DNA of 64,000 nucleotides from Undibacterium hunanense (lineage in GTDB: Bacteria; Pseudomonadota; Gammaproteobacteria; Burkholderiales; Burkholderiaceae_D): assembly GCF_014284335.1 (NCBI RefSeq), contig NZ_JACOGF010000021.1, positions 1 to 64,000 on the forward strand. The letters are read 5' to 3'. The translations under genes and the position numbers were made by a program. Under the pieces are notes generated by a model. The model made no database searches. It saw only the letters and a program-made list of their open reading frames with translations, and was not told the origin of the DNA. This document shows, one piece after another, positions 1 through 64,000 of this stretch; position 1 is the stretch's first letter; every line of letters starts with the position of its first letter.

Positions 1-115
1 TACTTAAACTGTTGCACGGCATTCACAGCTACTGACTTATTCCGCAATAACTTCCATCGCTCATTTCGCCAGCTTTACTTTGCTTCACTTCTCCCCGCTC
101 TTCAGCGGGAGGCGA

Positions 116-145
116 ACTATAGCAAACCTTCACCCTTCTTTGCAA
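116..145 (-). promoter_or_regulatory. Candidate stable-RNA (rRNA-type) promoter reading left
   Basis: On the minus strand a TTGCAA -35 box (145-140) is followed after 18 bases by a TATAGT -10 box (121-116) and then by a GC-rich discriminator (TCGCCTCCC). AT-rich sequence lies upstream (about 150-175), resembling an UP element, and the transcript would begin with a GC hairpin (91-110). This layout is typical of growth-rate and stringent-controlled rRNA promoters. That a 16S gene lies just outside the window is inference; no rRNA sequence is visible. Confidence 0.4.
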
Positions 146-184
146 GTGCTTTGCGTTAAATTATTTAGCGGGTTCTCTTATCTT

Positions 185-265
185 AGTAGGGTGCGCCGCG
201 CGCACCGGCTCTTTGGTTGACCATTTATATATGTAGATGCAATGGTGCGCATGGCGCACCCTACT
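185..265. repeat. Inverted repeat pair, 22-bp arms
   Basis: The arms 185-206 and 244-265 are reverse complements at 20 of 22 positions, each with the core AGTAGGGTGCGCC. They are separated by 37 bases. Dispersed intergenic repeats with a GTAGGGTGCGCC core occur in many proteobacterial genomes, so this is probably one copy of a REP-like or MITE-like family. Confidence 0.6.
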
Positions 266-328
266 ATTCTTGGTGTTTGGCGTATGACTCGCTAGCTTGA
301 TTCGCCGCTCATCAACAGACGATTCTGG

Positions 329-348
329 GCTCCTGCCTGCGCAGGAGC
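329..348. repeat. Short palindromic hairpin
   Basis: GCTCCTGC (329-336) and GCAGGAGC (341-348) form a perfect 8-bp stem with a 4-base loop. It lies between the inverted repeat and the CDF gene and has no T-tract, so it looks more like a dispersed palindromic element than a terminator. Confidence 0.4.
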
Positions 349-525
349 GACGGGGCGGGGGGCGTCTATATTGATGAAATTCGCCTGGCAGAGCGGGCGA
401 TGTCTCTATATATGTAATTACTGCAGGTCTGCTGTGTCCGCAAAACCGCGGCATCAAGATTAGCTAATTGATTATTTACAGAGAAATCAAGTAAGGTTAG
501 GTTTTTCTCACTTTTAAATATTCTC

Positions 526-1446
526 ATGTCTGCGAATTCAGAAGGTTCTACCAAGGCGATTTTTTATGCGCTGGGTGCAAATGGCGGTATTGCCCTCGCT
601 AAATTTGGTGCAGCGATTTTTACGGCATCGGGAGCCATGCTGGCGGAGGCAATACATTCCACTGCGGACTGTATCAACCAGGTGTTCTTGCTGGTGGGTT
701 TGAAGGAAGCCAAGCGGGCACCGGATGCTTCTCACCCCATGGGGTATGGGCGTGTGGTTTATTTCTGGGCCATGATGGTGGCTTTGCTGTTGTTCTTTTT
801 GGGTGGTGCGTTTTCTGTCCTGGAAGGCGTGGAGCGCCTGAAACATCCGGAGCCACTGAAGAACCCAATGGTGGCGCTGGTAGTACTGGGTATTTCTGTC
901 GCCCTGGAAGCCTTTTCACTGTATGGGGCGATGCTGGAGATACGCAAGATAGCCGGTGGCAAGTCTTTCTTTCGCTGGTTCCGCGAAACCCGACAGTCTG
1001 AATTGATGGTGGTGGCCGGTGAAGATATTGCTGCCCTGGCTGGCCTGGCGGTGGCCTTTGTTGCGGTCGTGTTGTCTGTCGTGACTGGCAACCCGGTCTG
1101 GGATGCGATAGGTTCTATCGTCGTCGGCATACTCTTGATGGCGGTGGCATTCTTTGTCATCAGGGAAGTCAAGGCGATGATTACCGGTGAATCTGCTGCG
1201 CCCGAGGTCAATGAAGCGATCCGCAAGCATATCGAATCTCATCCGCATGTCGATCACGTCATCAACCTGATTACCCTGCAATGGGGTGAACAATTAATGA
1301 TTGCGGTGCAGGCAAAGATGCAACGCCAGGGATCGGATCAGGCGCTGATTGCTGCCATCAACGAAGTAGAGGAAAGCATACAGGCCGAATGGCCGCAGGC
1401 CAAATGGTGTTTCTTTGAACCGGATGTGGACAATACGACAGACTAG
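526..1446 (+). CDS. Cation diffusion facilitator (CDF) family transporter
   Basis: This 306-residue inner-membrane protein is a member of the CDF family, which exports divalent cations such as Zn(II), Mn(II) or Co(II) in exchange for protons. It shows the membrane core with about six hydrophobic segments, the metal-site helix containing HSTAD (about residues 43-47, the HxxxD of TM2), the HPMGYGR loop typical of the family, and a C-terminal cytoplasmic domain rich in His (HIESHPHVDHV). In TM5 the usual HxxxD or DxxxD is replaced by GEDIAALAG, as in the ZnT9-like branch, so substrate cannot be assigned. No strong Shine-Dalgarno is visible before the ATG. The gene stands alone, convergent with the DUF1631 gene. 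Confidence 0.88.
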   Translation: MSANSEGSTKAIFYALGANGGIALAKFGAAIFTASGAMLAEAIHSTADCINQVFLLVGLKEAKRAPDASHPMGYGRVVYFWAMMVALLLFFLGGAFSVLEGVERLKHPEPLKNPMVALVVLGISVALEAFSLYGAMLEIRKIAGGKSFFRWFRETRQSELMVVAGEDIAALAGLAVAFVAVVLSVVTGNPVWDAIGSIVVGILLMAVAFFVIREVKAMITGESAAPEVNEAIRKHIESHPHVDHVINLITLQWGEQLMIAVQAKMQRQGSDQALIAAINEVEESIQAEWPQAKWCFFEPDVDNTTD

Positions 1447-1472
1447 GGCAGGGGGAATCAATGATTCCCTGA

Positions 1473-4268
1473 TCAGCTCACTTCATTGTCCATGGCATCG
1501 GCGGACCTGATCAGGGAATGAATGGCGCGTTCGAACATGGCTTCGGTTTCGACAAAGCGTATTTTTCCTTGATCCAGTAATTCACACAGGATAGGCATGC
1601 TGAGTACGCTAGGGAATTCTTCCCCGCTCATGCTCAGCACCACATTGCTGCCATTCGGATTGACCCAGCGTATGCAGGCACGGCCCCTGTACTGTGGAGT
1701 TTTGAATTCCAGCATGGCAGCGCTGACGATGCGGTCCTGATATTTTTCCTGCTGCGCTTTATCTGATTTATCAGATTTGTCCGATTTTTCCGGACTGACT
1801 TCCATAGCGATGAAGCCTTCTGTCATCGCACTTTGTTTTTTCAATTCCTTGTCGAGTATTTTGGCTGGCAAGCTCAGTTCTGCCAGCACTTCGACCAGGA
1901 ATTGCTCACGCGCAAAATCATGTTCCTGGATTTCTGAATGCTCTATGGTGTCAGCCTGATTGGTGAACTGTTCAAAACGTTCATGCATTTGCGGCAGGCT
2001 GATTGGCTGCGGCGCCCTGCCTTCCGTCATGCCGCGCAGGGCATTCGAATGCGCCTCTGCCAGCCAGTTCATGAGTTTTTGTTGTTTGGCTTTTTCCCAG
2101 CCTATCAATTCCAGGCCATGACGCAGGGTACTGAGCATCACCGGCAGCATGGATGACAGAAGATTGCGGTCATCTGCATCTGTCTTGGGATAAACGCTCC
2201 ACAACAAATCCGGCACCAGCAGGCGATAACGACGTGCCTGTATGGAATCGGTACGTTCGGCAATTTCTATGGCGGCGACCCAGTTGATGCGCAGAAAACT
2301 GCGAAAGGATGCTTCCACCGTCAACTTCGACAAGGCCTTGCTCATGACGGCAGCAATGCAGGCAAAACGCATGAAACGGATTTCTGCTTCGCCTATGGCT
2401 TTGACGGTACGCCGGATGGGTGCCTGATTGGTCCGTAGCTCCCTGGTGATGAAAGTTTCAAAACGGTTTTGTATACGGGAAAACAGTTCGGGCACTTCAG
2501 AATCATGTCGCAACAGTGTCTTGATGATGCGGGAAATTTCTTCTGTAATAGGTTCGACATCATCAATCTGCTCGGCACAAAAGGCGACCGAGCAGATGCG
2601 GTTGAACAGCAGGCGCGCCGGATGTTTTTCGTTGGTGAGGAAGTCTTTGTCCTTCAGCGCCAGTTGCAAGATCATGAATTGCAGGCGTCCCAGCTCCACC
2701 CGCATGGAAAGCGGTACCAGTTCATCTGACAGCATGAACTCGAACAGCATGGAGATGATATCGACTGTCATCTGCTCATCGCTGTCCTGTGCCAGGCTGT
2801 ACAGGGCATCTTTCTGCTCGCGCAGCAAATTGCGTATGTCTCCATGCTCATCTGCCATGGAAGCACTTTCCGGCGCCATAACCTTATGCATTTGTCCAAG
2901 CACCTTGCCGAGTGCAATCGATGCACCTGGTACCGCACTGGGTTCGATTTTCTGCCTGAGCTGGCTTTCTATGTTTTGCAGATGCGCCGCCAGCAAGGCA
3001 GCTGGCACCTGTACCATTTCGCGGTCATTGAAACCGGCATTACCTGACTGGGCAGATTGAAACAAATTGGTGGTGGCAGCAACACCTGCCGTGACAGCAG
3101 TTGTTGCTGCCTGGTAAGGCAGGGCATCGGAATCGGCCTGGCCCGGCAACGGTGCGCTCGCGGCAGAAGCTTCACCAAAAGCACGGCGCAAGGCGCCACC
3201 CAGGGCGGTTGCCCCCTGCAACCAGGCAGGTGCCGGACTGACGGGCGCGGCTGATGGCATGGAAATCGGCGGCAGGCTGGCGCTATACGTCATGGGCATC
3301 TGCCCACCCTGCGATGGGGGCGATGCCATTGCGACGGCAGCCTGACCATGCGCCATGGCGGGAGCCGGAGATTTGCCCCGCACAGACTGGAACAACTGTT
3401 CCAGTCGCACGCCAGGATTTTGCATCACCTGTGGCTGACCGGAAGCACCTGGTGCACCAAATCCACCAAATCCACCGACCGTCGATACCCCGACCTGCGC
3501 TGCCGGATGCACACCAGGGAAAATACCTGTCTGCATCGAAGAATAACCCTGCCCCGGCGCTGCCTGGCCAGCGGCAGGAGGAAAACCAGGGGCAGCCCCG
3601 CGCGCCTGTGGTTTTTCTGGTGCCTTGGTGATTTTCAGTGAGAGGTGGGCGCTGATACCCTGTTTTTCGAGTGCATTATTGGCCGCCTGATACACGGCTG
3701 ACATCGCGGTGGACAGGCTTTCACCCAATTGCTCTATCAGTATCGCCTCGGTTTCCGGCAGCAGCTTCAGGCCTTCTATGGCCAAAAAAATGCAGCGTGA
3801 CACCAGGTAAGGGCGAAAGGGATTTTCGCGTTCACGTATATCGTCCTGCCCGAACAGCACAGCTATCCGTATATTCAGATCGATGATCAGTTGTTCCGAC
3901 CTGTTGCGAAAGTTTTGCGTCATTTCGTTGAAACGCAAGGTACTTTCAAAGGTGGACGAGTCCAGCAGGGCCAGTTCTTTATTCTGTTCAAGTGCGGAAG
4001 CAGGGCGGAAGGTGCTATAGGCCGTACTGAGGCTGCGATCCAGCAACTGTTCCATATTGATCTGCAAGGCTTTGGCGATTTCATCGCGTCTGTCTTGCAA
4101 GGTGCCGCGCGCACTGACCATGCGCCTTTGTTCTGATGTTGAAATGCCGCTGGCAGATGCTTTTGACAACAGGGTCTCTGCAGCAGCGGGCATCACACCG
4201 TCTACTGCATGTTGAAATGCCTGAGCAAATTCAGTGCGAGTGCTGGACAAGGACTCGTTTGCGACCAT
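1473..4268 (-). CDS. DUF1631 family protein
   Basis: This is a large cytoplasmic protein of about 931 residues whose beginning and central-to-C-terminal parts match DUF1631, a family of unknown function found mainly in beta- and gammaproteobacteria. Between about residues 215 and 400 it has a low-complexity linker rich in Ala, Gly, Pro and Gln. Near residue 840 lies an (SDK)x3 tandem. The C-terminal roughly 90 residues form a separate small domain with alternating beta-like segments (ACIRWVNPNGSNVVLSMSG), reminiscent of a PilZ-type fold, but this is not established. The start is placed at the second ATG because AGGA lies 5 bases before it; an ATG two codons upstream overlaps that site. Confidence 0.8.
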   Translation of the reverse strand: MVANESLSSTRTEFAQAFQHAVDGVMPAAAETLLSKASASGISTSEQRRMVSARGTLQDRRDEIAKALQINMEQLLDRSLSTAYSTFRPASALEQNKELALLDSSTFESTLRFNEMTQNFRNRSEQLIIDLNIRIAVLFGQDDIRERENPFRPYLVSRCIFLAIEGLKLLPETEAILIEQLGESLSTAMSAVYQAANNALEKQGISAHLSLKITKAPEKPQARGAAPGFPPAAGQAAPGQGYSSMQTGIFPGVHPAAQVGVSTVGGFGGFGAPGASGQPQVMQNPGVRLEQLFQSVRGKSPAPAMAHGQAAVAMASPPSQGGQMPMTYSASLPPISMPSAAPVSPAPAWLQGATALGGALRRAFGEASAASAPLPGQADSDALPYQAATTAVTAGVAATTNLFQSAQSGNAGFNDREMVQVPAALLAAHLQNIESQLRQKIEPSAVPGASIALGKVLGQMHKVMAPESASMADEHGDIRNLLREQKDALYSLAQDSDEQMTVDIISMLFEFMLSDELVPLSMRVELGRLQFMILQLALKDKDFLTNEKHPARLLFNRICSVAFCAEQIDDVEPITEEISRIIKTLLRHDSEVPELFSRIQNRFETFITRELRTNQAPIRRTVKAIGEAEIRFMRFACIAAVMSKALSKLTVEASFRSFLRINWVAAIEIAERTDSIQARRYRLLVPDLLWSVYPKTDADDRNLLSSMLPVMLSTLRHGLELIGWEKAKQQKLMNWLAEAHSNALRGMTEGRAPQPISLPQMHERFEQFTNQADTIEHSEIQEHDFAREQFLVEVLAELSLPAKILDKELKKQSAMTEGFIAMEVSPEKSDKSDKSDKAQQEKYQDRIVSAAMLEFKTPQYRGRACIRWVNPNGSNVVLSMSGEEFPSVLSMPILCELLDQGKIRFVETEAMFERAIHSLIRSADAMDNEVS

Positions 4269-4394
4269 GTGCATCCTATGACATGAAGAACACTTTAAAC
4301 AATACCCGAGACTGAGCTTAACTACCAGCGCCTTGCCGTCCCGGCATCCCCGCCGTGACGGCAGGGCATGACTCTCAGCGGCGCAGTTTTAGCA

Positions 4395-6974
4395 TCAGGC
4401 TGCTTTTTTCTTCCGGGTGGCCGGTTTTTTCACCGGAGCGGCAGCTTCTGCTTCAGGCTCAGCTTTGGCTTTGGTCTTGGCAGCAGCAGGGGCTTTTGCT
4501 TTACGTTCTTCAAACTCAAAACTGACCTTGCCATCCTTGCCACGCACCAGGAAGGCCTTGAATGGCCGACGCGTGCGCTGGGAAATAAAGCCTGGCAACA
4601 AGTCTGTCTTGCCATCATTGAGCAGCTTGCCCATTTGTTCAGGCAAAATTTCTTGCTGCAAGATAATACGCCCGCTACGGAAATCACAGGCCTTAGGCTT
4701 GGCAACGGTTTTTTCACAAACGTAGGCCAGACCCATTTCATACACACCATTACCGCACTTTGGACAAGGTCCGAGTGAAGTTTGTTCAGAAAAATCGACA
4801 CCTTCCCCATCTTCACCGTCATCCTGGTTCTGACCAAAGTCAAATTCCAGCTTGAGGTTATTGTGATCGGCATCGGCAACTATTTTTAATATAGCAGCAA
4901 ATGGCCGGCCCATTTTGGAACGGAAACCTTGCAGCGGGCCAATTTCACGCTTGGCCAGCAATTCTTCCACCTCGGCCACTTCAAACTGACGGCTGCCGGG
5001 GGTCTTGCTCATGGAGAATTCACACTTGGTGCAGGCAAAACGACGGTAATTTTCTTTGACCACGCCACCACAATGCGGGCAAGGGGTATGCAAAGTCGCA
5101 TAATCACCTGGGATGGTGTCGTTATCGTATTCTTTGGCGCGCTTGACGATGATCTGGGTCATCTGGGCAATTTCGCGCATGAATTCTTCACGGCTGATCT
5201 TGCCTTTTTCCATTTGCGACAATTTATATTCCCACTCGCCGGTCAGTTCAGGTGATGTCAATTCATCTACCCCCAAACCGCGCAACAAGGTCATCAACTG
5301 GAAGGCTTTGGCGGTAGGCATCATTTCGCGGCCTTCGCGCAGCAGATACTTCTCGTTCAGCAAACCCTCGATGATGGCGGCACGAGTGGCTGGTGTGCCC
5401 AGGCCCTTGCCAGCCATGGCTTCACGCAGGTCACCATCATCGACCAGCTTGCCGGCGCCTTCCATGGCGGACAACAAGGTTGCCTCGCTATAGCGTGCAG
5501 GTGGTTTGGTGACCAGGCCATTCGCGGTGATCTGGTCGGTCAGGACTTTTTCACCTTTGGCAACGGCAACCAGCGTGCCTTTGCTTTCGCCGTCTTTCTC
5601 TTCCAGTGCATCCTTGCCATAAATCGCCAGCCAACCAGCACTGGTCATGACCTTGCCTTCCGTCTTGAACTGATGGCCGGATACTTCGGTGATACGGGTA
5701 GTCACCTGGAATTCTGCTGACGGGAAGAACACCGCCAGGAAACGGCGTGTCACCAGGTCATACAGTTTTTGCTCAGGCTCGGACAGATTCTTTGGTGCCA
5801 GACCAGTCGGGATGATCGCAAAGTGATCACTGATCTTGGTGTTGTCAAAAATACGCTTGTTTGGCTTGAGCCAGTTATTTTTCAGAATTTGCGAAGCAAA
5901 CTGATGGTAATTATTAGTATCAGCAATCGTACCCAGGGTTTCTTTCACCGTCGGCAGATAATCTTCCGGCAAATGACGGGAATCCGTACGCGGGTAAGTC
6001 AGTACCTTGTGTTTTTCATACAAGGCCTGGGCCAGACCCAGGGTATTTTTGGCAGAAAAACCGAAACGGGCATTCGCTTCACGCTGCAGACTGGTCAAGT
6101 CAAACAGCGGCGGCGCGATTTGTGTGGCTGGTTTGGATTCTTCAGTAACACTGCCCTGACGGGTACGGCAAGCGGCCACGATGGATTCGGCAGCTGTCTT
6201 GCTCCACAGGCGTTCAGCCCTTTTCTCAGGATCGTGTTCATCTTTTTTGAACTGGTGATCTTGCCAGCGGCCTTCATAAATACCGGCAGCGCAGACAAAT
6301 TCTGCGCGCACTTCCCAATAGTCACGGGAAACGAATTTCTTGATCTTTTCTTCACGCTCGACCACGATGGACAGGGTTGGCGTCTGTACCCGGCCCACTG
6401 TAGTAAGGTAAAAACCACCTTCTTTGGAGTTGAATGCCGTCATGGCACGGGTGCCATTGATACCAATCAACCAGTCGGCTTCCGAGCGGCAGCGGGCGGC
6501 ATCGGCAAGCGGCATCATTTCTGCATCGCTACGCAATTTCTGGAAACCATCGCGTATCGCGCCGGTGGTCATGGATTGCAGCCACAGGCGGCTGACCGGC
6601 TGCTTGGCTTTGGCATTTTGCGCAATCAGGCGGAAAATCAGCTCCCCTTCGCGGCCCGCGTCACATGCGTTAATCAGGCCGGTAACATCCTTGCGCTTGA
6701 TCAGTTTGTTCAAGACCTTGAGTCGTGACTCGGTCTTGGCGATCGGGTTCAGGGCGAAATGCGGCGGGATCATGGGTAAATGGGTAAAACTCCATTTGCC
6801 GCGCTTGACATCGTATTCTTCAGGAACGGTAATTTCCAGCAAATGACCTACTGCGGAAGACAATACGTAGTTATCCGATTCAAAATAATCATCATGCTTG
6901 GTGAAGCCACCCAGCGCTTTCGCTATGTCATTAGCGACTGAGGGTTTTTCGGCAATGATGAGCGTTTTTGTCAT
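4395..6974 (-). CDS. topB: DNA topoisomerase III
   Basis: This type IA topoisomerase (859 residues) relaxes negatively supercoiled DNA and decatenates replication or recombination intermediates. The Toprim domain is at the N-terminus (TLIIAEKPSVA, then DAGREGE with the acidic metal ligands), and the catalytic Tyr lies in LTYPRTDSR near residue 328. The C-terminus carries two zinc-ribbon-like units (CPHCGG...CTKCEF and CPKCGN...CEK...ACDF) and a Lys/Ala-rich basic tail. The start is set at MTKTLIIAEKPS because the family begins there; an in-frame ATG 18 codons upstream would add a non-conserved leader. It lies in the same orientation as smg and dprA upstream, a common Burkholderiales order. 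Confidence 0.96.
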   Translation of the reverse strand: MTKTLIIAEKPSVANDIAKALGGFTKHDDYFESDNYVLSSAVGHLLEITVPEEYDVKRGKWSFTHLPMIPPHFALNPIAKTESRLKVLNKLIKRKDVTGLINACDAGREGELIFRLIAQNAKAKQPVSRLWLQSMTTGAIRDGFQKLRSDAEMMPLADAARCRSEADWLIGINGTRAMTAFNSKEGGFYLTTVGRVQTPTLSIVVEREEKIKKFVSRDYWEVRAEFVCAAGIYEGRWQDHQFKKDEHDPEKRAERLWSKTAAESIVAACRTRQGSVTEESKPATQIAPPLFDLTSLQREANARFGFSAKNTLGLAQALYEKHKVLTYPRTDSRHLPEDYLPTVKETLGTIADTNNYHQFASQILKNNWLKPNKRIFDNTKISDHFAIIPTGLAPKNLSEPEQKLYDLVTRRFLAVFFPSAEFQVTTRITEVSGHQFKTEGKVMTSAGWLAIYGKDALEEKDGESKGTLVAVAKGEKVLTDQITANGLVTKPPARYSEATLLSAMEGAGKLVDDGDLREAMAGKGLGTPATRAAIIEGLLNEKYLLREGREMMPTAKAFQLMTLLRGLGVDELTSPELTGEWEYKLSQMEKGKISREEFMREIAQMTQIIVKRAKEYDNDTIPGDYATLHTPCPHCGGVVKENYRRFACTKCEFSMSKTPGSRQFEVAEVEELLAKREIGPLQGFRSKMGRPFAAILKIVADADHNNLKLEFDFGQNQDDGEDGEGVDFSEQTSLGPCPKCGNGVYEMGLAYVCEKTVAKPKACDFRSGRIILQQEILPEQMGKLLNDGKTDLLPGFISQRTRRPFKAFLVRGKDGKVSFEFEERKAKAPAAAKTKAKAEPEAEAAAPVKKPATRKKKAA

Positions 6975-7141
6975 TTCGGGATTCTCGAATAGTGTAAAGC
7001 GTTGCTGCCAATGTCTAATAGGCAACATTTCGCAAAATAAGCGTAAGACTAACCTAAATTAGCGGGGAATGATAAACGTGATAGGCGAAAAATCGCAATC
7101 TTCAGCGGATTTTTGCCATAAATCTTCCATTTAGGAAATGA

Positions 7142-7606
7142 TTAGTGCAAAAGCCTTACGATGCTGTCGTCATCTGACAACAATAACTCATCAAACATGA
7201 GCATGTCTGGTTCCGCACCCTGGCTCCACAACATCATGAGCACAATGATACGCAGTTTATCCAGAGGCATGGGTGACTCGTTCACCACCAATGCTCTTTC
7301 GACCACGATTTCCCGCTGGAGTGCATTCAGCAAACCCGCAGACTCAAGAAACTGGATAAAACCTATCGCCGGCGTACCCAGTGCAGCAATCTCTTGCTGC
7401 GCATACACACGAAAGCCAGTGGAAATTGACGGCGCTGTGCCGGGCTCTGTTGAAGTCATGGCCAGACCAGTCAGCCAACTCAGTGCCTCGGAAATTTCAT
7501 CCTCAGGAAAACCTACTGCCGATAATTTTTTTGTCAGGGCAGCCGTGTCAGGACAGGCATCCGGACGGTAATAAGTTTCGTAGAGGTAAACAAGAATATC
7601 AAACAT
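7142..7606 (-). CDS. smg: Smg family protein (DUF494)
   Basis: This 154-residue acidic cytoplasmic protein belongs to the Smg/DUF494 family, whose molecular function is unknown. The N-terminal [12 protein letters not shown] and the C-terminal helical part ending in [10 protein letters not shown] are diagnostic, and the length is normal. The gene follows dprA on the same strand with a gap of about 220 bases that holds no other gene. The dprA-smg-topB order is widespread in beta- and gammaproteobacteria, which supports the assignment. Confidence 0.93.
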
Positions 7607-7830
7607 AGTACTACTGTAGCCTTTGCTGCGATTTCAAACAAGCCCCATGAAAAAGACTTGTTATCTGTCACTTGCCGAATTAACACCAGATAGGCGACGT
7701 GAGGCGATAAGCCTGACAGAACCCATCCCTGTTCGAGAAATGCGCTCTGAAGCCTACTAATATATACGAAGCTGCAAAATGTTGCTGCCGGGCGAACGCC
7801 GAAATGCTGCCGTTGGACAAAACAGGCGTG

Positions 7831-8928
7831 TCAGCCCAGGCGACGGAAATACCCGCCGGGCAGAGATTCCAGTTGCCCCATCAGTTCAAGGTGAAGAAAT
7901 TCTGCGTGCAGACTGGCCACGTCCTGCCCCAGGCGCTGGGCCAGCATGTCGATATGCACAGGGTCATAGCCTATCGCCTGCAACAGGCCCGCGGGCTCTG
8001 CTTCTACCGCAGCAGACGTGTCGAATGGCATGGGTAATTGTAGTTGCTGCAGCTGCAACTCTTCCAGGATGTCTTGCGCCGACTCAACCAGTTTGGCACC
8101 CTGCCTGATTAACTGATGGCAGCCCCTGGACAAAGGTGAATGAATGGAGCCGGGAATGGCAAACACTTCGCGTCCCTGTTCCGCCGCCATACGTGCAGTG
8201 ATGAGCGAACCCGATTGGGCCGCAGCTTCCACTACCAGCACCCCTTTCGCCAATCCGGAAATAATCCGGTTACGACGTGGAAAGTTGGCAGCAATGGCTG
8301 GCATACCTAGTGGGTACTCACTGATGATACAACCACCTTCTGCAATCAGATGCGCCAGGCTGCGATTGCGTGCAGGGTAGACGATATCGGCACCGGTCCC
8401 GATGACGGCGATGGTAGAGCCGCCACCACGCAAGGCCCCCTGATGGGCTGCGGCATCAATACCCGCCGCCAGGCCAGAACTGATGGTCAGGCCAAAACTG
8501 CTGAGGACTTCGGAAAATTGTTCGGCATTCTTGATGCCCTGAGTAGTCGCATTCCGACTGCCGACAACGGCAATCGTGCTGGCCGTCAACAGGTCGGTGC
8601 GGCCCTTGAGGTAAATCAGTACCGGCGGATCAGGGATTTCAAGCAGGGCTGGCGGATAAGCAGTATCTGCCAATGTCAGTACGAGATTGCCTGCCTGCTC
8701 ACACCAGGCCAGGGTTTTGTCTATCTGCGACAAGAGTTCGCTGGAGGCAGGTGCCAGCACGGCGCTGGCGATCCTGCCGGTCACGACTTCTGTCAAAGCC
8801 GCATGGCTGGCGGCAAATACCTGATGTGGCAGACCGAATCTGGCGAGCAACTTGCGTGCGGTTTCATTCCCCACACCGGGGGTCAGCACCAGCCTTAACC
8901 AATCCCTCAAATCCAGATTCAAACTCAC
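7831..8928 (-). CDS. dprA: DNA-processing protein DprA
   Basis: DprA binds incoming single-stranded DNA during natural transformation and loads RecA. The 365-residue protein has an N-terminal SAM/HhH-like region (LRDWLRLVLTPGVGNETARKLL), a central Rossmann-like domain with the family signatures VGSRNATTQG, SGLAAGIDAAAHQGAL and GTGADIVYP, and a C-terminal winged-helix (about residues 305-365). All parts of a full-length DprA are present. It is the only competence gene in the window. Transcription probably continues into smg. The LysM-domain gene ends 12 bases upstream. Confidence 0.96.
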   Translation of the reverse strand: MSLNLDLRDWLRLVLTPGVGNETARKLLARFGLPHQVFAASHAALTEVVTGRIASAVLAPASSELLSQIDKTLAWCEQAGNLVLTLADTAYPPALLEIPDPPVLIYLKGRTDLLTASTIAVVGSRNATTQGIKNAEQFSEVLSSFGLTISSGLAAGIDAAAHQGALRGGGSTIAVIGTGADIVYPARNRSLAHLIAEGGCIISEYPLGMPAIAANFPRRNRIISGLAKGVLVVEAAAQSGSLITARMAAEQGREVFAIPGSIHSPLSRGCHQLIRQGAKLVESAQDILEELQLQQLQLPMPFDTSAAVEAEPAGLLQAIGYDPVHIDMLAQRLGQDVASLHAEFLHLELMGQLESLPGGYFRRLG

Positions 8929-8940
8929 AAATGGTAGTGC

Positions 8941-10041
8941 TTATTTAGGTGAGCGGGCCGCATCACCAACTTTGACCACATCAGTAACCTGCATGATCAA
9001 GCCATAAGAAATATTGTCAAACACGCGGAAAATGAATAAATGGCCAATTTGCTCGTCAGGCAACTTGACGCGTTTATTGTTATCTGTCTTGTCCACAATG
9101 ACTGGGCCGTAGTTATACAGTATCAATACGGTACCAATATTCAGGCCGTCATCCTTGCCACGGTTGATGGAAACAATCTGGTTCTGACCTGCAACTGTGA
9201 CACCACCATACACGGCAACCACTCTGGCATCGACTTCATCTTTCGGTGCATGAGGTACATAGTTCAGGATAGGGGAAGGTGGAATCGGCATCAGGCGGTC
9301 ACCGACTGCCATCTCTTCCTTGGAATTGACGACCAGGAAAGTATGCACGTCACTGACATCTTCATCGGCTTCTTTGTCCAGCTTGACAGTACCCAGATAC
9401 ACGGCTTCATAGCCGATGATGGCCTTGGTTTCCGGATCAAGCAGGGGCACGCCCGGACGGAATACCTGGAACGAGGTGCCACCATCAAGATCGCCACGGA
9501 CATAGGCTTTTTCACCCTGGCCAAGATTCACACGGCCTTCTTTGGTGCCGATAATGCGGGGCGCAGAAGCAAGTTCATTCTTTTCCACGATCAGCGGCTG
9601 CGACAGGAAAGGCTCTATCACCGATGCAGGGATAGCCGGAATGGCATTGTCACCCAGCCCCTGGTTACGGGAACGCGGAGTCCATTTTTCGGTCTGTATG
9701 CCGCCTGGGTTACCCAAACGCAAACGACCATTGGCACGGTCAAAATAGACGATCTGGCCCGGGTAGATCCAGTGCGGATTGCGAATCTCTTCCTGATTCA
9801 TGCCCCAGACTACAGGCCAGCACCATGGGTTTTTCAGGAAGATGCTGGAAATGCCCCACAGGGTATCTCCACGCACAACCACATGCTTGTCCGGTGCGTC
9901 CGGCAGAAATTCGCACTTGCTTTTACTGGCAATGGCTTGCGCCTGAGCAGTAGTCGCCTGTGCCCCTGCGGCAAAGACTTCAGCTGACATCAAAGGCAAA
10001 CTGACAGCGAGGATGGAAGCGATTGTGCTAAACTTTTTCAT
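8941..10041 (-). CDS. LysM-domain secreted protein
   Basis: This 366-residue protein starts with a signal peptide (MKKFSTIASILAVSLPLM, likely cleaved after EVFA). A single LysM domain follows at about residues 50-105 (VVRGDTLWGISSIFL...NPHWIYPGQIVYF), predicting binding to peptidoglycan in the periplasm. The remaining 250 residues are beta-rich and family-specific, without a recognisable catalytic motif. In Burkholderiales this protein is regularly encoded just upstream of dprA, as here. The start was set at the ATG that opens the signal peptide, 29 codons inside the longest frame, with GGA 9 bases before it. It is divergent from def, sharing an intergenic region of about 150 bases. Confidence 0.88.
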   Translation of the reverse strand: MKKFSTIASILAVSLPLMSAEVFAAGAQATTAQAQAIASKSKCEFLPDAPDKHVVVRGDTLWGISSIFLKNPWCWPVVWGMNQEEIRNPHWIYPGQIVYFDRANGRLRLGNPGGIQTEKWTPRSRNQGLGDNAIPAIPASVIEPFLSQPLIVEKNELASAPRIIGTKEGRVNLGQGEKAYVRGDLDGGTSFQVFRPGVPLLDPETKAIIGYEAVYLGTVKLDKEADEDVSDVHTFLVVNSKEEMAVGDRLMPIPPSPILNYVPHAPKDEVDARVVAVYGGVTVAGQNQIVSINRGKDDGLNIGTVLILYNYGPVIVDKTDNNKRVKLPDEQIGHLFIFRVFDNISYGLIMQVTDVVKVGDAARSPK

Positions 10042-10201
10042 GAATAATGTCCGATGCAAAATACCGCAATACCGCAAGCAGTGCGCGCAGGCAGGCGCAA
10101 ACTTGCAAAACTTGCCAAATTGAATCAAATTCTGCCCATAAATCCTTGAACTAGCAAGAAAAACTGCGCAATAAGTCCCAAGGCTTGTTGTGAAATGTCT
10201 T

Positions 10202-10726
10202 ATGACGATACTAAATATACTGCGCTATCCAGATGCGCGCCTCCATAAAGTGGCAAAACCGGTAACACAATTTGATGAACGCCTGAAGACTTTGGTTGCC
10301 GATATGGCTGCAACCATGTACGACGCCCCGGGTGTAGGGCTGGCCGCTTCACAGGTCGATGTGCACGAACAGATCGTGGTGATCGACGTGTCAGAAACCA
10401 ATGACCAGTTACAGGTATTCATCAATCCTGAAATTCTGTGGACCAGTGAAGAAAGAAAGATTTACGACGAAGGTTGCCTGTCCGTGCCCGGTATTTATGA
10501 TGGTGTAGAGCGTCCGGCAGAAGTCAAGGTACGCGCCTTTAATGCCGAAGGCCAGGCATTTGAAGTCCATGCCACGGAATTGCTGGCTGTCTGTATACAG
10601 CATGAAATGGATCACCTGAAAGGCAAGGTATTTGTTGAATACCTGTCGCCGCTGAAGCGCAATCGCATCAAAACCAAGATGCTGAAGGAAGAACGCGAAG
10701 AACAGCGCAAGCGGGCTGAACGCTGA
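10202..10726 (+). CDS. def: Peptide deformylase
   Basis: Peptide deformylase removes the N-formyl group from nascent proteins. The three family motifs are intact: GVGLAASQ (45-52), EGCLS with Cys92, and HEMDH with His134, Glu135 and His138, which together bind the catalytic metal. The length (174 residues) is normal. The ATG start gives [16 protein letters not shown], which aligns with family N-termini; however a GTG four codons upstream (10190) has the better Shine-Dalgarno (AAGG, 6 bases away), so a 178-residue form is possible. It overlaps fmt by one base and the pair is transcribed together. Confidence 0.96.
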
Positions 10727-11688
10727 TGCGGGTTATTTTTGCGGGCACGCCCGAATTTGCGGCCACCGCACTGCAGGCTCTGCACGCAGCCGGTTTCGAC
10801 ATACCGCTGGTATTAACCCAGCCTGACCGTCCCGCCGGGCGCGGCATGCAATTGCATGCTTCGGCCGTCAAACAATTTGCGCAACAGCATGGCATTCCGG
10901 TAGCGCAACCAGTTTCCCTGCGTCTGGATGGCAAATATCCGGATGTTGCAAAAGAGGCACACGAACTGCTGCTGTCCACACCACATGATGTCATGGTCGT
11001 GGCAGCCTATGGTCTGATATTACCGCTGTCGGTATTGCAGATTCCCCGTCTTGGCTGTCTGAATATCCACGGTTCACTGCTGCCACGCTGGCGTGGTGCT
11101 GCGCCCATACACAGGGCCATAGAAACCGGCGACAGCGAAACCGGCATTACCATCATGCAGATGGAAGAAGGCCTGGATACCGGTCCCATGCTGCTGATGC
11201 AATCAGTACCGATTGCCGGGGACGATACCACCGGCGGCCTGCATGACAAACTGGCAGCACTTGGCGGCACGATGATAGTCGATGCCCTCAGACGTCTGCA
11301 GCAGGGTACATTGCATGCCACAGTGCAACCGGAAGACGGTGTCTGTTATGCCGCCAAAATCAGTAAGACCGAAGCCGCACTGGATTTCAGGCTGCCTGCC
11401 GATGTACTGGAACGCAAGATCCGGGCATTCAACCCTTTCCCCGGCGCGCACGCAGATTATGCAGGCGCCACCCTCAAAATCTGGGGTGCCCGGGCCATTC
11501 CAACCGCCACACCAGCCATACCAGCCATACCGGGGCAGATACTGGCAACCAGTCCGACAGGAATTCTGGTTGCTTGTGGGCAAGGTGCGTTAGAATTAAT
11601 TGAATTGCAAAAACCAGGGGGCAAGCGGCTTTTGGTGAGCGAATTCCTGAAAGGCTTTGATTTTATCGTCGGCAATTGTTTCGATTAA
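10726..11688 (+). CDS. fmt: Methionyl-tRNA formyltransferase
   Basis: Fmt formylates initiator Met-tRNA with 10-formyltetrahydrofolate. The N-terminal catalytic domain shows [11 protein letters not shown], the loop RPAGRG, and the active-site block [17 protein letters not shown] with the catalytic Asn and His, followed by GLDTGPML carrying the Asp. The C-terminal beta-barrel tRNA-binding domain covers about residues 205-320. The ATG overlaps the def stop codon (TGATG), indicating translational coupling. Start and length (320) match the family. Confidence 0.97.
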
Positions 11689-11894
11689 ATCAAGAAATGA
11701 AGCAAAAAAGCTACATCTTGGCCTGTTTGCGGTCATGATATGCGTTATATAACGGGGAATAGTCCAATTAATGCCTGGTTGCAAGCAAAATCTTTGTTGC
11801 CTGCCGCTACTTGTTGTATTCTCTTACACTGAATTATTGCCATTATTGTTTTCGATAACAAAAACTCTGACAAAGACCTAAAAAAGGTGAGCTC

Positions 11895-12572
11895 ATGAAG
11901 AAACTTCTTCCCATTGCCCTGGCAGCTGGACTGTTGGCAGGTTGTACAACTCCATACAGTGAAACTCCGCTGGCGGGCAATTTCCCGACGACCACGCAAA
12001 ATAAATTGCAAGCGGCGTCGCATTGGCTCCTGATTGCAAAAGATGTCGCCGATCAAATCAAGCTTGGTACTGACAAGATAGGCGCGCCGGTCTATGTTAC
12101 TCCACCACAACAAAACAGCAAATTCACACTGGCTTTCTACAATCAGATCATCACTTCGCTGGTGAATCAGGGTGTGGTTGTCAGAAAAGTGAATGATGGC
12201 ACGGCACAGGTTATCGATATCGAAACCGAACTAGTTCGCTTCTCTCCCAATCGTCATCAAAACACGCGCTTTGTCAGTGTGACCGCGATTGGCGCAGGCA
12301 TTGCTGCGGTTCATGGTCTGGGCATTCCGGTAAAAACCGATTACGTACTGGGTGGCTTGGGCTTGGCCGCTGCGTATGACTGGACGCACTGGGTTAACCA
12401 GGAATATGCAAAAGGTCCTACACCAAGGTATGAATTGATCGTCACCACTTCACTGGTCAAGAATCAGCAGTATGTAGCGCGTCGTACTGATGCCTACTAT
12501 GTCAGCGATTACGACTGGACACTGTACAACAAAGAAACCGACTTCAATTTCCGTGTCGTTGGGGGTCAATAA
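11895..12572 (+). CDS. Putative outer-membrane lipoprotein
   Basis: The 225-residue product has a lipoprotein signal with lipobox LAGC (Cys17), so it is expected to be acylated and sent to the outer membrane. The rest contains short glycine/alanine-rich hydrophobic patches (about residues 132-165) within a beta-rich polar protein. I do not recognise a characterised family. A strong ribosome binding site (AGGTGAG) precedes the ATG. Its stop overlaps the start of the FlgO-like lipoprotein gene by one base, so the two are probably co-translated and may act together in the outer membrane. Confidence 0.75.
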   Translation: MKKLLPIALAAGLLAGCTTPYSETPLAGNFPTTTQNKLQAASHWLLIAKDVADQIKLGTDKIGAPVYVTPPQQNSKFTLAFYNQIITSLVNQGVVVRKVNDGTAQVIDIETELVRFSPNRHQNTRFVSVTAIGAGIAAVHGLGIPVKTDYVLGGLGLAAAYDWTHWVNQEYAKGPTPRYELIVTTSLVKNQQYVARRTDAYYVSDYDWTLYNKETDFNFRVVGGQ

Positions 12573-13138
12573 TGATGAAAAAAACAGCTCTCGCAATCGC
12601 ATCTGTCGTGGCGCTGAGCGCCTGTTCCAGCCTGGGTTTTAACAATGCACCTGTCACGGCTGCACCTGTACCTACCTGGAAAGATGCCGAAGCCAATGAA
12701 TTTATTCCCGCCAATCAGCGCGCAGCGTCAGCACTGATCGCAGCGGCTGGCCAACAAATTGATCCTTCCCGTCCGTTGATCGTTGCCACTCTGGCCAATA
12801 TCAATTCGCTGGAAGATTCATCCACATTTGGCCGTATCATCGCCGAGCAGGTATCGGGGCAATTTACCCGTAGCGGCTACAAGATGATAGAGATGAAATT
12901 CCGCGAGAAGGTTTTCATCCGGCAAAACGTTGGTGAATTCCTGCTGACCCGGGAAATCAAGGATGTGGCCCAAAACCATAGTGCCCAGGCTGTCATCGTT
13001 GGCACCTATGCCGAAAGCGACAAACTGGTGTTTGTTAACCTGAAGCTGATACGCCCGGTAGACAACGTGGTCATCAGCACCTTTGATTACGCCGTCCCTA
13101 TGGACAAGACAGTCAAGGCTTTGCTGGGTCGTCGTTAA
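12572..13138 (+). CDS. FlgO-like outer-membrane lipoprotein
   Basis: This 188-residue lipoprotein has lipobox LSAC (Cys18). Its body resembles the FlgO domain: RPLIVATLANINSLEDSSTFGRI is the characteristic opening, followed by an ISGQF/MIEMKFR region and the alpha/beta segment QAVIVGTYAESD. FlgO of Vibrio is an outer-membrane lipoprotein needed for normal flagellar function; no flagellar genes lie nearby, so that role is not implied here. It starts on the stop codon of the upstream lipoprotein gene and is followed by a strong terminator. Confidence 0.75.
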   Translation: MMKKTALAIASVVALSACSSLGFNNAPVTAAPVPTWKDAEANEFIPANQRAASALIAAAGQQIDPSRPLIVATLANINSLEDSSTFGRIIAEQVSGQFTRSGYKMIEMKFREKVFIRQNVGEFLLTREIKDVAQNHSAQAVIVGTYAESDKLVFVNLKLIRPVDNVVISTFDYAVPMDKTVKALLGRR

Positions 13139-13155
13139 TCCGCATAGTTTGCAAG

Positions 13156-13195
13156 CAAAAAAGGCGACAGTGCTGGCACTGTCGCCTTTTTGCAT
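13156..13195. terminator. Bidirectional rho-independent terminator
   Basis: GGCGACAGTGC (13163-13173) and GCACTGTCGCC (13176-13186) form an 11-bp GC-rich stem, with an A-tract before and a T-tract after. It sits between the convergent lipoprotein operon and the LysR-type gene and can end transcripts from both sides. Confidence 0.9.
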
Positions 13196-13225
13196 TCTGT
13201 GACCTCAACATCAGGAAGCATCAGG

Positions 13226-14140
13226 CTACAGTTCGATATCGCTTCCAAACAAATCACTGCGCGCCGCCCGGCTGATTGCCAGTACCGCAGGGTGAGTCAG
13301 CTTGCGCTGTACTGAAATGGCGTAGAACTGTTCACGAATATCATCGGTCTGCCCCAGCAATTGCACGTCGTACTGGCGTATCAACATGTCAGCAATCACA
13401 GTGGGGGCAGCAAAAAAACCGGCTCCCGCCTGGCCAAAGGCACTCATGAGCGCACTATCATCAAACTCGCCAGCGACGCGTGGATGCAAATCCTGCTGAT
13501 CAAACCAGTGCAGCAGTTTGGCCCGCAGGGCAGCATCTTCCCCCGGCAGCAAAAACGGCGCTGCTTCCAGGCAGTGCGGAAAATTGCGCGGATATTGTTG
13601 AAGTAAGGCAGACGTACCAAAAAAACTGATGCCGCATTCCCCCAGCAAATGGCTATATCCACGTACATTCACTGTGGTTGGCATGGGGCTGTCAGACATG
13701 ACCACATCCAGTTTGTGGGTCGCCAGATCACCCAGCAAGACTTCCATCTTGCCTTCTCGGCAATTAATGCGCAAAGTCTGTGGCAGTTTCAGGGCAGGTT
13801 CGAGCAAGCGGTAGGCCAATGCCTTGGGCAGCGCATCTGATACTCCCACCCTTAGCTGCACTGTTCTTTCTGTTGGCCTGTGATGCAAGACTTCTTCCAG
13901 TTCTTGCCCCAAAGCAAAAATATCCTCTGCATAGCTCAGTACCAGGCGGCCGGCCTCGGTCAGTTCCAGATTACGCCCACTCTTGCGAAACAGGGCCTCA
14001 CCCTGTATTTCTTCAAACAGGCTTAACTGGGCACTGATGGTTTGTGGCGTCAGGTGTAATTGCTCACTGGCGCGGGCAATACTCCCAGCCTTGGCCACCA
14101 TCCAGAAGTAATGCAGGTGTTTGTAATTGAGTGCGGGCAT
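13226..14140 (-). CDS. nhaR: NhaR-type LysR transcriptional regulator
   Basis: A 304-residue LysR-type regulator. The winged helix-turn-helix occupies residues 1-62 (LNYKHLHYFWMVAKAGSIARASEQLHL in two helices, LTPQTISAQLSLFE recognition helix), followed by an effector-binding domain that is NhaR-like (RVGVSDALPK, VVMSDSPMP, FFGTSALL). NhaR activates sodium/proton antiporter genes in response to Na+ in enterobacteria. No nhaA is nearby; here the gene is divergent from the Bax-inhibitor-1/TerC pair with a 163-base gap, so that pair is the likely local target. No Shine-Dalgarno is seen at the ATG. Confidence 0.85.
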   Translation of the reverse strand: MPALNYKHLHYFWMVAKAGSIARASEQLHLTPQTISAQLSLFEEIQGEALFRKSGRNLELTEAGRLVLSYAEDIFALGQELEEVLHHRPTERTVQLRVGVSDALPKALAYRLLEPALKLPQTLRINCREGKMEVLLGDLATHKLDVVMSDSPMPTTVNVRGYSHLLGECGISFFGTSALLQQYPRNFPHCLEAAPFLLPGEDAALRAKLLHWFDQQDLHPRVAGEFDDSALMSAFGQAGAGFFAAPTVIADMLIRQYDVQLLGQTDDIREQFYAISVQRKLTHPAVLAISRAARSDLFGSDIEL

Positions 14141-14244
14141 ATAGAAATGTACAGTCTGTCAATACATCTGTTTTAACGAAGTAAAATTCAATTATATTCG
14201 ACTTTTATTGTTTGTTAGCACGGTCTACACTTTCATTACCTTCT

Positions 14245-14287
14245 GTTGAGAAGGTGAGGTCATTCACTGTTGATGAATTACCTCAAC
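14245..14287 (+). promoter_or_regulatory. Leader hairpins before the BI-1/TerC operon
   Basis: GAGGT-c-ATTCA (14256-14266) pairs with TGAAT-t-ACCTC (14274-14284), leaving a 7-base loop. GTTGAG (14245-14250) can instead pair with CTCAAC (14282-14287), excluding the first structure. The pairing region ends about 6 bases before the ribosome binding site AGGAGAG (14293-14299). It may modulate translation; it does not match the known Mn-sensing yybP-ykoY riboswitch core. Confidence 0.35.
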
Positions 14288-14303
14288 ATTTCAGGAGAGA
14301 AGC

Positions 14304-14990
14304 ATGAAAATTGTCAGTCGTTCCACCCAAGGTGAAGCGCAAACAGTGTCCTATGTGGATGGCAGTATCAGTGCCGGCCACAAGGTCTTGCGCAATACCT
14401 ATATGTTGCTGTCGATGACTTTGCTGTTTTCAGCATTGACTGCCGCAGCCACCGTTACCTTCGCCATTCCGGGCCCAGGCATCTTGCTGACCCTGGTTGG
14501 CTACTTTGGCCTCTTGTTCGCCACCACCAAATTACAAAATAGCGCCTGGGGCATTGCTTCAGTCTTCGCGCTGACCGGTTTCATGGGATATACCCTGGGG
14601 CCAATTCTGACCCGCTATCTGGGCATGCCAGGCGGTACCAGCATCGTCATGACAGCCATGGCCATGACCGGCCTGATCTTCATGGGTCTGTCTGCTTATG
14701 TACTGATCAGCAAACGTGATTTCAGCTTCATGGCCGGCTTTTTGATGGTGGGTATGCTGGTGGCTTTTGTTGCCAGCCTGGGCGCGATTTTCTTCCAGAT
14801 TCCGGCCTTGTCACTGACAATTTCCGCAGTCATGGTGTTGTTGATGTCAGGCATGATTTTGTTTGAAACCAGCAATATCATCCACGGCGGTGAAACCAAC
14901 TACATCATGGCAACCGTCAGCCTGTACGTCACGATCTTTAACCTGTTCACCAGCCTGCTGCATTTGCTGGGCATTGTTGAGAAAGAATAA
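14304..14990 (+). CDS. Bax inhibitor-1 / YccA family membrane protein
   Basis: This 228-residue inner-membrane protein belongs to the BAX inhibitor-1 family, closest to YccA, which binds and modulates the FtsH protease in E. coli. Seven hydrophobic helices are evident, separated by short loops, with a cytoplasmic polar N-terminus of about 30 residues. The last segments carry the family pattern with acidic residues (LFETSNIIHGGETNYI), thought to line the ion path in the family. The ribosome binding site is AGGAGAG. The terC-like gene begins two bases after its stop codon, so the two membrane proteins are co-expressed. Confidence 0.9.
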   Translation: MKIVSRSTQGEAQTVSYVDGSISAGHKVLRNTYMLLSMTLLFSALTAAATVTFAIPGPGILLTLVGYFGLLFATTKLQNSAWGIASVFALTGFMGYTLGPILTRYLGMPGGTSIVMTAMAMTGLIFMGLSAYVLISKRDFSFMAGFLMVGMLVAFVASLGAIFFQIPALSLTISAVMVLLMSGMILFETSNIIHGGETNYIMATVSLYVTIFNLFTSLLHLLGIVEKE

Positions 14991-14992
14991 TA

Positions 14993-15967
14993 ATGTTGCA
15001 TACCGTCGCTCAGCCCTGGATGTGGGCAGTATTTATCGGCTTTGTTTTACTCATGTTGGCAATCGACGTGCTGGCCCTTGGTGGCTCGCGCGCCCACAAA
15101 GTCAGCATCCGGGAAGCGGCGGCATGGTCCATCGTCTGGGTCAGTCTGGCCCTGTTATTCGATTTCGGTTTGTGGATTTATCTGTCGGACACCGTAGGTC
15201 GTGAAATTGCAACGGCCAAGGCCATGGAATTCCTGGCCGGCTACGTCATAGAGAAATCGCTGTCGGTCGACAATGTCTTTGTCTTCCTGCTGATCTTTGG
15301 TCACTTTGCGGTACCGCCACAGTATCAACGCAAAGTTTTGCTGTACGGCGTACTGGGCGCGATTGTGATGCGCATCATCATGATCCTGGCCGGTAGCTGG
15401 GTGGTTGCCCAGTTCTCATGGGTGCTGTACCTGTTTGGTATCTTCCTGCTCATCACCGGTATGCGCATGCTGGTGGCGGCAGAACAGGAACCTGATCTGG
15501 AAGCCAATCCGGTATTGCGTCTGGCGAAAAAGATACTGCCTTTCACCAAAGAATTTCACAAGGAAAAATTCACCATCAAGGTGGATGGCAAACGCCTTTT
15601 CACGCCATTGTTCCTGGTGTTGATACTGATAGAAATTTCTGACGTGATTTTTGCAGTGGATTCCATCCCGGCGATTTTTGCAGTGACGACAGATCCCTTC
15701 ATTGTCTTCACATCCAACATTTTCGCCATCATGGGCCTGCGTGCACTGTACTTCTTGCTGGCAGATATGGCAGACCGCTTCCATTTGCTGAAATTCGGCC
15801 TGGCATTTGTGCTGATGTTTGTTGGTATCAAAATGCTGATCGTTAAATGGATGCACGTACCGACCAGCATATCGCTGATGGTCATCGGTGGCTTGCTGGG
15901 TGCCTCGATTATCGCCAGCCTGTTTGTCAGCAGGAAAAAAAATGATGCAGAGTTAAAGCAGAAGTAA
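14993..15967 (+). CDS. TerC/Alx family metal-homeostasis membrane protein
   Basis: A 324-residue TerC-family integral membrane protein with about nine hydrophobic segments. The conserved acidic membrane motifs are present: EKSLSVDNVFVF in the first half and IEISDVIFAVDSIPAIFAVT in the second, together with NIFAIMGLRALYF. Alx, the E. coli homologue, exports Mn(II) and responds to alkaline pH, so Mn or Ca handling is the likely role; substrate is inferred only. The gene is coupled to the Bax-inhibitor-1 gene (two-base gap) and closed by a strong terminator. Tellurite resistance is not supported by neighbours. Confidence 0.9.
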   Translation: MLHTVAQPWMWAVFIGFVLLMLAIDVLALGGSRAHKVSIREAAAWSIVWVSLALLFDFGLWIYLSDTVGREIATAKAMEFLAGYVIEKSLSVDNVFVFLLIFGHFAVPPQYQRKVLLYGVLGAIVMRIIMILAGSWVVAQFSWVLYLFGIFLLITGMRMLVAAEQEPDLEANPVLRLAKKILPFTKEFHKEKFTIKVDGKRLFTPLFLVLILIEISDVIFAVDSIPAIFAVTTDPFIVFTSNIFAIMGLRALYFLLADMADRFHLLKFGLAFVLMFVGIKMLIVKWMHVPTSISLMVIGGLLGASIIASLFVSRKKNDAELKQK

Positions 15968-16023
15968 GACAGCAAGCCATGCGCGAAAGCGCTGGTGCAG
16001 TAATCAATACATGAGTCCCTTTG

Positions 16024-16058
16024 GCACATCACAGCTTGACCGTGATGTGCTTTTTTTT
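16024..16058 (+). terminator. Rho-independent terminator after the TerC gene
   Basis: GCACATCAC (16024-16032) pairs perfectly with GTGATGTGC (16042-16050), followed immediately by eight T residues. It ends the Bax-inhibitor-1/TerC operon two bases before the convergent DUF4214 gene finishes. Confidence 0.92.
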
Positions 16059-16059
16059 A

Positions 16060-18423
16060 TCAGGACGGGAAATCCATGTACTGCGTATGATGCTGCGACT
16101 GTCCAAGCAATTCCAGTGGAACAGGGGCAGGCCCGGATACCATCTGACTATATGTATCATCCACAATATGAGCGACGCCAACCACATCCAGTTTTGTATC
16201 ATGCGTGGTCGAGCTTGAACTGACAGTCGTTGTCAGGTAGGGATTATTGGTGCTCTCTATGAACTTGCCATTCATATCCACCATTATTACTGACACAATG
16301 CCGCCATTTTTGACCATGTTTTGCAACTGCGCAGAATCGGTCGTTCCGAGATTAAAATCTACCGTCGAATCCAGCGGCGATATCGTGTCGTCAACCGCAA
16401 CAATCTGGCCATTGATCTTCAAATAGGCTTTGGTAAAGCTGTATTCCCAACCATTAATACTGGCCTTGACCAGCAAATTGGTATTTGAACTATTGATCGT
16501 ATTGATAGCCGTCGTTGTACCGCCAACCGGAGTCAATACAATGTTGCTTGCTGGCGTTCCGTCCTTATTTGTATAAATGGCACGCATTTGGAAATCCCAC
16601 AATTTCGTACTGATGGAATACCCGGAAGTATTCGTGATGACCAGACTTAAATTGTGGTTGGTAAAATAATCATCATAGACCTGTTTTGCGGTTTTGTTAT
16701 CAAACACAAAATCCAGAACCGTGTCGTTGGCACCAATATTGCCGATTCTCGCAAGAACGTTGTTGCCCTCCATTAGTATTGCTGAACCTCCGGTATTTTG
16801 CCCTGCCACTATCGTGTATTTAATTTCACTCATTACAAAGTTATAGGTAGGCTGATTCAGGTAAGCTGTAATATAGGTACCCACTTTTGGCAGAACAGGT
16901 GGCAAGGCATAAGAGTCTATATAAGCACGACTACCGTATTGATTGGCTTGCAAAGTGGGATTGTTGGTACTCTCGATGGCATTGCCATTGAAGTCAACGA
17001 CGGCGACAGAAACCACACCGCCATTGTTAATGAGATTTTGCACTTGCGCGCTGGTGACAGCGAACACATTGAAATCGACGGTGCCGTCACTTTGTAAAAT
17101 AAGATTATCGGCAGCGATAACCTGTCCATTGATTTTCAAATAGGCGGTGCCAGTGAAATATTCAAGGCTATTGATATTCGCCTTCACTGCCAGGGTGCCC
17201 GAACTACTGGTGTAGATACTGATGTTGGTTGCCGGCGTACCTGGCTTGTCAGCGTAAACAGGATGAATTTTAAAGTCCTTCAACATGGTCGAATTGGTAT
17301 TGCCTGCGGCATCAGTAAGCTGCAGACTCAGGCTACTCGATGTACTTGTAAAGTAGTCGTTATAGGCCTGTCTGGCAAACGCAGGATCAACCTGAAAATT
17401 CAAGGTAGTTGCAGAGGCACCGATGTTCGTTACCTTGCCAATCACTATGCCATTCAGCACCAAGGTAGCGCTTCCGCCTGTATTTTCGCCAGCCAGAATA
17501 TTGTACTGAAATGAACTCATCACAGGCACAACACCGCTCCCTGGCACATTGCTCCACGCAGTAGTGTAGGTACCTGATGGTGGCAGCATGGGTGGTGTCG
17601 AATCAAGCAACACCGCAGTTTGTGCGCCGGTTTTGCCCGTATTTCCAAAAATATCACTGACCTTCACACCCAATGTCTTCGTACCATCGTTACCCCAGTA
17701 TGCATTGCCAGGTATATGGATGACGGCCTTGCGTGCAAGCACTTCATCCAGAGTCAGCACATGGGTAATAGGTGTTGAAAACGAATTATTTCCGTTCATC
17801 AGTTCCATTTGGAAACCGGCAGCCGCCTGCATCCCTGTCAGGTCGACAATGACATCCATGCCAGCGAATTTTTCGGCAGCACTGATGCCATTGCTGGCCT
17901 CTGCAATTTTCAAGGGTTGAGTGGGTACCAGTGTCGGCAAAAGCGCCGTTGCACTCACCGTTGACAAGATATTGCGCATCACCTCAAACGTGTATGCCGA
18001 ACTATAACTGGCCGCTTTGGCAGCGGTATCCAGGCTTGCCGTAAAACCGGCCGCAAAGGCCAGCTTACTGTCAATGGTCGCACCGTCCAGACTTTGTGGT
18101 GTCGCACCATTAACGATCGCCAATGCAGCTGTGCCCAGATTCACTGCACCGCTATCAATCTGGGTAGACCAGTATTTCAGGCCAGCGGCGTCCACCGTCC
18201 GCCCAAACAGATTTTTATACAACGCCGTCACCACATCTGCCGTGGTTTTACCACCGTACATCAGTTTGTACTCAGACTGCTCGCTGAAAGACTGCGCCAG
18301 ACTGGGCAGGGAAATTTTATTGGCATCAAGCTGGCCTTCCCAATATTGCAAACCGGCCACATCAGCGGGGCGGTTGAAGTAAGCGATATACAGCTTTTGT
18401 ATGGTGCTGGCGTTGATACCCAT
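16060..18423 (-). CDS. DUF4214 domain protein, probably exported
   Basis: This 787-residue protein has two DUF4214-type units in its first 110 residues (LYIAYFNRPADVAGLQYW and LYKNLFGRTVDAAGLKYW), a domain common in large secreted, S-layer or RTX-type proteins. It lacks an N-terminal signal peptide, as is usual for type I secreted proteins, and ends in a non-charged tail. Residues about 277-491 and 508-730 are two copies of one beta-rich unit. It is rich in Asn, Thr, Ser and Gly and its sequence is visibly less GC-rich than its neighbours. No secretion genes are adjacent. The ATG lacks a clear Shine-Dalgarno. Function at the cell surface is inferred. Confidence 0.82.
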   Translation of the reverse strand: MGINASTIQKLYIAYFNRPADVAGLQYWEGQLDANKISLPSLAQSFSEQSEYKLMYGGKTTADVVTALYKNLFGRTVDAAGLKYWSTQIDSGAVNLGTAALAIVNGATPQSLDGATIDSKLAFAAGFTASLDTAAKAASYSSAYTFEVMRNILSTVSATALLPTLVPTQPLKIAEASNGISAAEKFAGMDVIVDLTGMQAAAGFQMELMNGNNSFSTPITHVLTLDEVLARKAVIHIPGNAYWGNDGTKTLGVKVSDIFGNTGKTGAQTAVLLDSTPPMLPPSGTYTTAWSNVPGSGVVPVMSSFQYNILAGENTGGSATLVLNGIVIGKVTNIGASATTLNFQVDPAFARQAYNDYFTSTSSSLSLQLTDAAGNTNSTMLKDFKIHPVYADKPGTPATNISIYTSSSGTLAVKANINSLEYFTGTAYLKINGQVIAADNLILQSDGTVDFNVFAVTSAQVQNLINNGGVVSVAVVDFNGNAIESTNNPTLQANQYGSRAYIDSYALPPVLPKVGTYITAYLNQPTYNFVMSEIKYTIVAGQNTGGSAILMEGNNVLARIGNIGANDTVLDFVFDNKTAKQVYDDYFTNHNLSLVITNTSGYSISTKLWDFQMRAIYTNKDGTPASNIVLTPVGGTTTAINTINSSNTNLLVKASINGWEYSFTKAYLKINGQIVAVDDTISPLDSTVDFNLGTTDSAQLQNMVKNGGIVSVIMVDMNGKFIESTNNPYLTTTVSSSSTTHDTKLDVVGVAHIVDDTYSQMVSGPAPVPLELLGQSQHHTQYMDFPS
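16234..17595 (-). repeat. Internal duplication within the DUF4214 gene
   Basis: Codons for residues 277-491 (16951-17595) and 508-730 (16234-16902) encode homologous units. Shared blocks in the same order are AGxNTGGSA, NIGAxxTxLxF, YxDYFT, Y-x-K-x-GTPAxNI, AYLKINGQ, STVDFN or GTVDFN, QNxxxNGGxVSV and ESTNNP. The copies are clearly diverged, so the duplication is not recent. Confidence 0.85.
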
Positions 18424-18919
18424 GAAGCAAGCTTTCTATAAGAAGGACAAAGAATGAAAAAAAATAATATTTAAATAATATGAATAAGTACGACGAAATC
18501 CAGTTCGTCAGCTACCGGCATAAAATCAGGATCAGAGAGAAAAGAACTGCGTCTGTAGTCAGCGCAACAAATGCTGCGCTCTCTAACAGTGTGATTCATT
18601 GAAAGCAGGTTTCTTAACTTGTTTGCAATTTTCTTCTGCATGATGATCCTGCTTTTGCAGCGCTTTCCATGCCTGTGGCTGGGGTTGATATGCATAATCT
18701 ACGAACTATCTGCTAGGCAGGCAGATTTTTATTCGACTGCCATTGTAACAAAGTATTACAAATTTGCCATATGAACAATGATGTACATAATTAAAATCAG
18801 CGCAAAAACACGACAGAGAAAAACCTTTTTGCATCCAGAGCGGCGTCCATTTGCCTTATCCGGTGTTGTCGGTGTGTCGCCCAAAGCCGGCGTCCTCGAC
18901 CCAAGCCCTTGATTTGACG

Positions 18920-18925
18920 TATAAT
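18920..18925 (+). promoter_or_regulatory. Candidate metH promoter -10 box
   Basis: A perfect TATAAT lies 191 bases before the metH ATG. The -35 region is weak (TCGACC at 18896-18901, 18-base spacing), which would suit an activated promoter. Transcription would start near 18932, giving a leader of about 185 bases. Confidence 0.4.
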
Positions 18926-18960
18926 TTGCCTTCTGTTGCGCCGATTTGAGATTCAGATTG

Positions 18961-19035
18961 CGGGCGCGTAATAAGTGCTGCTAAAAGGACGTCGCCCGAT
19001 CCGCCTGCACACACAAGCCGATCGGGTTTTGTTTT
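18961..19035 (+). promoter_or_regulatory. Candidate transcription attenuator in the metH leader
   Basis: Hairpin 1 pairs CGGGCGCGT (18961-18969) with ACG-T-CGCCCG (18989-18998, one bulged T). Hairpin 2 pairs CCCGATC (18995-19001) with GATCGGG (19020-19026) and is followed by TTTTGTTTT (19027-19035), the form of an intrinsic terminator. The two share bases 18995-18998, so only one can form. This is the arrangement of an antiterminator and terminator. It does not match the consensus of the SAH, SAM or cobalamin riboswitches as I know them. Confidence 0.45.
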
Positions 19036-19116
19036 ATCAGGACTGATACAAAACTGCTGCCGCTTATTCCTTGCCGCAACAATTTTGTATAAGCCCTGCT
19101 TTTTTGAGTGAACATC

Positions 19117-22100
19117 ATGACTACGACCCTGCCTGTATCTGCCCTCGAAACCCGTTTGCGCGAGATTTTGCAAAAGCGCATCCTGATACTCGATGGCGCC
19201 ATGGGCACCATGATCCAGCGCTACAAACTGACGGAAGAAGATTATCGCGGCGAGCGTTTCAAGGACTTTACCGGTCCCGAAACCGTGCGTGAACTCTTCG
19301 TCAAGGGCAATAATGAACTGCTGTCGCTGACACAGCCGCATGTCATTTCCGAAATCCATGAACAATACCTGGCAGCCGGTGCCGACCTGATAGAAACCAA
19401 TACCTTTGGTGCCACTACTGTCGCGCAGGATGACTACCACATGGCGCATCTGGCCTATGAGATGAATGTCGCCTCAGCCAAAATCGCACGCGCTGCCTGC
19501 GACAAATATTCGACACCAGACAAACCACGCTATGTGGCAGGTGCCCTGGGCCCTACACCAAAAACAGCATCGATTTCACCAGATGTGAATGACCCGGCAG
19601 CCCGTAATGTCACTTTCGACCAACTGGTGGCAGCCTATCTGGAACAAACCCGTGGCCTGGTTGAAGGTGGTGCCGATGTGCTGTTGGTCGAAACCATTTT
19701 CGATACCCTGAACTGTAAAGCTGCGCTGTTCGCCATCGATCAGTTTTTTGAAGAAACCGGCACCCGCCTGCCCATCATGATTTCTGGCACGGTAACCGAT
19801 GCGTCTGGCCGTATCCTGTCGGGCCAGACGGTACCGGCGTTCTGGAATTCGGTACGTCACGCAAAACCATTGACAGTAGGTTTGAACTGCGCCCTTGGTG
19901 CTGCCCTGATGCGCCCGTATGCAGAAGAATTGTCGAAGATAGCCGACACCTTTGTCTGCATTTACCCGAATGCCGGTTTGCCCAATCCCATGAGCGATAC
20001 CGGCTTTGATGAATTGCCAGCAGATACCTCAGCCTTATTGAAAGAATTTGCCGAAGCCGGTTTCATCAATATCGCCGGTGGCTGCTGCGGTACCACGCCT
20101 GACCATATCAAGGCGATTGCCGACATCCTGCAAACCCGCACACCACGCGATATCCCGACCGTACCGGCAGCGATGCGCCTGTCTGGCCTGGAACCGTTTA
20201 CGATCGATGAAAGCTCATTGTTCGTCAACGTTGGTGAACGTACTAATGTCACTGGCTCGAAAGCATTCGCCCGCCTGATTTTGAATGAGCAATACGATGA
20301 AGCGCTGGCAGTCGCCCGTCAGCAGGTAGAAAACGGCGCGCAAGTCATCGACATCAACATGGATGAAGCGATGCTGGATTCACTGGCAGCGATGACACGC
20401 TTCCTGAACCTGATCGCGTCCGAACCTGACATCGCGCGCGTGCCTATCATGATCGACTCGTCGAAATGGACAGTCATCGAAGCTGGCCTGAAATGCGTGC
20501 AGGGCAAGGCTATCGTCAATTCGATTTCCATGAAAGAGGGCGAAGCAGAATTCCTGCGTCAGGCCACGCTGTGCAAGCGTTATGGCGCAGCCGTCATCGT
20601 CATGGCCTTTGACGAAAAAGGCCAGGCGGATACTTATGCGCGCAAGGTGGAAATTTGCGAACGTGCCTATCGCCTGCTGGTGGATAGCCTGGATTTTGAT
20701 CCGCAAGACATTATCTTTGACCCGAATATTTTCGCGGTCGCCACCGGTATTGAAGAACACAATAATTACGCCGTCGACTTTATTGAAGCGACGGACTGGA
20801 TACACAAGAACCTGCCCGGTGCCAAGATCAGCGGCGGTGTCTCGAACGTGAGTTTCTCTTTCCGTGGCAATGACCCGGCACGTGAAGCAATACACACGGT
20901 ATTCCTTTACCACGCCATCAAGGCAGGTATGACCATGGGCATCGTGAATGCCGGTATGGTCGGTGTCTACAGTGAACTCGATGCTGAATTGCGCGAGCGT
21001 GTCGAAGACGTGGTGCTGAACCGCCGGGAAGACGCAACCGAACGCATGATAGAAATTGCTGCCACGCTCAAAGCCGGTGGCAAGAAGGAAGAAGCGACGC
21101 TGGAATGGCGTAACGAACCGGTAGAAAAACGTCTGTCGCATGCGATGGTACACGGTATCACCAACTGGATCGTCGAAGATACTGAAGAAGCCCGCGCTGC
21201 CATCATGGATGCTGGTGGTCGCCCTATCCAGGTCATTGAAGGCCCATTGATGGCAGGCATGAATATCGTTGGTGACCTGTTTGGCCAGGGCAAAATGTTC
21301 TTGCCACAGGTAGTGAAATCTGCCCGCGTCATGAAGCAGGCAGTTGCCCACCTTATCCCTTACATCGAAGAAGAAAAGAAACGCAGCGGCGACAACAAGC
21401 CCAAGGGCAAGATCGTCATCGCCACCGTCAAGGGTGATGTGCATGACATAGGCAAGAACATCGTGACCGTAGTATTGCAGTGTAATAATTTCGAAGTGGT
21501 CAACATGGGCGTAATGGTGCCCTGTTCGGAAATTCTGGCCAAGGCCAAGGCAGAAAATGCCGACATCATAGGCTTGTCCGGCCTGATCACACCGTCACTC
21601 GAAGAGATGGCTTACGTCGCCAAAGAGATGCAGCGTGACCCACATTTCCGCATGCTCAAGATCCCGTTGCTGATAGGCGGTGCAACTACCAGCCGTGCCC
21701 ATACTGCGGTGAAGATTGCGCCGAATTATGAAGGCCCAGTTGTGTATGTGGCTGATGCTTCGCGCTCAGTGTCGGTTGCGCAGTCGCTGCTGACGCCGGA
21801 GAGCCGTGACCAGTACATCGCTGACCTGGGCAGTGATTACGAGCGCATCCGCACCCAGCATGCGAATAAAAAAGCCACGCCCATGGTCACACTGGCACAA
21901 GCCCGTGCGAATAAAATGAAAGTGGATTTCACTGGCAGCAATGCGCCGGTCAAACCCAAATTTATAGGCCGCCGCCTGTTCAAGAACATTGATCTGGCGA
22001 CGATTGCCAATTACATAGACTGGGGCCCGTTCTTCCAGACCTGGGATCTGGCTGGTCCTTTCCCGGCGATACTGACTGATGAAGTGGTCGGCGAAGCTGC

Positions 22101-22866
22101 GACCAAAGTATTTGCCGAAGGCCAGGCCATGCTGAAGAAAATCATCGAAGGCCGTTGGCTGACGGCGAATGGCGTGGTATCCCTGCTGCCTGCCAATACC
22201 GTCAACGACGATGATATAGAAATCTATACCGACGACACCCGTAGCCAGGTGGCCCTGACTTATTACGGCACACGTCAGCAAACCGAGAAACCCATCATTG
22301 ATGGCGTGCAAAGACCCAACCAGTGCCTGTCAGATTTCATCGCGCCAAAAGACAGCGGCATCAAGGACTATATAGGCATGTTTGCTGTGACCGCTGGCCT
22401 GGGTATAGAAAAGTATGAAAAGCGCTTTGAAGATGCGCATGATGACTACAGCAGCATCATGCTGAAGTCACTGGCAGACCGTCTGGCTGAAGCCTTTGCC
22501 GAATACCTGCATGAACGCGTACGTAAAGACCTGTGGGGTTATGTCGCCGACGAAGCCCTCTCCAATGAAGACCTGATCAAGGAAAACTACAAGGGCATAC
22601 GCCCCGCACCTGGTTACCCGGCCTGCCCAGAACATACGGTCAAGACCGAGATGTTCCAGCAGATGCAATGTGAAGAAATCGAGATGTACATCACTGAATC
22701 ATGGGCCATGATACCCGGCGCGGCAGTATCGGGCTTTTACTTTGCCCATCCTGAATCGAAATATTTCAGTGTAGGTAAAATCGCAGATGACCAGGTCACC
22801 GATATGGCTGAACGACGCGATGTACCCAAGGAAGAAGTGGAACGCTGGCTGGCGCCGAATCTGTAA
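19117..22866 (+). CDS. metH: Cobalamin-dependent methionine synthase
   Basis: MetH transfers a methyl group from 5-methyltetrahydrofolate through cobalamin to homocysteine. The 1249-residue protein contains all four modules: homocysteine-binding (zinc ligands in GLNCALG and [10 protein letters not shown]), pterin-binding ([13 protein letters not shown] onward), cobalamin-binding with the cap and the base-off signature [11 protein letters not shown] (His near 775), and the C-terminal reactivation domain ([18 protein letters not shown]). Many betaproteobacteria split this gene in two; here it is a single frame. The ATG is used; a GTG three codons upstream is in frame. A structured leader precedes it. 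Confidence 0.97.
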
Positions 22867-22883
22867 TTTGTAATGCGTTTCCA

Positions 22884-22933
22884 CCAGGGCTGTTTTCAAA
22901 TTCGCTTACCGCTTTATTTGTGAACAGCCCTGG
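22884..22933. terminator. Inverted repeat between convergent metH and TPR genes
   Basis: CCAGGGCTGTT (22884-22894) and AACAGCCCTGG (22923-22933) pair perfectly over 11 bp with a 28-base loop. No T-tract follows on either strand, so it is at best a factor-assisted or folding-only terminator. It is the only such structure between the two convergent genes. Confidence 0.45.
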
Positions 22934-22960
22934 CAGCGTGAAAGCTTAAGGGCTTGAAAT

Positions 22961-24598
22961 TCAGGCAGGCAAAGTTTGCCTGAAAGACTCAAGCGCCTGT
23001 TTTACATCGTCAGCCACACTATCCCAATCCCTTACTTTGGGTTGACGGAACAAGCGTACAGATTGGTACCACGGGCTATCGGTTCTATCTAATAGCCAGC
23101 GCCAATCAGGATTGTATTCAATCAAAACCCAGGTCGGCTTGCCCATGGCACCGCCAAGATGCGCGATGGAAGTGTCTATGGAAATCACCAGATCTACCAA
23201 ATCCACTAGAGCCGCCGTATCCGAAAAGTCGTGCATCTCCGGTCCATAATGTCTGACATGGGGGTAATGACGGAGTATCTCCCGGTCGTACTCTGATAGA
23301 TCTTTCTGCAAAATAATAAAGTCAGCATCAACTGAAAACAGTCTGGCTGCCAGCTTCATATCCAGTGACCTGCTCTTGTTTCTTTTATGTTCGGGATTAC
23401 CGGTCAAGGCAATGCCTACTAATGGCTTATTTCTTTTCGGTCTCAGTTTTTTGCGCCACACGCCAACACGTTCAGGTTCGCTTGAAATATAAGAACTATT
23501 TTTAGGAATAGTATCAACCGTGGTACCAAGCAATAAAGGCAGGCTCATTAAAGGTGAATAATAGTCGAAAGCAATTTCATCACCAAAGTCCCGTACCTCG
23601 TCTATACCATCTATCGTTACCAACAGGCGCTTGAGTAAAGGTGAGGCAACGACAATTACCTTACATTTTTTTGATTTAAGCAACTTTACAAAGCGAATAA
23701 ATTGTATGGTATCGCCATGCCCTTCTTCCGTAATCAGCAGGATATCTTTTCCTGATAAATCCTGCTGACCTGTCCAGCGCGCCTCCTTGGGTAGTGTCGA
23801 CATAAAATCCAGCATGAAGCTCTTTAAACGCAGCTCATAGCTTTTGAATCCCTGAAGGTAATCACCCAATAAGAGTTGGGAAATTCCCACACTGAGTTTC
23901 ACTTCAGCCGCGTCAGGAAATTCCGTCAATGCCAATTGATAGGTTTTGATCGCGTCTTCGACTTTATTCTGCTGTGCCTGCGCATTGGCCAAATCGGTGT
24001 ATAGCATCAACGATTTCTTGTCCACGAAAAGCGCCTGTGAATAGCTTTTCTCTGCCGACAAATAGTCCAATGCCAGTGAGTACAAATTCCCTTTGTAGTA
24101 ATGCAGGTCACAAAAATCAGGAAATAGTTCCAGGCCACGGTCAACGATCACATTCGCTTCTTGCGCCTGACCTAGCATGATGTAAGCCATACCGAGATCC
24201 CGGTAGGCAAAGGGTTGATTATTATCGAGTTCAATAGCCCTTTGATAGCTGGCGACACTCGATGCTATTTTACCCTGGTCATACAAGATACTGCCCATCA
24301 AATAATGCGCATTGGCAAGCGAAGGATCAAGCTCCAATGCCTTGACTATGTGATGTTGCGCCCGTAAGGGATTTTTTTCTTCCAGATACAAAAAACCCAG
24401 CATGCTGTGGGCTTTGGCTAAGGTCGGATCGAGTCTTACGGCTTGTTCATATAAATCCTTGGCCTGTAAAATGCGCCCGTCACTGAACAACAGGCCAGCC
24501 TTTTCTTGTAACTCGGCAGCTGTCGGACCACTTGCCTTCGGTACCGTGTCTACAGGTTCTTTGGCAGCGGAAAATATATTTTTAATTAGCTTGAACAT
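22961..24598 (-). CDS. TPR protein with glycosyltransferase-like C-terminal domain
   Basis: A 545-residue protein with about seven tetratricopeptide repeats (residues about 28-265, for example AKAHSMLGFLYLEEKNPLRA and ANAHYLMGSILYDQGKIASS), followed by a GT-B type region related to the GT9/GT41 enzymes. The latter has LLITEEGHGDTIQFIRF, a strand-rich middle part, and the donor-side motif ISIDTSIAHLGGAMGKPTWVLI followed by DWRWLLDRTDSPWY. Proteins of this design glycosylate surface structures or proteins; substrate is unknown. It follows a small hypothetical gene by nine bases on the same strand, so the two form an operon. Confidence 0.82.
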   Translation of the reverse strand: MFKLIKNIFSAAKEPVDTVPKASGPTAAELQEKAGLLFSDGRILQAKDLYEQAVRLDPTLAKAHSMLGFLYLEEKNPLRAQHHIVKALELDPSLANAHYLMGSILYDQGKIASSVASYQRAIELDNNQPFAYRDLGMAYIMLGQAQEANVIVDRGLELFPDFCDLHYYKGNLYSLALDYLSAEKSYSQALFVDKKSLMLYTDLANAQAQQNKVEDAIKTYQLALTEFPDAAEVKLSVGISQLLLGDYLQGFKSYELRLKSFMLDFMSTLPKEARWTGQQDLSGKDILLITEEGHGDTIQFIRFVKLLKSKKCKVIVVASPLLKRLLVTIDGIDEVRDFGDEIAFDYYSPLMSLPLLLGTTVDTIPKNSSYISSEPERVGVWRKKLRPKRNKPLVGIALTGNPEHKRNKSRSLDMKLAARLFSVDADFIILQKDLSEYDREILRHYPHVRHYGPEMHDFSDTAALVDLVDLVISIDTSIAHLGGAMGKPTWVLIEYNPDWRWLLDRTDSPWYQSVRLFRQPKVRDWDSVADDVKQALESFRQTLPA

Positions 24599-24607
24599 GC
24601 CGTCGCT

Positions 24608-24907
24608 CTATTTCCCGATTTCTTTCATCACGATGTTGGTCAGTTCTTCCACCACTTCCTTGTCGAAACCCTGCTCCAGCAAATGCCATTTGAAAACATT
24701 GCCGAATTGCGCTTTTTTATAAATGTTCAGGCGGTGCTCAAGCTTGAAGTTGTGTATTTTCTGTTCCAGCTGCTGCAAGATCTTGATACGCTTTTTGAAC
24801 GTTTTGTCTTTTTTTGCAGCAAGCTCTGTTGGCATTTGAGCAACCACAAATTCAGCCAGTTGCAGGCCAAAATCTTTTGCCTCTTTAGCACTAAACCAAC
24901 TAATCAT
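24608..24907 (-). CDS. Small conserved-type protein of unknown function
   Basis: This 99-residue protein is strongly helical and charged, with a Lys-rich centre (KKDKTFKKRIKILQQLEQK) and an acidic end (EEVVEELTNIV pattern). I do not recognise a family. It is judged real because a clear ribosome binding site (GGGAAAG, about 3-6 bases before the ATG) precedes it, its composition is normal, and its stop is nine bases from the start of the TPR-glycosyltransferase gene. A role alongside that enzyme is an inference from the pairing only. Confidence 0.7.
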   Translation of the reverse strand: MISWFSAKEAKDFGLQLAEFVVAQMPTELAAKKDKTFKKRIKILQQLEQKIHNFKLEHRLNIYKKAQFGNVFKWHLLEQGFDKEVVEELTNIVMKEIGK

Positions 24908-25084
24908 GACTTTCCCTTTTGTGGAATCAATATTGATTCATTGCAGCGATATATCACAGGTAAAACCATGTTCTTCCCTGTACTCACTATCATTATACTA
25001 ATTTATCAAAACCCCCAAGCGGATAATTCTGCCGGGTAACAGGCGCGGGAATTTGCATTCGTTTGCGGAGCAAACGATTTGCGT

Positions 25085-25120
25085 AAAAAAAATGCCGCTC
25101 AGTGATTCACTGAACGGCAT
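25085..25120 (-). terminator. Rho-independent terminator after the TonB receptor
   Basis: On the minus strand a stem of ATGCCG-TCAGTG with CACTGA-CGGCAT (25092-25120, one unpaired base on each side, 3-base loop) is followed by eight T residues (plus-strand A-run 25085-25092). It lies about 70 bases after the receptor stop codon. Confidence 0.9.
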
Positions 25121-25145
25121 CAGAGTGGGACTTGCGTCCCTGCTG

Positions 25146-25178
25146 CTTGTAAGTTACTTGTTAGTTGCTTGTTAGTTG
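25146..25178. repeat. Three 11-bp tandem units
   Basis: CTTGTAAGTTA (25146-25156) is followed by two identical CTTGTTAGTTG units (25157-25167 and 25168-25178). They lie between the TonB receptor stop codon and its terminator, in the 3' untranslated part. Confidence 0.75.
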
Positions 25179-25190
25179 CTATTACATGGA

Positions 25191-28073
25191 TTACTTGAAC
25201 ACGTAACCGACATTCAGACGGAATGCACGGCCATAGGCATTGTGCAGGCTGTCGTTATAGCCGCTGGTGGTGTAGCTGGAGCTAGGATCGTAAGGCGCTT
25301 TGGAATCCATGGCGTTCAATACACGTACACCGATGGTCACGTCTTTGAAGCCTTTGTAGGTGTATCCCAGATCTACCGTAGTCCAGCTGGCTACTGCGCA
25401 TTCAGGTACATACGTCAGGTACTTGGCAACGCCGCCCAGGGAAGTGGCTGTCGCTGGCTGGCCGCTGCCGTAGTGGCAGTAAGCAACCGGATACGTTTCA
25501 GATGCATTGGTGTAACGCATCAGGGAAACGCCACCAGTGAAGTTGATTGCACCATTGACTGTGTGCGCTGCCTTGGTCCAGGAAGAGGACAGGCTTGCAC
25601 GCAGACGCGGGATGTCGCCAACACTGGTAGAGAAGTTGGAAATACCACCGCGTGTACCGACCAGATTGGTTTCAGGATCGCCCGGTTTTTCTGCACGACG
25701 GAATTCTATCGTGTAAGAAGTACGGAAACGGGTATCCAGCTTGCCGTTACTGCCCAGGTTGTTACGCATTGCCATTTCCACGTCAACGCCACTCACCACG
25801 GTGCTGCCCTGGTTGATGTAGTTACGCAACAGGGAAATCAAAGGGCCGGAATTCGGGATCACATTGCCGTTTTTGTCTTTGACAAAATTGACGGGATTGG
25901 TATCACGAATCACTGTGCCTGGATACGCATCCTGGTTGTTCAGGATCAGTGTGGACGACAGGGCTGCTACTTCATCTTCCTTGCGGATGTTGTAGTAGTC
26001 AACCAGGATGTCGAAATCACGTGTTGGTGACAAGATCATGCCCAGCGAGAAGCTTCTGGAAGTTTCTGGCTTCAGGTTAGGATTTTGACGGATCAGCGTC
26101 GAAATGCTTCTTGAGCAATCGGTATTGTCGGCACCTGTCAATGGTGTTTTGCCGTCCGGGCAGCGGATAGGATCAACCAGACTGTTCAGGAAAGTCTGTG
26201 TACCACCAGCAGTAACCTGTACCAGCGCAGGTGCACGGAAACCTTGTGCATAAGTCGAACGGAAAGCCAGGGAATCATTCACAGTCCATTTTGCGCCCAC
26301 TTTTGGCACAAAATTGGTTTTGAAACTAGGGTATTTGTCGACACGGCCAGCAAAATCCATTTCAAAGTTTTTCAGGAACGGTGTACGTACTTCGAAGAAA
26401 GCAGAAGTCACATTACGTTGGCCCTGAATGAACTGGTTGGCCAGACCCAGGACCTGACCGGAGCTGGTCAGATTATCTGGTGTCAAAGTCATTTTTTCCT
26501 GACGGAATTCAAGACCGGATGCAAAACCAATTGCGCCACCTGGCAGGCTACCGAATTCTGTACTTGCCTTGAAATCGGCTTGTGCAATTTCAGCAATACC
26601 GACACTCTTCAGTGCACGGCTCAGGTTAGGCTGTTTGGCGACATCGGCCAGAGACATGTTCTGGTCTATCAGCTTTTGCACTTCTGGCAGCAACAGGAAA
26701 CCATTGGAAATATCTGTACGCTCGGAACGGTTCCACAACACGCCAGTTTCCCAGTCCCAGTTCTTGTAGCTACCTTTCAGGCCGGATGCGAAACGCAGGG
26801 CTTCGTTCGTGGTGTTGGTACCACCTGCGACGTTTTCAAAACGGTATACAACTGCAGCACGGCTGGTCGGGAAAGGATTGTCAGGATGGCCTACCGGCAA
26901 GATTGCCTGGAACGGTGTACCTGCGCCCGACAATGCAAATGCTGTGGATGGCGTACGGCCATCGATGGAGCGTGAAGAACCTGTGTAATCGCGGTCTGTC
27001 TTGCTGTAAGCCACTTCGGCAAACGCGGACAAGGTGTCATTGATCTGATAAATGCCACGTGACATCGCGCTGATGTCCTGGCCTGCACCCTGTACTTCAG
27101 CGAAGTCATCGGTGTTGTAGTTACAGAATTGGCGGTTGTACAAAACGCTGGTAGCGCCGATATTGTATTGCGAACCGCCAGTGATCAGACGTGAAGGATC
27201 GCAATTGGTGCGGTTGACCACGTTCGCGTCGTTTGACGAGAAGAAAGTCTTGCTGCCCGGAGTACGTTCGCGATAGAAGAAAGGCTGGTTACTGATGCTG
27301 CTGGCATACGGCGACAAACGGCTGTTGAGTGTGCTGTACAAGTCTTTTTCTACGTCGTTGGCATCCTTGATGGCAACCCGGTCACGCTTGGATACTTCAG
27401 CGCTGAAAGTGACGTTATAGCCATCCTGGCCATAATTACCAAAACCGGCAGAAACGCTGGCGCTTTTCTTTTTGAACTTGTTGTCATCATTCGCGCCCAC
27501 GGTGGCGTTCATCTGTACGCCCTGGTAATCGCTCTTGGTGATAAAGTTGATAACACCGGCAATCGCGTCGGAACCGTACACGGCAGAAGCACCGTCTTTG
27601 AAAATCTCTACGCGTTCCAGCATCGACAGAGGAATACTGTTGATGTCATACAGTGTCGACTGACCCTGGTTAGGGTTAGCGTAGGCGGATGGCGTCATGC
27701 GACGGCCGTTCAGCAGAATCAGGGTGGAGCTGGAACCCAGACCACGCAGGGATGCTGTTGCCACACCGCGAGAAAAACCGCCATCAACCGCGTCAAATGC
27801 ACCGCCACTACCCAGGGCTGGTATAGTGCGCAGCAATTCGGCAACAGTGGTTGCACCACTTTGGCTGATGTCTTTTGCTGTCAGCGTCTGGATAGGAGAT
27901 GTACCTTCCTTGTCGATACGCTTGATGTGTGAACCTGTGACTTCAATTTTTTGAATTTTTTCAGCTGGTTCAGACTTCACGTCCTGCGCCTGGGCACTTG
28001 CCAGTACGCCGCTGGACAACATTGCCAACGCCAGTTTTACGGCGTAAGCACATTTCTTCTCTTGATAAAACAT
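25191..28073 (-). CDS. TonB-dependent outer-membrane receptor
   Basis: A 960-residue TonB-dependent receptor. A signal peptide (AVKLALAMLSSGVLASAQAQ, cleaved after AQA) is followed by a TonB-box-like stretch and the plug domain (IEVTGSHIKR, TVAELLRTIPALG, LRGLGSSSTLILLNGRRM, ERVEIFKDGASAVYGSDAIAGVINFIT), then a long beta-barrel ending in the aromatic C-terminus GYVFK needed for barrel assembly. The plug type GSHIKR...ASAVYGSDA is the Caulobacter-like branch that imports diverse organic substrates, so iron is not implied. The ribosome binding site is AAGGAGAG. A LysR regulator is divergent, with a 274-base gap, and probably controls it. Confidence 0.93.
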   Translation of the reverse strand: MFYQEKKCAYAVKLALAMLSSGVLASAQAQDVKSEPAEKIQKIEVTGSHIKRIDKEGTSPIQTLTAKDISQSGATTVAELLRTIPALGSGGAFDAVDGGFSRGVATASLRGLGSSSTLILLNGRRMTPSAYANPNQGQSTLYDINSIPLSMLERVEIFKDGASAVYGSDAIAGVINFITKSDYQGVQMNATVGANDDNKFKKKSASVSAGFGNYGQDGYNVTFSAEVSKRDRVAIKDANDVEKDLYSTLNSRLSPYASSISNQPFFYRERTPGSKTFFSSNDANVVNRTNCDPSRLITGGSQYNIGATSVLYNRQFCNYNTDDFAEVQGAGQDISAMSRGIYQINDTLSAFAEVAYSKTDRDYTGSSRSIDGRTPSTAFALSGAGTPFQAILPVGHPDNPFPTSRAAVVYRFENVAGGTNTTNEALRFASGLKGSYKNWDWETGVLWNRSERTDISNGFLLLPEVQKLIDQNMSLADVAKQPNLSRALKSVGIAEIAQADFKASTEFGSLPGGAIGFASGLEFRQEKMTLTPDNLTSSGQVLGLANQFIQGQRNVTSAFFEVRTPFLKNFEMDFAGRVDKYPSFKTNFVPKVGAKWTVNDSLAFRSTYAQGFRAPALVQVTAGGTQTFLNSLVDPIRCPDGKTPLTGADNTDCSRSISTLIRQNPNLKPETSRSFSLGMILSPTRDFDILVDYYNIRKEDEVAALSSTLILNNQDAYPGTVIRDTNPVNFVKDKNGNVIPNSGPLISLLRNYINQGSTVVSGVDVEMAMRNNLGSNGKLDTRFRTSYTIEFRRAEKPGDPETNLVGTRGGISNFSTSVGDIPRLRASLSSSWTKAAHTVNGAINFTGGVSLMRYTNASETYPVAYCHYGSGQPATATSLGGVAKYLTYVPECAVASWTTVDLGYTYKGFKDVTIGVRVLNAMDSKAPYDPSSSYTTSGYNDSLHNAYGRAFRLNVGYVFK

Positions 28074-28347
28074 TCAGTCTCTCCTTGGTAAATCGTGGAT
28101 AGGTTCAAACTGCAAAAAAGACAAATCCGGCAAGTTCTTATGAACTGAGATGCCGGATCGTGGTCGAACCAAAGCGCTGCTTGACAGAAATGCGCAAAGA
28201 CGCCTGCAAATTTGCTAACAAAGTTTGATATTTGTCAGCGTGATGACTACAAGCGGGTTGTTACACTTTGTTTCATGCGTGTATGATCCCATTACCATTT
28301 CATTACCGTCCAATGAGAATTTGGCGGAAAAATATACCTATATCGTT

Positions 28348-29307
28348 ATGATTGATTCGTTGCCCATAGAAAAGTATTTTGCTCGCCACCTCAAAATCAA
28401 GCATCTTCGCTTGCTGGTCGAACTGGCTGACAAGCAGACGGTTGCTCAGGTTGCGGCGTCTTTGCATGTCAGCCAACCGGCTGTTTCCAAGATGCTGGGC
28501 GAGATGGAAGAAGGGATAGGCGTCAAGCTGTTCGAAAGAGCCGGGCGTGGTATAAAACCAACACCCTCCGGTGAATGTCTGATCAAACATGCAAGGGAAG
28601 TCTTATTCAATTTGCAAAAAGCGCATCAGGAAATGCGTTCACTGGCCACCGGCACTGTCGGCAAGGTCACGATAGGTATCCTGAGCGTGGTGTCGACCAC
28701 CATCGTCCCCAAGGCGGTCAAGATACTCAAAACCAACTGGCCGAATGTGACCATCCGCATCATGGACGGTACTGTCGACCAGCAATTGCAGGATCTGCGT
28801 GAAGGCAAGCTCGATATCGTCATCGGCCGTGTGTTTTCTGAGCGTGCTGCCGAGCATCTGCAAGAAGAAGTGCTGTACGACGATCCGCTGGTCATCGTCA
28901 CGTCCAGTAAAAACCCGCTGGCACATCGCGACAACCTGACCTGGAAGGATTTGAATAATCTGCCATGGATATTGTCAGTCGAAGAATCACCGACCTACAA
29001 GCGCATGGTGAACCTGCTGGCCAAAAACGGCGTCAACAAACCGACTGATGTCATCGAATCGGTATCCCGCTCGGTCAACCTGCCTTTGCTGATGGAGCCA
29101 CCACGCCTGGGCCTGCTGTCGCTGTCGGCAGCCCGCCAGTCTGTGGCAGAAGGTGTATTGCAAATCCTGCCGCTGAATCTGGGCCCATTGCCCAGCCCGG
29201 TCGGCATGATCTGGAACAAGACCCGGCCACTGTCCCATGCTGCACTGACTTTCCAGGATTGCATACGCCAGGCTTCGCTGACATACAAGAATATGCTGAT
29301 CAGTTGA
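28348..29307 (+). CDS. LysR-family transcriptional regulator
   Basis: A 319-residue LysR regulator with an N-terminal winged helix-turn-helix (HLKIKHLRLLVELADKQTV, then LHVSQPAVSKMLGEME) and a periplasmic-binding-like effector domain (VTIGILSVVSTTIVPKAV, LDIVIGRVF, DPLVIVTSSKNPLA). The N-terminus resembles the GbpR/PcaQ branch, whose members respond to sugar or aromatic metabolites. The start is placed at the ATG giving MIDSLPIEKYF because the domain begins right after it; an upstream ATG (28225) would add 41 residues of no recognisable domain. It is divergent from the TonB receptor gene, its likely target. Confidence 0.87.
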   Translation: MIDSLPIEKYFARHLKIKHLRLLVELADKQTVAQVAASLHVSQPAVSKMLGEMEEGIGVKLFERAGRGIKPTPSGECLIKHAREVLFNLQKAHQEMRSLATGTVGKVTIGILSVVSTTIVPKAVKILKTNWPNVTIRIMDGTVDQQLQDLREGKLDIVIGRVFSERAAEHLQEEVLYDDPLVIVTSSKNPLAHRDNLTWKDLNNLPWILSVEESPTYKRMVNLLAKNGVNKPTDVIESVSRSVNLPLLMEPPRLGLLSLSAARQSVAEGVLQILPLNLGPLPSPVGMIWNKTRPLSHAALTFQDCIRQASLTYKNMLIS

Positions 29308-29415
29308 CACCAAACTGTCACAAGCCAGACATTCCAGACAAATTGCGCTGAAAGTCTGCCGTGAAGAAAGCGGTGCTGATTTACAATGTCGCCAGTTTCT
29401 TCGCCTGGACAGTCA

Positions 29416-30435
29416 ATGCAAACAGATCAATTATCTTACGGTTCGGATCAGTCAGGACTCATCTGCGGTTATGTTTTTGCTCACGGGCAGCCCGGCAAAC
29501 TCATACAAACCAAAGATGCCCTGGAATGGCTGCAATCCAGAAACAGCACCAGGGATGATTCCTTTATCTGGCTGCATTTCAATCTGTCGAATGTGGCGGC
29601 AGAAAAATGGCTGCATGAACACGCCGATTTGCCGGAGGAATTTTATGAAACCCTGCACGAAGGTTCACGCTCCACCCGCATCGAACATGCCGATCACAGC
29701 CTGATTGCGGTGGTGAACGATGTGCTGCATGACTTTGCCTTTGAAGCATCCGACATTGCCACCTTGTGGCTGAACGTCACCGGCACCATCATGATCAGCG
29801 CCAGGCGCAAGCCGCTGCAATCGGTGGACCGTCTGCGCAATGCCGTCAACCAGGGCGAGCATTTCAGTTCGCCGACCGAATTGCTGACCCATCTCTTGCG
29901 TGACCAGGCCGATGTCCTGATCGGCATCGTACGCAATGTCATCAAAAAGATTGATGACATCGAAGACCATTTGCTGGCAGACCGCCTGAACCACAAGCGT
30001 GCCAACCTGGGTGAACTGCGCCGTGTGCTGGTACGCCTGCAAAGGCTGCTGGCACCAGAACCGGCAGCCCTGTTCCGCCTGCTGCAAAGACCGCCAGTCT
30101 GGGTAGCAGAAAGCGATGTGCAGGAGCTGCGTCAATCCACCGAGGAATTTGCCGTTGTGCTGAGCGACATGGCATCGCTGCAGGAACGCATCAAACTCTT
30201 GCAGGAAGAAATTGCCGCCAGCGTCAATGAACAAAACAACCGCTCCTTGTTCGTGCTGACTATCGTCACCGTGCTGGCCCTGCCGATCAATATCATCGCC
30301 GGCCTGCTGGGCATGAATGTCGGCGGCATTCCGCTGGCACAGCATGAAGACGGCTTCTGGATCGTGGTTGCCATCGTCGCCACCTTTACCGTCATTGCCG
30401 GATGGCTGGCATTCAAGAAAAACAACAAGGACTAG
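29416..30435 (+). CDS. zntB: CorA-family zinc transporter (ZntB-like)
   Basis: A CorA-superfamily protein of 339 residues. A cytoplasmic funnel domain covers about residues 1-275, followed by two C-terminal transmembrane helices. The signature GMN is present in AGLLGMNVGGIPL, and the loop after it matches the ZntB branch, which moves Zn(II) by proton-coupled transport, rather than the Mg-specific branch. The ATG at 29416 has a GGA 6 bases upstream; an ATG ten codons earlier (29386) is also possible. It precedes the DUF4349 lipoprotein gene by six bases and they may form an operon. Confidence 0.87.
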   Translation: MQTDQLSYGSDQSGLICGYVFAHGQPGKLIQTKDALEWLQSRNSTRDDSFIWLHFNLSNVAAEKWLHEHADLPEEFYETLHEGSRSTRIEHADHSLIAVVNDVLHDFAFEASDIATLWLNVTGTIMISARRKPLQSVDRLRNAVNQGEHFSSPTELLTHLLRDQADVLIGIVRNVIKKIDDIEDHLLADRLNHKRANLGELRRVLVRLQRLLAPEPAALFRLLQRPPVWVAESDVQELRQSTEEFAVVLSDMASLQERIKLLQEEIAASVNEQNNRSLFVLTIVTVLALPINIIAGLLGMNVGGIPLAQHEDGFWIVVAIVATFTVIAGWLAFKKNNKD

Positions 30436-30441
30436 GAGCAA

Positions 30442-31233
30442 ATGATGCGCGTCACCTTTCTTGCCATCCTGATGTGTCTGAGCCTGCTGGCCTGCGGAAA
30501 AAAAGAAGGCAGCGCTGGCGGTGGCAATGCTGCCGAAGCGGGCAGAACAGGCGGCAGCAACAAGACCCTGGCCTATGCACACTTCCTGGAACTGGAAGTG
30601 GACGAGCAAAAAATCGGCCCCATGCATGCAGCAGCGCAGCAATTCTGCCTGACCCTGCAAGCTGAACAATGTGTGATCCTGGAAGCCAAGCTTGATACAG
30701 GACGATATGCCAGCGCCCGCCTTAAATTTCGCGCCAATCCGGCTGGAATCCAGAAATTGCTGGCCAATTTGAACAGGCAAGGCGATGTCATTCACCAATC
30801 CGTAACAGCTGAAGACCTGGCCGCACCGATCCAGGACAACCAGAAAAAACTGGCCATGCTGAATGACTATCGCTCCCGGCTGGAAGCCCTGCGTAGCCGC
30901 GCCAACGCAGACATTGACGCCCTCATCAAGACCAACAAGGAACTGGCCAGCGTACAGGAACAGATAGAGTCCCTGTCCGGCAAACGTGAACAACTGCTGC
31001 AAAGAGTAGAAACCGAACTGCTGAGTGTGACACTGACGCCGGACAATACCCACTCATTCAGCCAGCCCATCAAACAGGCACTGTCAGGATTTGCTGGCAA
31101 TCTGGCACAGGGCGTCGCTGCCGCGATTACCGGCATCGCCTATCTACTGCCATGGTCCATCGTCCTGTTTTTCTGCGTCTGGGTAGTACGCTGGTTGTGG
31201 CGGAGGAAGAAAGCCACGGTCCCCAAGCCATAA
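30442..31233 (+). CDS. DUF4349 lipoprotein
   Basis: A 263-residue protein with a lipobox (LLAC, Cys18), followed by a linker and a DUF4349 region with a central coiled coil (about residues 130-195, EALRSRANADIDALIKTNKE and onward) and a C-terminal transmembrane helix (LLPWSIVLFFCVWVVRWLW) ending in a basic tail. DUF4349 proteins are of unknown function and are thought to span or bind the inner membrane. AGGAG precedes the ATG pair. It is six bases downstream of the zntB-like gene and may be co-transcribed. Confidence 0.82.
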   Translation: MMRVTFLAILMCLSLLACGKKEGSAGGGNAAEAGRTGGSNKTLAYAHFLELEVDEQKIGPMHAAAQQFCLTLQAEQCVILEAKLDTGRYASARLKFRANPAGIQKLLANLNRQGDVIHQSVTAEDLAAPIQDNQKKLAMLNDYRSRLEALRSRANADIDALIKTNKELASVQEQIESLSGKREQLLQRVETELLSVTLTPDNTHSFSQPIKQALSGFAGNLAQGVAAAITGIAYLLPWSIVLFFCVWVVRWLWRRKKATVPKP

Positions 31234-31283
31234 AAGCCATTGTCTTCAGGTCTGCCACATTCATTTTCATGAAGGAGGATCCC

Positions 31284-31769
31284 ATGAGCAAGATCTTGTC
31301 CCGCGTGTTTTTCGCCAGCAGCCTGGCTTTCGCAGCACTGCTTGCCTATACACCAATGGCTGCGGTGGCAGCGGATGCTGCCGTTAGCATGACTGATCTG
31401 GCCAGCCAGGTCATGCAGACCGAACGCGCATTTGCCAAAACCATGGAAGTTCGTGATCACCAGGCCTTCAGCCAGTTCCTGTCAGAAGAAACGATATTTT
31501 TCTCCGGTAAAAAGGCCCTGCATGGCAAGCAGGAAGTTGCCAATGCCTGGAAACGCTTTTATGAAGGTGCGACTGCACCTTTTTCCTGGGCACCGGAAAC
31601 CGTCGAAGTCCTGAATTCTGGCCAGCTGGCGCTCAGTACCGGGCCTGTCAAAGACCCGCAAGGGAAAATCGTCGCCACCTTTACTTCCATCTGGCGTCAG
31701 GAAAGCCCGGGCGTCTGGCGCATCATCTTTGACAAGGGTAATGATGTCTGCGACTGCGCCAAGCCCTGA
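31284..31769 (+). CDS. Secreted NTF2-like (SnoaL/DUF4440-type) protein
   Basis: The 161-residue product starts with a signal peptide (LSRVFFASSLAFAALLAY, probable cleavage after AVAA) and continues as an NTF2-like cone domain: MQTERAFAKTMEVRDHQAF, then FLSEETIFFSGKKALHGKQEV and the strand FTSIWRQESPGVWRIIFDKG. Such domains bind small ligands or act as enzymes; the substrate is unknown. The start was chosen for its near-perfect Shine-Dalgarno (AAGGAGGA, 5 bases before the ATG). The longer open frame upstream overlaps the DUF4349 gene and has none. Confidence 0.8.
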   Translation: MSKILSRVFFASSLAFAALLAYTPMAAVAADAAVSMTDLASQVMQTERAFAKTMEVRDHQAFSQFLSEETIFFSGKKALHGKQEVANAWKRFYEGATAPFSWAPETVEVLNSGQLALSTGPVKDPQGKIVATFTSIWRQESPGVWRIIFDKGNDVCDCAKP

Positions 31770-31876
31770 GCAATCGCGGGAAAACCGTCACTTATCCGCA
31801 AAAAATAGTGGGATTCAGGCATAAAACCCACAATTTGGTGTATTTATAGCTATTTTTGCAAAAAACTGTTGTACCA

Positions 31877-31927
31877 TGTGCAATACATAACTTACATACT
31901 TATGTTATGCACAGGGATGACTATACT
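31877..31927 (+). promoter_or_regulatory. Palindrome and -10 box before the c-di-GMP operon
   Basis: TGTGCAATACATAA (31877-31890) and TTATGTTATGCACA (31900-31913) are inverted with 12 of 14 matches and a 9-base spacer. A TATACT -10 box follows at 31922-31927, so the palindrome covers the -35 region. It could be an operator for repression or for activation; no regulator is identified. The HD-GYP ATG is 110 bases downstream of the -10 box. Confidence 0.4.
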
Positions 31928-32036
31928 GCATGTGGGTTCAATATAAAGCGGGTGAAAACACCAGACCTCAAGCGATGAGCTGTCTGGCAAGAATAAAAAA
32001 TCAAATGACAGGGTCTGTCATCACGAAACGGGCGTC

Positions 32037-33317
32037 ATGACTGATATTCATACACAGTTCATTGAGCTTTCCCAGTTGCGCATAGGGATGTTTGTGTATC
32101 TTGATGTCGGCTGGATGGACCATCCTTTTCCCGTTTCCAATTTCAAGATCAGCAATCAGTCACAAATCGACACCATACGTTCTCTGGGTCTGGACCGCAT
32201 CCGCTATGCACCGGACAAAAGCACACCCGAAATTGATGCCGGCAAAACCGAACCCGTAGCATCTGAACCCCGCCCACAAGAAAGCGCTGCCAGCCATGCA
32301 GCCAGGCTAAGGCGGGAATTACTGGCCAGCCAGCAAGCCAGCCTGCAGGTCTGCGAGCGACAATTCGCCCATGCTGCCCAAACCTTCAAGCAAGTCACGG
32401 AAATCGTCCATGCGCAGCCAGTCACAGCCAGGGAACTGACCGAACAGCTGATACAGGGCTTTCTGGGAGAAATCCTGGGTGAAGATGAAGCCGCCATTCG
32501 TCTGCTGTCAGAAAAAGCCGGCGAAAAGACCTCACTGCACTCCATCAATGTGACCGTGATTTCCCTGTTGCTGGGGCGGGCACTGCACCTGAGCAAGGCC
32601 GACATGCTTGACCTGGGCATCGGTGCCATCCTGCACGACATCGGCAAGATCGAACTGCCGGACCGCCTGCGCTGGCAGGATGAACATTTCAACCATGCCG
32701 AAAACCAGCTCTACCATAACCATGTCATGCATGGCCTGAATCTCGCACGCAAAATGGGCCTGTCACCCAATGCCATGCTGCTGGTTGCGCAACACCATGA
32801 ATATGCCGACGGCAGTGGTTATCCGCGCAAAGTCAGCGGCGACAAAATCAGCCCCATCAGCCGCATCGTGGCGCTGGTGAACCTGTATGACAATTTATGC
32901 AATCCAGCCAACCCGGCACTGGCAATAACACCGCATGAAGCCCTGTCACAGATTTTTACCCAGCGTAAAGCTCAATTCCATCCGGCGACACTGACCGCCT
33001 TTATCCGCATGATGGGTATTTACCCGCCGGGCTCCGTCGTGCAACTGACCGATGAACGGTATGCCATGGTGGTGTCGGTTAATTCTGCCCGTCCGATCAA
33101 ACCCAAAGTCGTCATCCACAGCCCGTCGGTACCACGCGATGAAGCCCTGGTCATCAACCTGGAGCATGAAAGCACGCTGTGCATACACCGCAGCCTGAAA
33201 CCCCTGCAATTGCCAAAAGCTGCCTACGACTACCTGTCCCCCCGCAAGCGCCTGTGCTATTTCTTTGAGCGCGGCCTGGAAATCGGGCCAGAGGCAGAAA
33301 GCGAGGCCACATCATGA
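32037..33317 (+). CDS. HD-GYP c-di-GMP phosphodiesterase with DUF3391
   Basis: A 426-residue protein: DUF3391 at about 5-135 (LSQLRIGMFVYLDVGW is its opening) and an HD-GYP domain at about 160-330. The catalytic motifs are complete: HDIGK (200-204), HHE (253-255) and DGSGYP (258-263), so hydrolysis of cyclic di-GMP to GMP or pGpG is expected. Its stop overlaps the start of the GGDEF-EAL gene by four bases, so both c-di-GMP enzymes are made together. Confidence 0.93.
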   Translation: MTDIHTQFIELSQLRIGMFVYLDVGWMDHPFPVSNFKISNQSQIDTIRSLGLDRIRYAPDKSTPEIDAGKTEPVASEPRPQESAASHAARLRRELLASQQASLQVCERQFAHAAQTFKQVTEIVHAQPVTARELTEQLIQGFLGEILGEDEAAIRLLSEKAGEKTSLHSINVTVISLLLGRALHLSKADMLDLGIGAILHDIGKIELPDRLRWQDEHFNHAENQLYHNHVMHGLNLARKMGLSPNAMLLVAQHHEYADGSGYPRKVSGDKISPISRIVALVNLYDNLCNPANPALAITPHEALSQIFTQRKAQFHPATLTAFIRMMGIYPPGSVVQLTDERYAMVVSVNSARPIKPKVVIHSPSVPRDEALVINLEHESTLCIHRSLKPLQLPKAAYDYLSPRKRLCYFFERGLEIGPEAESEATS

Positions 33318-35710
33318 AGGCCCATCAATGGCAGGCACTGATAGAAGGCATGCTGGAAGCCATATTGCTGGTCGACCCCATACAGTTACGCATCGTCGCT
33401 GCCAACCGCGCCGTCCATCAACTGCTGAAAATGGTCCCAGACACCCTGATAGGGCGTGGCATCATAGACCTGGCCGCCGCACCGGAAGACGTATTCTTTT
33501 GGGAAGATGTGGCCGCCGGCCTGTCCGACAACATCCATTCAGAAACGCTGTTGCAACGTGCCGATGAAACCATCGTGCAGGTGGAAAGACGAGTCAGCCT
33601 GGTCAAGGTCGGCATGGATGGTTCCATTTATGTCGTCGCCATCCATGATCGTTCCAGTCAGAGACAGGTGGAAAATGAATTGGAAAAACTCATCGCAGAA
33701 TTAAGGGCAACCCTGGAATCAACGGCAGACGGCATTCTGGTTACCGATCTGGACGGTGCCATCCGCAGCTACAACCACCTGTTTGCCGAACTATGGGGCC
33801 TGCCCGATGATTTGCTGACGCAACGCGATGACGATGCCATCTATGCTTGGATGGACAAATGCATGCTGGACGCCAACCACTACACCGAACGACTGGGCAC
33901 CATCACCCGTTCACCGCTGATGGAAGCCACCGATGTGCTGGTACTGCGTTCAGGCAAGATACTGGAACGTGTCACCCTGCCGCAATATGCACGCGGCCGC
34001 CCGATAGGCCGCGTCTATTCCTACCGAGATATTACCCAAAGGCTGGCCGATGAAGCGCGTCTGCAACTGGCTGCCAAGGTCTTTGAATCCAGCACCGACG
34101 CCATCTTCATCACCGATGCTGAACAAAAAATCATCACCACCAATCCCAGTTTCGAAAGATTGAGCAGTTATAGCGAAGCGGAAATGGTGGGCAAGACACC
34201 GAAAGAATTCTTTTGCGAAGAAGGTAATTCCGAACAGGTCGAAAACCTGCTCAAGGAACTGGAAAACCTCGGTTTCTGGGAAGGTGAATTATGGATAAGA
34301 CGAAAGAATGGCCATGCCTATCTATGCATGATCTCACTGGTCAGGGTTGTCGATACGCAGGGCAGGGCACTGAACTACATCGGTTTTTTCAAGGACAGGA
34401 CAGAAACCCATGCCGCCAAGCAAAAAATCGAGGAACTGGCGTTTTCTGATGTACTGACCGGTCTGCCCAACCGCCTGCTGCTGCAAGAACGCATCAAGCA
34501 ATCCATCACCATTTCCAGCCGCAACAACAGCACGTTTGCCCTGCTGTTTCTTGATCTTGATCATTTCAAGCAGATCAATGACTCTCTCGGCCACCCTTTT
34601 GGTGACCGCGTCTTGCAGCAGGTCACCGAAAGACTGAAAAAATGCATACGCCAGGTGGATACGGCATCACGTCTGGGGGGGGATGAATTTGTGCTGTTGC
34701 TGCATGAAGCCGATGCCGAAGGGGCAGAAATCTGTGCGCGGCGTGTGCTGGATGAATTGTCGGCACCGTTTTCCATGGATGGCATGAACTTCACCGTCAC
34801 TTCCAGCATAGGTATCGCACTCTACCCCGCCGATGGCAGCAGCATGGCTGACCTGATCAAGAATGCCGACAGCGCCATGTACTACGTCAAGGAACGAGGC
34901 CGTTCTGACTTCCGCTTTTACCAACGCCAGATGAATATCGGCCTGCTGTCACGCATGAAGATGGACCATGCCATGCGCCAGGCGCTGGAACACAACCTGT
35001 TTCGCCTGCATTACCAGCCGCAAATAGAACTGAAAACAGGCAGACTGCTGGGTGTCGAAGCCCTGTTACGCTGGACCGACAAGGACCTGGGCGAAGTCAG
35101 CCCCGCACAATTCATTCCCATCGCCGAAGAATCTGGCGTCATTGTCCCCATCGGCAACTGGGTCATGCAAACGGCCATCCGCCAGGCTGCGCTGTGGAAT
35201 AAAGATGGCAAACAGATCCGGGTCGCCATCAATGTATCGGCGCTGCAATTCCAGCAATCGAATTTTGTGGAAAGCATTGCCCTGGCCTTGCAGGAAAATG
35301 ATTTGAAGCCAGAATGCATAGAACTGGAATTGACCGAATCCATTCTGATACGGGATGCAGAAGAAGCCCTGAAAAGATTGCAGTCACTGGCCGACCTGGG
35401 GGTAAAACTGGCGATCGATGATTTTGGTACCGGCTATTCCAGCCTCAGTTACCTGAAACGCTTCCCCATCTACAAACTGAAAATTGACCGTTCGTTTGTC
35501 GATGCCTTGCCCAGCGACGAAAGCGATGCCGCCATCGTGACAGCCATCATCCACCTGGCCCAGGCCCTGAAATTGCGCGTCCTGGCAGAGGGTGTGGAAA
35601 CCATAGAGCAACGCGACTTCCTGCAAAAGATGCTGTGTGATGAAATGCAGGGCTATCTTTTCTCTCCCGCCGTATCGGCAGAAGAATTTGAAAAACGTTA
35701 TCTGTCCTGA
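33314..35710 (+). CDS. PAS-PAS-PAS-GGDEF-EAL c-di-GMP enzyme
   Basis: A 798-residue cytoplasmic protein. Three PAS-type sensory domains cover about residues 1-115, 130-240 and 255-365, followed by a GGDEF domain with an intact GGDEF motif (455-459) and an EAL domain at about 545-798 with EALLRW (582-587), ELTES, the FGTGYSSLSYL loop and AEGVET. Both synthesis and hydrolysis motifs are present, so either activity, set by the PAS signal, is possible. The ATG overlaps the HD-GYP stop (ATGA). Confidence 0.95.
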   Translation: MKAHQWQALIEGMLEAILLVDPIQLRIVAANRAVHQLLKMVPDTLIGRGIIDLAAAPEDVFFWEDVAAGLSDNIHSETLLQRADETIVQVERRVSLVKVGMDGSIYVVAIHDRSSQRQVENELEKLIAELRATLESTADGILVTDLDGAIRSYNHLFAELWGLPDDLLTQRDDDAIYAWMDKCMLDANHYTERLGTITRSPLMEATDVLVLRSGKILERVTLPQYARGRPIGRVYSYRDITQRLADEARLQLAAKVFESSTDAIFITDAEQKIITTNPSFERLSSYSEAEMVGKTPKEFFCEEGNSEQVENLLKELENLGFWEGELWIRRKNGHAYLCMISLVRVVDTQGRALNYIGFFKDRTETHAAKQKIEELAFSDVLTGLPNRLLLQERIKQSITISSRNNSTFALLFLDLDHFKQINDSLGHPFGDRVLQQVTERLKKCIRQVDTASRLGGDEFVLLLHEADAEGAEICARRVLDELSAPFSMDGMNFTVTSSIGIALYPADGSSMADLIKNADSAMYYVKERGRSDFRFYQRQMNIGLLSRMKMDHAMRQALEHNLFRLHYQPQIELKTGRLLGVEALLRWTDKDLGEVSPAQFIPIAEESGVIVPIGNWVMQTAIRQAALWNKDGKQIRVAINVSALQFQQSNFVESIALALQENDLKPECIELELTESILIRDAEEALKRLQSLADLGVKLAIDDFGTGYSSLSYLKRFPIYKLKIDRSFVDALPSDESDAAIVTAIIHLAQALKLRVLAEGVETIEQRDFLQKMLCDEMQGYLFSPAVSAEEFEKRYLS

Positions 35711-35737
35711 GCAATCAGCTCAAACACACAGGTCCTT

Positions 35738-36499
35738 TTACAAAGGTGCCTTCCAGTAACGGGAGTCACCACGAATCTCAGCGATTTGTTCTGACGTCAG
35801 ATCATTGCTGACCAGTTCACGGCTGTCCATGGCCATGCTGCCGACCTTCATGCTGGCCTTCAACAGATAGGCATAGCCTGTCATCATGTCGGGTGTTACA
35901 CCGTCGCCATGCAGATAGCGCAATCCCATCTGGAACTGGGCGGTAGACAAACCCTGGTCTGCTGCCAGACCTTCCCAATGGGCAGCCAGCTCGCCATTTT
36001 TATCAACGCCTTCGCCATCCTGATAGGCCAGGGCAAGATGATGCTGGGCGCTGGCATTACCCTGCTGGGCTGCCTGCTGATACCAGAATACCGCTTCTTC
36101 GTGATTGATTTCGACGCCCTTGCCGGTTGCATACATATAACCGAGCGCCAGTTGGGCAGACGCCATGCCTTGTGTTGCGGCACGGCGGAACAGGCGGAAG
36201 GCCTGGGCTTCGTCAGCCTCTTCGCCTTCCCCCATCAGATACATGACACCGAGGTTCGCCTGGGCACCGGCATGCCCCTGATCGGCTGCCTGTTCCAGCC
36301 AGTAAGCGGCTTCCTGACGGTTTTGCATGCTTTCTTCGCTGTCCAGATACAGCAGGCCCAACATATTTTGCGCCTGCGTGTCGCCCAGCAAGGCCCAGCG
36401 ACGGACTTGCATTTCATCATCAAAGTCATCGTCACCCAGAGCGGATGCGCAAGACAGCATGATCGTCAATACCACCAACAGATGTCGCCACTTTTTCAT
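35738..36499 (-). CDS. Sel1-repeat (TPR-like) secreted protein
   Basis: A 253-residue protein with a signal peptide (KKWRHLLVVLTIMLSCAS) followed by about five Sel1-like repeats, for example AAYWLEQAADQGHAGAQANLG and AFRLFRRAATQGMASAQLALG. Sel1 repeats form superhelical adaptor surfaces; the bacterial proteins act as periplasmic scaffolds. Partner is unknown. The start is set at the ATG with GAGGA 5 bases upstream, six codons inside the longest frame. It is convergent with the PAS-GGDEF-EAL gene. Confidence 0.85.
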   Translation of the reverse strand: MKKWRHLLVVLTIMLSCASALGDDDFDDEMQVRRWALLGDTQAQNMLGLLYLDSEESMQNRQEAAYWLEQAADQGHAGAQANLGVMYLMGEGEEADEAQAFRLFRRAATQGMASAQLALGYMYATGKGVEINHEEAVFWYQQAAQQGNASAQHHLALAYQDGEGVDKNGELAAHWEGLAADQGLSTAQFQMGLRYLHGDGVTPDMMTGYAYLLKASMKVGSMAMDSRELVSNDLTSEQIAEIRGDSRYWKAPL

Positions 36500-36681
36500 A
36501 TCATCCTCACCTGTCATATTGCCTGAACCCCGATGCTACGCTGCTCATATTGCCTGCGTGTTTCGCCACTGTTGGAATAGGTAACAAAATGTAGCCAGAA
36601 AGCCCATGTTTGCGGTACATGCGGGCAAACACAGGGTAAACTAAGAATATCTGCCAGCACTTACATTCAAGGACAGCCAAC

Positions 36682-37572
36682 GTGACCGTCACCAAAAAGC
36701 TACGCATAGGATTAATCGCCAACCGCTCGCACCAGGATGCAACGAACTCTGCCCTGGTACAGCTGCTGCACGGCGCCGGTCCGGCACTAAGGCATTTGCA
36801 GGCGGAACTGGTGATCGTCGGTCGTACCCTGGATGCGATCATTTCCCACGGCTTGCTGGAAGCCTGCCCCAGTGTAGAACGTTTTCCCTACGGCAGGGAA
36901 GGTGGTTTGATGAAACTGGTGTCACGTGTCGTCGATACCGATCCGGCACGGGCGGTGGATGCGGTGATTTACCTGATCGATCCGGTCGATCCGTCTTCTG
37001 TCTTCCCTGAAGCGCAGGCGTTGAAACGCCAGTGCGTCATTCATCGCAAACCCTTTCTCGCTACGCTGGCCAGCGCCCGTGAATGGCTGGAACTGGAAGC
37101 CACGGCAGCCGGGGCCAGTATAGACACCCGCCTGAACGACAGCTTTCTGCTGGAACAGGAAGGCATCGCCCTGATCGCCCATGATGCAATGAAAGAAAGC
37201 ATGCTGGCCATGGCAGAAAAACATTTCGCCCTGCTGGACCGCTTTGCCTGTCGTTACGCCACCGGCACCACCGGCGGTTTACTGAACCGCTTGGCACAAC
37301 AGATCAAGGGAGAAGAAGCCGGCAAGAACTGGACCCGTCCATTCTTGTCCGGCCCCCTGGGCGGCGATGCCCAACTGGCAGAACTGGTGCTGGATCGCCA
37401 GATACGCCGCATCCTGTTTCTGGAAGACCCGCATGTGGCCCGCCAGCATGAAGCCGACATCCAGCTACTGGAAAGAGCGGCCCGCACCGTCACTGATTTT
37501 TCCCAGGTCATCAGTGAAGTCAGTGGTGCGGACCGCTGGCTCAGTTTGCTCACGCAAAGAGTGGCGATCTGA
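36682..37572 (+). CDS. Tandem methylglyoxal-synthase-domain protein
   Basis: A 296-residue protein whose residues about 160-290 are homologous to methylglyoxal synthase, which converts dihydroxyacetone phosphate into methylglyoxal. That half has IALIAHD (His167, Asp168), ATGTTG (193-198), GPLGGD (224-229) and the Asp of LEDP (249), the known catalytic and phosphate-binding positions. Residues about 7-140 form a second MGS-like unit with matching blocks (RIGLIANRSHQ, GREGGLM, IDPVDP, then HRKPFLAT), but HD becomes NR and GGD becomes GGL. The enzyme is usually about 150 residues. Activity of the second half is plausible, the first is probably structural. Confidence 0.82.
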   Translation: MTVTKKLRIGLIANRSHQDATNSALVQLLHGAGPALRHLQAELVIVGRTLDAIISHGLLEACPSVERFPYGREGGLMKLVSRVVDTDPARAVDAVIYLIDPVDPSSVFPEAQALKRQCVIHRKPFLATLASAREWLELEATAAGASIDTRLNDSFLLEQEGIALIAHDAMKESMLAMAEKHFALLDRFACRYATGTTGGLLNRLAQQIKGEEAGKNWTRPFLSGPLGGDAQLAELVLDRQIRRILFLEDPHVARQHEADIQLLERAARTVTDFSQVISEVSGADRWLSLLTQRVAI

Positions 37573-37576
37573 ACGC

Positions 37577-38392
37577 TCAGGCTGCGCTTGCAACTGAGGC
37601 AGTTGAAGCAGGTGCGGCTGCTGCAGCTACAGCCACGTTCTGGCCCGACAGACGCTTCAGTCTTTCCAGCGTGGTTTCACCAGTAGTGTCACCCTGGGCA
37701 ACCGATTTACGGATAGCATCAATCTCGGCTGCCTGATCCAGCGGTTTTTGCGTAATGTCGGCGACGATGCGCAAGCCAGCCGCTTCGTTGCTGACATTCT
37801 GGGCACGCCGGGTCAGCGCATTCAGCGCCGTCGAATGGCTTTGCATAACGGACAGATTGCTTAGTTGCTCCTGTCTTTCCACCCGTAATTGCTGCAGATC
37901 TTTCTGGGCTTTTGCCGCTGCCAGATTTTGCAGGGCTTTTTTGGCCGCTGCATCAAAATCAGCCAATTGTTTGGAAAAGGCATCAACGATTTTCTGCAAC
38001 TCGTTCATGTATTCCTGGGCATCGGCTTCTTCCTGCATTTCCACAGGAAGACGGGCCTTGTTGGCTTCCAGCTCATCACAAAACAGGCTGACTGTTGCTT
38101 CAGAAATTTTACCTGATGCGAGACGGTCTGCCAGTGTCGCGGTAGCTTTTTCGTCATTGGCGATCAGCTCACGCAAACGCACGACATCCATATGTTCCTT
38201 GTCGAAAGAGGAACGTGCTGCCGCCAGCTTTTGCGCTGTTTCGCGCAGGGTGGCTGCCAGGCGGTCACGATCGGCTTCTGTTGCTGTTTCCGGATCAAAA
38301 TTGGCGATGGCTTCCGATACTTTATCGCCCAAGGCACCAAAGTGTTTGGAAATCAGACGTGCGGTCAGGCCCCAGCCATTCAAGTTACTCAT
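37577..38392 (-). CDS. PspA/IM30-like coiled-coil protein (YjfJ-like)
   Basis: A 271-residue protein made almost entirely of charged helical segments, with a long coiled coil at about residues 40-205, a short hydrophobic-amphipathic N-terminus (WGLTARLISKHFGALGDKV) and an Ala-rich end. The pattern fits the PspA/IM30/Vipp1 branch of membrane-remodelling proteins, and the neighbouring DUF2491 gene matches the E. coli yjfJ-yjfK pair. PspA proteins bind stressed membranes from the cytoplasmic face. The assignment to the family rests on helical pattern and context more than on a strong motif. It is the last gene of a three-gene cluster. Confidence 0.65.
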   Translation of the reverse strand: MSNLNGWGLTARLISKHFGALGDKVSEAIANFDPETATEADRDRLAATLRETAQKLAAARSSFDKEHMDVVRLRELIANDEKATATLADRLASGKISEATVSLFCDELEANKARLPVEMQEEADAQEYMNELQKIVDAFSKQLADFDAAAKKALQNLAAAKAQKDLQQLRVERQEQLSNLSVMQSHSTALNALTRRAQNVSNEAAGLRIVADITQKPLDQAAEIDAIRKSVAQGDTTGETTLERLKRLSGQNVAVAAAAAPASTASVASAA

Positions 38393-38426
38393 GTTACTTC
38401 CTTTCAGTGTGTGACGCGGTCGGTGT

Positions 38427-38482
38427 TGTGCTTCAAGTGATGTGCTTCAAGTGCTGTACTTCAGCGGTTTTACTTCAAGTTC
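38427..38482. repeat. Four imperfect 14-bp tandem repeats
   Basis: Four adjacent 14-bp units (38427-38440, 38441-38454, 38455-38468, 38469-38482) carry the core CTTCA, three of them as CTTCAAGT, near the 5' end of the PspA-like gene. They fill the gap after the DUF2491 gene. The 14-bp period places repeated sites on alternating faces of the helix; a regulator-binding array or a slipped-strand region are both possible. Confidence 0.6.
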
Positions 38483-38502
38483 GGTGCTGCATAAAAACGG
38501 TG

Positions 38503-39318
38503 CTATTGCACCAGTAACCTTTCCGCTTCCAGCGGCAAGGCAATCATGAAATCGACATGGATGCCGCGCTGTGTGGCGTCACCATCCTTGCTACGTAAAA
38601 TCTCTGTGCTGATCAGCAATAATTCTGTCTGCCCTCCCTCTGGTGCCAGATTGCGGCGATACGGCATGAACACCACTTCCTGTTGCAGGCCATGCTGGCC
38701 ACCGGCATCATCAATGCGGGTTTCCATACCTTTGACAGGTGCCACAAATTCCAGCCCCGGGTCACCCATATCGCGCTCATACAGCAGGCTGTCGGCATCG
38801 GCAAATGCGGCGTCCAGAGTATCCTCATCCCAGCCTATGTCAGCCAGTTGCTGGCGCCACAGGCTGTAACTGCGGTCCCCCAGGCCAGACCCGTTTTCGC
38901 CGAGGAAGGCTTGTTGGTCTTCCACCGTTTCTGGTATTACGCGGGTCAGGTGACTGCAATACAAAAGCTCTTGCAACTGGTCATCGGCATCGCAATACAA
39001 CTGCAGGAATTTTTCACCCCCTTCGGCATCGGCATTCAGGTAATAGCGGTACATCTTGCCGCTGACCGGCAACTGCACGCGACTGATGGCCACGATGCGG
39101 GTTTCAGCTTCATCCGGCATGACAATCAGCGAACCCTGGCTGATGGCGCGTATCAATGGTGTCCTCTGCAAATTCACCACACTGCCCAAACGTGCTCCCA
39201 GTGGCAGGGCGGCATCCTGACGGCCACTTTCTGCATGTCTGTCTTGTGGGTTTTGCTGATCAGCGTCCTGCCTGCCGAGAATTTTTCCTACGTATTGGTA
39301 TGCATCTTTCCAGGCCAT
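38503..39318 (-). CDS. DUF2491 family protein (YjfK-like)
   Basis: A 271-residue cytoplasmic beta-rich protein of the DUF2491 family. It shows LPLGARLGSVVNLQRTPL, RIVAISRVQL, MYRYYLN and a conserved closing (LLISTEILR...GIHVDFMIALPL). In E. coli the homologue yjfK lies in an operon with the PspA-type yjfJ, and the same neighbour is found here. Its function is unknown. The start is set at MAWKDAYQYVGKILG, which has GGAGG 12 bases upstream and lies just after the stop of the upstream membrane-protein frame; the longer frame overlaps that gene. Confidence 0.82.
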   Translation of the reverse strand: MAWKDAYQYVGKILGRQDADQQNPQDRHAESGRQDAALPLGARLGSVVNLQRTPLIRAISQGSLIVMPDEAETRIVAISRVQLPVSGKMYRYYLNADAEGGEKFLQLYCDADDQLQELLYCSHLTRVIPETVEDQQAFLGENGSGLGDRSYSLWRQQLADIGWDEDTLDAAFADADSLLYERDMGDPGLEFVAPVKGMETRIDDAGGQHGLQQEVVFMPYRRNLAPEGGQTELLLISTEILRSKDGDATQRGIHVDFMIALPLEAERLLVQ

Positions 39319-39322
39319 GGTA

Positions 39323-39423
39323 TTAATTTCCTCCCAAACTGTAATGTGCTGTCGAAGCCTGCTTGCGGACTGGTTTGACGACTCGCCAGATTTTGTAAAT
39401 GAGCCAGCCCAGGCCACCCAGAA
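39323..39423 (-). pseudogene. Out-of-frame C-terminal segment of the upstream protein
   Basis: In a second reading frame, this segment continues the 264-residue protein: after an acidic stretch (SAVQEEGTG) it encodes one transmembrane helix (LLRLAVWSLILGGLGWLIY) followed by a basic tail and ends at TAA (39325-39323), two bases before the DUF2491 ribosome binding region. The frame is blocked upstream by TAG and TGA near 39526-39538. It therefore looks like the lost end of the neighbouring gene. Confidence 0.65.
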
Positions 39424-40218
39424 TCAGGCTCCATACCGCCAGGCGCAGCAGTTTCCAGCCTGTGCCTTCTTCCTGTACTGCACTGGCAGGCTGGGCATTT
39501 GCGGCTGGCAGGCTGGCAGGCTGGTATCACTGGTACTACTGGTACCACTGGCGCTAATACCATCGCTGACTACACTGCCCTGGCCAGCAATCGGTTCCAG
39601 CTGGCTGGAACGGGGCCCGGCAGGTTCGGCCGCCGCCGGATGACTGATCATGCTGCCCAGCATGAAACCCATGAAGGCGCCTGCCATGCCACCACCGATG
39701 CCACTGCGCTGCACGATGACAGGTGCAGGCGCTGGGCTGTTAAATCCCACCGGTGCTGTCGGTGCAGGTGTCATTGGCCGGTTCATGCTGGCTGTATTCG
39801 CATTACCAAAACCGCTGTTGGCCGCATTGTTACCAAAGCTGTTGCTGCTACCGAGGCCACCGATGTTGCTAACTGCATTCTGTGCTGGCAAAGGTGGCGG
39901 GGTAGATGGCGAGGTGGCGGCCTGCTTGCGCGCATCCATACTTTTCAGGGCATTCGCCTGGGCCTGGTTTTTTTGCAGGTCACGGTTCAAGGCTGAATCA
40001 GAATTTCTGCTGGTCGCCGGTTTGCTCGTGTTAAAACTGCCAAACGCCGTGTTCGATGGTTTCGATGGTGCAGGCTTGCTCATGCTTCTTTGTGAAGAGA
40101 ACCCGCCCTTGAAACCCGTGGACGAACCACCGGAACGGCCAGCCGCATTGACCGTATTGGCCATCAGGGGCAGAATCAGTGCCATCATGATGATTAACTT
40201 GTGATAAAAATTGTTCAT
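39424..40218 (-). CDS. Gly/Ser/Asn-rich exported protein, frameshifted at its C-terminus
   Basis: The 264-residue frame starts with a signal peptide (LIIMMALILPLMANTVNA) and continues as a low-complexity Gly/Ser/Asn/Ala/Pro protein (SGGSSTGFKGGFSSQRS; a short Gly/Met hydrophobic patch near residue 180). Its last 40 residues (from about PACQPQMP) are of alien composition. An 8-bp repeat at 39503-39524 has two full copies plus six bases; with one copy fewer the frame joins the transmembrane segment at 39323-39423 and gives a 295-residue protein, ending just before the DUF2491 gene. This could be phase variation, a mutation, or an assembly error. Function is unknown. Confidence 0.7.
   Translation of the reverse strand: MNNFYHKLIIMMALILPLMANTVNAAGRSGGSSTGFKGGFSSQRSMSKPAPSKPSNTAFGSFNTSKPATSRNSDSALNRDLQKNQAQANALKSMDARKQAATSPSTPPPLPAQNAVSNIGGLGSSNSFGNNAANSGFGNANTASMNRPMTPAPTAPVGFNSPAPAPVIVQRSGIGGGMAGAFMGFMLGSMISHPAAAEPAGPRSSQLEPIAGQGSVVSDGISASGTSSTSDTSLPACQPQMPSLPVQYRKKAQAGNCCAWRYGA
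39503..39524. repeat. 8-bp tandem repeat causing the frameshift
   Basis: GGCTGGCA occurs at 39503-39510 and 39511-39518 and is followed by a third, partial copy GGCTGG (39519-39524). Eight is not a multiple of three, so any change by one unit shifts the reading frame of the minus-strand gene. Removing one unit restores the longer frame; adding one does not. Confidence 0.85.
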
Positions 40219-40334
40219 GGTCCTGGTCTATAGAAAAAAGATTAAGCTCTCTGTACAATCCCTCATCGCTTGATGGATGTCATCATAGTGAGCAAAAATG
40301 CAAAGATCATCGGTAATAAATTAGGGAATTCACC

Positions 40335-40823
40335 ATGACACGGAAATATTCGGATATGAACCAACACGACGCCCTGTACAAGATAGCGCGCGCATATCCT
40401 GGCGGTTTGGAAGCACTGGCCAACAAGATGGGGGTCTCGGTGAATGTCTTGCGCAATAAACTGGCACCCGGCATAGAGTCGCATTACCCATCGTTTGAAG
40501 AGCTGTCCATCATCGTCGAGCATTGCCACGAAGCGGGCGTCAAAGACGCGCACCTGCCCTTGCATGCACTGCTCAGCCGGCATGGCATGGCTGCCTTTGC
40601 CATTCCGGAACCGGATCAGGTCAGCGAAGATGACCTGTCGCAAACCGTATGCCGCGTCATGAGCCGTGTTGGCGATGTGGCCGAAGCGGTATCAACCGCC
40701 CTGCTCGATGGTGTGATCACCGATGCCGAAGCCGATCTGATAGAAAGAGAATTCCAGAGTGCACTGACGGTGCTGGGAGAATGGCGTGCGCGCATACGTG
40801 CACATCACAGGCAAAGAGACTAA
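40335..40823 (+). CDS. CII-like phage regulatory family protein
   Basis: This 162-residue protein matches the phage regulatory CII family (Phage_CP76): MNQHDALYKIARAYPGGLEALANKMGVSVNVLRNKLAPG is the DNA-binding part with a helix-turn-helix near 22-45, and the rest is helical. Such genes occur as single chromosomal regulators in many Burkholderiales, without a prophage; no phage genes lie nearby here. Target is unknown. It is divergent from the PspA/DUF2491 cluster (116-base gap), which makes that cluster a possible target. A GGGA precedes the ATG by about 8 bases. Confidence 0.8.
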   Translation: MTRKYSDMNQHDALYKIARAYPGGLEALANKMGVSVNVLRNKLAPGIESHYPSFEELSIIVEHCHEAGVKDAHLPLHALLSRHGMAAFAIPEPDQVSEDDLSQTVCRVMSRVGDVAEAVSTALLDGVITDAEADLIEREFQSALTVLGEWRARIRAHHRQRD

Positions 40824-41139
40824 GCAGCAGTTACCGGCATTGTTGCCGAAGTTTTTACATAGATTACTGCAAAGACCATTGCAGTAATCGTAGTAAAACC
40901 TGCCGGAAGATCTGCTGAAAAGCTGGCCTGTATTGCTAAAAAATGTATTCTTTATCCGGCATTTTATGTGGTGGCTAATTTAGTGGATAAGGGCGCTTAT
41001 TTAGTGACTGATTCAGCGGCTTATTTAGCTGCTTATTTGGCTACAAAACAAGCAAGCCATTTTGCCCAGCAGCATTTCCTCTGCTGCTTTACAATGGAGG
41101 CCTGCCTCAATACCAAACAGCCGCCAGGCTGCCACCACC
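40824..41139. other. Gap between the CII-like and chromate genes
   Basis: This gap of 316 bases has no gene. It holds a perfect 10-bp hairpin (40863-40888) with a 6-base loop and then a run of short repeats containing GCTTATTTAG or GCTTATTTGG (about 40995-41040). No clear -35/-10 pair was found for the chromate operon. Confidence 0.5.
40863..40888. repeat. Perfect 10-bp inverted repeat
   Basis: ATTACTGCAA (40863-40872) and TTGCAGTAAT (40879-40888) pair with a 6-base loop. There is no T-tract, so it is more likely an operator or a structured 3' end of the CII-like transcript than an intrinsic terminator. Confidence 0.6.
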
Positions 41140-41706
41140 ATGTCCACTGAACCAACGAGCCAGCGGCCCTCATCCCTTACGGATTTGTATATCTCATTTA
41201 CTCTGCTGGCATTGCAAGGATTTGGTGGTGTACTCGCCATCGTGCAGCGTGAACTGGTGGAGCGCAAGCGCTGGCTGACCTCGGAAGAATTCGTCGAAGA
41301 CTGGGCCGTGGCGCAGATATTACCTGGCCCCAATGTCGTCAATCTGTCCATGATGATAGGCCACCGCCACTTTGGTTTGCCGGGTGCCATGACGGCACTG
41401 GCCGGCATGCTGTCCATCCCGCTGTTGCTTGTACTGGTACTGGCAGTCATCTATGCCCAGTTTGCCCAGTACCCGAGCGTGGTCGGTGCCTTGCGCGGCA
41501 TGAGTGCTGTCACCGCCGGTCTGATCATCGCCACCGCATTAAAACTGGTGCCGGCATTAAAAAATAACCCCATGGGCAAATATGTGGCACTGGCTTTCAG
41601 TGCAGTTTGCTTTGTCGGCATTGCCCTGTTCCGTCTGCCACTGGCGTATGTCCTGCTGGTACTGGGTAGCCTGGCCTTTACCCTGGTGTACCGGAGACTG
41701 AAATAA
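41140..41706 (+). CDS. chrA: Chromate transporter, N-terminal half (short-chain ChrA)
   Basis: A 188-residue membrane protein with the chromate transporter signature GFGGVLAIVQRELVERKRWL and EEFVEDWAVAQILPGPNV, followed by GALRGMSAVTAGLI and further hydrophobic helices. In this group ChrA is split into two short proteins that act together; the second half is the next gene. Chromate efflux is the established function of the family. Start is the ATG giving MSTEPTSQ, since upstream sequence in the frame has no family features. The stop overlaps the next start by one base. Confidence 0.88.
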   Translation: MSTEPTSQRPSSLTDLYISFTLLALQGFGGVLAIVQRELVERKRWLTSEEFVEDWAVAQILPGPNVVNLSMMIGHRHFGLPGAMTALAGMLSIPLLLVLVLAVIYAQFAQYPSVVGALRGMSAVTAGLIIATALKLVPALKNNPMGKYVALAFSAVCFVGIALFRLPLAYVLLVLGSLAFTLVYRRLK

Positions 41707-42302
41707 TGCCGGATACCGCCCACACCGTCTTGCAGATTTCCATGAACTGGAATGACTGGCTACAGTTGTTCCTGCATTACATGATGCTGTCGCTGTTATC
41801 GATAGGCGGTGCCGTTTCCACCCTGCCAGACATGCATCGCTATCTGGTGGCGCAACAGGGCTGGCTGACAGATGCCCAGTTCAATGCATCCGTCTCCATT
41901 GCCCAGGCAGCACCGGGCCCGAATGTGCTGTTCATCGCCCTGATGGGATGGAATGTAGGCATGAATGCCGGCGGCATGTGGACCGGCCTGCTGGGCGTGC
42001 TGGTCACCATGACCGGCATCCTGTTACCCAGCACCACGCTGACCTATATGGCCGCCAGTTGGGGCCATGCCAACCGTGAACTGCGTAGCGTGCGCGCATT
42101 CAAACTGGGACTGGCACCCATCGTCATCGGCCTTTTGCTGGCCACCGGCTGGATTATGGCCGCATCGCATGACAAGGCCACGCAAGACTGGCCATTGTGG
42201 GTGTTGACGCTGGTTTGTACTGTCGTGGTATGGCGTACCCGTCTGCATCTGTTATGGCTGCTGGGCGCAGGCGCCATTCTTGGCTGGTTTGGCCTGATCT
42301 GA
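41706..42302 (+). CDS. chrA: Chromate transporter, C-terminal half (short-chain ChrA)
   Basis: A 198-residue membrane protein completing the split ChrA pair. It repeats the family pattern: LLSIGGAVSTLPDMHRYLVAQQGWL, FNASVSIAQAAPGPNVLFIALMGW, and a set of hydrophobic helices including VWVLTL-type and LLWLLGAGAILGWF near the end. The start codon overlaps the stop of the first half (TAATG), so both are translated together, which suits a 1:1 heterodimer. Whether they form a chromate pump here is inferred from family membership. Confidence 0.88.
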   Translation: MPDTAHTVLQISMNWNDWLQLFLHYMMLSLLSIGGAVSTLPDMHRYLVAQQGWLTDAQFNASVSIAQAAPGPNVLFIALMGWNVGMNAGGMWTGLLGVLVTMTGILLPSTTLTYMAASWGHANRELRSVRAFKLGLAPIVIGLLLATGWIMAASHDKATQDWPLWVLTLVCTVVVWRTRLHLLWLLGAGAILGWFGLI

Positions 42303-42698
42303 AGTAGCACCCCACGACACATATTGATCACAAAAAAAACCAAAATGACGGTCTGTCTTAACACTTGTAAAGTGTCCATCCATTTTTAGCTCCACCTGAA
42401 AATCAGACTGGCTTGCGCAGGCCGCTCTGACCGGATTACAGGTTTCGCCATTAGAGTAAACCACCCACAATCCCATTACAGATTTGTAAGCAGTTATAAG
42501 GAGATGCAGGGATTTTACTTATATTTATGCGATAAGCAGCCATAAACATGAAACTGACGGCAGCATTTGTTACACTTCCGGTTTCCGTCAGGTGGTCTAA
42601 AATAGAAATACCCACCATAGACAATCTTTGTTACAGGCGTTAAGCATAGTTTGAGGTATGCTTGCCACCTTGAAATTCCGCATACCGGTTCACTGCCC
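42303..42698. other. Gene-free region before the TonB-shaped gene
   Basis: I see no gene in this stretch of 396 bases. It is AT-rich in the second half and contains a possible -10 box (TAAAAT near 42597-42602) before the TonB-shaped protein gene; no -35 box or operator stands out. There is no terminator of standard form after the chromate genes. Confidence 0.45.
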
Positions 42699-43556
42699 AT
42701 GAAGTTGAGTATAGAAGCGCCAGAAGATGAAGTTTCCCTACCGGGTGAAGTTCATTTGCACATCCGGTTTCGTCCTGCCAGCATGTTCGGCATCCTGCTG
42801 GCATTGGTCATCCATGCGCTTTTGCTTTATTTCCTGTTGAACATGAGCGTCCTCAAGAAAAAGAAGGGCGAAAATGCAGGTTCGGACAATCCCATCGTCT
42901 TGCTGATGGATAAAACGACACTGGCCCCCAAACAGGCCACTTCACCGAAAAAGCAAAAGGTGCAGCCGACACCTGCCCGTACCCCGCCAACCAAAAACAC
43001 CATCACCCAGCCTAAACTGCCGCCCGTGGTCGCCGTCACCGAACCGACTATCGTGCAGCCACCACCACCTCAGGTCAATGCACCTCCAGAAATGGACATG
43101 ATGGCCATGGTCAACGCTGCCCGTGAACGCCGTCGTTCCGCCGAAACCGCAGCCGCCCAGGAAAACGAAGGTGCGCGTCAGGCAGGTCGCGGCATGTCGC
43201 CACAAGAAGTGGCAGAAGCCAATGTCCGCCGCAGCATGCAGCAAGCCCAGGGCAAGGGCGGCAGTGGCGTGTTTGAACTGATCAGCACCAGCACCCGGAT
43301 GGCATCTTTCTCTTTCCGTGGCTGGAATACCCGTTCCATTCCCTCTGGCGGCAAACAGTTCTTTGAAGTCGATGCCGGCCTGGGCGGTGACGTCCACCTG
43401 GCCGTCGTACGCCGCATGATAGAAATCATACGCATGGAATACAAGGGCGATTTCAGTTGGGAATCCAGACGCCTGGGCCAGGTCGTCCGCAAATCAGCCC
43501 GCCTGGAAGACAGCGCTGAACTGGAAAGCTTCTTGTTGAAGGAGTTTTTTCCTTAG
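42699..43556 (+). CDS. TonB-shaped inner-membrane protein of unknown function
   Basis: A 285-residue protein with the layout of TonB or TolA: a short cytoplasmic N-terminus, one transmembrane helix (LLALVIHALLLYFLLNM), then a proline/lysine-rich periplasmic linker (residues about 60-140) and a globular C-terminal part at about 190-285. The C-terminal part (FELISTSTRMASFSFRGWNTR, HLAVVRRMIEIIRMEYKG) lacks the canonical TonB motifs, so it is not labelled TonB. No exbB or exbD genes are nearby. The start at MKLSIEAP is chosen because the TM segment follows; no clear ribosome binding site was found. Confidence 0.6.
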   Translation: MKLSIEAPEDEVSLPGEVHLHIRFRPASMFGILLALVIHALLLYFLLNMSVLKKKKGENAGSDNPIVLLMDKTTLAPKQATSPKKQKVQPTPARTPPTKNTITQPKLPPVVAVTEPTIVQPPPPQVNAPPEMDMMAMVNAARERRRSAETAAAQENEGARQAGRGMSPQEVAEANVRRSMQQAQGKGGSGVFELISTSTRMASFSFRGWNTRSIPSGGKQFFEVDAGLGGDVHLAVVRRMIEIIRMEYKGDFSWESRRLGQVVRKSARLEDSAELESFLLKEFFP

Positions 43557-43658
43557 GACAAAGCAAATTGCTTTGCATCTCATGTAATCCAGGGTAAGTC
43601 ACAAGTAAAAATAACAGAGATTGTGACACCCGGCATTTAAATCCCAAACTACCAAATC

Positions 43659-44216
43659 TCACTCCTGCGCCAGCCAATCACTGCGCAGCAAACCATACAG
43701 CGCCGTATCCGACACCACGCCGTCTATGATCCAGCGTTCGCGCAAGAAGCCTTCGCGGATGAAGCCCAGTTTTTCCAGTGATTTGGCTGAACCCAGATTA
43801 CGCGGATCAATGTCAGCTTCGACGCGGTTCAGGTTCATGTCATTGAAACCGTAGTTCAGCAAAGCGACCAGGGCTTCATGCATATAACCCTGGCCCCAGA
43901 CTGCAGCGTCCATGTCGTAACCGATTTCGGCACGACAACAACCGGCATCAAGATGGAACAGGGTACAACTGCCGAGGAAAGCCTGGTCAGTCTTGCGTAT
44001 CAATCCCAGACGCAAGAATTCGCCCTTGGGCATGGCGGCCAGGTCACGCTCAACCATGGCAATCGCCTGGGCGATGTCTGTCCATGGCGGCGTGCTCATA
44101 TAAAGCATGACATCCGCATTGGAGCGTATCCGCAGGATGTCAGCAGCATCATCCACACACAAGGGGCGCAAGTGCAGGCGCGGAGTGTCGATAGTGACTT
44201 GGTCAAAAGCGGGCAT
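43659..44216 (-). CDS. GNAT family N-acetyltransferase (RimJ/RimL type)
   Basis: A 185-residue GNAT protein with the fold elements in order: DTPRLHLRPLCVDDAADI at the start, IGYDMDAAVWGQGYMHEALV as the acetyl-CoA-binding beta4-alpha3 region, and RVEADIDPRNLGSAKSLEKLGFIREGFLRER near the end, a hallmark of the RimJ/RimL branch. It probably acetylates protein N-termini or small molecules; the substrate is not known. It is a single gene with a weak ribosome binding site. Confidence 0.9.
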   Translation of the reverse strand: MPAFDQVTIDTPRLHLRPLCVDDAADILRIRSNADVMLYMSTPPWTDIAQAIAMVERDLAAMPKGEFLRLGLIRKTDQAFLGSCTLFHLDAGCCRAEIGYDMDAAVWGQGYMHEALVALLNYGFNDMNLNRVEADIDPRNLGSAKSLEKLGFIREGFLRERWIIDGVVSDTALYGLLRSDWLAQE

Positions 44217-44344
44217 TTAAGACTTTCAGGCAAAGATTAGTGAGCAAATTATAACCGCGCATGACAGGATAGAACTGCGATAAAGTCTGTGCGCAATGAC
44301 GGTTAGAAAATTTGCTCTCGCCATGATCGCCGTCGATTGCTTCG

Positions 44345-44686
44345 TCAAAAAAACGGACGCACCTCGACCGGTGCACGACAGGCAAGAGCAGCTTTGCAAC
44401 CCCATGCCAGGGCCTCATCCATGTCAGCGGCTTCCAGTACCCAGAAACCGCCCATATGCTCCCTGGTCTCCAGATACGGGCCGCGGGAAATGCACAACTC
44501 GCCATCAGGCAGCGCAAGTAATGAGGTCGCACAGCTCGCGGGGTGCAGGCCGCCGACAAAAATCCTGACACCAACAGCGACCATTTCATCGTTGAGCGCA
44601 TCAATATCGCGGGACATCGCTTCGTCTTCTGCGATACAAGGGTCGTAGTCGTCGGGGTGGTGAATAGCAACCAGATACTGTGCCAT
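44345..44686 (-). CDS. YCII-related domain protein
   Basis: A 113-residue protein of the YCII family: MAQYLVAIHHPDDYDP is the first beta strand, then LPDGELCISRGPYLETREHMGGFWVLEAADMDEALAWGCKA matches the typical dimeric ferredoxin-like fold. Such proteins are often encoded next to an ECF sigma factor, but none is seen here. The substrate, if any, is unknown. GGAGA lies 4 bases before the ATG. The gene follows the M50-like gene on the same strand at a distance of about 190 bases. Confidence 0.85.
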   Translation of the reverse strand: MAQYLVAIHHPDDYDPCIAEDEAMSRDIDALNDEMVAVGVRIFVGGLHPASCATSLLALPDGELCISRGPYLETREHMGGFWVLEAADMDEALAWGCKAALACRAPVEVRPFF

Positions 44687-44874
44687 GAATTCTCCAATCT
44701 ATGGTAACGGTCTTCAGCCGGGCGACTACCCAGGCTTCAGTACATAGACGAACGGCGGGAGCGGAATTCGACATATAGTCCGGAATATTTTTCTGTTTCT
44801 GTATTCTGAACCTGTTTGAAAACTCCTCTGTCAGTTTGCAATACCCGCCTGACCGGAGAAACCCTCTGCCATGC

Positions 44875-45528
44875 CTACCAGGGCCGGACGGCGTACGCGA
44901 TAGCCAGGCACCAGGACAGGGAAGTGGCGATAGTCAAGAAGGCATCCGCCTTGTAGATCAAGTCAGGGGCGAATTTATTCAGGCCCAGGTGTTGCGCCAG
45001 TGTGATGATAATTTGCCAGCCATTGAAACCAACCATTGGAAATAAATGGTAAGCGGCCAGTTTTGCTGCGACGATGCCCATCAGCGTCAGAAATGTCGAT
45101 GAATCAATCAGGCGACCAGCCTCATGCAGCAGGATTTGTGCGTCGTCGAACGGTGACAGCGCACCCACTACATATTGCACCGGAAACGCGATCCAGTCAT
45201 GCCAGGCACTCGCACCAACTAACACCACAGCCAACACCAGATGAACAGTGCAACCAGCAAGGGCAATCATGATCTGTCGCGCTATAGATTGGTGATCAAA
45301 TGCGAATGGAAGGTCATTGTCGCTGACGTCACAAGCACGTGAATCGAGAAATTTGACATAGCCATTTATTGGTAACAGCTTCAGGATAAATCCGTTGTGC
45401 TTTATCAGTACCGGCCCCAGGCCTATGGATATTGCCATTATCCTGACACCAGCGGCCCGCCCTGCTGCTGCAATGCTCATTATGTGGAGGGCATTACAGA
45501 TGACGATAATGATGAAAAAATTGAGCAT
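44875..45528 (-). CDS. Site-2-protease (M50) homologue lacking catalytic residues
   Basis: A 217-residue integral membrane protein that aligns with RseP-type site-2 proteases. The N-terminus MLNFFIIIVICNALHIMSI lines up with the HExxH helix as HIMSI (His15 kept, catalytic Glu changed to Ile and the second His to Ile). AAGVRIMAISIGLGP and LKLLPINGYVKFLDSR match the RseP continuation (GVRVERFSIGFG... PLGGYVK). Near the end, the zinc-ligand motif PxPxLDG reads PMVGFNG (Asn169 for Asp). No PDZ domain is present. It may be a pseudo-protease that binds a partner. The start is the ATG that fits the family; a TTG 21 codons earlier is possible. Confidence 0.65.
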   Translation of the reverse strand: MLNFFIIIVICNALHIMSIAAAGRAAGVRIMAISIGLGPVLIKHNGFILKLLPINGYVKFLDSRACDVSDNDLPFAFDHQSIARQIMIALAGCTVHLVLAVVLVGASAWHDWIAFPVQYVVGALSPFDDAQILLHEAGRLIDSSTFLTLMGIVAAKLAAYHLFPMVGFNGWQIIITLAQHLGLNKFAPDLIYKADAFLTIATSLSWCLAIAYAVRPW

Positions 45529-45637
45529 GACTGATAGCGTATCGATGAAGTAGATGATGGCGATTGCATGAAATTGTACTGCGCCAGCCAACTCTGCAGA
45601 TCAATAGCTCAACATGCGCTGACAGAAAGGAAAATAA

Positions 45638-45733
45638 ATGACAGAAGAGACTCTGGAAAAATATGCATCATATATTGGCAGGGGATGTCTGTATATTGAA
45701 CGTCAGCTGTCATCACAGCTTGACCAATACTGA
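45638..45733 (+). CDS. Possible small protein of 31 residues
   Basis: An ATG at 45638 is preceded by AAAGGA at 6 bases and opens a 31-codon frame ending at TGA (45733). The product (begins MTEETLEKYASYIGRG, ends QLSSQLDQY) is polar and amphipathic. It is divergent from the M50-like gene. It could be a real small protein; the strength of the ribosome binding site is the only support. Confidence 0.3.
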   Translation: MTEETLEKYASYIGRGCLYIERQLSSQLDQY

Positions 45734-45823
45734 ATGCGATATTCAATGACTATCAATGACGCTATCTCCCGGTAATTGCCAGACAGCCGGGCATGATATG
45801 GGAATAAACCAGCTGATTTGCCG

Positions 45824-46120
45824 CTACGCAAAAACCCAGACGCTACGCCAAGCCCGCGACAACTTCTGCAACCAGCCAGCAGCCTCGGTTTGCTGTATCA
45901 GTAATTCACTCGCTTCCAGCGCCTGCACGTCTACCCAGCCGTGGTGTTGCGGTTGATAAGACATGCCCGCACAGAGCAGGGTATCCACTTGCCAGGCCAC
46001 GCCTTCGAGAAACTGGGGTGCGGATTGTATCTGTAGCTTGCCGGATTGCACGCGCAGGCTGCTGCCCGGTACTAACAGGCATTGCAGGCGCTGGCCTTGC
46101 TGGATTTTGTGGCATTGCAT
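45824..46120 (-). CDS. Small beta-rich protein, possibly DUF2917
   Basis: A 98-residue protein with a strand-rich pattern (KIQQGQRLQCLLVPGSSLRVQSGKLQIQ, then WQVDTLLCAGMSYQPQHHGW) like the DUF2917 family of Burkholderiales. Function is unknown. AGGA precedes the ATG by 8 bases. It is divergent from the MocR-type regulator, which may control it. The similarity to DUF2917 is by pattern only. Confidence 0.55.
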   Translation of the reverse strand: MQCHKIQQGQRLQCLLVPGSSLRVQSGKLQIQSAPQFLEGVAWQVDTLLCAGMSYQPQHHGWVDVQALEASELLIQQTEAAGWLQKLSRAWRSVWVFA

Positions 46121-46205
46121 GATGATGTTCCTGAAGAATTCAAATGGTTGATGTGGCTTTCAGGATAGATCCTGGCGGGCAGGCCGCACAGACACAGAAA
46201 AAGTC

Positions 46206-46273
46206 TATCTGTATCGCATCAGACAATCGTTTTATAATCTGTTATCGTGCAGATAGGCTAAAACTGTATCTGT
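46206..46273. promoter_or_regulatory. Candidate MocR-type binding sites and promoter
   Basis: TATCTGT occurs twice in direct orientation (46206-46212 and 46267-46273) and an inverted near-copy (GCAGATA, 46249-46255) lies between. A TATAAT box is at 46233-46238. MocR regulators often bind direct repeats between divergent genes; autoregulation and control of the DUF2917-like gene are thus plausible. Confidence 0.4.
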
Positions 46274-46305
46274 GCACGACGGCTTAAACATCTCATGATG
46301 AGACT

Positions 46306-47763
46306 ATGCAAACCATCCCGCTTTATCGGCAACTGGCCGACCACTACCTGAATGCGATACGTTGCGGTACGCTGAAAGTGGGCGACCGCATGCCGTCGGT
46401 GCGCAAGCTGATGCAGGTGCATGGTGTCAGCCTGTCGACGTCATTGCAGCTTTGCCGCCATCTGGAAACCGAAGGCTGGCTGGAGGCACGTCCACGGTCC
46501 GGCTATTTCGTGCGGCAGCCACGCCGGGCGCGGCTGATACCGGCGCAGGAACCAACAGTGGGCAAGCTGATTGACCCGGCACAGTTTGTCGGTATTCATG
46601 AACGGGTATCTGAAATCATTTCCCAAGGGCAACGACCAGTCAAATGCAATCTGGCACGCGCAACTGGCGGCCCGGCCCTGTACCCTCACCAGCAACTGCG
46701 CAGCCTGACCGTCAGTACGCTGCGGCGCTATCCTGAACTGCTGACCAAACCGATCTCACCCGGTGGCAACCGTGAACTGAAAGCCGCACTGGCCAAACGT
46801 GCGCTGGATTGCGGCATCAGTATTTCTGCAGAAGAAGTGGTGATCACCAATGGCTGCATAGAAGCGCTGAACCTGGCATTGCGTGCGGTGGCACAGGCTG
46901 GCGATGTCATCGCCGTCGAGTCGCCCACTTTTTATGGCCTGTTGCAGGTACTGGAAAGCCTGGGCATGAAGGCGCTGGAAATCCCCACCAGCCCCAGCAC
47001 CGGGATTTCACTGGAAGCGCTGGAACTGGCAATGCGCACCTATGACAATATCAAGGCGGTGGTGGTGGTACCGCATTTGCAGAATCCGCTCGGCAGCATC
47101 ATGCCGGAACAGCACAAGCAAAGGCTGGTGGCCCTGTGCGAAGCGCAGCAGATTCCCCTGATTGAAGATGATTCGTATAGCACGCTGGTGGATGGTGACA
47201 AGATACCGACCGCACTCAAACACTGGGACCATAGCGGCAATGTGATTTTTTGCGCATCCGTGCACAAGATACTGGCACCTGGCCTGCGTGTGGGCTGGAT
47301 ACTGGGTGGACGCTGGCAAGCCCGTGTCAACATGCTCAAATATGCGCATACCCGCTACAACGAAGAATTGTCGCAGATCGTTGCGGCCACCTTCATCCTG
47401 TCATCTGCCTACGACCGCCACCTGCGGAAACTACGTAGCACCCTGGCCCAGCAAAGGGAAAGAACGGCAGAAGCCATCGCCACCTATTTCCCCGAAGGCA
47501 CACGCATGAACACGCCTGCCGGTGGCGTATCGATCTGGGTGGAAATGCCGCCCAATACCTCATCCAAGGCGGTATTTGATGCTGCACTGGAACAAAGCAT
47601 CCTGGTGTCACCGGGCTTGCTGTATTCAAATTCAAATCGTTTTGATCATTTCCTGCGCATCAACTGCGGCATGCCCTATACCCAGGACCTGGATGATGCC
47701 ATGCGCACCCTGGGCCGTATCATCCAGCACAAGTCTCATCTCAAACAGCATATTGCAGCCTGA
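46306..47763 (+). CDS. MocR-family (GntR-aminotransferase) regulator
   Basis: A 485-residue PLP-dependent regulator. Residues 1-70 are a GntR-type winged helix (IPLYRQLADHYLNAIRCGTL, MPSVRKLMQVHGVS, SGYFVRQP); the rest is a fold-type I aminotransferase-like domain with NPLGS, IEDDSYSTL, and the PLP lysine in SVHKILAPGLRVGW (Lys321). Such regulators sense PLP or amino-acid derivatives. It is divergent from the DUF2917-like gene, and the region between has repeated TATCTGT sites. Confidence 0.92.
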   Translation: MQTIPLYRQLADHYLNAIRCGTLKVGDRMPSVRKLMQVHGVSLSTSLQLCRHLETEGWLEARPRSGYFVRQPRRARLIPAQEPTVGKLIDPAQFVGIHERVSEIISQGQRPVKCNLARATGGPALYPHQQLRSLTVSTLRRYPELLTKPISPGGNRELKAALAKRALDCGISISAEEVVITNGCIEALNLALRAVAQAGDVIAVESPTFYGLLQVLESLGMKALEIPTSPSTGISLEALELAMRTYDNIKAVVVVPHLQNPLGSIMPEQHKQRLVALCEAQQIPLIEDDSYSTLVDGDKIPTALKHWDHSGNVIFCASVHKILAPGLRVGWILGGRWQARVNMLKYAHTRYNEELSQIVAATFILSSAYDRHLRKLRSTLAQQRERTAEAIATYFPEGTRMNTPAGGVSIWVEMPPNTSSKAVFDAALEQSILVSPGLLYSNSNRFDHFLRINCGMPYTQDLDDAMRTLGRIIQHKSHLKQHIAA

Positions 47764-48051
47764 CTTATTGGGCACTCAAATAGGCGTTTAAATGGCCGCC
47801 TGGTCTCTTGCAAATGCACAATTCCTGCGGTTGAGTTACCACCATCTGCGTACTATGCTGTAGTCAGTGCCGTGACAATTTTTACGGATGCCTCTTTTTC
47901 GTGCATCCGGCTGAAGCTGTGGAAAGCCACAATTGTGCATCCCAGCGGCATTTTCGATAATGGCGCCATCGACGGAACTCAATTCCGCGTCTTGCCCGCC
48001 AAAATCTTTTTCAGAAAAGCGGGATTTAATGACATCCAACGGAGACCAAGG

Positions 48052-49377
48052 ATGAAATCTCAGCCCCTCTATAAGTCCCTCTATTTCCAAGTCATCTCAG
48101 CCATTATTCTGGGCGTGTTGCTTGGCCATTTTTATCCTGAATCCGGCGCGTCCATGAAGCCGCTGGGTGACGGCTTTATCAAACTCATCAAGATGATGAT
48201 CGCTCCGATCATTTTCTGTACTGTCGTGGTCGGTATCGCTGGCATGGAAGACATGAAAAAAGTTGGCAAGACCGGTGGCATGGCCCTGCTGTACTTTGAA
48301 GTTGTCAGTACCCTGGCACTGATCGTCGGCCTGATTATCGTCAACCTGGTGCAACCTGGTGCCGGTATGCATATCGATGTGCATACACTCGATACCAAGG
48401 CGCTGACGGCCTATGCTGGTCCCGGCAAGATGCAGACCACGACAGAATTCCTGATGGCGATTATTCCTACCACGCTGGTGGATGCGTTTGCCAAAGGTGA
48501 AATCCTGCAAGTGCTGATGATCTCGGTATTTTTTGGTTTTGCACTGCATCGTTTTGGCGGTCGCGGCACAATGATTTTCGACTTTGTTGAAAAACTCTCG
48601 CATGTGCTGTTCGTCATCGTTGGTTACATCATGAAGGCAGCGCCCATCGGTGCATTCGGTGCGATGGCTTTCACGATAGGTAAATACGGTGTCGGTTCGC
48701 TGGTGCAGTTGGGTTACCTGATGGGGACCTTCTATGCTACCTGCCTGATCTTCATCTTCGTGGTCCTTGGCACCATCGCCAGACTGCACGGCTTCAGCAT
48801 CTGGAAATTTATCAAATACATCAAGGAAGAATTGCTGATCGTATTGGGTACGTCTTCTTCAGAATCAGTCTTGCCGCGCATGATGGCAAAACTGGAAAAT
48901 CTGGGTGTGAAAAAATCCGTGGTGGGCCTGGTGATTCCTACCGGTTATTCCTTCAATCTGGATGGCACCTCGATCTACCTGACCATGGCTGCCGTCTTCA
49001 TCGCCCAGGCCACCGATACACCGATGACGCTGATGCAGCAAGTCACCCTGCTGGCTGTATTGTTGCTGACATCAAAAGGTGCGGCAGGCATTACCGGCAG
49101 TGGCTTTATCGTGCTGGCAGCAACGTTGTCCGCTGTTGGTGGCATCCCGGTTGCTGGCCTGGCACTGATCCTGGGCATAGACCGTTTCATGTCGGAGGCA
49201 CGTGCCCTGACCAACCTGATCGGGAATGGTGTCGCCACCATCGTCGTCGGTAAATGGGGCAATGATGTCGATATCCTGAAAATGCAAAAGCGCCTGAACA
49301 ACGAATCAGCAGAAGAAGCCGATGACCCTGAACTGGTGCTGGACAAGACACAACTGCACATGGCAAATCAGCGTTGA
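48052..49377 (+). CDS. dctA: C4-dicarboxylate transporter DctA
   Basis: A 441-residue sodium- or proton-coupled dicarboxylate symporter of the DAACS family, importing succinate, fumarate or malate. It has the family motifs: [21 protein letters not shown], the serine-rich reentrant loop [20 protein letters not shown], and [25 protein letters not shown]. The start is the ATG with GGAG 8 bases upstream; a longer frame extends 60 codons into the leader. The leader holds a short hairpin (CGGATGC/GCATCCG, 47885-47909). A strong terminator follows. Confidence 0.95.
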
Positions 49378-49410
49378 TATTGACGCGTATTGACGCAAAC
49401 AGTAACAATG

Positions 49411-49438
49411 AAAAAGCGGACTTGAAGTCCGCTTTTTT
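49411..49438. terminator. Rho-independent terminator after dctA
   Basis: AAGCGGACTT (49414-49423) pairs with AAGTCCGCTT (49425-49434), flanked by A residues before and T residues after. It lies between convergent dctA and the MFS gene and can serve both. Confidence 0.9.
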
Positions 49439-49471
49439 GCTTTTGTTGACCCTGCTGTTATTTCCTTCTCA

Positions 49472-50701
49472 TTACGCTTTGCGCAAATGCCGCATCGCCA
49501 GCGTCAGCGCCATCACCTGCACGGTAGCCGCCAGAAAGAAGGGCGCTCCCAGCAAGACACTGCCCTTGTCCAGGTGACTGACCTGCCCCACCAGCGATGT
49601 TCCTATCAGGGTTGCAAACACGCTCATGATGCTGGCCAGCCCAGTCAGTGAACCCATGGCAATACCTTGCGAACGCGCATCCACGGCACGCGAGAAAAAT
49701 CCCTGCAAGGCAGGACCAGCAGCAAATGCCAGCACATTACACAAGATCAGCACATACATCATCCAGCCCTGATTCGCCAGGCCATACATGGTCAGGGCAA
49801 TGGCAGAAGAAGCCAGACCAATCAGTACGGCATTGGCATCACCCACACGTTTGATATAACGGCCCAGAAACACGCCCTGCATCAGCACGCTTGAAATACC
49901 GACCATGAACAGCGACAAGCCGTTTTGCATCGGCGTCCAGCCAAAGCGCAATTCGGTCGACAAGACCCAGGTTGTCTGTAAAGTAAATTGCGCAAACATG
50001 GTCAGTGCATACACCCAGACCAGGGCACCGACACCACTCAGATGCGACAAACCACGCAGACCGGCAAAAGGATTGGCAGCAGAAATATGGAAAGCCTTGC
50101 GATGGTCGGGCGCCAGCGATTCAGGTAAAGAGAAATAACCGTACACCACGTTGGCCAGCGATACCGCAGCCGCCAGGTAAAACGGATAGTGGATATGGGC
50201 CTCACCCAGCACGCCGCCGATCACCGGGCCGCAGATAAAACCCAGACCAAACATGGCACCTATTTTACCCAGTGCCTTGCTGCGGTTTTCCGGACTGGAC
50301 ACGTCAGCGATGTAGGCATTGGCGACTGACAGGTTACCGGCAGTCACGCCACCGATGGCGCGCACCACCAGCATCCAGTAAATGCTGGTGACCTGGGTCA
50401 GCAAGAGAAAATTCAGGCCCAGGCCAAATACGCAGGTCAGCAATACCGGGCGACGGCCAAAACGGTCGCTGAGTGCACCTATCATGGGTGCAAAGACAAA
50501 CTGCATGACACCATAAATGGCGACGATGGCCCCATACCAGTAGGCCTGGCTGTCAGCCTGGCCGATATAACTGCCCACCAGGCGTGGCAAGACGGGAATG
50601 ATGAGCCCTATGCCAAGAATATCCAGAAATACGGTAATCAATACAAAACGCACATTGGTCGGTAGCGGTTTGGACGCATCAACCTGCTCAGGATTCATCA
50701 T
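49472..50701 (-). CDS. MFS transporter (TetA/DHA1-type exporter)
   Basis: A 409-residue major facilitator with twelve hydrophobic helices. The N-terminal FLDILGIGLIIPVLPRLV is the TetA-branch opening, GALSDRFGRRPVLL is motif A, and a second half follows with the usual weaker motif. Members export drugs or metabolites in exchange for protons; the substrate is not known and resistance is not implied. It is divergent from the CorB-like gene with a gap of 78 bases. Confidence 0.88.
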   Translation of the reverse strand: MMNPEQVDASKPLPTNVRFVLITVFLDILGIGLIIPVLPRLVGSYIGQADSQAYWYGAIVAIYGVMQFVFAPMIGALSDRFGRRPVLLTCVFGLGLNFLLLTQVTSIYWMLVVRAIGGVTAGNLSVANAYIADVSSPENRSKALGKIGAMFGLGFICGPVIGGVLGEAHIHYPFYLAAAVSLANVVYGYFSLPESLAPDHRKAFHISAANPFAGLRGLSHLSGVGALVWVYALTMFAQFTLQTTWVLSTELRFGWTPMQNGLSLFMVGISSVLMQGVFLGRYIKRVGDANAVLIGLASSAIALTMYGLANQGWMMYVLILCNVLAFAAGPALQGFFSRAVDARSQGIAMGSLTGLASIMSVFATLIGTSLVGQVSHLDKGSVLLGAPFFLAATVQVMALTLAMRHLRKA

Positions 50702-50779
50702 ATCTGCTGACTTTCAGGCGAAATAATCAAAGCGCAATAGTATATGATTACCGCTGGATACAGTCGCCAAGAGGACAAT

Positions 50780-52093
50780 ATGGCTTTGTTTGACCACTTT
50801 CTGATCATTGCCCTGCTGGTTGCCATCAGTGCATTTTTTTCCATGTCAGAAATTTCGCTGGCCGCCGCACGCCGGGTAAAACTGCAAATACTTGAAGCAG
50901 AGGGGGATTTGCGCGCTGCCAAGGTGCTGGCATTACAACAGGAACCCGGGCATTTTTTCACCGTGGTGCAAATCGCACTGAATGCGGTCGCCATACTTGG
51001 TGGTATTTTGGGTGAACAGGCGCTGACGCCGTATATTTCCAGGCTGTTCATCTCTATCGTCGGACTCAACAACTGGGTGGAAACAGCCAGTTTCGTCACG
51101 TCCTTCCTGTTCGTGACTTCGCTGTTCATCCTGTTTGCCGATCTCATGCCCAAGAAAATTGCCATGATTTCACCAGAAGCCGTGGCCATGCTGGTGGTCG
51201 CCCCCATGCTCTTGTGCGTGCGGCTGTTCAAACCGCTGGTCTGGGTTTTCAACGGCCTGGCCAACCTGCTGCTGCGCATGCTGAATCTGCCTACCGAAAG
51301 AAATGAAAAAATTACCTCGGACGAAATCTATGCCATGGTGGATGCCGGTGCCGAAGCCGGGGTCCTGCAAGAACGCGAACACCATATGATAGGCAATGTG
51401 TTCGAGCTGGAAAGCCGCACCGTGCCGTCAGCCATGTCGCAGCGCGACAGCATCGTCTTCTTCACCCTGCAGGATACAAATGTGGTGATACGGCAAAAAA
51501 TCGCCGAGCATCCACATGCCAAGTTCCTGGTGTGCGATGGTCATATCGACAATGTGGTCGGTTATGTCGAATCGAAAGATATCCTTAAGCGCGTACTGAC
51601 CGACCAGGCATTTTCCAAGGTGCAGGAATTATCCATACGCACCGCTTTGGCCGTGCCGGATTCACTGACCCTGTCAGAAATGCTGGAACAGTTTAAGGGG
51701 ACGCGCGAAGATTTTGCCGTCATCCTGAATGAATATGCACTGGTAGTGGGCGTGATCACCCTCAATGACGTGCTGAGTACGCTGATGGGCAACCTGGTCC
51801 ATCCTTTCATGGAAGACCAGATCGTCCAGCGTGATGCCAGTTCCTGGCTGATCGATGGTGCCACGACGATAGAAGATGTCTGTCGCGCCCTTGATATTGA
51901 TGCCTTGCCTGAGCAGGGCAGCTATGAGACTATCGCTGGTTTCATGATGACCATGTTGAAGAAGATACCCAAGCGCACCGATTACGTCATGGTCGGGGTG
52001 TACAAGTTTGAAGTCGTCGATATTGATCATTACCGGATTGATCAGTTACTGGTAGTGCGTATGTCTTCCCACGACGCCATACATACTGTCTGA
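50780..52093 (+). CDS. CNNM/CorB-type (hemolysin-related) membrane protein
   Basis: A 437-residue protein with an N-terminal DUF21 membrane domain (SAFFSMSEISLAAARRVKL, LFADLMPKKIA), a pair of CBS domains at about residues 190-335 (VPSAMSQRDSIVFF, GYVESKDILKR, DFAVILNEYALVVGVITLNDVL) and a C-terminal transporter-associated domain (SWLIDGATTIEDV, GVYKFEVVDID). CNNM/CorB proteins are linked to Mg(II) efflux; the older label hemolysin is not supported. AGAGGA lies 5 bases before the ATG. Confidence 0.88.
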   Translation: MALFDHFLIIALLVAISAFFSMSEISLAAARRVKLQILEAEGDLRAAKVLALQQEPGHFFTVVQIALNAVAILGGILGEQALTPYISRLFISIVGLNNWVETASFVTSFLFVTSLFILFADLMPKKIAMISPEAVAMLVVAPMLLCVRLFKPLVWVFNGLANLLLRMLNLPTERNEKITSDEIYAMVDAGAEAGVLQEREHHMIGNVFELESRTVPSAMSQRDSIVFFTLQDTNVVIRQKIAEHPHAKFLVCDGHIDNVVGYVESKDILKRVLTDQAFSKVQELSIRTALAVPDSLTLSEMLEQFKGTREDFAVILNEYALVVGVITLNDVLSTLMGNLVHPFMEDQIVQRDASSWLIDGATTIEDVCRALDIDALPEQGSYETIAGFMMTMLKKIPKRTDYVMVGVYKFEVVDIDHYRIDQLLVVRMSSHDAIHTV

Positions 52094-52183
52094 GCATGTG
52101 GTCATCATCCCGTCCGGCAGCACCGCCGGGCAAATCGCTGGAACAGTGTGTTCTGAGTCTTTGGTTTTTTATCAGGAAGTTTC

Positions 52184-53458
52184 ATGTCGCAAGCATGTGG
52201 AGTAGATTTTGGTACCTCGAATTCAACGGTAGGCTGGCATCGTCCAGGCCAATCAGCATTGTTGCACCTTGAAGAAGACAAAGTCACCCTGCCATCGGTC
52301 GTATTTTTCAATGTCGAAGACGATGAAGTCACTTACGGCAGAGCTGCGCTGAGCAATTACCTGGCTGGCTATGAAGGGCGCCTGATGCGCTCCATGAAAA
52401 GCCTGCTTGGCACCAGCCTGATGGATGGGCAAACTGAAGTACAAGGCAAGGCCCTGCCTTTTCGCCACCTGCTGGCACAGTTTATTGGCGAGTTGAAGCA
52501 ACGCGCGGAAAAATCGGCCGGTGCCCATTTTGACCGCGCCGTACTGGGTCGCCCCGTGCATTTTATCGATGACGACAGCAAGGCCGATCAACTGGCCCAG
52601 GATACGCTGGAAGAAATTGCCCGCGCTGCCGGTTTCAAGGAAGTACAGTTCCAGTTTGAACCGATTGCTGCCGCCTTTGATTATGAATCGCGCATAGAAA
52701 AGGAAGAACTGGTCCTGATTGCCGATATCGGCGGTGGTACTTCCGATTTTTCCCTGGTACGCCTGTCACCGCAACGCGCCAGCAAGCTTGAGCGCAAGGA
52801 CGACATCCTGGGCAATGGCGGTGTCCACCTTGGCGGCACCGATTTCGACAAATACCTGAGCCTGACCCATGTCATGCCGCTGCTTGGTCTGGGCGGACGG
52901 CTGGGTACGCAAATCGAGGTGCCATCCAGCTATTACTTCAACCTTGCCACCTGGCACACCATCAACCTGGCCTACACACAAAAAGTCTGGCGTGAATTAC
53001 AGGAAGTCTATCGCGACATCAACAATGCCGATCTGCGCCTGCGCTTCGAACGCCTGCTGCGCCTGGTGGAAGAACGCGATGGCCACTGGCTGGCAATCCG
53101 CTCTGAAGAAGCCAAGATATTATTATCAGATCAACAATCCATCAGTCTGCCGCTGGACCGACTCCGCAGCAAACAGAGTTCCGCAGCCTGCCTGCTGGAA
53201 CTGGACCAGGCAAGCTTGCAAACTGCCATTTCGCATTTGACCATACAGATAGGCGATACCGTCAACAGCGTATTACAAGCTGCCCAGGTCCGGCCCGAAC
53301 AGGTCGATACCGTCTTCTTTACCGGCGGTTCCAGCGGTGTACGTGGCTTGCGCCAGCAAATTGCCAGTATCGTGCCGACCGCACGCAAGGTCGAGGGTGA
53401 TCTGTTTGGCAGCATCGGTGCAGGCCTGGGTCTGGATGCTGCACGCCGTTTTGCCTGA
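52184..53458 (+). CDS. Minimal Hsp70-family protein (YegD-like)
   Basis: A 424-residue protein containing only the Hsp70/actin-type ATPase domain: GVDFGTSNSTVGW (phosphate 1), ADIGGGTSDFSLVRL (phosphate 2), GGVHLGGTDFDKYL and the adenosine motif FFTGGSSGVRGLRQ. The C-terminal substrate-binding domain of DnaK is missing, as in E. coli YegD. Its client is unknown. AGGAAG precedes the ATG. It is read in the same direction as its neighbours but with a gap of about 90 bases on each side or more. Confidence 0.88.
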   Translation: MSQACGVDFGTSNSTVGWHRPGQSALLHLEEDKVTLPSVVFFNVEDDEVTYGRAALSNYLAGYEGRLMRSMKSLLGTSLMDGQTEVQGKALPFRHLLAQFIGELKQRAEKSAGAHFDRAVLGRPVHFIDDDSKADQLAQDTLEEIARAAGFKEVQFQFEPIAAAFDYESRIEKEELVLIADIGGGTSDFSLVRLSPQRASKLERKDDILGNGGVHLGGTDFDKYLSLTHVMPLLGLGGRLGTQIEVPSSYYFNLATWHTINLAYTQKVWRELQEVYRDINNADLRLRFERLLRLVEERDGHWLAIRSEEAKILLSDQQSISLPLDRLRSKQSSAACLLELDQASLQTAISHLTIQIGDTVNSVLQAAQVRPEQVDTVFFTGGSSGVRGLRQQIASIVPTARKVEGDLFGSIGAGLGLDAARRFA

Positions 53459-53649
53459 GACACAGGGATTTTCTGTTTCACTATTGCTCACAATAATTTG
53501 TGGCTGGTGAAACAAAGAGGGTATTTTTTCCTGCCCTTGCAGCGGCAAACTTACACTATACTGGAATGCATAGAAGCAAGTATCCATGATGTAAGCCCTG
53601 AGGTATCAATCCCAGATTGCAATAATGAACTTTTCTATCCGGAGAAGGC

Positions 53650-55899
53650 ATGTCGAATGTGCAAGATGATGATGAACTGTTCATCATAGAAGATACGGCA
53701 GATATCTCCGGAGACCCCCGGCTTGTGCGCAGCTGGAAAGTGGCCATCGTCGATGATGATGAAGATGTCCACAGCACCACCTGCTTTGCTCTCCAGTATG
53801 TACAGATACTGAACCGCCCGCTGGAATTCATCCACACCTATTCCAAAGACGAAACCCGCAGGGTATTTGCAACAGAAAGCGATATCGCCGTGGTCTTGCT
53901 GGACGTAGTCATGGAAACTGAACATGCCGGCCTGGAGCTGGTCAGTTTCATCCGCGACGAACTGGGCTGGGCAGATACCCGCATCATCCTGCGTACCGGC
54001 CAGCCCGGCTATGCGCCGGAAGAAGAGGCGATACGCGACTATGACATCAATGACTACAAAACCAAGAATGAACTGACACGCAAGAAGCTGCTGACTTCGC
54101 TGACTGCCGCCATCCGTTCGTATGAACAGATACGCACGATAGATGCCAGCCGCCGTGGCCTGCACCAGATCATCACTTCCAGCGCAGCGTTCACCTTTGA
54201 TCATGGCATCCAGGCATTTGCCAGTGGCGTGATTACCCAGATTGCCGCGCTGTGTGGCGTCCCGCCCGAAGGCCTGTTGTGCGCCCAGGGTGAATTGAAT
54301 GAAATGGATGAAGAAGCAACACCCGAAATCTTCAATGTGATTGCCTCGGCCGGGCATTACAGCCAGTTGATGAATTGTCCGATAGAAAAAATCGACAATA
54401 CCAAGATACGGCAGGCCTTGCGCCACGTGCTGACCAGACGTGAACCCTTGTTTGGCCCCTACAGCATGACGCTGTATTTTTCCGGACGTGGCAACCGCCC
54501 ACTGGCGGCTTATGTCGATCTGCCTTTCCCGCTGTCAGACATCAACCGTGACCTGCTGGAGGTATTCTGCGCCAATCTCGGGGTCTGCCTGGATAACCTG
54601 AGCCTGGTCAATCAGCTTAAAAACCACGCTTACCGCGACCAGTTGCTGAAGCTGCCAAACCGCCTGAAATTCATCGATCAGATCAGTTCGGCACTGGAAC
54701 AAAATCAACCGGCACAAATGGTGGCATTGCTGGACATCGACGATTTTGCTGAAATCAATGATGTGCTCGGTCACCACTATGGCGACCTGTTGCTGAAAGC
54801 CGTGGCCGACCGCTTGCGCGACCAGTTGGGCGAGGGGGTATTCTTTGCCCGTATCTCGGGCGATGTATTCGGCTTGCTGGGCGACCAGGGCTTGCTCGAA
54901 CCCGAGACCTTGCGGCAATTGTTTAGCCTGCCGTTTACAATAGAAGCCACCGCACATTCGGTGTCCATGTCCATAGGCATGGTGGCGCTGGAAGGTTATC
55001 ACGGCGATGGCGCCGAACCGCTGAAAGATGCCAGTATCGCTTTGAAGCGCACCAAGATACATCAGCGCGGCAGTTGCACCCTGTTCACCCGTTCCATGGG
55101 TATAGAAATACGTGAACGCGCCACCCTGATGCAGCATCTGCACAAGGCTTTTGATGCCGAACGCCTGTTCCTCATGTATCAGCCACAGGTAGATCTGGAA
55201 ACCGGGCAATTTACCGGCCTGGAAGCCCTGATACGCTGGCGCACCGACGATGGGGTGCTGATACCGCCGAACGATTTCATTCCCCTGGCTGAATATTCCG
55301 GTCTGATCATCAGCCTGGGTGCCTGGGTATTGCGTACCGCCTGTTTCATGATGATCCGATTGCAAAAAGCCGGTATTGCTCCGCAGCGCATGGGGGTGAA
55401 TGTATCAGTCATACAATTCCGCCAGGATGATTTTATCGATATCGTCGAAAAAGCCCTGAAAGACAGTGGTCTGGCCCCGTCCAACCTGGAGCTGGAAATT
55501 ACTGAATCAGTCACCATGAGCAGCGCCGCCATGTTTGAAACCCAGCTCAGCAAACTCAAAAACCTGGGGGTCAACATTGCGATTGATGATTTTGGTACCG
55601 GCTTTTCTTCCCTCAGTTATCTCGACAAACTACCGGTGGACAGGCTGAAAATAGACCGTGCCTTTGTGAACCAGATTGATACCCCGGAAGGCCCGCGCAT
55701 TGCCGAACTGATCACCCAGCTGGGTAAAAAGCTGGGCCTGCAAGTGATCGCCGAAGGGGTGGAACATGCCATCCACTGGAAGACCCTGGAAGCCATGGGT
55801 TGTCATGAAGGCCAGGGTTTTTTTATTGGTCGCCCCATGCTGGAAGACAAACTGATTGAATGGATACACACCAAGGGCAACAGCATGCGTCCGCAGTAA
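53650..55899 (+). CDS. REC-DUF3369-GGDEF-EAL signalling protein
   Basis: A 749-residue protein: a receiver domain at about 29-150 (phosphoacceptor Asp85 in VVLLDVVME), DUF3369 at about 155-320, a GGDEF-like domain whose motif is degenerate (SGDVF, 403-407), and an intact EAL domain (EALIRW 525-530, ITESVTM, DDFGTGFSSLSYLDKL, AEGVEH). It is expected to hydrolyse c-di-GMP under control of a phosphorelay; a cognate kinase is not adjacent. GGAGAAGG precedes the ATG. Confidence 0.93.
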   Translation: MSNVQDDDELFIIEDTADISGDPRLVRSWKVAIVDDDEDVHSTTCFALQYVQILNRPLEFIHTYSKDETRRVFATESDIAVVLLDVVMETEHAGLELVSFIRDELGWADTRIILRTGQPGYAPEEEAIRDYDINDYKTKNELTRKKLLTSLTAAIRSYEQIRTIDASRRGLHQIITSSAAFTFDHGIQAFASGVITQIAALCGVPPEGLLCAQGELNEMDEEATPEIFNVIASAGHYSQLMNCPIEKIDNTKIRQALRHVLTRREPLFGPYSMTLYFSGRGNRPLAAYVDLPFPLSDINRDLLEVFCANLGVCLDNLSLVNQLKNHAYRDQLLKLPNRLKFIDQISSALEQNQPAQMVALLDIDDFAEINDVLGHHYGDLLLKAVADRLRDQLGEGVFFARISGDVFGLLGDQGLLEPETLRQLFSLPFTIEATAHSVSMSIGMVALEGYHGDGAEPLKDASIALKRTKIHQRGSCTLFTRSMGIEIRERATLMQHLHKAFDAERLFLMYQPQVDLETGQFTGLEALIRWRTDDGVLIPPNDFIPLAEYSGLIISLGAWVLRTACFMMIRLQKAGIAPQRMGVNVSVIQFRQDDFIDIVEKALKDSGLAPSNLELEITESVTMSSAAMFETQLSKLKNLGVNIAIDDFGTGFSSLSYLDKLPVDRLKIDRAFVNQIDTPEGPRIAELITQLGKKLGLQVIAEGVEHAIHWKTLEAMGCHEGQGFFIGRPMLEDKLIEWIHTKGNSMRPQ

Positions 55900-56054
55900 A
55901 TACTTGACGTAAAATGCCTGTTTCACCCTTTGCAGTCAGGTATCAAGACCAATGGTACGCCGCACTGTAGCGTCTTCCCGATCCACAAAATAAAAATGCA
56001 GGCAGGCATTGCTGCCTGTCTGCATGTGATTCAACGATATAGATAAACCGGAAT

Positions 56055-56663
56055 TCAGTTTTTCTTGTCGCCCATTGGTGGACGACCACCGCCATCACGG
56101 TGCATGTCATGGCCAGGACCACCAGGGCCGCCCGGACCACCATTACCACGGTCGCCTTGTGACATACGTTCACGCATACGCGATTCCATACGGCGATGGC
56201 TTTCATCAAAAATCTTTTGCTGGTCAGGTGTCAGCACGGCATAGAAAGTTTTCAGTGCAGTCAGACGCGTCTGCATTTTTGCCAGATGCTCTTTCATTTT
56301 TTCCAGACCTTTTTCCATGCGGTCTGGTGTGCTCAGTTTTGCCAGTTCCTTATGATCCGGACGGGCTGGCAAGGTGCCAGGATTCATCGCATCAGTAAAG
56401 GTTTTCCAGGCAGGTTCCTGCGCCGCAGTGATTTTCAATTTATCATGCAGTTCTGCCTGATGCTTGGCCGTACGCTCTTTCATTTTTTCGGCCCACTTGG
56501 CCGGATCTGCCGGTGCGCGACCATGGCCAGCGTGATCACCTGCGGCTGTTGGTGCAGGCGGTGCTGGTGGTGTTGATGGAGCGCTTTGTGCAAATGCACC
56601 GGCGGCAATTCCTACCGTAATAACTGTCAAACCAAGAGCTAATTTTTTTTGTAAGGTATTCAT
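56055..56663 (-). CDS. Spy/CpxP-like periplasmic protein
   Basis: A 202-residue periplasmic protein with signal peptide (cleaved after AFAQ) and a helical body with two LTxxQ-type motifs (ITAAQ 78-82 and LTPDQQ 144-149), the hallmark of the Spy/CpxP chaperone family. The C-terminus is a Gly/Pro/Arg/His-rich tail. It is divergent from a two-component system, as are many Spy-like genes whose expression they control. It may bind metals through the His residues (DHAGHGRA), which is speculation. Confidence 0.85.
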   Translation of the reverse strand: MNTLQKKLALGLTVITVGIAAGAFAQSAPSTPPAPPAPTAAGDHAGHGRAPADPAKWAEKMKERTAKHQAELHDKLKITAAQEPAWKTFTDAMNPGTLPARPDHKELAKLSTPDRMEKGLEKMKEHLAKMQTRLTALKTFYAVLTPDQQKIFDESHRRMESRMRERMSQGDRGNGGPGGPGGPGHDMHRDGGGRPPMGDKKN

Positions 56664-57033
56664 AATTTTCGCTTTCTTAAGAGACTCAACATACTCGCTG
56701 CCTTGTCTCCGGCATACTGCAAAACGGCGAGTAACCTGACTGTGACGTGACCCTCAGGACCTGAACCCAATCAGATAGGCAGGCTGTTCCAGCGCTTGCC
56801 ACCCATCCCATTTTGCTCACATCCCGGCATTGCTGCCTCAGACATTGAGCGTATCTTGCGCGACAGATGTAACCCAAAAATGTCGTTCTGCCATCGCTTT
56901 GTATCGACGTGTAACAACCTGGAGTACCATACGATGGTATGTTACGTACTGTTGTTACGTACTGTTTCCTGATCGGTTTATCATAACAAGCCGATACAAA
57001 ATCTTCGTTTCTATAGGACGGACCAGGCTCATA
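56664..57033. other. Divergent promoter region, Spy-like/two-component system
   Basis: A region of 370 bases without a gene. It contains an inverted repeat TACCAT-acg-ATGGTA (56925-56939), directly followed by two identical 13-bp units (56941-56966). These lie between 68 and 109 bases upstream of the response-regulator ATG and are candidate operator sites. Confidence 0.5.
56941..56966 (+). promoter_or_regulatory. 13-bp direct repeat, candidate response-regulator sites
   Basis: GTTACGTACTGTT is repeated without a gap (56941-56953 and 56954-56966). OmpR-family regulators bind tandem direct repeats, and the next gene encodes one. The repeat period of 13 bp is larger than the typical 10-11. Confidence 0.45.
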
Positions 57034-57768
57034 ATGAAACCCATGGACACACCTAATAAAATTCTCATTGTTGATGACGACCGCGACATCCGCAATTTGC
57101 TGGCCGATTATCTTGATAATAATGGTTATAGTACGGTCACCGCTGCCGAAGGCAACGCGATGTGGGCCGCCCTGCAAAATCAGCAAATTGACCTTATCGT
57201 GCTCGATCTGAACCTGCCGGGTGATGACGGCCTGACCCTGTGCCGCACCTTGCGCAGCAAATCAACCCTGCCAGTCATCATGCTGACTGCACGCGGCGAA
57301 CCGCTGGACCGTATCCTTGGTCTGGAAATGGGTGCCGACGATTACCTGCCCAAGCCGTTTGAGCCGCGTGAGCTGCTGGCGCGCATACGCAGCGTGTTGC
57401 GGCGCATCCAGACCAATATCAATCCGCATACCGGCGAAGCGCTGCAAAAATTGAAATTTGCCGGCTGGACGCTGGATCTGACGGCACGTCACCTGATCAG
57501 CCCGGACGATATGGTGGTGTCATTGTCGGGTGCCGAATTCCGTATGCTGAACATCTTTCTGGATCACCCCAACCGGGTCCTGAATCGTGATCAGTTGCTG
57601 AACATGACACATGGCCGCGATGCCGATCCGTTTGATCGTTCCATCGATATTCAGATCAGCCGCCTGCGCCAGAAATTAAGGGAAGATGCGCGCTCGCCAC
57701 AAATTATCAAGACTGTCAGAAATGGCGGATATGTACTGGCCGTGACCGTCGCGGTGGAGCAAGAATAA
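57034..57768 (+). CDS. OmpR-family response regulator
   Basis: A 244-residue response regulator. The receiver domain (residues 8-125) has the acidic pair (DDD 14-16), Asp58 in LIVLDLNLPG, and Lys in LPKPFEPRELLARI; the C-terminal winged helix has the OmpR signature (VSLSGAEFRMLNIFLDHPN, IDIQISRLRQKLRED). The start at MKPMDTPNKI is chosen because the receiver begins immediately after. Its stop overlaps the kinase start by one base. It probably controls the divergent Spy-like gene. Confidence 0.93.
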   Translation: MKPMDTPNKILIVDDDRDIRNLLADYLDNNGYSTVTAAEGNAMWAALQNQQIDLIVLDLNLPGDDGLTLCRTLRSKSTLPVIMLTARGEPLDRILGLEMGADDYLPKPFEPRELLARIRSVLRRIQTNINPHTGEALQKLKFAGWTLDLTARHLISPDDMVVSLSGAEFRMLNIFLDHPNRVLNRDQLLNMTHGRDADPFDRSIDIQISRLRQKLREDARSPQIIKTVRNGGYVLAVTVAVEQE

Positions 57769-59114
57769 TGAAAATTTTGTCATCGATGTGGGGCAGGGTA
57801 TTTGCCATTCTTTTGCTTGGTGTCGTTGCATCCACAGCGCTGACCTGGTCGCTGGCTTTTGGCGAGCGCCAGAAAACCATTAGCCAATACCGTGACTCGC
57901 ATGCGGTGGAGCGGGCTGAACAGCTGGTACTGGCGCTGGATGCACTGCCAGCCGACAATCGTGAAGCTTTTCTGATCACCGCACCACGCCTGGGTTTGCA
58001 GGTAGCGACACTGCCCGCCGAAACATCAGACCAGGCACCCCGCTCGGAATATGCAGCAGCCGTCAGCGAAAGACTGGGCAAAACCTTTCGCGTGATGTCG
58101 CTGGCACAGGATCCGGCATCTTGCCCACGTTCACCACAAAACATCCAGACTAACCGCCTGCCCTGTGAAGCACTGGGCATCACCCTGCATGACGGCACCG
58201 CCTTGCGTCTGACTGTCTTGCCGCCACGCAGCCCGGCACCCCCCTTACGGCCCGACTTCATCCAGTATCTGTTTCTGTTCCTGGCCAGTATCGCTGTATT
58301 GACGTTCATCATTGCACGCATGTCCATGCGTCCCTTGCAGCAGATGGCGCAAGCCGCGACGGCGCTGGGGCAGGACATCAACCGTCCGCCCCTCCCAGAA
58401 AAAGGCGCGACCGAAATTCTGCAGGCAACCCGCGCCTTCAATGCCATGCAGGCCAGGATACGTCAGCATATTGCCCAGCGCACCCACATGCTGGCAGCCA
58501 TCACCCATGATTTGCAAACCCCGCTGACCCGTCTGCGCCTGCGCCTGGAAAAGGTCAAGGATGATGAGCTGCGCGACAAACTGATAGAAGATTTGTCCGG
58601 TATGCAGATGATGATACGCGAAGGCCTGGATCTGGCCCGCAGTATGGACAGCAATGAAGCCCTGAAACCGCTGGACCTCGATTCCCTGCTCGACAGCGTC
58701 TGCGCCGATGCGGCCGATGCTGGCCAGAATGTCAGCTTTCAGGGTCAGCCCGGCGTCACTGTCATGGCCAGGCCGCAGTCCCTGCGTCGCTGCCTGACCA
58801 ACCTGATCGACAATGCCGTCAAATATGGCCACTACGCCAAAGTCAGCCTGGTAGCCGGCAAGGATGCCGCCAACGATGTCATGCACGTGCTGATACGCGA
58901 TGGTGGCAGCGGCATACCACCCGAATTGCAGAACAAGGTATTTGAGCCTTTTTTCCGCATAGAAACCTCGCGTTCACGCGAATCCGGCGGTACTGGCCTG
59001 GGCCTGACCATCGCCCAGAATATCGCCCAGCAACACGGTGGCACACTGCAACTCAGCAATCTTTCAGAAGGTGGACTGGAAGTACGGCTGACTTTACCTT
59101 TGCAGGTGAGTTAA
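57768..59114 (+). CDS. Sensor histidine kinase
   Basis: A 448-residue kinase with two transmembrane helices (about 7-30 and 163-185) flanking a periplasmic domain of about 130 residues, then a HAMP domain, a HisKA domain with His247 (AAITHDLQTPLTRLRLRLE), and a HATPase domain with NLIDNAVKYG, DGGSGIPPE and GGTGLGLTIAQ. It is co-translated with the response regulator (TAATG overlap). The signal is unknown; the Spy-like divergent gene suggests envelope stress. Confidence 0.93.
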   Translation: MKILSSMWGRVFAILLLGVVASTALTWSLAFGERQKTISQYRDSHAVERAEQLVLALDALPADNREAFLITAPRLGLQVATLPAETSDQAPRSEYAAAVSERLGKTFRVMSLAQDPASCPRSPQNIQTNRLPCEALGITLHDGTALRLTVLPPRSPAPPLRPDFIQYLFLFLASIAVLTFIIARMSMRPLQQMAQAATALGQDINRPPLPEKGATEILQATRAFNAMQARIRQHIAQRTHMLAAITHDLQTPLTRLRLRLEKVKDDELRDKLIEDLSGMQMMIREGLDLARSMDSNEALKPLDLDSLLDSVCADAADAGQNVSFQGQPGVTVMARPQSLRRCLTNLIDNAVKYGHYAKVSLVAGKDAANDVMHVLIRDGGSGIPPELQNKVFEPFFRIETSRSRESGGTGLGLTIAQNIAQQHGGTLQLSNLSEGGLEVRLTLPLQVS

Positions 59115-59196
59115 GCCTGTTTCAAATGAAGGCGGGCACCAATAGCGCCCGACCTTTGTCTTCCATAGATACATGTCAGCATTCATTCCATAGCAT

Positions 59197-59973
59197 TCAG
59201 GACACCGCCACCGACATCATGCTGATGGCGCCCAGTTCCATGCCTTCGGCAAACAAGGTCAAGCGTTCATCTGGCCGCTTGCTACCCAGCACATACAGCA
59301 GGGGCAGGAAATGCTCATTGGTCGGTACGGACAGACTAGCATCATTGCCAAACTGTTCATAATGCACCAGCTTGTCCCAGTCTTCGTCGAGAATGGCGGT
59401 GCGGATGCTGTCATTGAAGCGTTGCGCCCAGTCATAGGCTCGCACCTGCTGTGACATGCGGCGCAGATTGTGGACTACATTGCCACTGGCCATCAGCATC
59501 ACGCCTTCGTCACGCAAGGCACCCAATTGCCGCCCCAGTTCAAAATGCCAGGCGGCAGGCTGCGATAAATCCAGGCTCAGTTGCACGACAGGTACATCTG
59601 TTTGCGGATACATCTTGACCAGCACTGACCAGGTACCATGGTCCAGACCCCATTGCTGGTCTTGTACCACTGTCATGGGCGCCAGCAATTCAGCCACGCG
59701 GGCCGCCAGGGCAGGATCACCGGCAGCCGGGTACTGGATATCAAACAGCGCTTGCGGAAAACCGCCGAAATCATGAATCGTCCTTGGCCTGGGCATGGCC
59801 GTCACGGCTACACCACGCGTCATCCAGTGTGCAGACACCATCAGGATTGCCTTCGGGCGTGCCAGTGTTTGTCCAAGATCATGCCAGGCACGGGTATAGT
59901 CATTGTCACCCAAGGCATTCATGGGGCTGCCGTGACCGATAAAGATGGCGGGCAAACGTGGGGATATGGACAT
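59197..59973 (-). CDS. ygiD: Class III extradiol dioxygenase (DODA/YgiD-type)
   Basis: A 258-residue protein of the LigB superfamily, close to 4,5-DOPA dioxygenase: LPAIFIGHGSPMNAL (metal His), MVSAHWMTRG, IHDFGGFPQALFDIQYPA, QWGLDHGTWSVL, SGNVVHNLRRM and NEHFLPLLYVLG. It cleaves catechol rings. The start at MSISPRLPA is chosen because it has AGGAG 5 bases upstream. A longer frame upstream contains a 16-bp hairpin and is not favoured. The substrate in this organism is unknown. Confidence 0.9.
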   Translation of the reverse strand: MSISPRLPAIFIGHGSPMNALGDNDYTRAWHDLGQTLARPKAILMVSAHWMTRGVAVTAMPRPRTIHDFGGFPQALFDIQYPAAGDPALAARVAELLAPMTVVQDQQWGLDHGTWSVLVKMYPQTDVPVVQLSLDLSQPAAWHFELGRQLGALRDEGVMLMASGNVVHNLRRMSQQVRAYDWAQRFNDSIRTAILDEDWDKLVHYEQFGNDASLSVPTNEHFLPLLYVLGSKRPDERLTLFAEGMELGAISMMSVAVS

Positions 59974-59984
59974 GGCAACTCCTG

Positions 59985-60022
59985 CTGGCACTATGCTGAC
60001 GAAAGTGTCAGCATAGTGCCAG
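59985..60022. promoter_or_regulatory. Perfect 16-bp hairpin abutting the dioxygenase ribosome site
   Basis: CTGGCACTATGCTGAC (59985-60000) and its reverse complement (60007-60022) are separated by 6 bases. The minus-strand ribosome binding site AGGAG lies at 59983-59979, one base from the hairpin. It could act as operator on DNA or block translation when folded in the transcript. Confidence 0.6.
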
Positions 60023-60068
60023 AATACGCCAAAAGCCCTGTGTATGTTTGCCAGCCAGAACCATGACA

Positions 60069-60112
60069 TGTGTTGACATCGTTTTTAGCCAGGCTAAAAA
60101 TATGTCAACACA
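60069..60112. promoter_or_regulatory. 44-bp palindrome between dioxygenase and DUF2721 genes
   Basis: TGTGTTGACAT (60069-60079) pairs with ATGTCAACACA (60102-60112), and TTTTTAGCC (60082-60090) with GGCTAAAAA (60092-60100). TTGACA is present on both strands (60073-60078 and 60108-60103), each a possible -35 box, and weak AT-rich -10 boxes fall within the palindrome. It probably forms a divergent, shared control element. Confidence 0.6.
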
Positions 60113-60159
60113 CTGTACTCCCCTGTAAAATCCGGAAAAAAGCTTAAGGATAAAAAAAC

Positions 60160-60633
60160 ATGATTAATTTACAGCTAGGTGATGTCAGCCATATCATCCA
60201 ACTTGCGATTGCCCCGGTCTTCCTGCTGACCGGCGTCGGTACTACGCTTTCTGTATTGACCAGCCGGCTGGCGCGCATCATCGACCGTTCACGGGTGGTT
60301 GAAGACCTGTTGCACGGTCACGATGCCGTACTGCCTGTCCCGCCGGGCCTGGAAGAAGAACTGCATGAACTGTATGAACGCTCACACCTGATCAACCGGG
60401 CCATTACGCTCAGCACCTCATGCGGCTTGTTTATCTGCCTGGTCATCGCGACTCTGTTTATGGGTGACGCCACCAGTTTGAGCCTGGATAAACCCATTGC
60501 CCTCTTGTTTGTTGCCGGTGTTTTTTCGTTGATAGGCAGTTTCATGTACTTCCTGCGTGAAATTTTCGTGGCAACCAAGACCCTGACCCGCCAACGCGAG
60601 CTGGGACGCCATAAAATCATTGCACGTGAATAA
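60160..60633 (+). CDS. DUF2721 membrane protein
   Basis: A 157-residue protein with three transmembrane segments (IIQLAIAPVFLLTGVGTTLSVL, ITLSTSCGLFICLVIATLFM, IALLFVAGVFSLIGSFMYFL) separated by a polar loop with helical character (RLARIIDRSRVVEDLL). It fits the DUF2721 family of unknown function. AAGGA precedes the ATG. It may share the palindromic control region with the dioxygenase. Confidence 0.85.
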   Translation: MINLQLGDVSHIIQLAIAPVFLLTGVGTTLSVLTSRLARIIDRSRVVEDLLHGHDAVLPVPPGLEEELHELYERSHLINRAITLSTSCGLFICLVIATLFMGDATSLSLDKPIALLFVAGVFSLIGSFMYFLREIFVATKTLTRQRELGRHKIIARE

Positions 60634-60650
60634 ACACTGAAGCTGCATGA

Positions 60651-60687
60651 AAAAGCCCCGCTGCCTTGTAACAAGACGGCGGGGCTT
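60651..60687. terminator. Terminator between DUF2721 and lipoprotein genes
   Basis: AAGCCCCGC (60653-60661) pairs with GCGGGGCTT (60679-60687), with further pairing CCTTGT/ACAAG inside. The A-run before it gives a T-tract on the minus strand, so it fits the end of the lipoprotein gene, and may serve the DUF2721 gene too. Confidence 0.75.
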
Positions 60688-60753
60688 CACATTTCAATCA
60701 TCACTTTCCAACTGGTATTTTCCGACTATCTATTGCCTGTCAGCAGCAGCCCC

Positions 60754-62151
60754 TTACTTGGGCAAGGGCTGTACCAGTACCAGGACATCAACGGATGCAG
60801 TAGCCGGATTGGCGACGGTAATCGGTTGATAACTGCCACCGGCACGGAAAATCAGTATCGTATCGGTAGTCACTGACGGAGCGACAAAACCGGCATTGCC
60901 CGTGCTTGCACCGGCAATAAATACTGAAGGCCCGGCCACTTGCGACCAGCTGTAATAGACAATATTTGATCCGGTATTGGAAGGTGCATCCACCTTCAAA
61001 GTCACGGCACTACCCGACAGCGCAACCTGGGTAGGTGTATACGACACCAGGGAAATCGGTGTCAGCGGATCAACGTAGAACACCACATCCAGTTGCGTAA
61101 TCGGGTCCAGTGAAAAACCGCCGGATGTAATTACCGAATTGGACACATTCAGCGTGAACACGAAAGCGGTTCTGGTGCTGATCAGCTTGGGCAGGGCGGT
61201 ACTGGCGACGCTGGAGAAGGCATTGAACAGCTCTACCGCAGGGCCGGATTTCTGTTTCCAGAAATAATAAATGGGTGTGCTGGAATCCACTTTGCCATTG
61301 ACATCATATTTGACCGATTTGCTGCCATCCAGGGTGATCGTCGCACCTGCCACCACCGTACCACCGCTGTAGGAAATAGGTACGATCGTTGGTTTGATGA
61401 TGGGAGCAACCGTGACTGTCTGGGTGGCAGTGCCGACCTTTTGCTTGTCATCCGTAACACGGCATTGCAGTTTCACGGCGGTAGATGCGGTCACCACGGG
61501 TGCAGTAAAGCTGGTCGCGGCGGTATCTGCCGGTGCCAGGGCAATGGTCGTACCGGCAGCATCGCTGACTACCCATTGGTAAGAATATGGCTCGCCCGTG
61601 GCGGCCGGTGTACCACCGCTGCCGGCACAGGTCAGGCTGACCTTGTCACCGGATGAGGCGGTCGTGTTGCCGCTGATCTTGGCCACAGGATTGGCGGTGG
61701 TGGATGCTTCCTGCTTCACCAGCAAGGTTGTGGACGCCTTGACGGTATTGCCTTTGACATCGACCGCATTCAGGGTGAACTTGTAGGTGTAGTCGGCGGT
61801 TAGCAAGGCAGGCGGTGTCACCTGCAGGACACAACTGGCTTCTGCACCGCTGGTGCTTTTCTGTATGGTCTTGCAATCGGCATTGGTCACGGCGGACAGT
61901 GCATTGGCAGACAGGGTCAGGTTTTCTACCTGCCAGTACATATTCGTGATGACACCGGCCGTGCTGCTGGCCTGGCCAGTAAAACTCAGCGGCGCCCCAC
62001 TTGTCACCGTCAGCGCATCAGGCACCGAAATCGCCATGGGATTGGCAGCCGTACCGCCAGATGAGCCCGAACTGCTGCTGCCACCACCACCGCAGGCCAC
62101 CAGTGCCAGGCTGGAAAAAACGACTAGGACTGTTTTGATTTGCTGAAACAC
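60754..62151 (-). CDS. Lipoprotein with Ig-like/PKD-type repeats
   Basis: A 465-residue lipoprotein: lipobox LVAC (Cys20), a Gly/Ser linker, then four beta-sandwich segments of PKD or Ig-like type, for example VAKISGNTTASSGDKVSLTCAG, YSYQWVVSDAAG and ITLDGSKSVKY, DSSTPIYYFWKQKSGP. The last part has a similar VALSGSAVTLKVDAPS. It is likely attached to the outer membrane as an adhesion or structural protein. No partner is evident. Confidence 0.75.
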   Translation of the reverse strand: MFQQIKTVLVVFSSLALVACGGGGSSSSGSSGGTAANPMAISVPDALTVTSGAPLSFTGQASSTAGVITNMYWQVENLTLSANALSAVTNADCKTIQKSTSGAEASCVLQVTPPALLTADYTYKFTLNAVDVKGNTVKASTTLLVKQEASTTANPVAKISGNTTASSGDKVSLTCAGSGGTPAATGEPYSYQWVVSDAAGTTIALAPADTAATSFTAPVVTASTAVKLQCRVTDDKQKVGTATQTVTVAPIIKPTIVPISYSGGTVVAGATITLDGSKSVKYDVNGKVDSSTPIYYFWKQKSGPAVELFNAFSSVASTALPKLISTRTAFVFTLNVSNSVITSGGFSLDPITQLDVVFYVDPLTPISLVSYTPTQVALSGSAVTLKVDAPSNTGSNIVYYSWSQVAGPSVFIAGASTGNAGFVAPSVTTDTILIFRAGGSYQPITVANPATASVDVLVLVQPLPK

Positions 62152-62351
62152 GCTGACTCCGATGACTTACAAAATAGAGAAATTCTCACCATTGTAGCTT
62201 CATGCTGGCAATTGCAATACCTTTAGGCCAAGTGTTGACAAAATGTTTCATGTTTTCACCAGACTGAATTTATTTGCGAACGACCGTGCAAAAATGCTTT
62301 AGGTGTGGCACTCTAATAAAAAAACCGACCAAAACCCGGAGACACTGTGAT

Positions 62352-64000
62352 ATGAACACTTTACATTATGCCCACTGGCCACAAGGCCTGCCCCACCATC
62401 TGCTCGCGCCTGAGGCCAGCGTATATACCAATCTGCAGGTGTCGGCGCTACGCTACCCTGACAAACCGGCCATCGTCTTTTATGACTCGGTCATCACTTA
62501 TCGCCAGTTACATGAAGAAGTGCTGGCACTGGCGGGCTATCTGCAGCAGGTCTGCGGCGTGCAAAAAGGCGACAGGGTCTTGCTGAACATGCAAAACAGC
62601 CCGCAATTTGTGATCGGCTTTTATGCCATCCTGCGTGCCGATGCCATGGCGGTGCCGGTCAACCCCATGCTGATGACAGATGAGCTGGCCCATTACATCG
62701 CCGATAGCGGTGCCAGGACAGCCCTGGTATCGCAAGAGATATTTGCCCGCCTGCAACCATTGATCGGCCATGATACATTGCAGAATGCAGTAGTAGCTAC
62801 TTACTCCGATCATTTGAATGTGGCCACTGACCTGACCATTCCTGATTTTATCAAAGCAGAACGGCAAGTACCTGACCAGGCTGGCATCAGCAGCTGGCAG
62901 GCTGCCATCCAGGCAGGACACCAACCGAACATCCATCAAGCCGGACCGGATGACCTGGCCTGCATGCCTTACACCTCAGGTACTACCGGCAAACCCAAGG
63001 GTTGCATACACAATCACCGCTCGGTCATGTTCAACATCGTCGGCAGCCCCACCTGGTCGGGCGCAATAGTCGCCACCCATGTGGCACTGGCCGTCTTGCC
63101 ATTCTTTCATGTGACCGGCATGCAATCGGTCATGAATGCCATGATCTATTGTGGCGGCACCCTGGTGATACTGCCACGCTGGGACCGCGATGCCGCCGGG
63201 CAACTGATTACCCGTTATGCCGTCAGCAACTGGACGCTGGTGCCATCGATGATGATCGATTTCCTGTCGAATCCACGTCTGGCTGAATATGACATTTCCA
63301 AACTGACCAGAGTATCCGGCGGTGGTGCGGCCATGCCGGCTGCCATTGCACAAAAACTGCTGGAACTGTCAGGGCAGGTATATATGGAAGGTTACGGCCT
63401 GTCCGAAACCATGGCCCCATCCCACCTCAACCCGCCGCAGCGCATGAAGCAACAATGCCTGGGCATGCCGTATTTCAACGTCGATTCGCGCGTGGTTGAC
63501 CCGACCACCTTGCAGGAGGTGAAACAAGGCGAAACCGGCGAAATCTGGATCAACGGCCCGCAAGTCTTCCAGGGCTACTGGAATGATCCGCAAAAGACTG
63601 CCGATTCATTTGCCGAACTCGACGGCAAGCAATTCTTCCGCTCCGGCGACCTTGGTTACATAGACCCGGAAGGCTTCTTCTTCTTCACCGACCGCCTGAA
63701 ACGCATGATCAACGCCAGCGGCTTCAAAGTCTGGCCAGCCGAAGTCGAATCCATGATGTACCAGCACCCGGCGATACAGGAATGCTGCATCATCTCCGCC
63801 CACGACGCCTACCGCGGCGAAACCGTGAAAGCCGTCATCGTCAAAAAACCCGGCAGCGACATCACCGCAGAAGAGATCATGACCTGGGCCCACGACAAAA
63901 TGGCCGCCTACAAGGTACCGAAATTTGTGGATTTCGTGGACAGCCTGCCGAAGTCAGGTACGGGAAAGGTGATGTGGAGGACTTTGCAGGAGAAGGAATC
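62352..64000 (+). CDS. AMP-binding acyl-CoA ligase, cut by window end
   Basis: An adenylate-forming enzyme with 549 codons visible and no stop in the window. The P-loop-like motif YTSGTTGKPKG, GYGLSET, the hinge region with RSGDLGYIDPEGFFFFTDR, and the C-terminal lysine block (LPKSGTGKVMWRTL) are all present, so only the last few residues are missing. It most resembles medium- or long-chain acyl-CoA synthetases (FadD type), which activate carboxylic acids for degradation. Substrate is not known. GGAG lies about 11 bases before the ATG. Confidence 0.9.
   Translation, partial: MNTLHYAHWPQGLPHHLLAPEASVYTNLQVSALRYPDKPAIVFYDSVITYRQLHEEVLALAGYLQQVCGVQKGDRVLLNMQNSPQFVIGFYAILRADAMAVPVNPMLMTDELAHYIADSGARTALVSQEIFARLQPLIGHDTLQNAVVATYSDHLNVATDLTIPDFIKAERQVPDQAGISSWQAAIQAGHQPNIHQAGPDDLACMPYTSGTTGKPKGCIHNHRSVMFNIVGSPTWSGAIVATHVALAVLPFFHVTGMQSVMNAMIYCGGTLVILPRWDRDAAGQLITRYAVSNWTLVPSMMIDFLSNPRLAEYDISKLTRVSGGGAAMPAAIAQKLLELSGQVYMEGYGLSETMAPSHLNPPQRMKQQCLGMPYFNVDSRVVDPTTLQEVKQGETGEIWINGPQVFQGYWNDPQKTADSFAELDGKQFFRSGDLGYIDPEGFFFFTDRLKRMINASGFKVWPAEVESMMYQHPAIQECCIISAHDAYRGETVKAVIVKKPGSDITAEEIMTWAHDKMAAYKVPKFVDFVDSLPKSGTGKVMWRTLQEKE

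Follow-up and report, generated by a model that had tools for sequence, protein, structure and literature searches.

A reading frame that is shifted by a short tandem duplication represents an ordinary slippage mutation. Duplication-based phase variation has also been reported, namely for pneumococcal capsule genes (Waite et al. 2001, 2003, as cited in the accessible part of PMC4022640). With regard to repeat-based switching in general, a review of phase variation states, in the portion of its text that is accessible, that switching calls for repeat numbers beyond those expected from composition, and describes conserved core sets of switching genes, yet with high variability from strain to strain (PMC11868660). 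A literature search combining Undibacterium with phase variation yielded nothing that was judged relevant from its listing. Here we compare these systems with a locus of Undibacterium hunanense found in a window of 64,000 nucleotides, which is the whole stretch of DNA that was analysed. We consider it likely that the encoded protein has lost its membrane anchor through a private and recent tandem duplication of 8 bp, located in a linker that is disordered and prone to indels.

The truncated gene lies on the minus strand (39424-40218) and encodes 264 amino acids, starting from an ATG at 40218 in a frame (frame A) that is open from 40227 to 39424. Its product combines a signal-peptide-like start with a low-complexity body rich in Ser, Gly, Asn and Pro, and aligns with six intact relatives at 34-50% identity; the codons toward 39424 are out of frame and have no alignment to relatives. 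Visual inspection and hydropathy values show a hydrophobic stretch at the N-terminus, which suggests that the protein is probably exported. The missing C-terminal segment is encoded out of frame on the same strand (39323-39526) and comprises a transmembrane helix with a mean Kyte-Doolittle value of 1.68 across 19 residues, then a basic tail and the terminal residues HYSLGGN. This anchor frame is open from 39526 to 39323, with its TAA stop codon at 39325-39323 and the ATG of the downstream DUF2491 gene at 39318. The two frames and the alignment of relatives confirm what an earlier note on this DNA had described, namely a gene with an alien end and a second frame that carries the helix and basic tail and stops right before DUF2491. 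Independent translation of the anchor piece was rejected because no ATG, GTG or TTG precedes the helix in its frame, the one TTG being located near the end. No compensating second copy was found in the genome.

The DUF2491 gene (38503-39318, minus strand; PF10679, E 3.1e-09) is the next member of a likely operon. It has its own GGAGG, and the stop of the truncated ORF lies 105 bases before its start. In G065, which is the closest of the genomes that carry the locus, DUF2491 is 83% identical, and the third gene of the likely operon (37577-38392, minus strand), which has no confident Pfam or NCBIfam family, has a 92% identical match. A PspA-like assignment of this third gene was considered and is unsupported by the Pfam and NCBIfam searches. 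A 14-bp tandem repeat (38423-38463; 2.9 copies, 88%) separates it from the DUF2491 gene. Further along, a 296-aa protein (36682-37572) has two stretches that match the methylglyoxal synthase model and may represent a duplication or fusion. A gene for a Phage_CP76 (CII-like) regulator (40335-40823; 95% identical in G065) is oriented divergently to the likely operon and is, by similarity, a neighbour common to this genome and G065.

To define the normal form of the gene, 43 Undibacterium genomes, some of them incomplete and this one included, were searched with the DUF2491 protein. Matches occurred in 22 genomes, i.e. in this one and in 21 others that carry 22 loci, and none was found in the remaining 21. 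At all 22 other loci the ORF directly upstream of DUF2491 ends in an anchor of the same type, followed by a Y(S/T)L tail, and at 21 of them it is in frame from the signal-peptide-like start through the tail. The idea that relatives might also lack an in-frame membrane segment fails on this count, and the longer protein for which the earlier note suggested examining close relatives is indeed encoded there. A second set of loci from named genomes was in frame throughout (11 of 11); at least eight of these are apparently already among the genus loci, and the other three come from an Oxalobacteraceae MAG, Telluria and Duganella. The protein usually takes the long form, with its anchor.

The single exception among the genus loci (L052; G013:C1, upstream of 2402083) represents an independent disruption of the same gene, in which most of the 5' part has been replaced by unrelated DNA. 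The last ~200 bases of the gene are identical to those of the intact sister genome G015, and a 5' stretch of ~28 bases is still present further upstream. This replacement next to an intact sister, together with the 21 of 43 genomes (some incomplete) that gave no DUF2491 match, could be taken to mean that the genus is losing the gene and that our strain displays one step of its decay; however, the anchor segment accompanies DUF2491 at every one of the other loci, and we regard genus-wide loss as extremely unlikely.

Members of the anchored protein family (39323-40218 and the homologues L024-L034 and L036-L057) have a signal-peptide-like start, a GFSS motif, a C-terminal transmembrane helix and a YSLG-type tail, and often contain an ALNRDL...DAR stretch. 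The family adjoins DUF2491 at 22/22 other genus loci. Searches with Pfam returned no family for the window protein and weak, scattered matches for 11 relatives (best E 0.0091), and NCBIfam gave no match for two proteins of the family. In a structure model of the intact relative L024, which is poor overall (mean pLDDT 54.5, pTM 0.24), linker residues 177-261 are mostly below pLDDT 50 and thus disordered, and a C-terminal helix spans residues 265-302 with pLDDT reaching ~90. The more lasting by-product of this analysis is a conserved single-pass family with a fixed C-terminal YSLG-type tail that sits beside DUF2491, occurs in Undibacterium and some other Oxalobacteraceae and has no confident Pfam or NCBIfam model. 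In our strain, this family may have a naturally occurring variant that lacks the anchor.

The position of the break can be bounded from both sides. In a tblastn comparison, the intact G065 protein aligned in two pieces that lie in different frames, 40224-39580 and 39487-39326. A stop codon closes off the anchor frame immediately upstream of 39526, so the break falls within 39526-39487. A perfect 8-bp tandem repeat (39503-39524), consisting of two copies of GGCTGGCA followed by GGCTGG, lies inside this interval and fills 22 of its 40 bases, which corresponds to 2.75 copies (TRF: period 8, 2.8 copies, 100%). The offset between frame A and the anchor frame is that of one 8-bp unit. The duplication and the break coincide. 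The claim that the frames meet at this repeat agrees with the limits set by homology and the stop codon, and the claim that a single unit separates them agrees with the offset. An imperfect 9-bp tandem repeat of triplet period (39521-39551; 3.4 copies, 86%) adjoins the 8-bp repeat in the same linker.

We also surveyed 984 kb of the 6.28-Mb genome (the window and 46 stretches of 20 kb) for perfect tandem runs that have 14 matches or more and a non-triplet period between 4 and 14. Altogether 15 such runs were found, the 8-bp repeat included, or about one per 66 kb, and five of them were inside ORF proxies. The expected number of run starts in a given 40-bp interval is therefore ~0.0006, and since a chance run within the break interval is so improbable, the repeat would very probably be what broke the frame. 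Repeats of this kind are rare at any one spot and ordinary across the genome. Two other arrays were noted in the genome. One (L077:10534-10622) has an 11-bp unit in ~8 perfect copies, is longer than the 8-bp repeat and extends from the end of an ORF. The other (L088:3570-3592) has a 7-bp unit in 3.3 perfect copies at most 66 bases from the 5' limit of a 779-codon open frame, which is defined from stop to stop so that the repeat may precede the true start; it is a slippage candidate comparable to or better than the 8-bp repeat.

If the repeat were an assembly or sequencing error, the array would in reality be shorter and the gene intact. The otherwise undamaged state of the anchor segment is in line with this explanation, but ordinary sequencing reads exceed the 22 bp of the repeat, and the genome is listed as 100% complete with 0.12% contamination. 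The remainder of the window was checked with 66 ORF proxies taken from 80 kb of G065 (match cut-off E 1e-10), of which 45 matched. Two of these had adjacent pieces in different frames; one, at 45848-46241, was dismissed because its first piece precedes an ATG, and a frame split was thus proved for our gene only. A check for unmatched ends produced six proxies with at least 25 unmatched residues. One of these, an apparent broken gene whose match (60135-60545) crosses a stop, was discarded because it mirrors, in antisense, an intact plus-strand ORF that is open in both genomes; the 45 proxies are therefore not all genes. By this test, the assembly contains no other frameshift here. We consider an error unlikely, and the 8-bp duplication is probably real.

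The anchored form might also be made from the DNA as it stands, if translational or transcriptional recoding joined the two frames. A -1 shift would bridge the offset and the anchor frame is conserved, but relatives encode the protein in frame and need no recoding. Within the 103-base overlap of the frames, no canonical slippery heptamer (XXXYYYZ) was present in any phase and homopolymers do not exceed three bases, a search that covers canonical sites only; the overlap hence contains neither of the signals typical of programmed ribosomal frameshifting. We find recoding exceedingly improbable.

The earlier note had proposed a reversible switch, in which slipped-strand mispairing within the 8-bp array would toggle the membrane anchoring of an exported protein. 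The repeat at the break is perfect and out of frame, so that any change in its unit number shifts the frame; the segment behind it is still conserved and the protein is probably exported, and short duplications in pneumococcal capsule genes reportedly give rise to phase variation (PMC4022640). Switches usually occur in a setting of this kind, a perfect frame-shifting array in the gene of a probably exported protein, and this counts against a plain mutation. However, the comparison with relatives did not bear the proposal out. An exact match to the repeat's 21-base core occurs in this genome only and in none of the 42 other genus genomes (some incomplete), and a non-triplet tandem run of at least nine matches occurs in the gene at none of the 22 other loci, one of which (G013) was scanned as an 88-codon remnant only. 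Retention or recurrence of the repeat in orthologues, which is common at contingency loci if not universal, was thus not seen. Moreover, the array has just 2.75 copies, and the census gave 15 runs of comparable size, five of them within ORF proxies. Beyond the repeat and the intact segment behind it, nothing positive speaks for switching, and a contingency locus is in our view very unlikely. A young, lineage-specific slipped-strand switch, by which a periplasmic protein would alternate between anchored and soluble forms and change its location rather than just its presence, can still be envisaged because strain-to-strain variability is noted in the accessible part of PMC11868660; we rate it as very unlikely. 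Such a switch would be unusual in altering where a protein sits, whereas a private frameshift would be ordinary.

Tandem repeats are nevertheless gained by this gene. Runs of at least nine matches were found at five of the 22 other loci (L041, L050, L051, L053 and L054), and in every case the period is 6, 9 or 12, so the repeats seen elsewhere preserve the frame. The adjacent 9-bp repeat fits this picture of frame-keeping repeat gain.

A single mutation suffices to explain all observations. Under our preferred reading, a recent private duplication, replication slippage between short direct repeats that already existed in the linker probably produced the 8-bp tandem copy, which, as the probable cause of the frame break, would have put out of frame the C-terminal membrane anchor of an exported protein whose gene lies immediately before DUF2491. 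The product would keep its signal peptide and be deprived of the transmembrane helix and cytoplasmic tail, and would most likely be set free in the periplasm or degraded; anchoring would be lost, and with it probably the function. With respect to age, the out-of-frame segment aligns to G065 over 51 codons without gaps and has a pN/pS of 0.32, compared to 0.40 for the N-terminal part (187 codons) and 0.19 for DUF2491 (271 codons), all of these being rough values with synonymous sites near saturation in the segment and the N-terminal part. Since the segment has not decayed, the break appears to be recent relative to the split from G065, or else the long form continues to be produced occasionally. 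A conserved out-of-frame segment would be expected, too, if the gene frequently switched back. Precise reversal is mechanically possible, as it is for any short duplication, and nothing was found in these comparisons that indicates selection for it.

Set against the known systems, the locus shares different features with each. Simple-sequence-repeat contingency loci, as treated in the accessible part of PMC11868660, resemble it in having a non-triplet tandem repeat in the gene of a probably exported protein, but here the array has fewer than three units, relatives do not share it and it does not exceed what is seen elsewhere in the genome. The pneumococcal capsule genes, to the extent described in the available text of PMC4022640, provide the parallel of a short duplication inside an ORF that is reversible by precise loss; reversal, mixtures of variants and recurrence are features of that system for which our locus offers no evidence. 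The yjf/PspA-type operons outlined in the accessible portion of PMC11237479 likewise include DUF2491, in contrast to which no Pfam or NCBIfam family could be assigned confidently to the anchored protein here, and the third gene lacks a match to the phage-shock-type PspA family. From the ordinary slippage frameshift no difference was observed: a perfect, short, non-triplet tandem duplication lies at the break and is private to one genome among those compared, with orthologues that are in frame and free of it.
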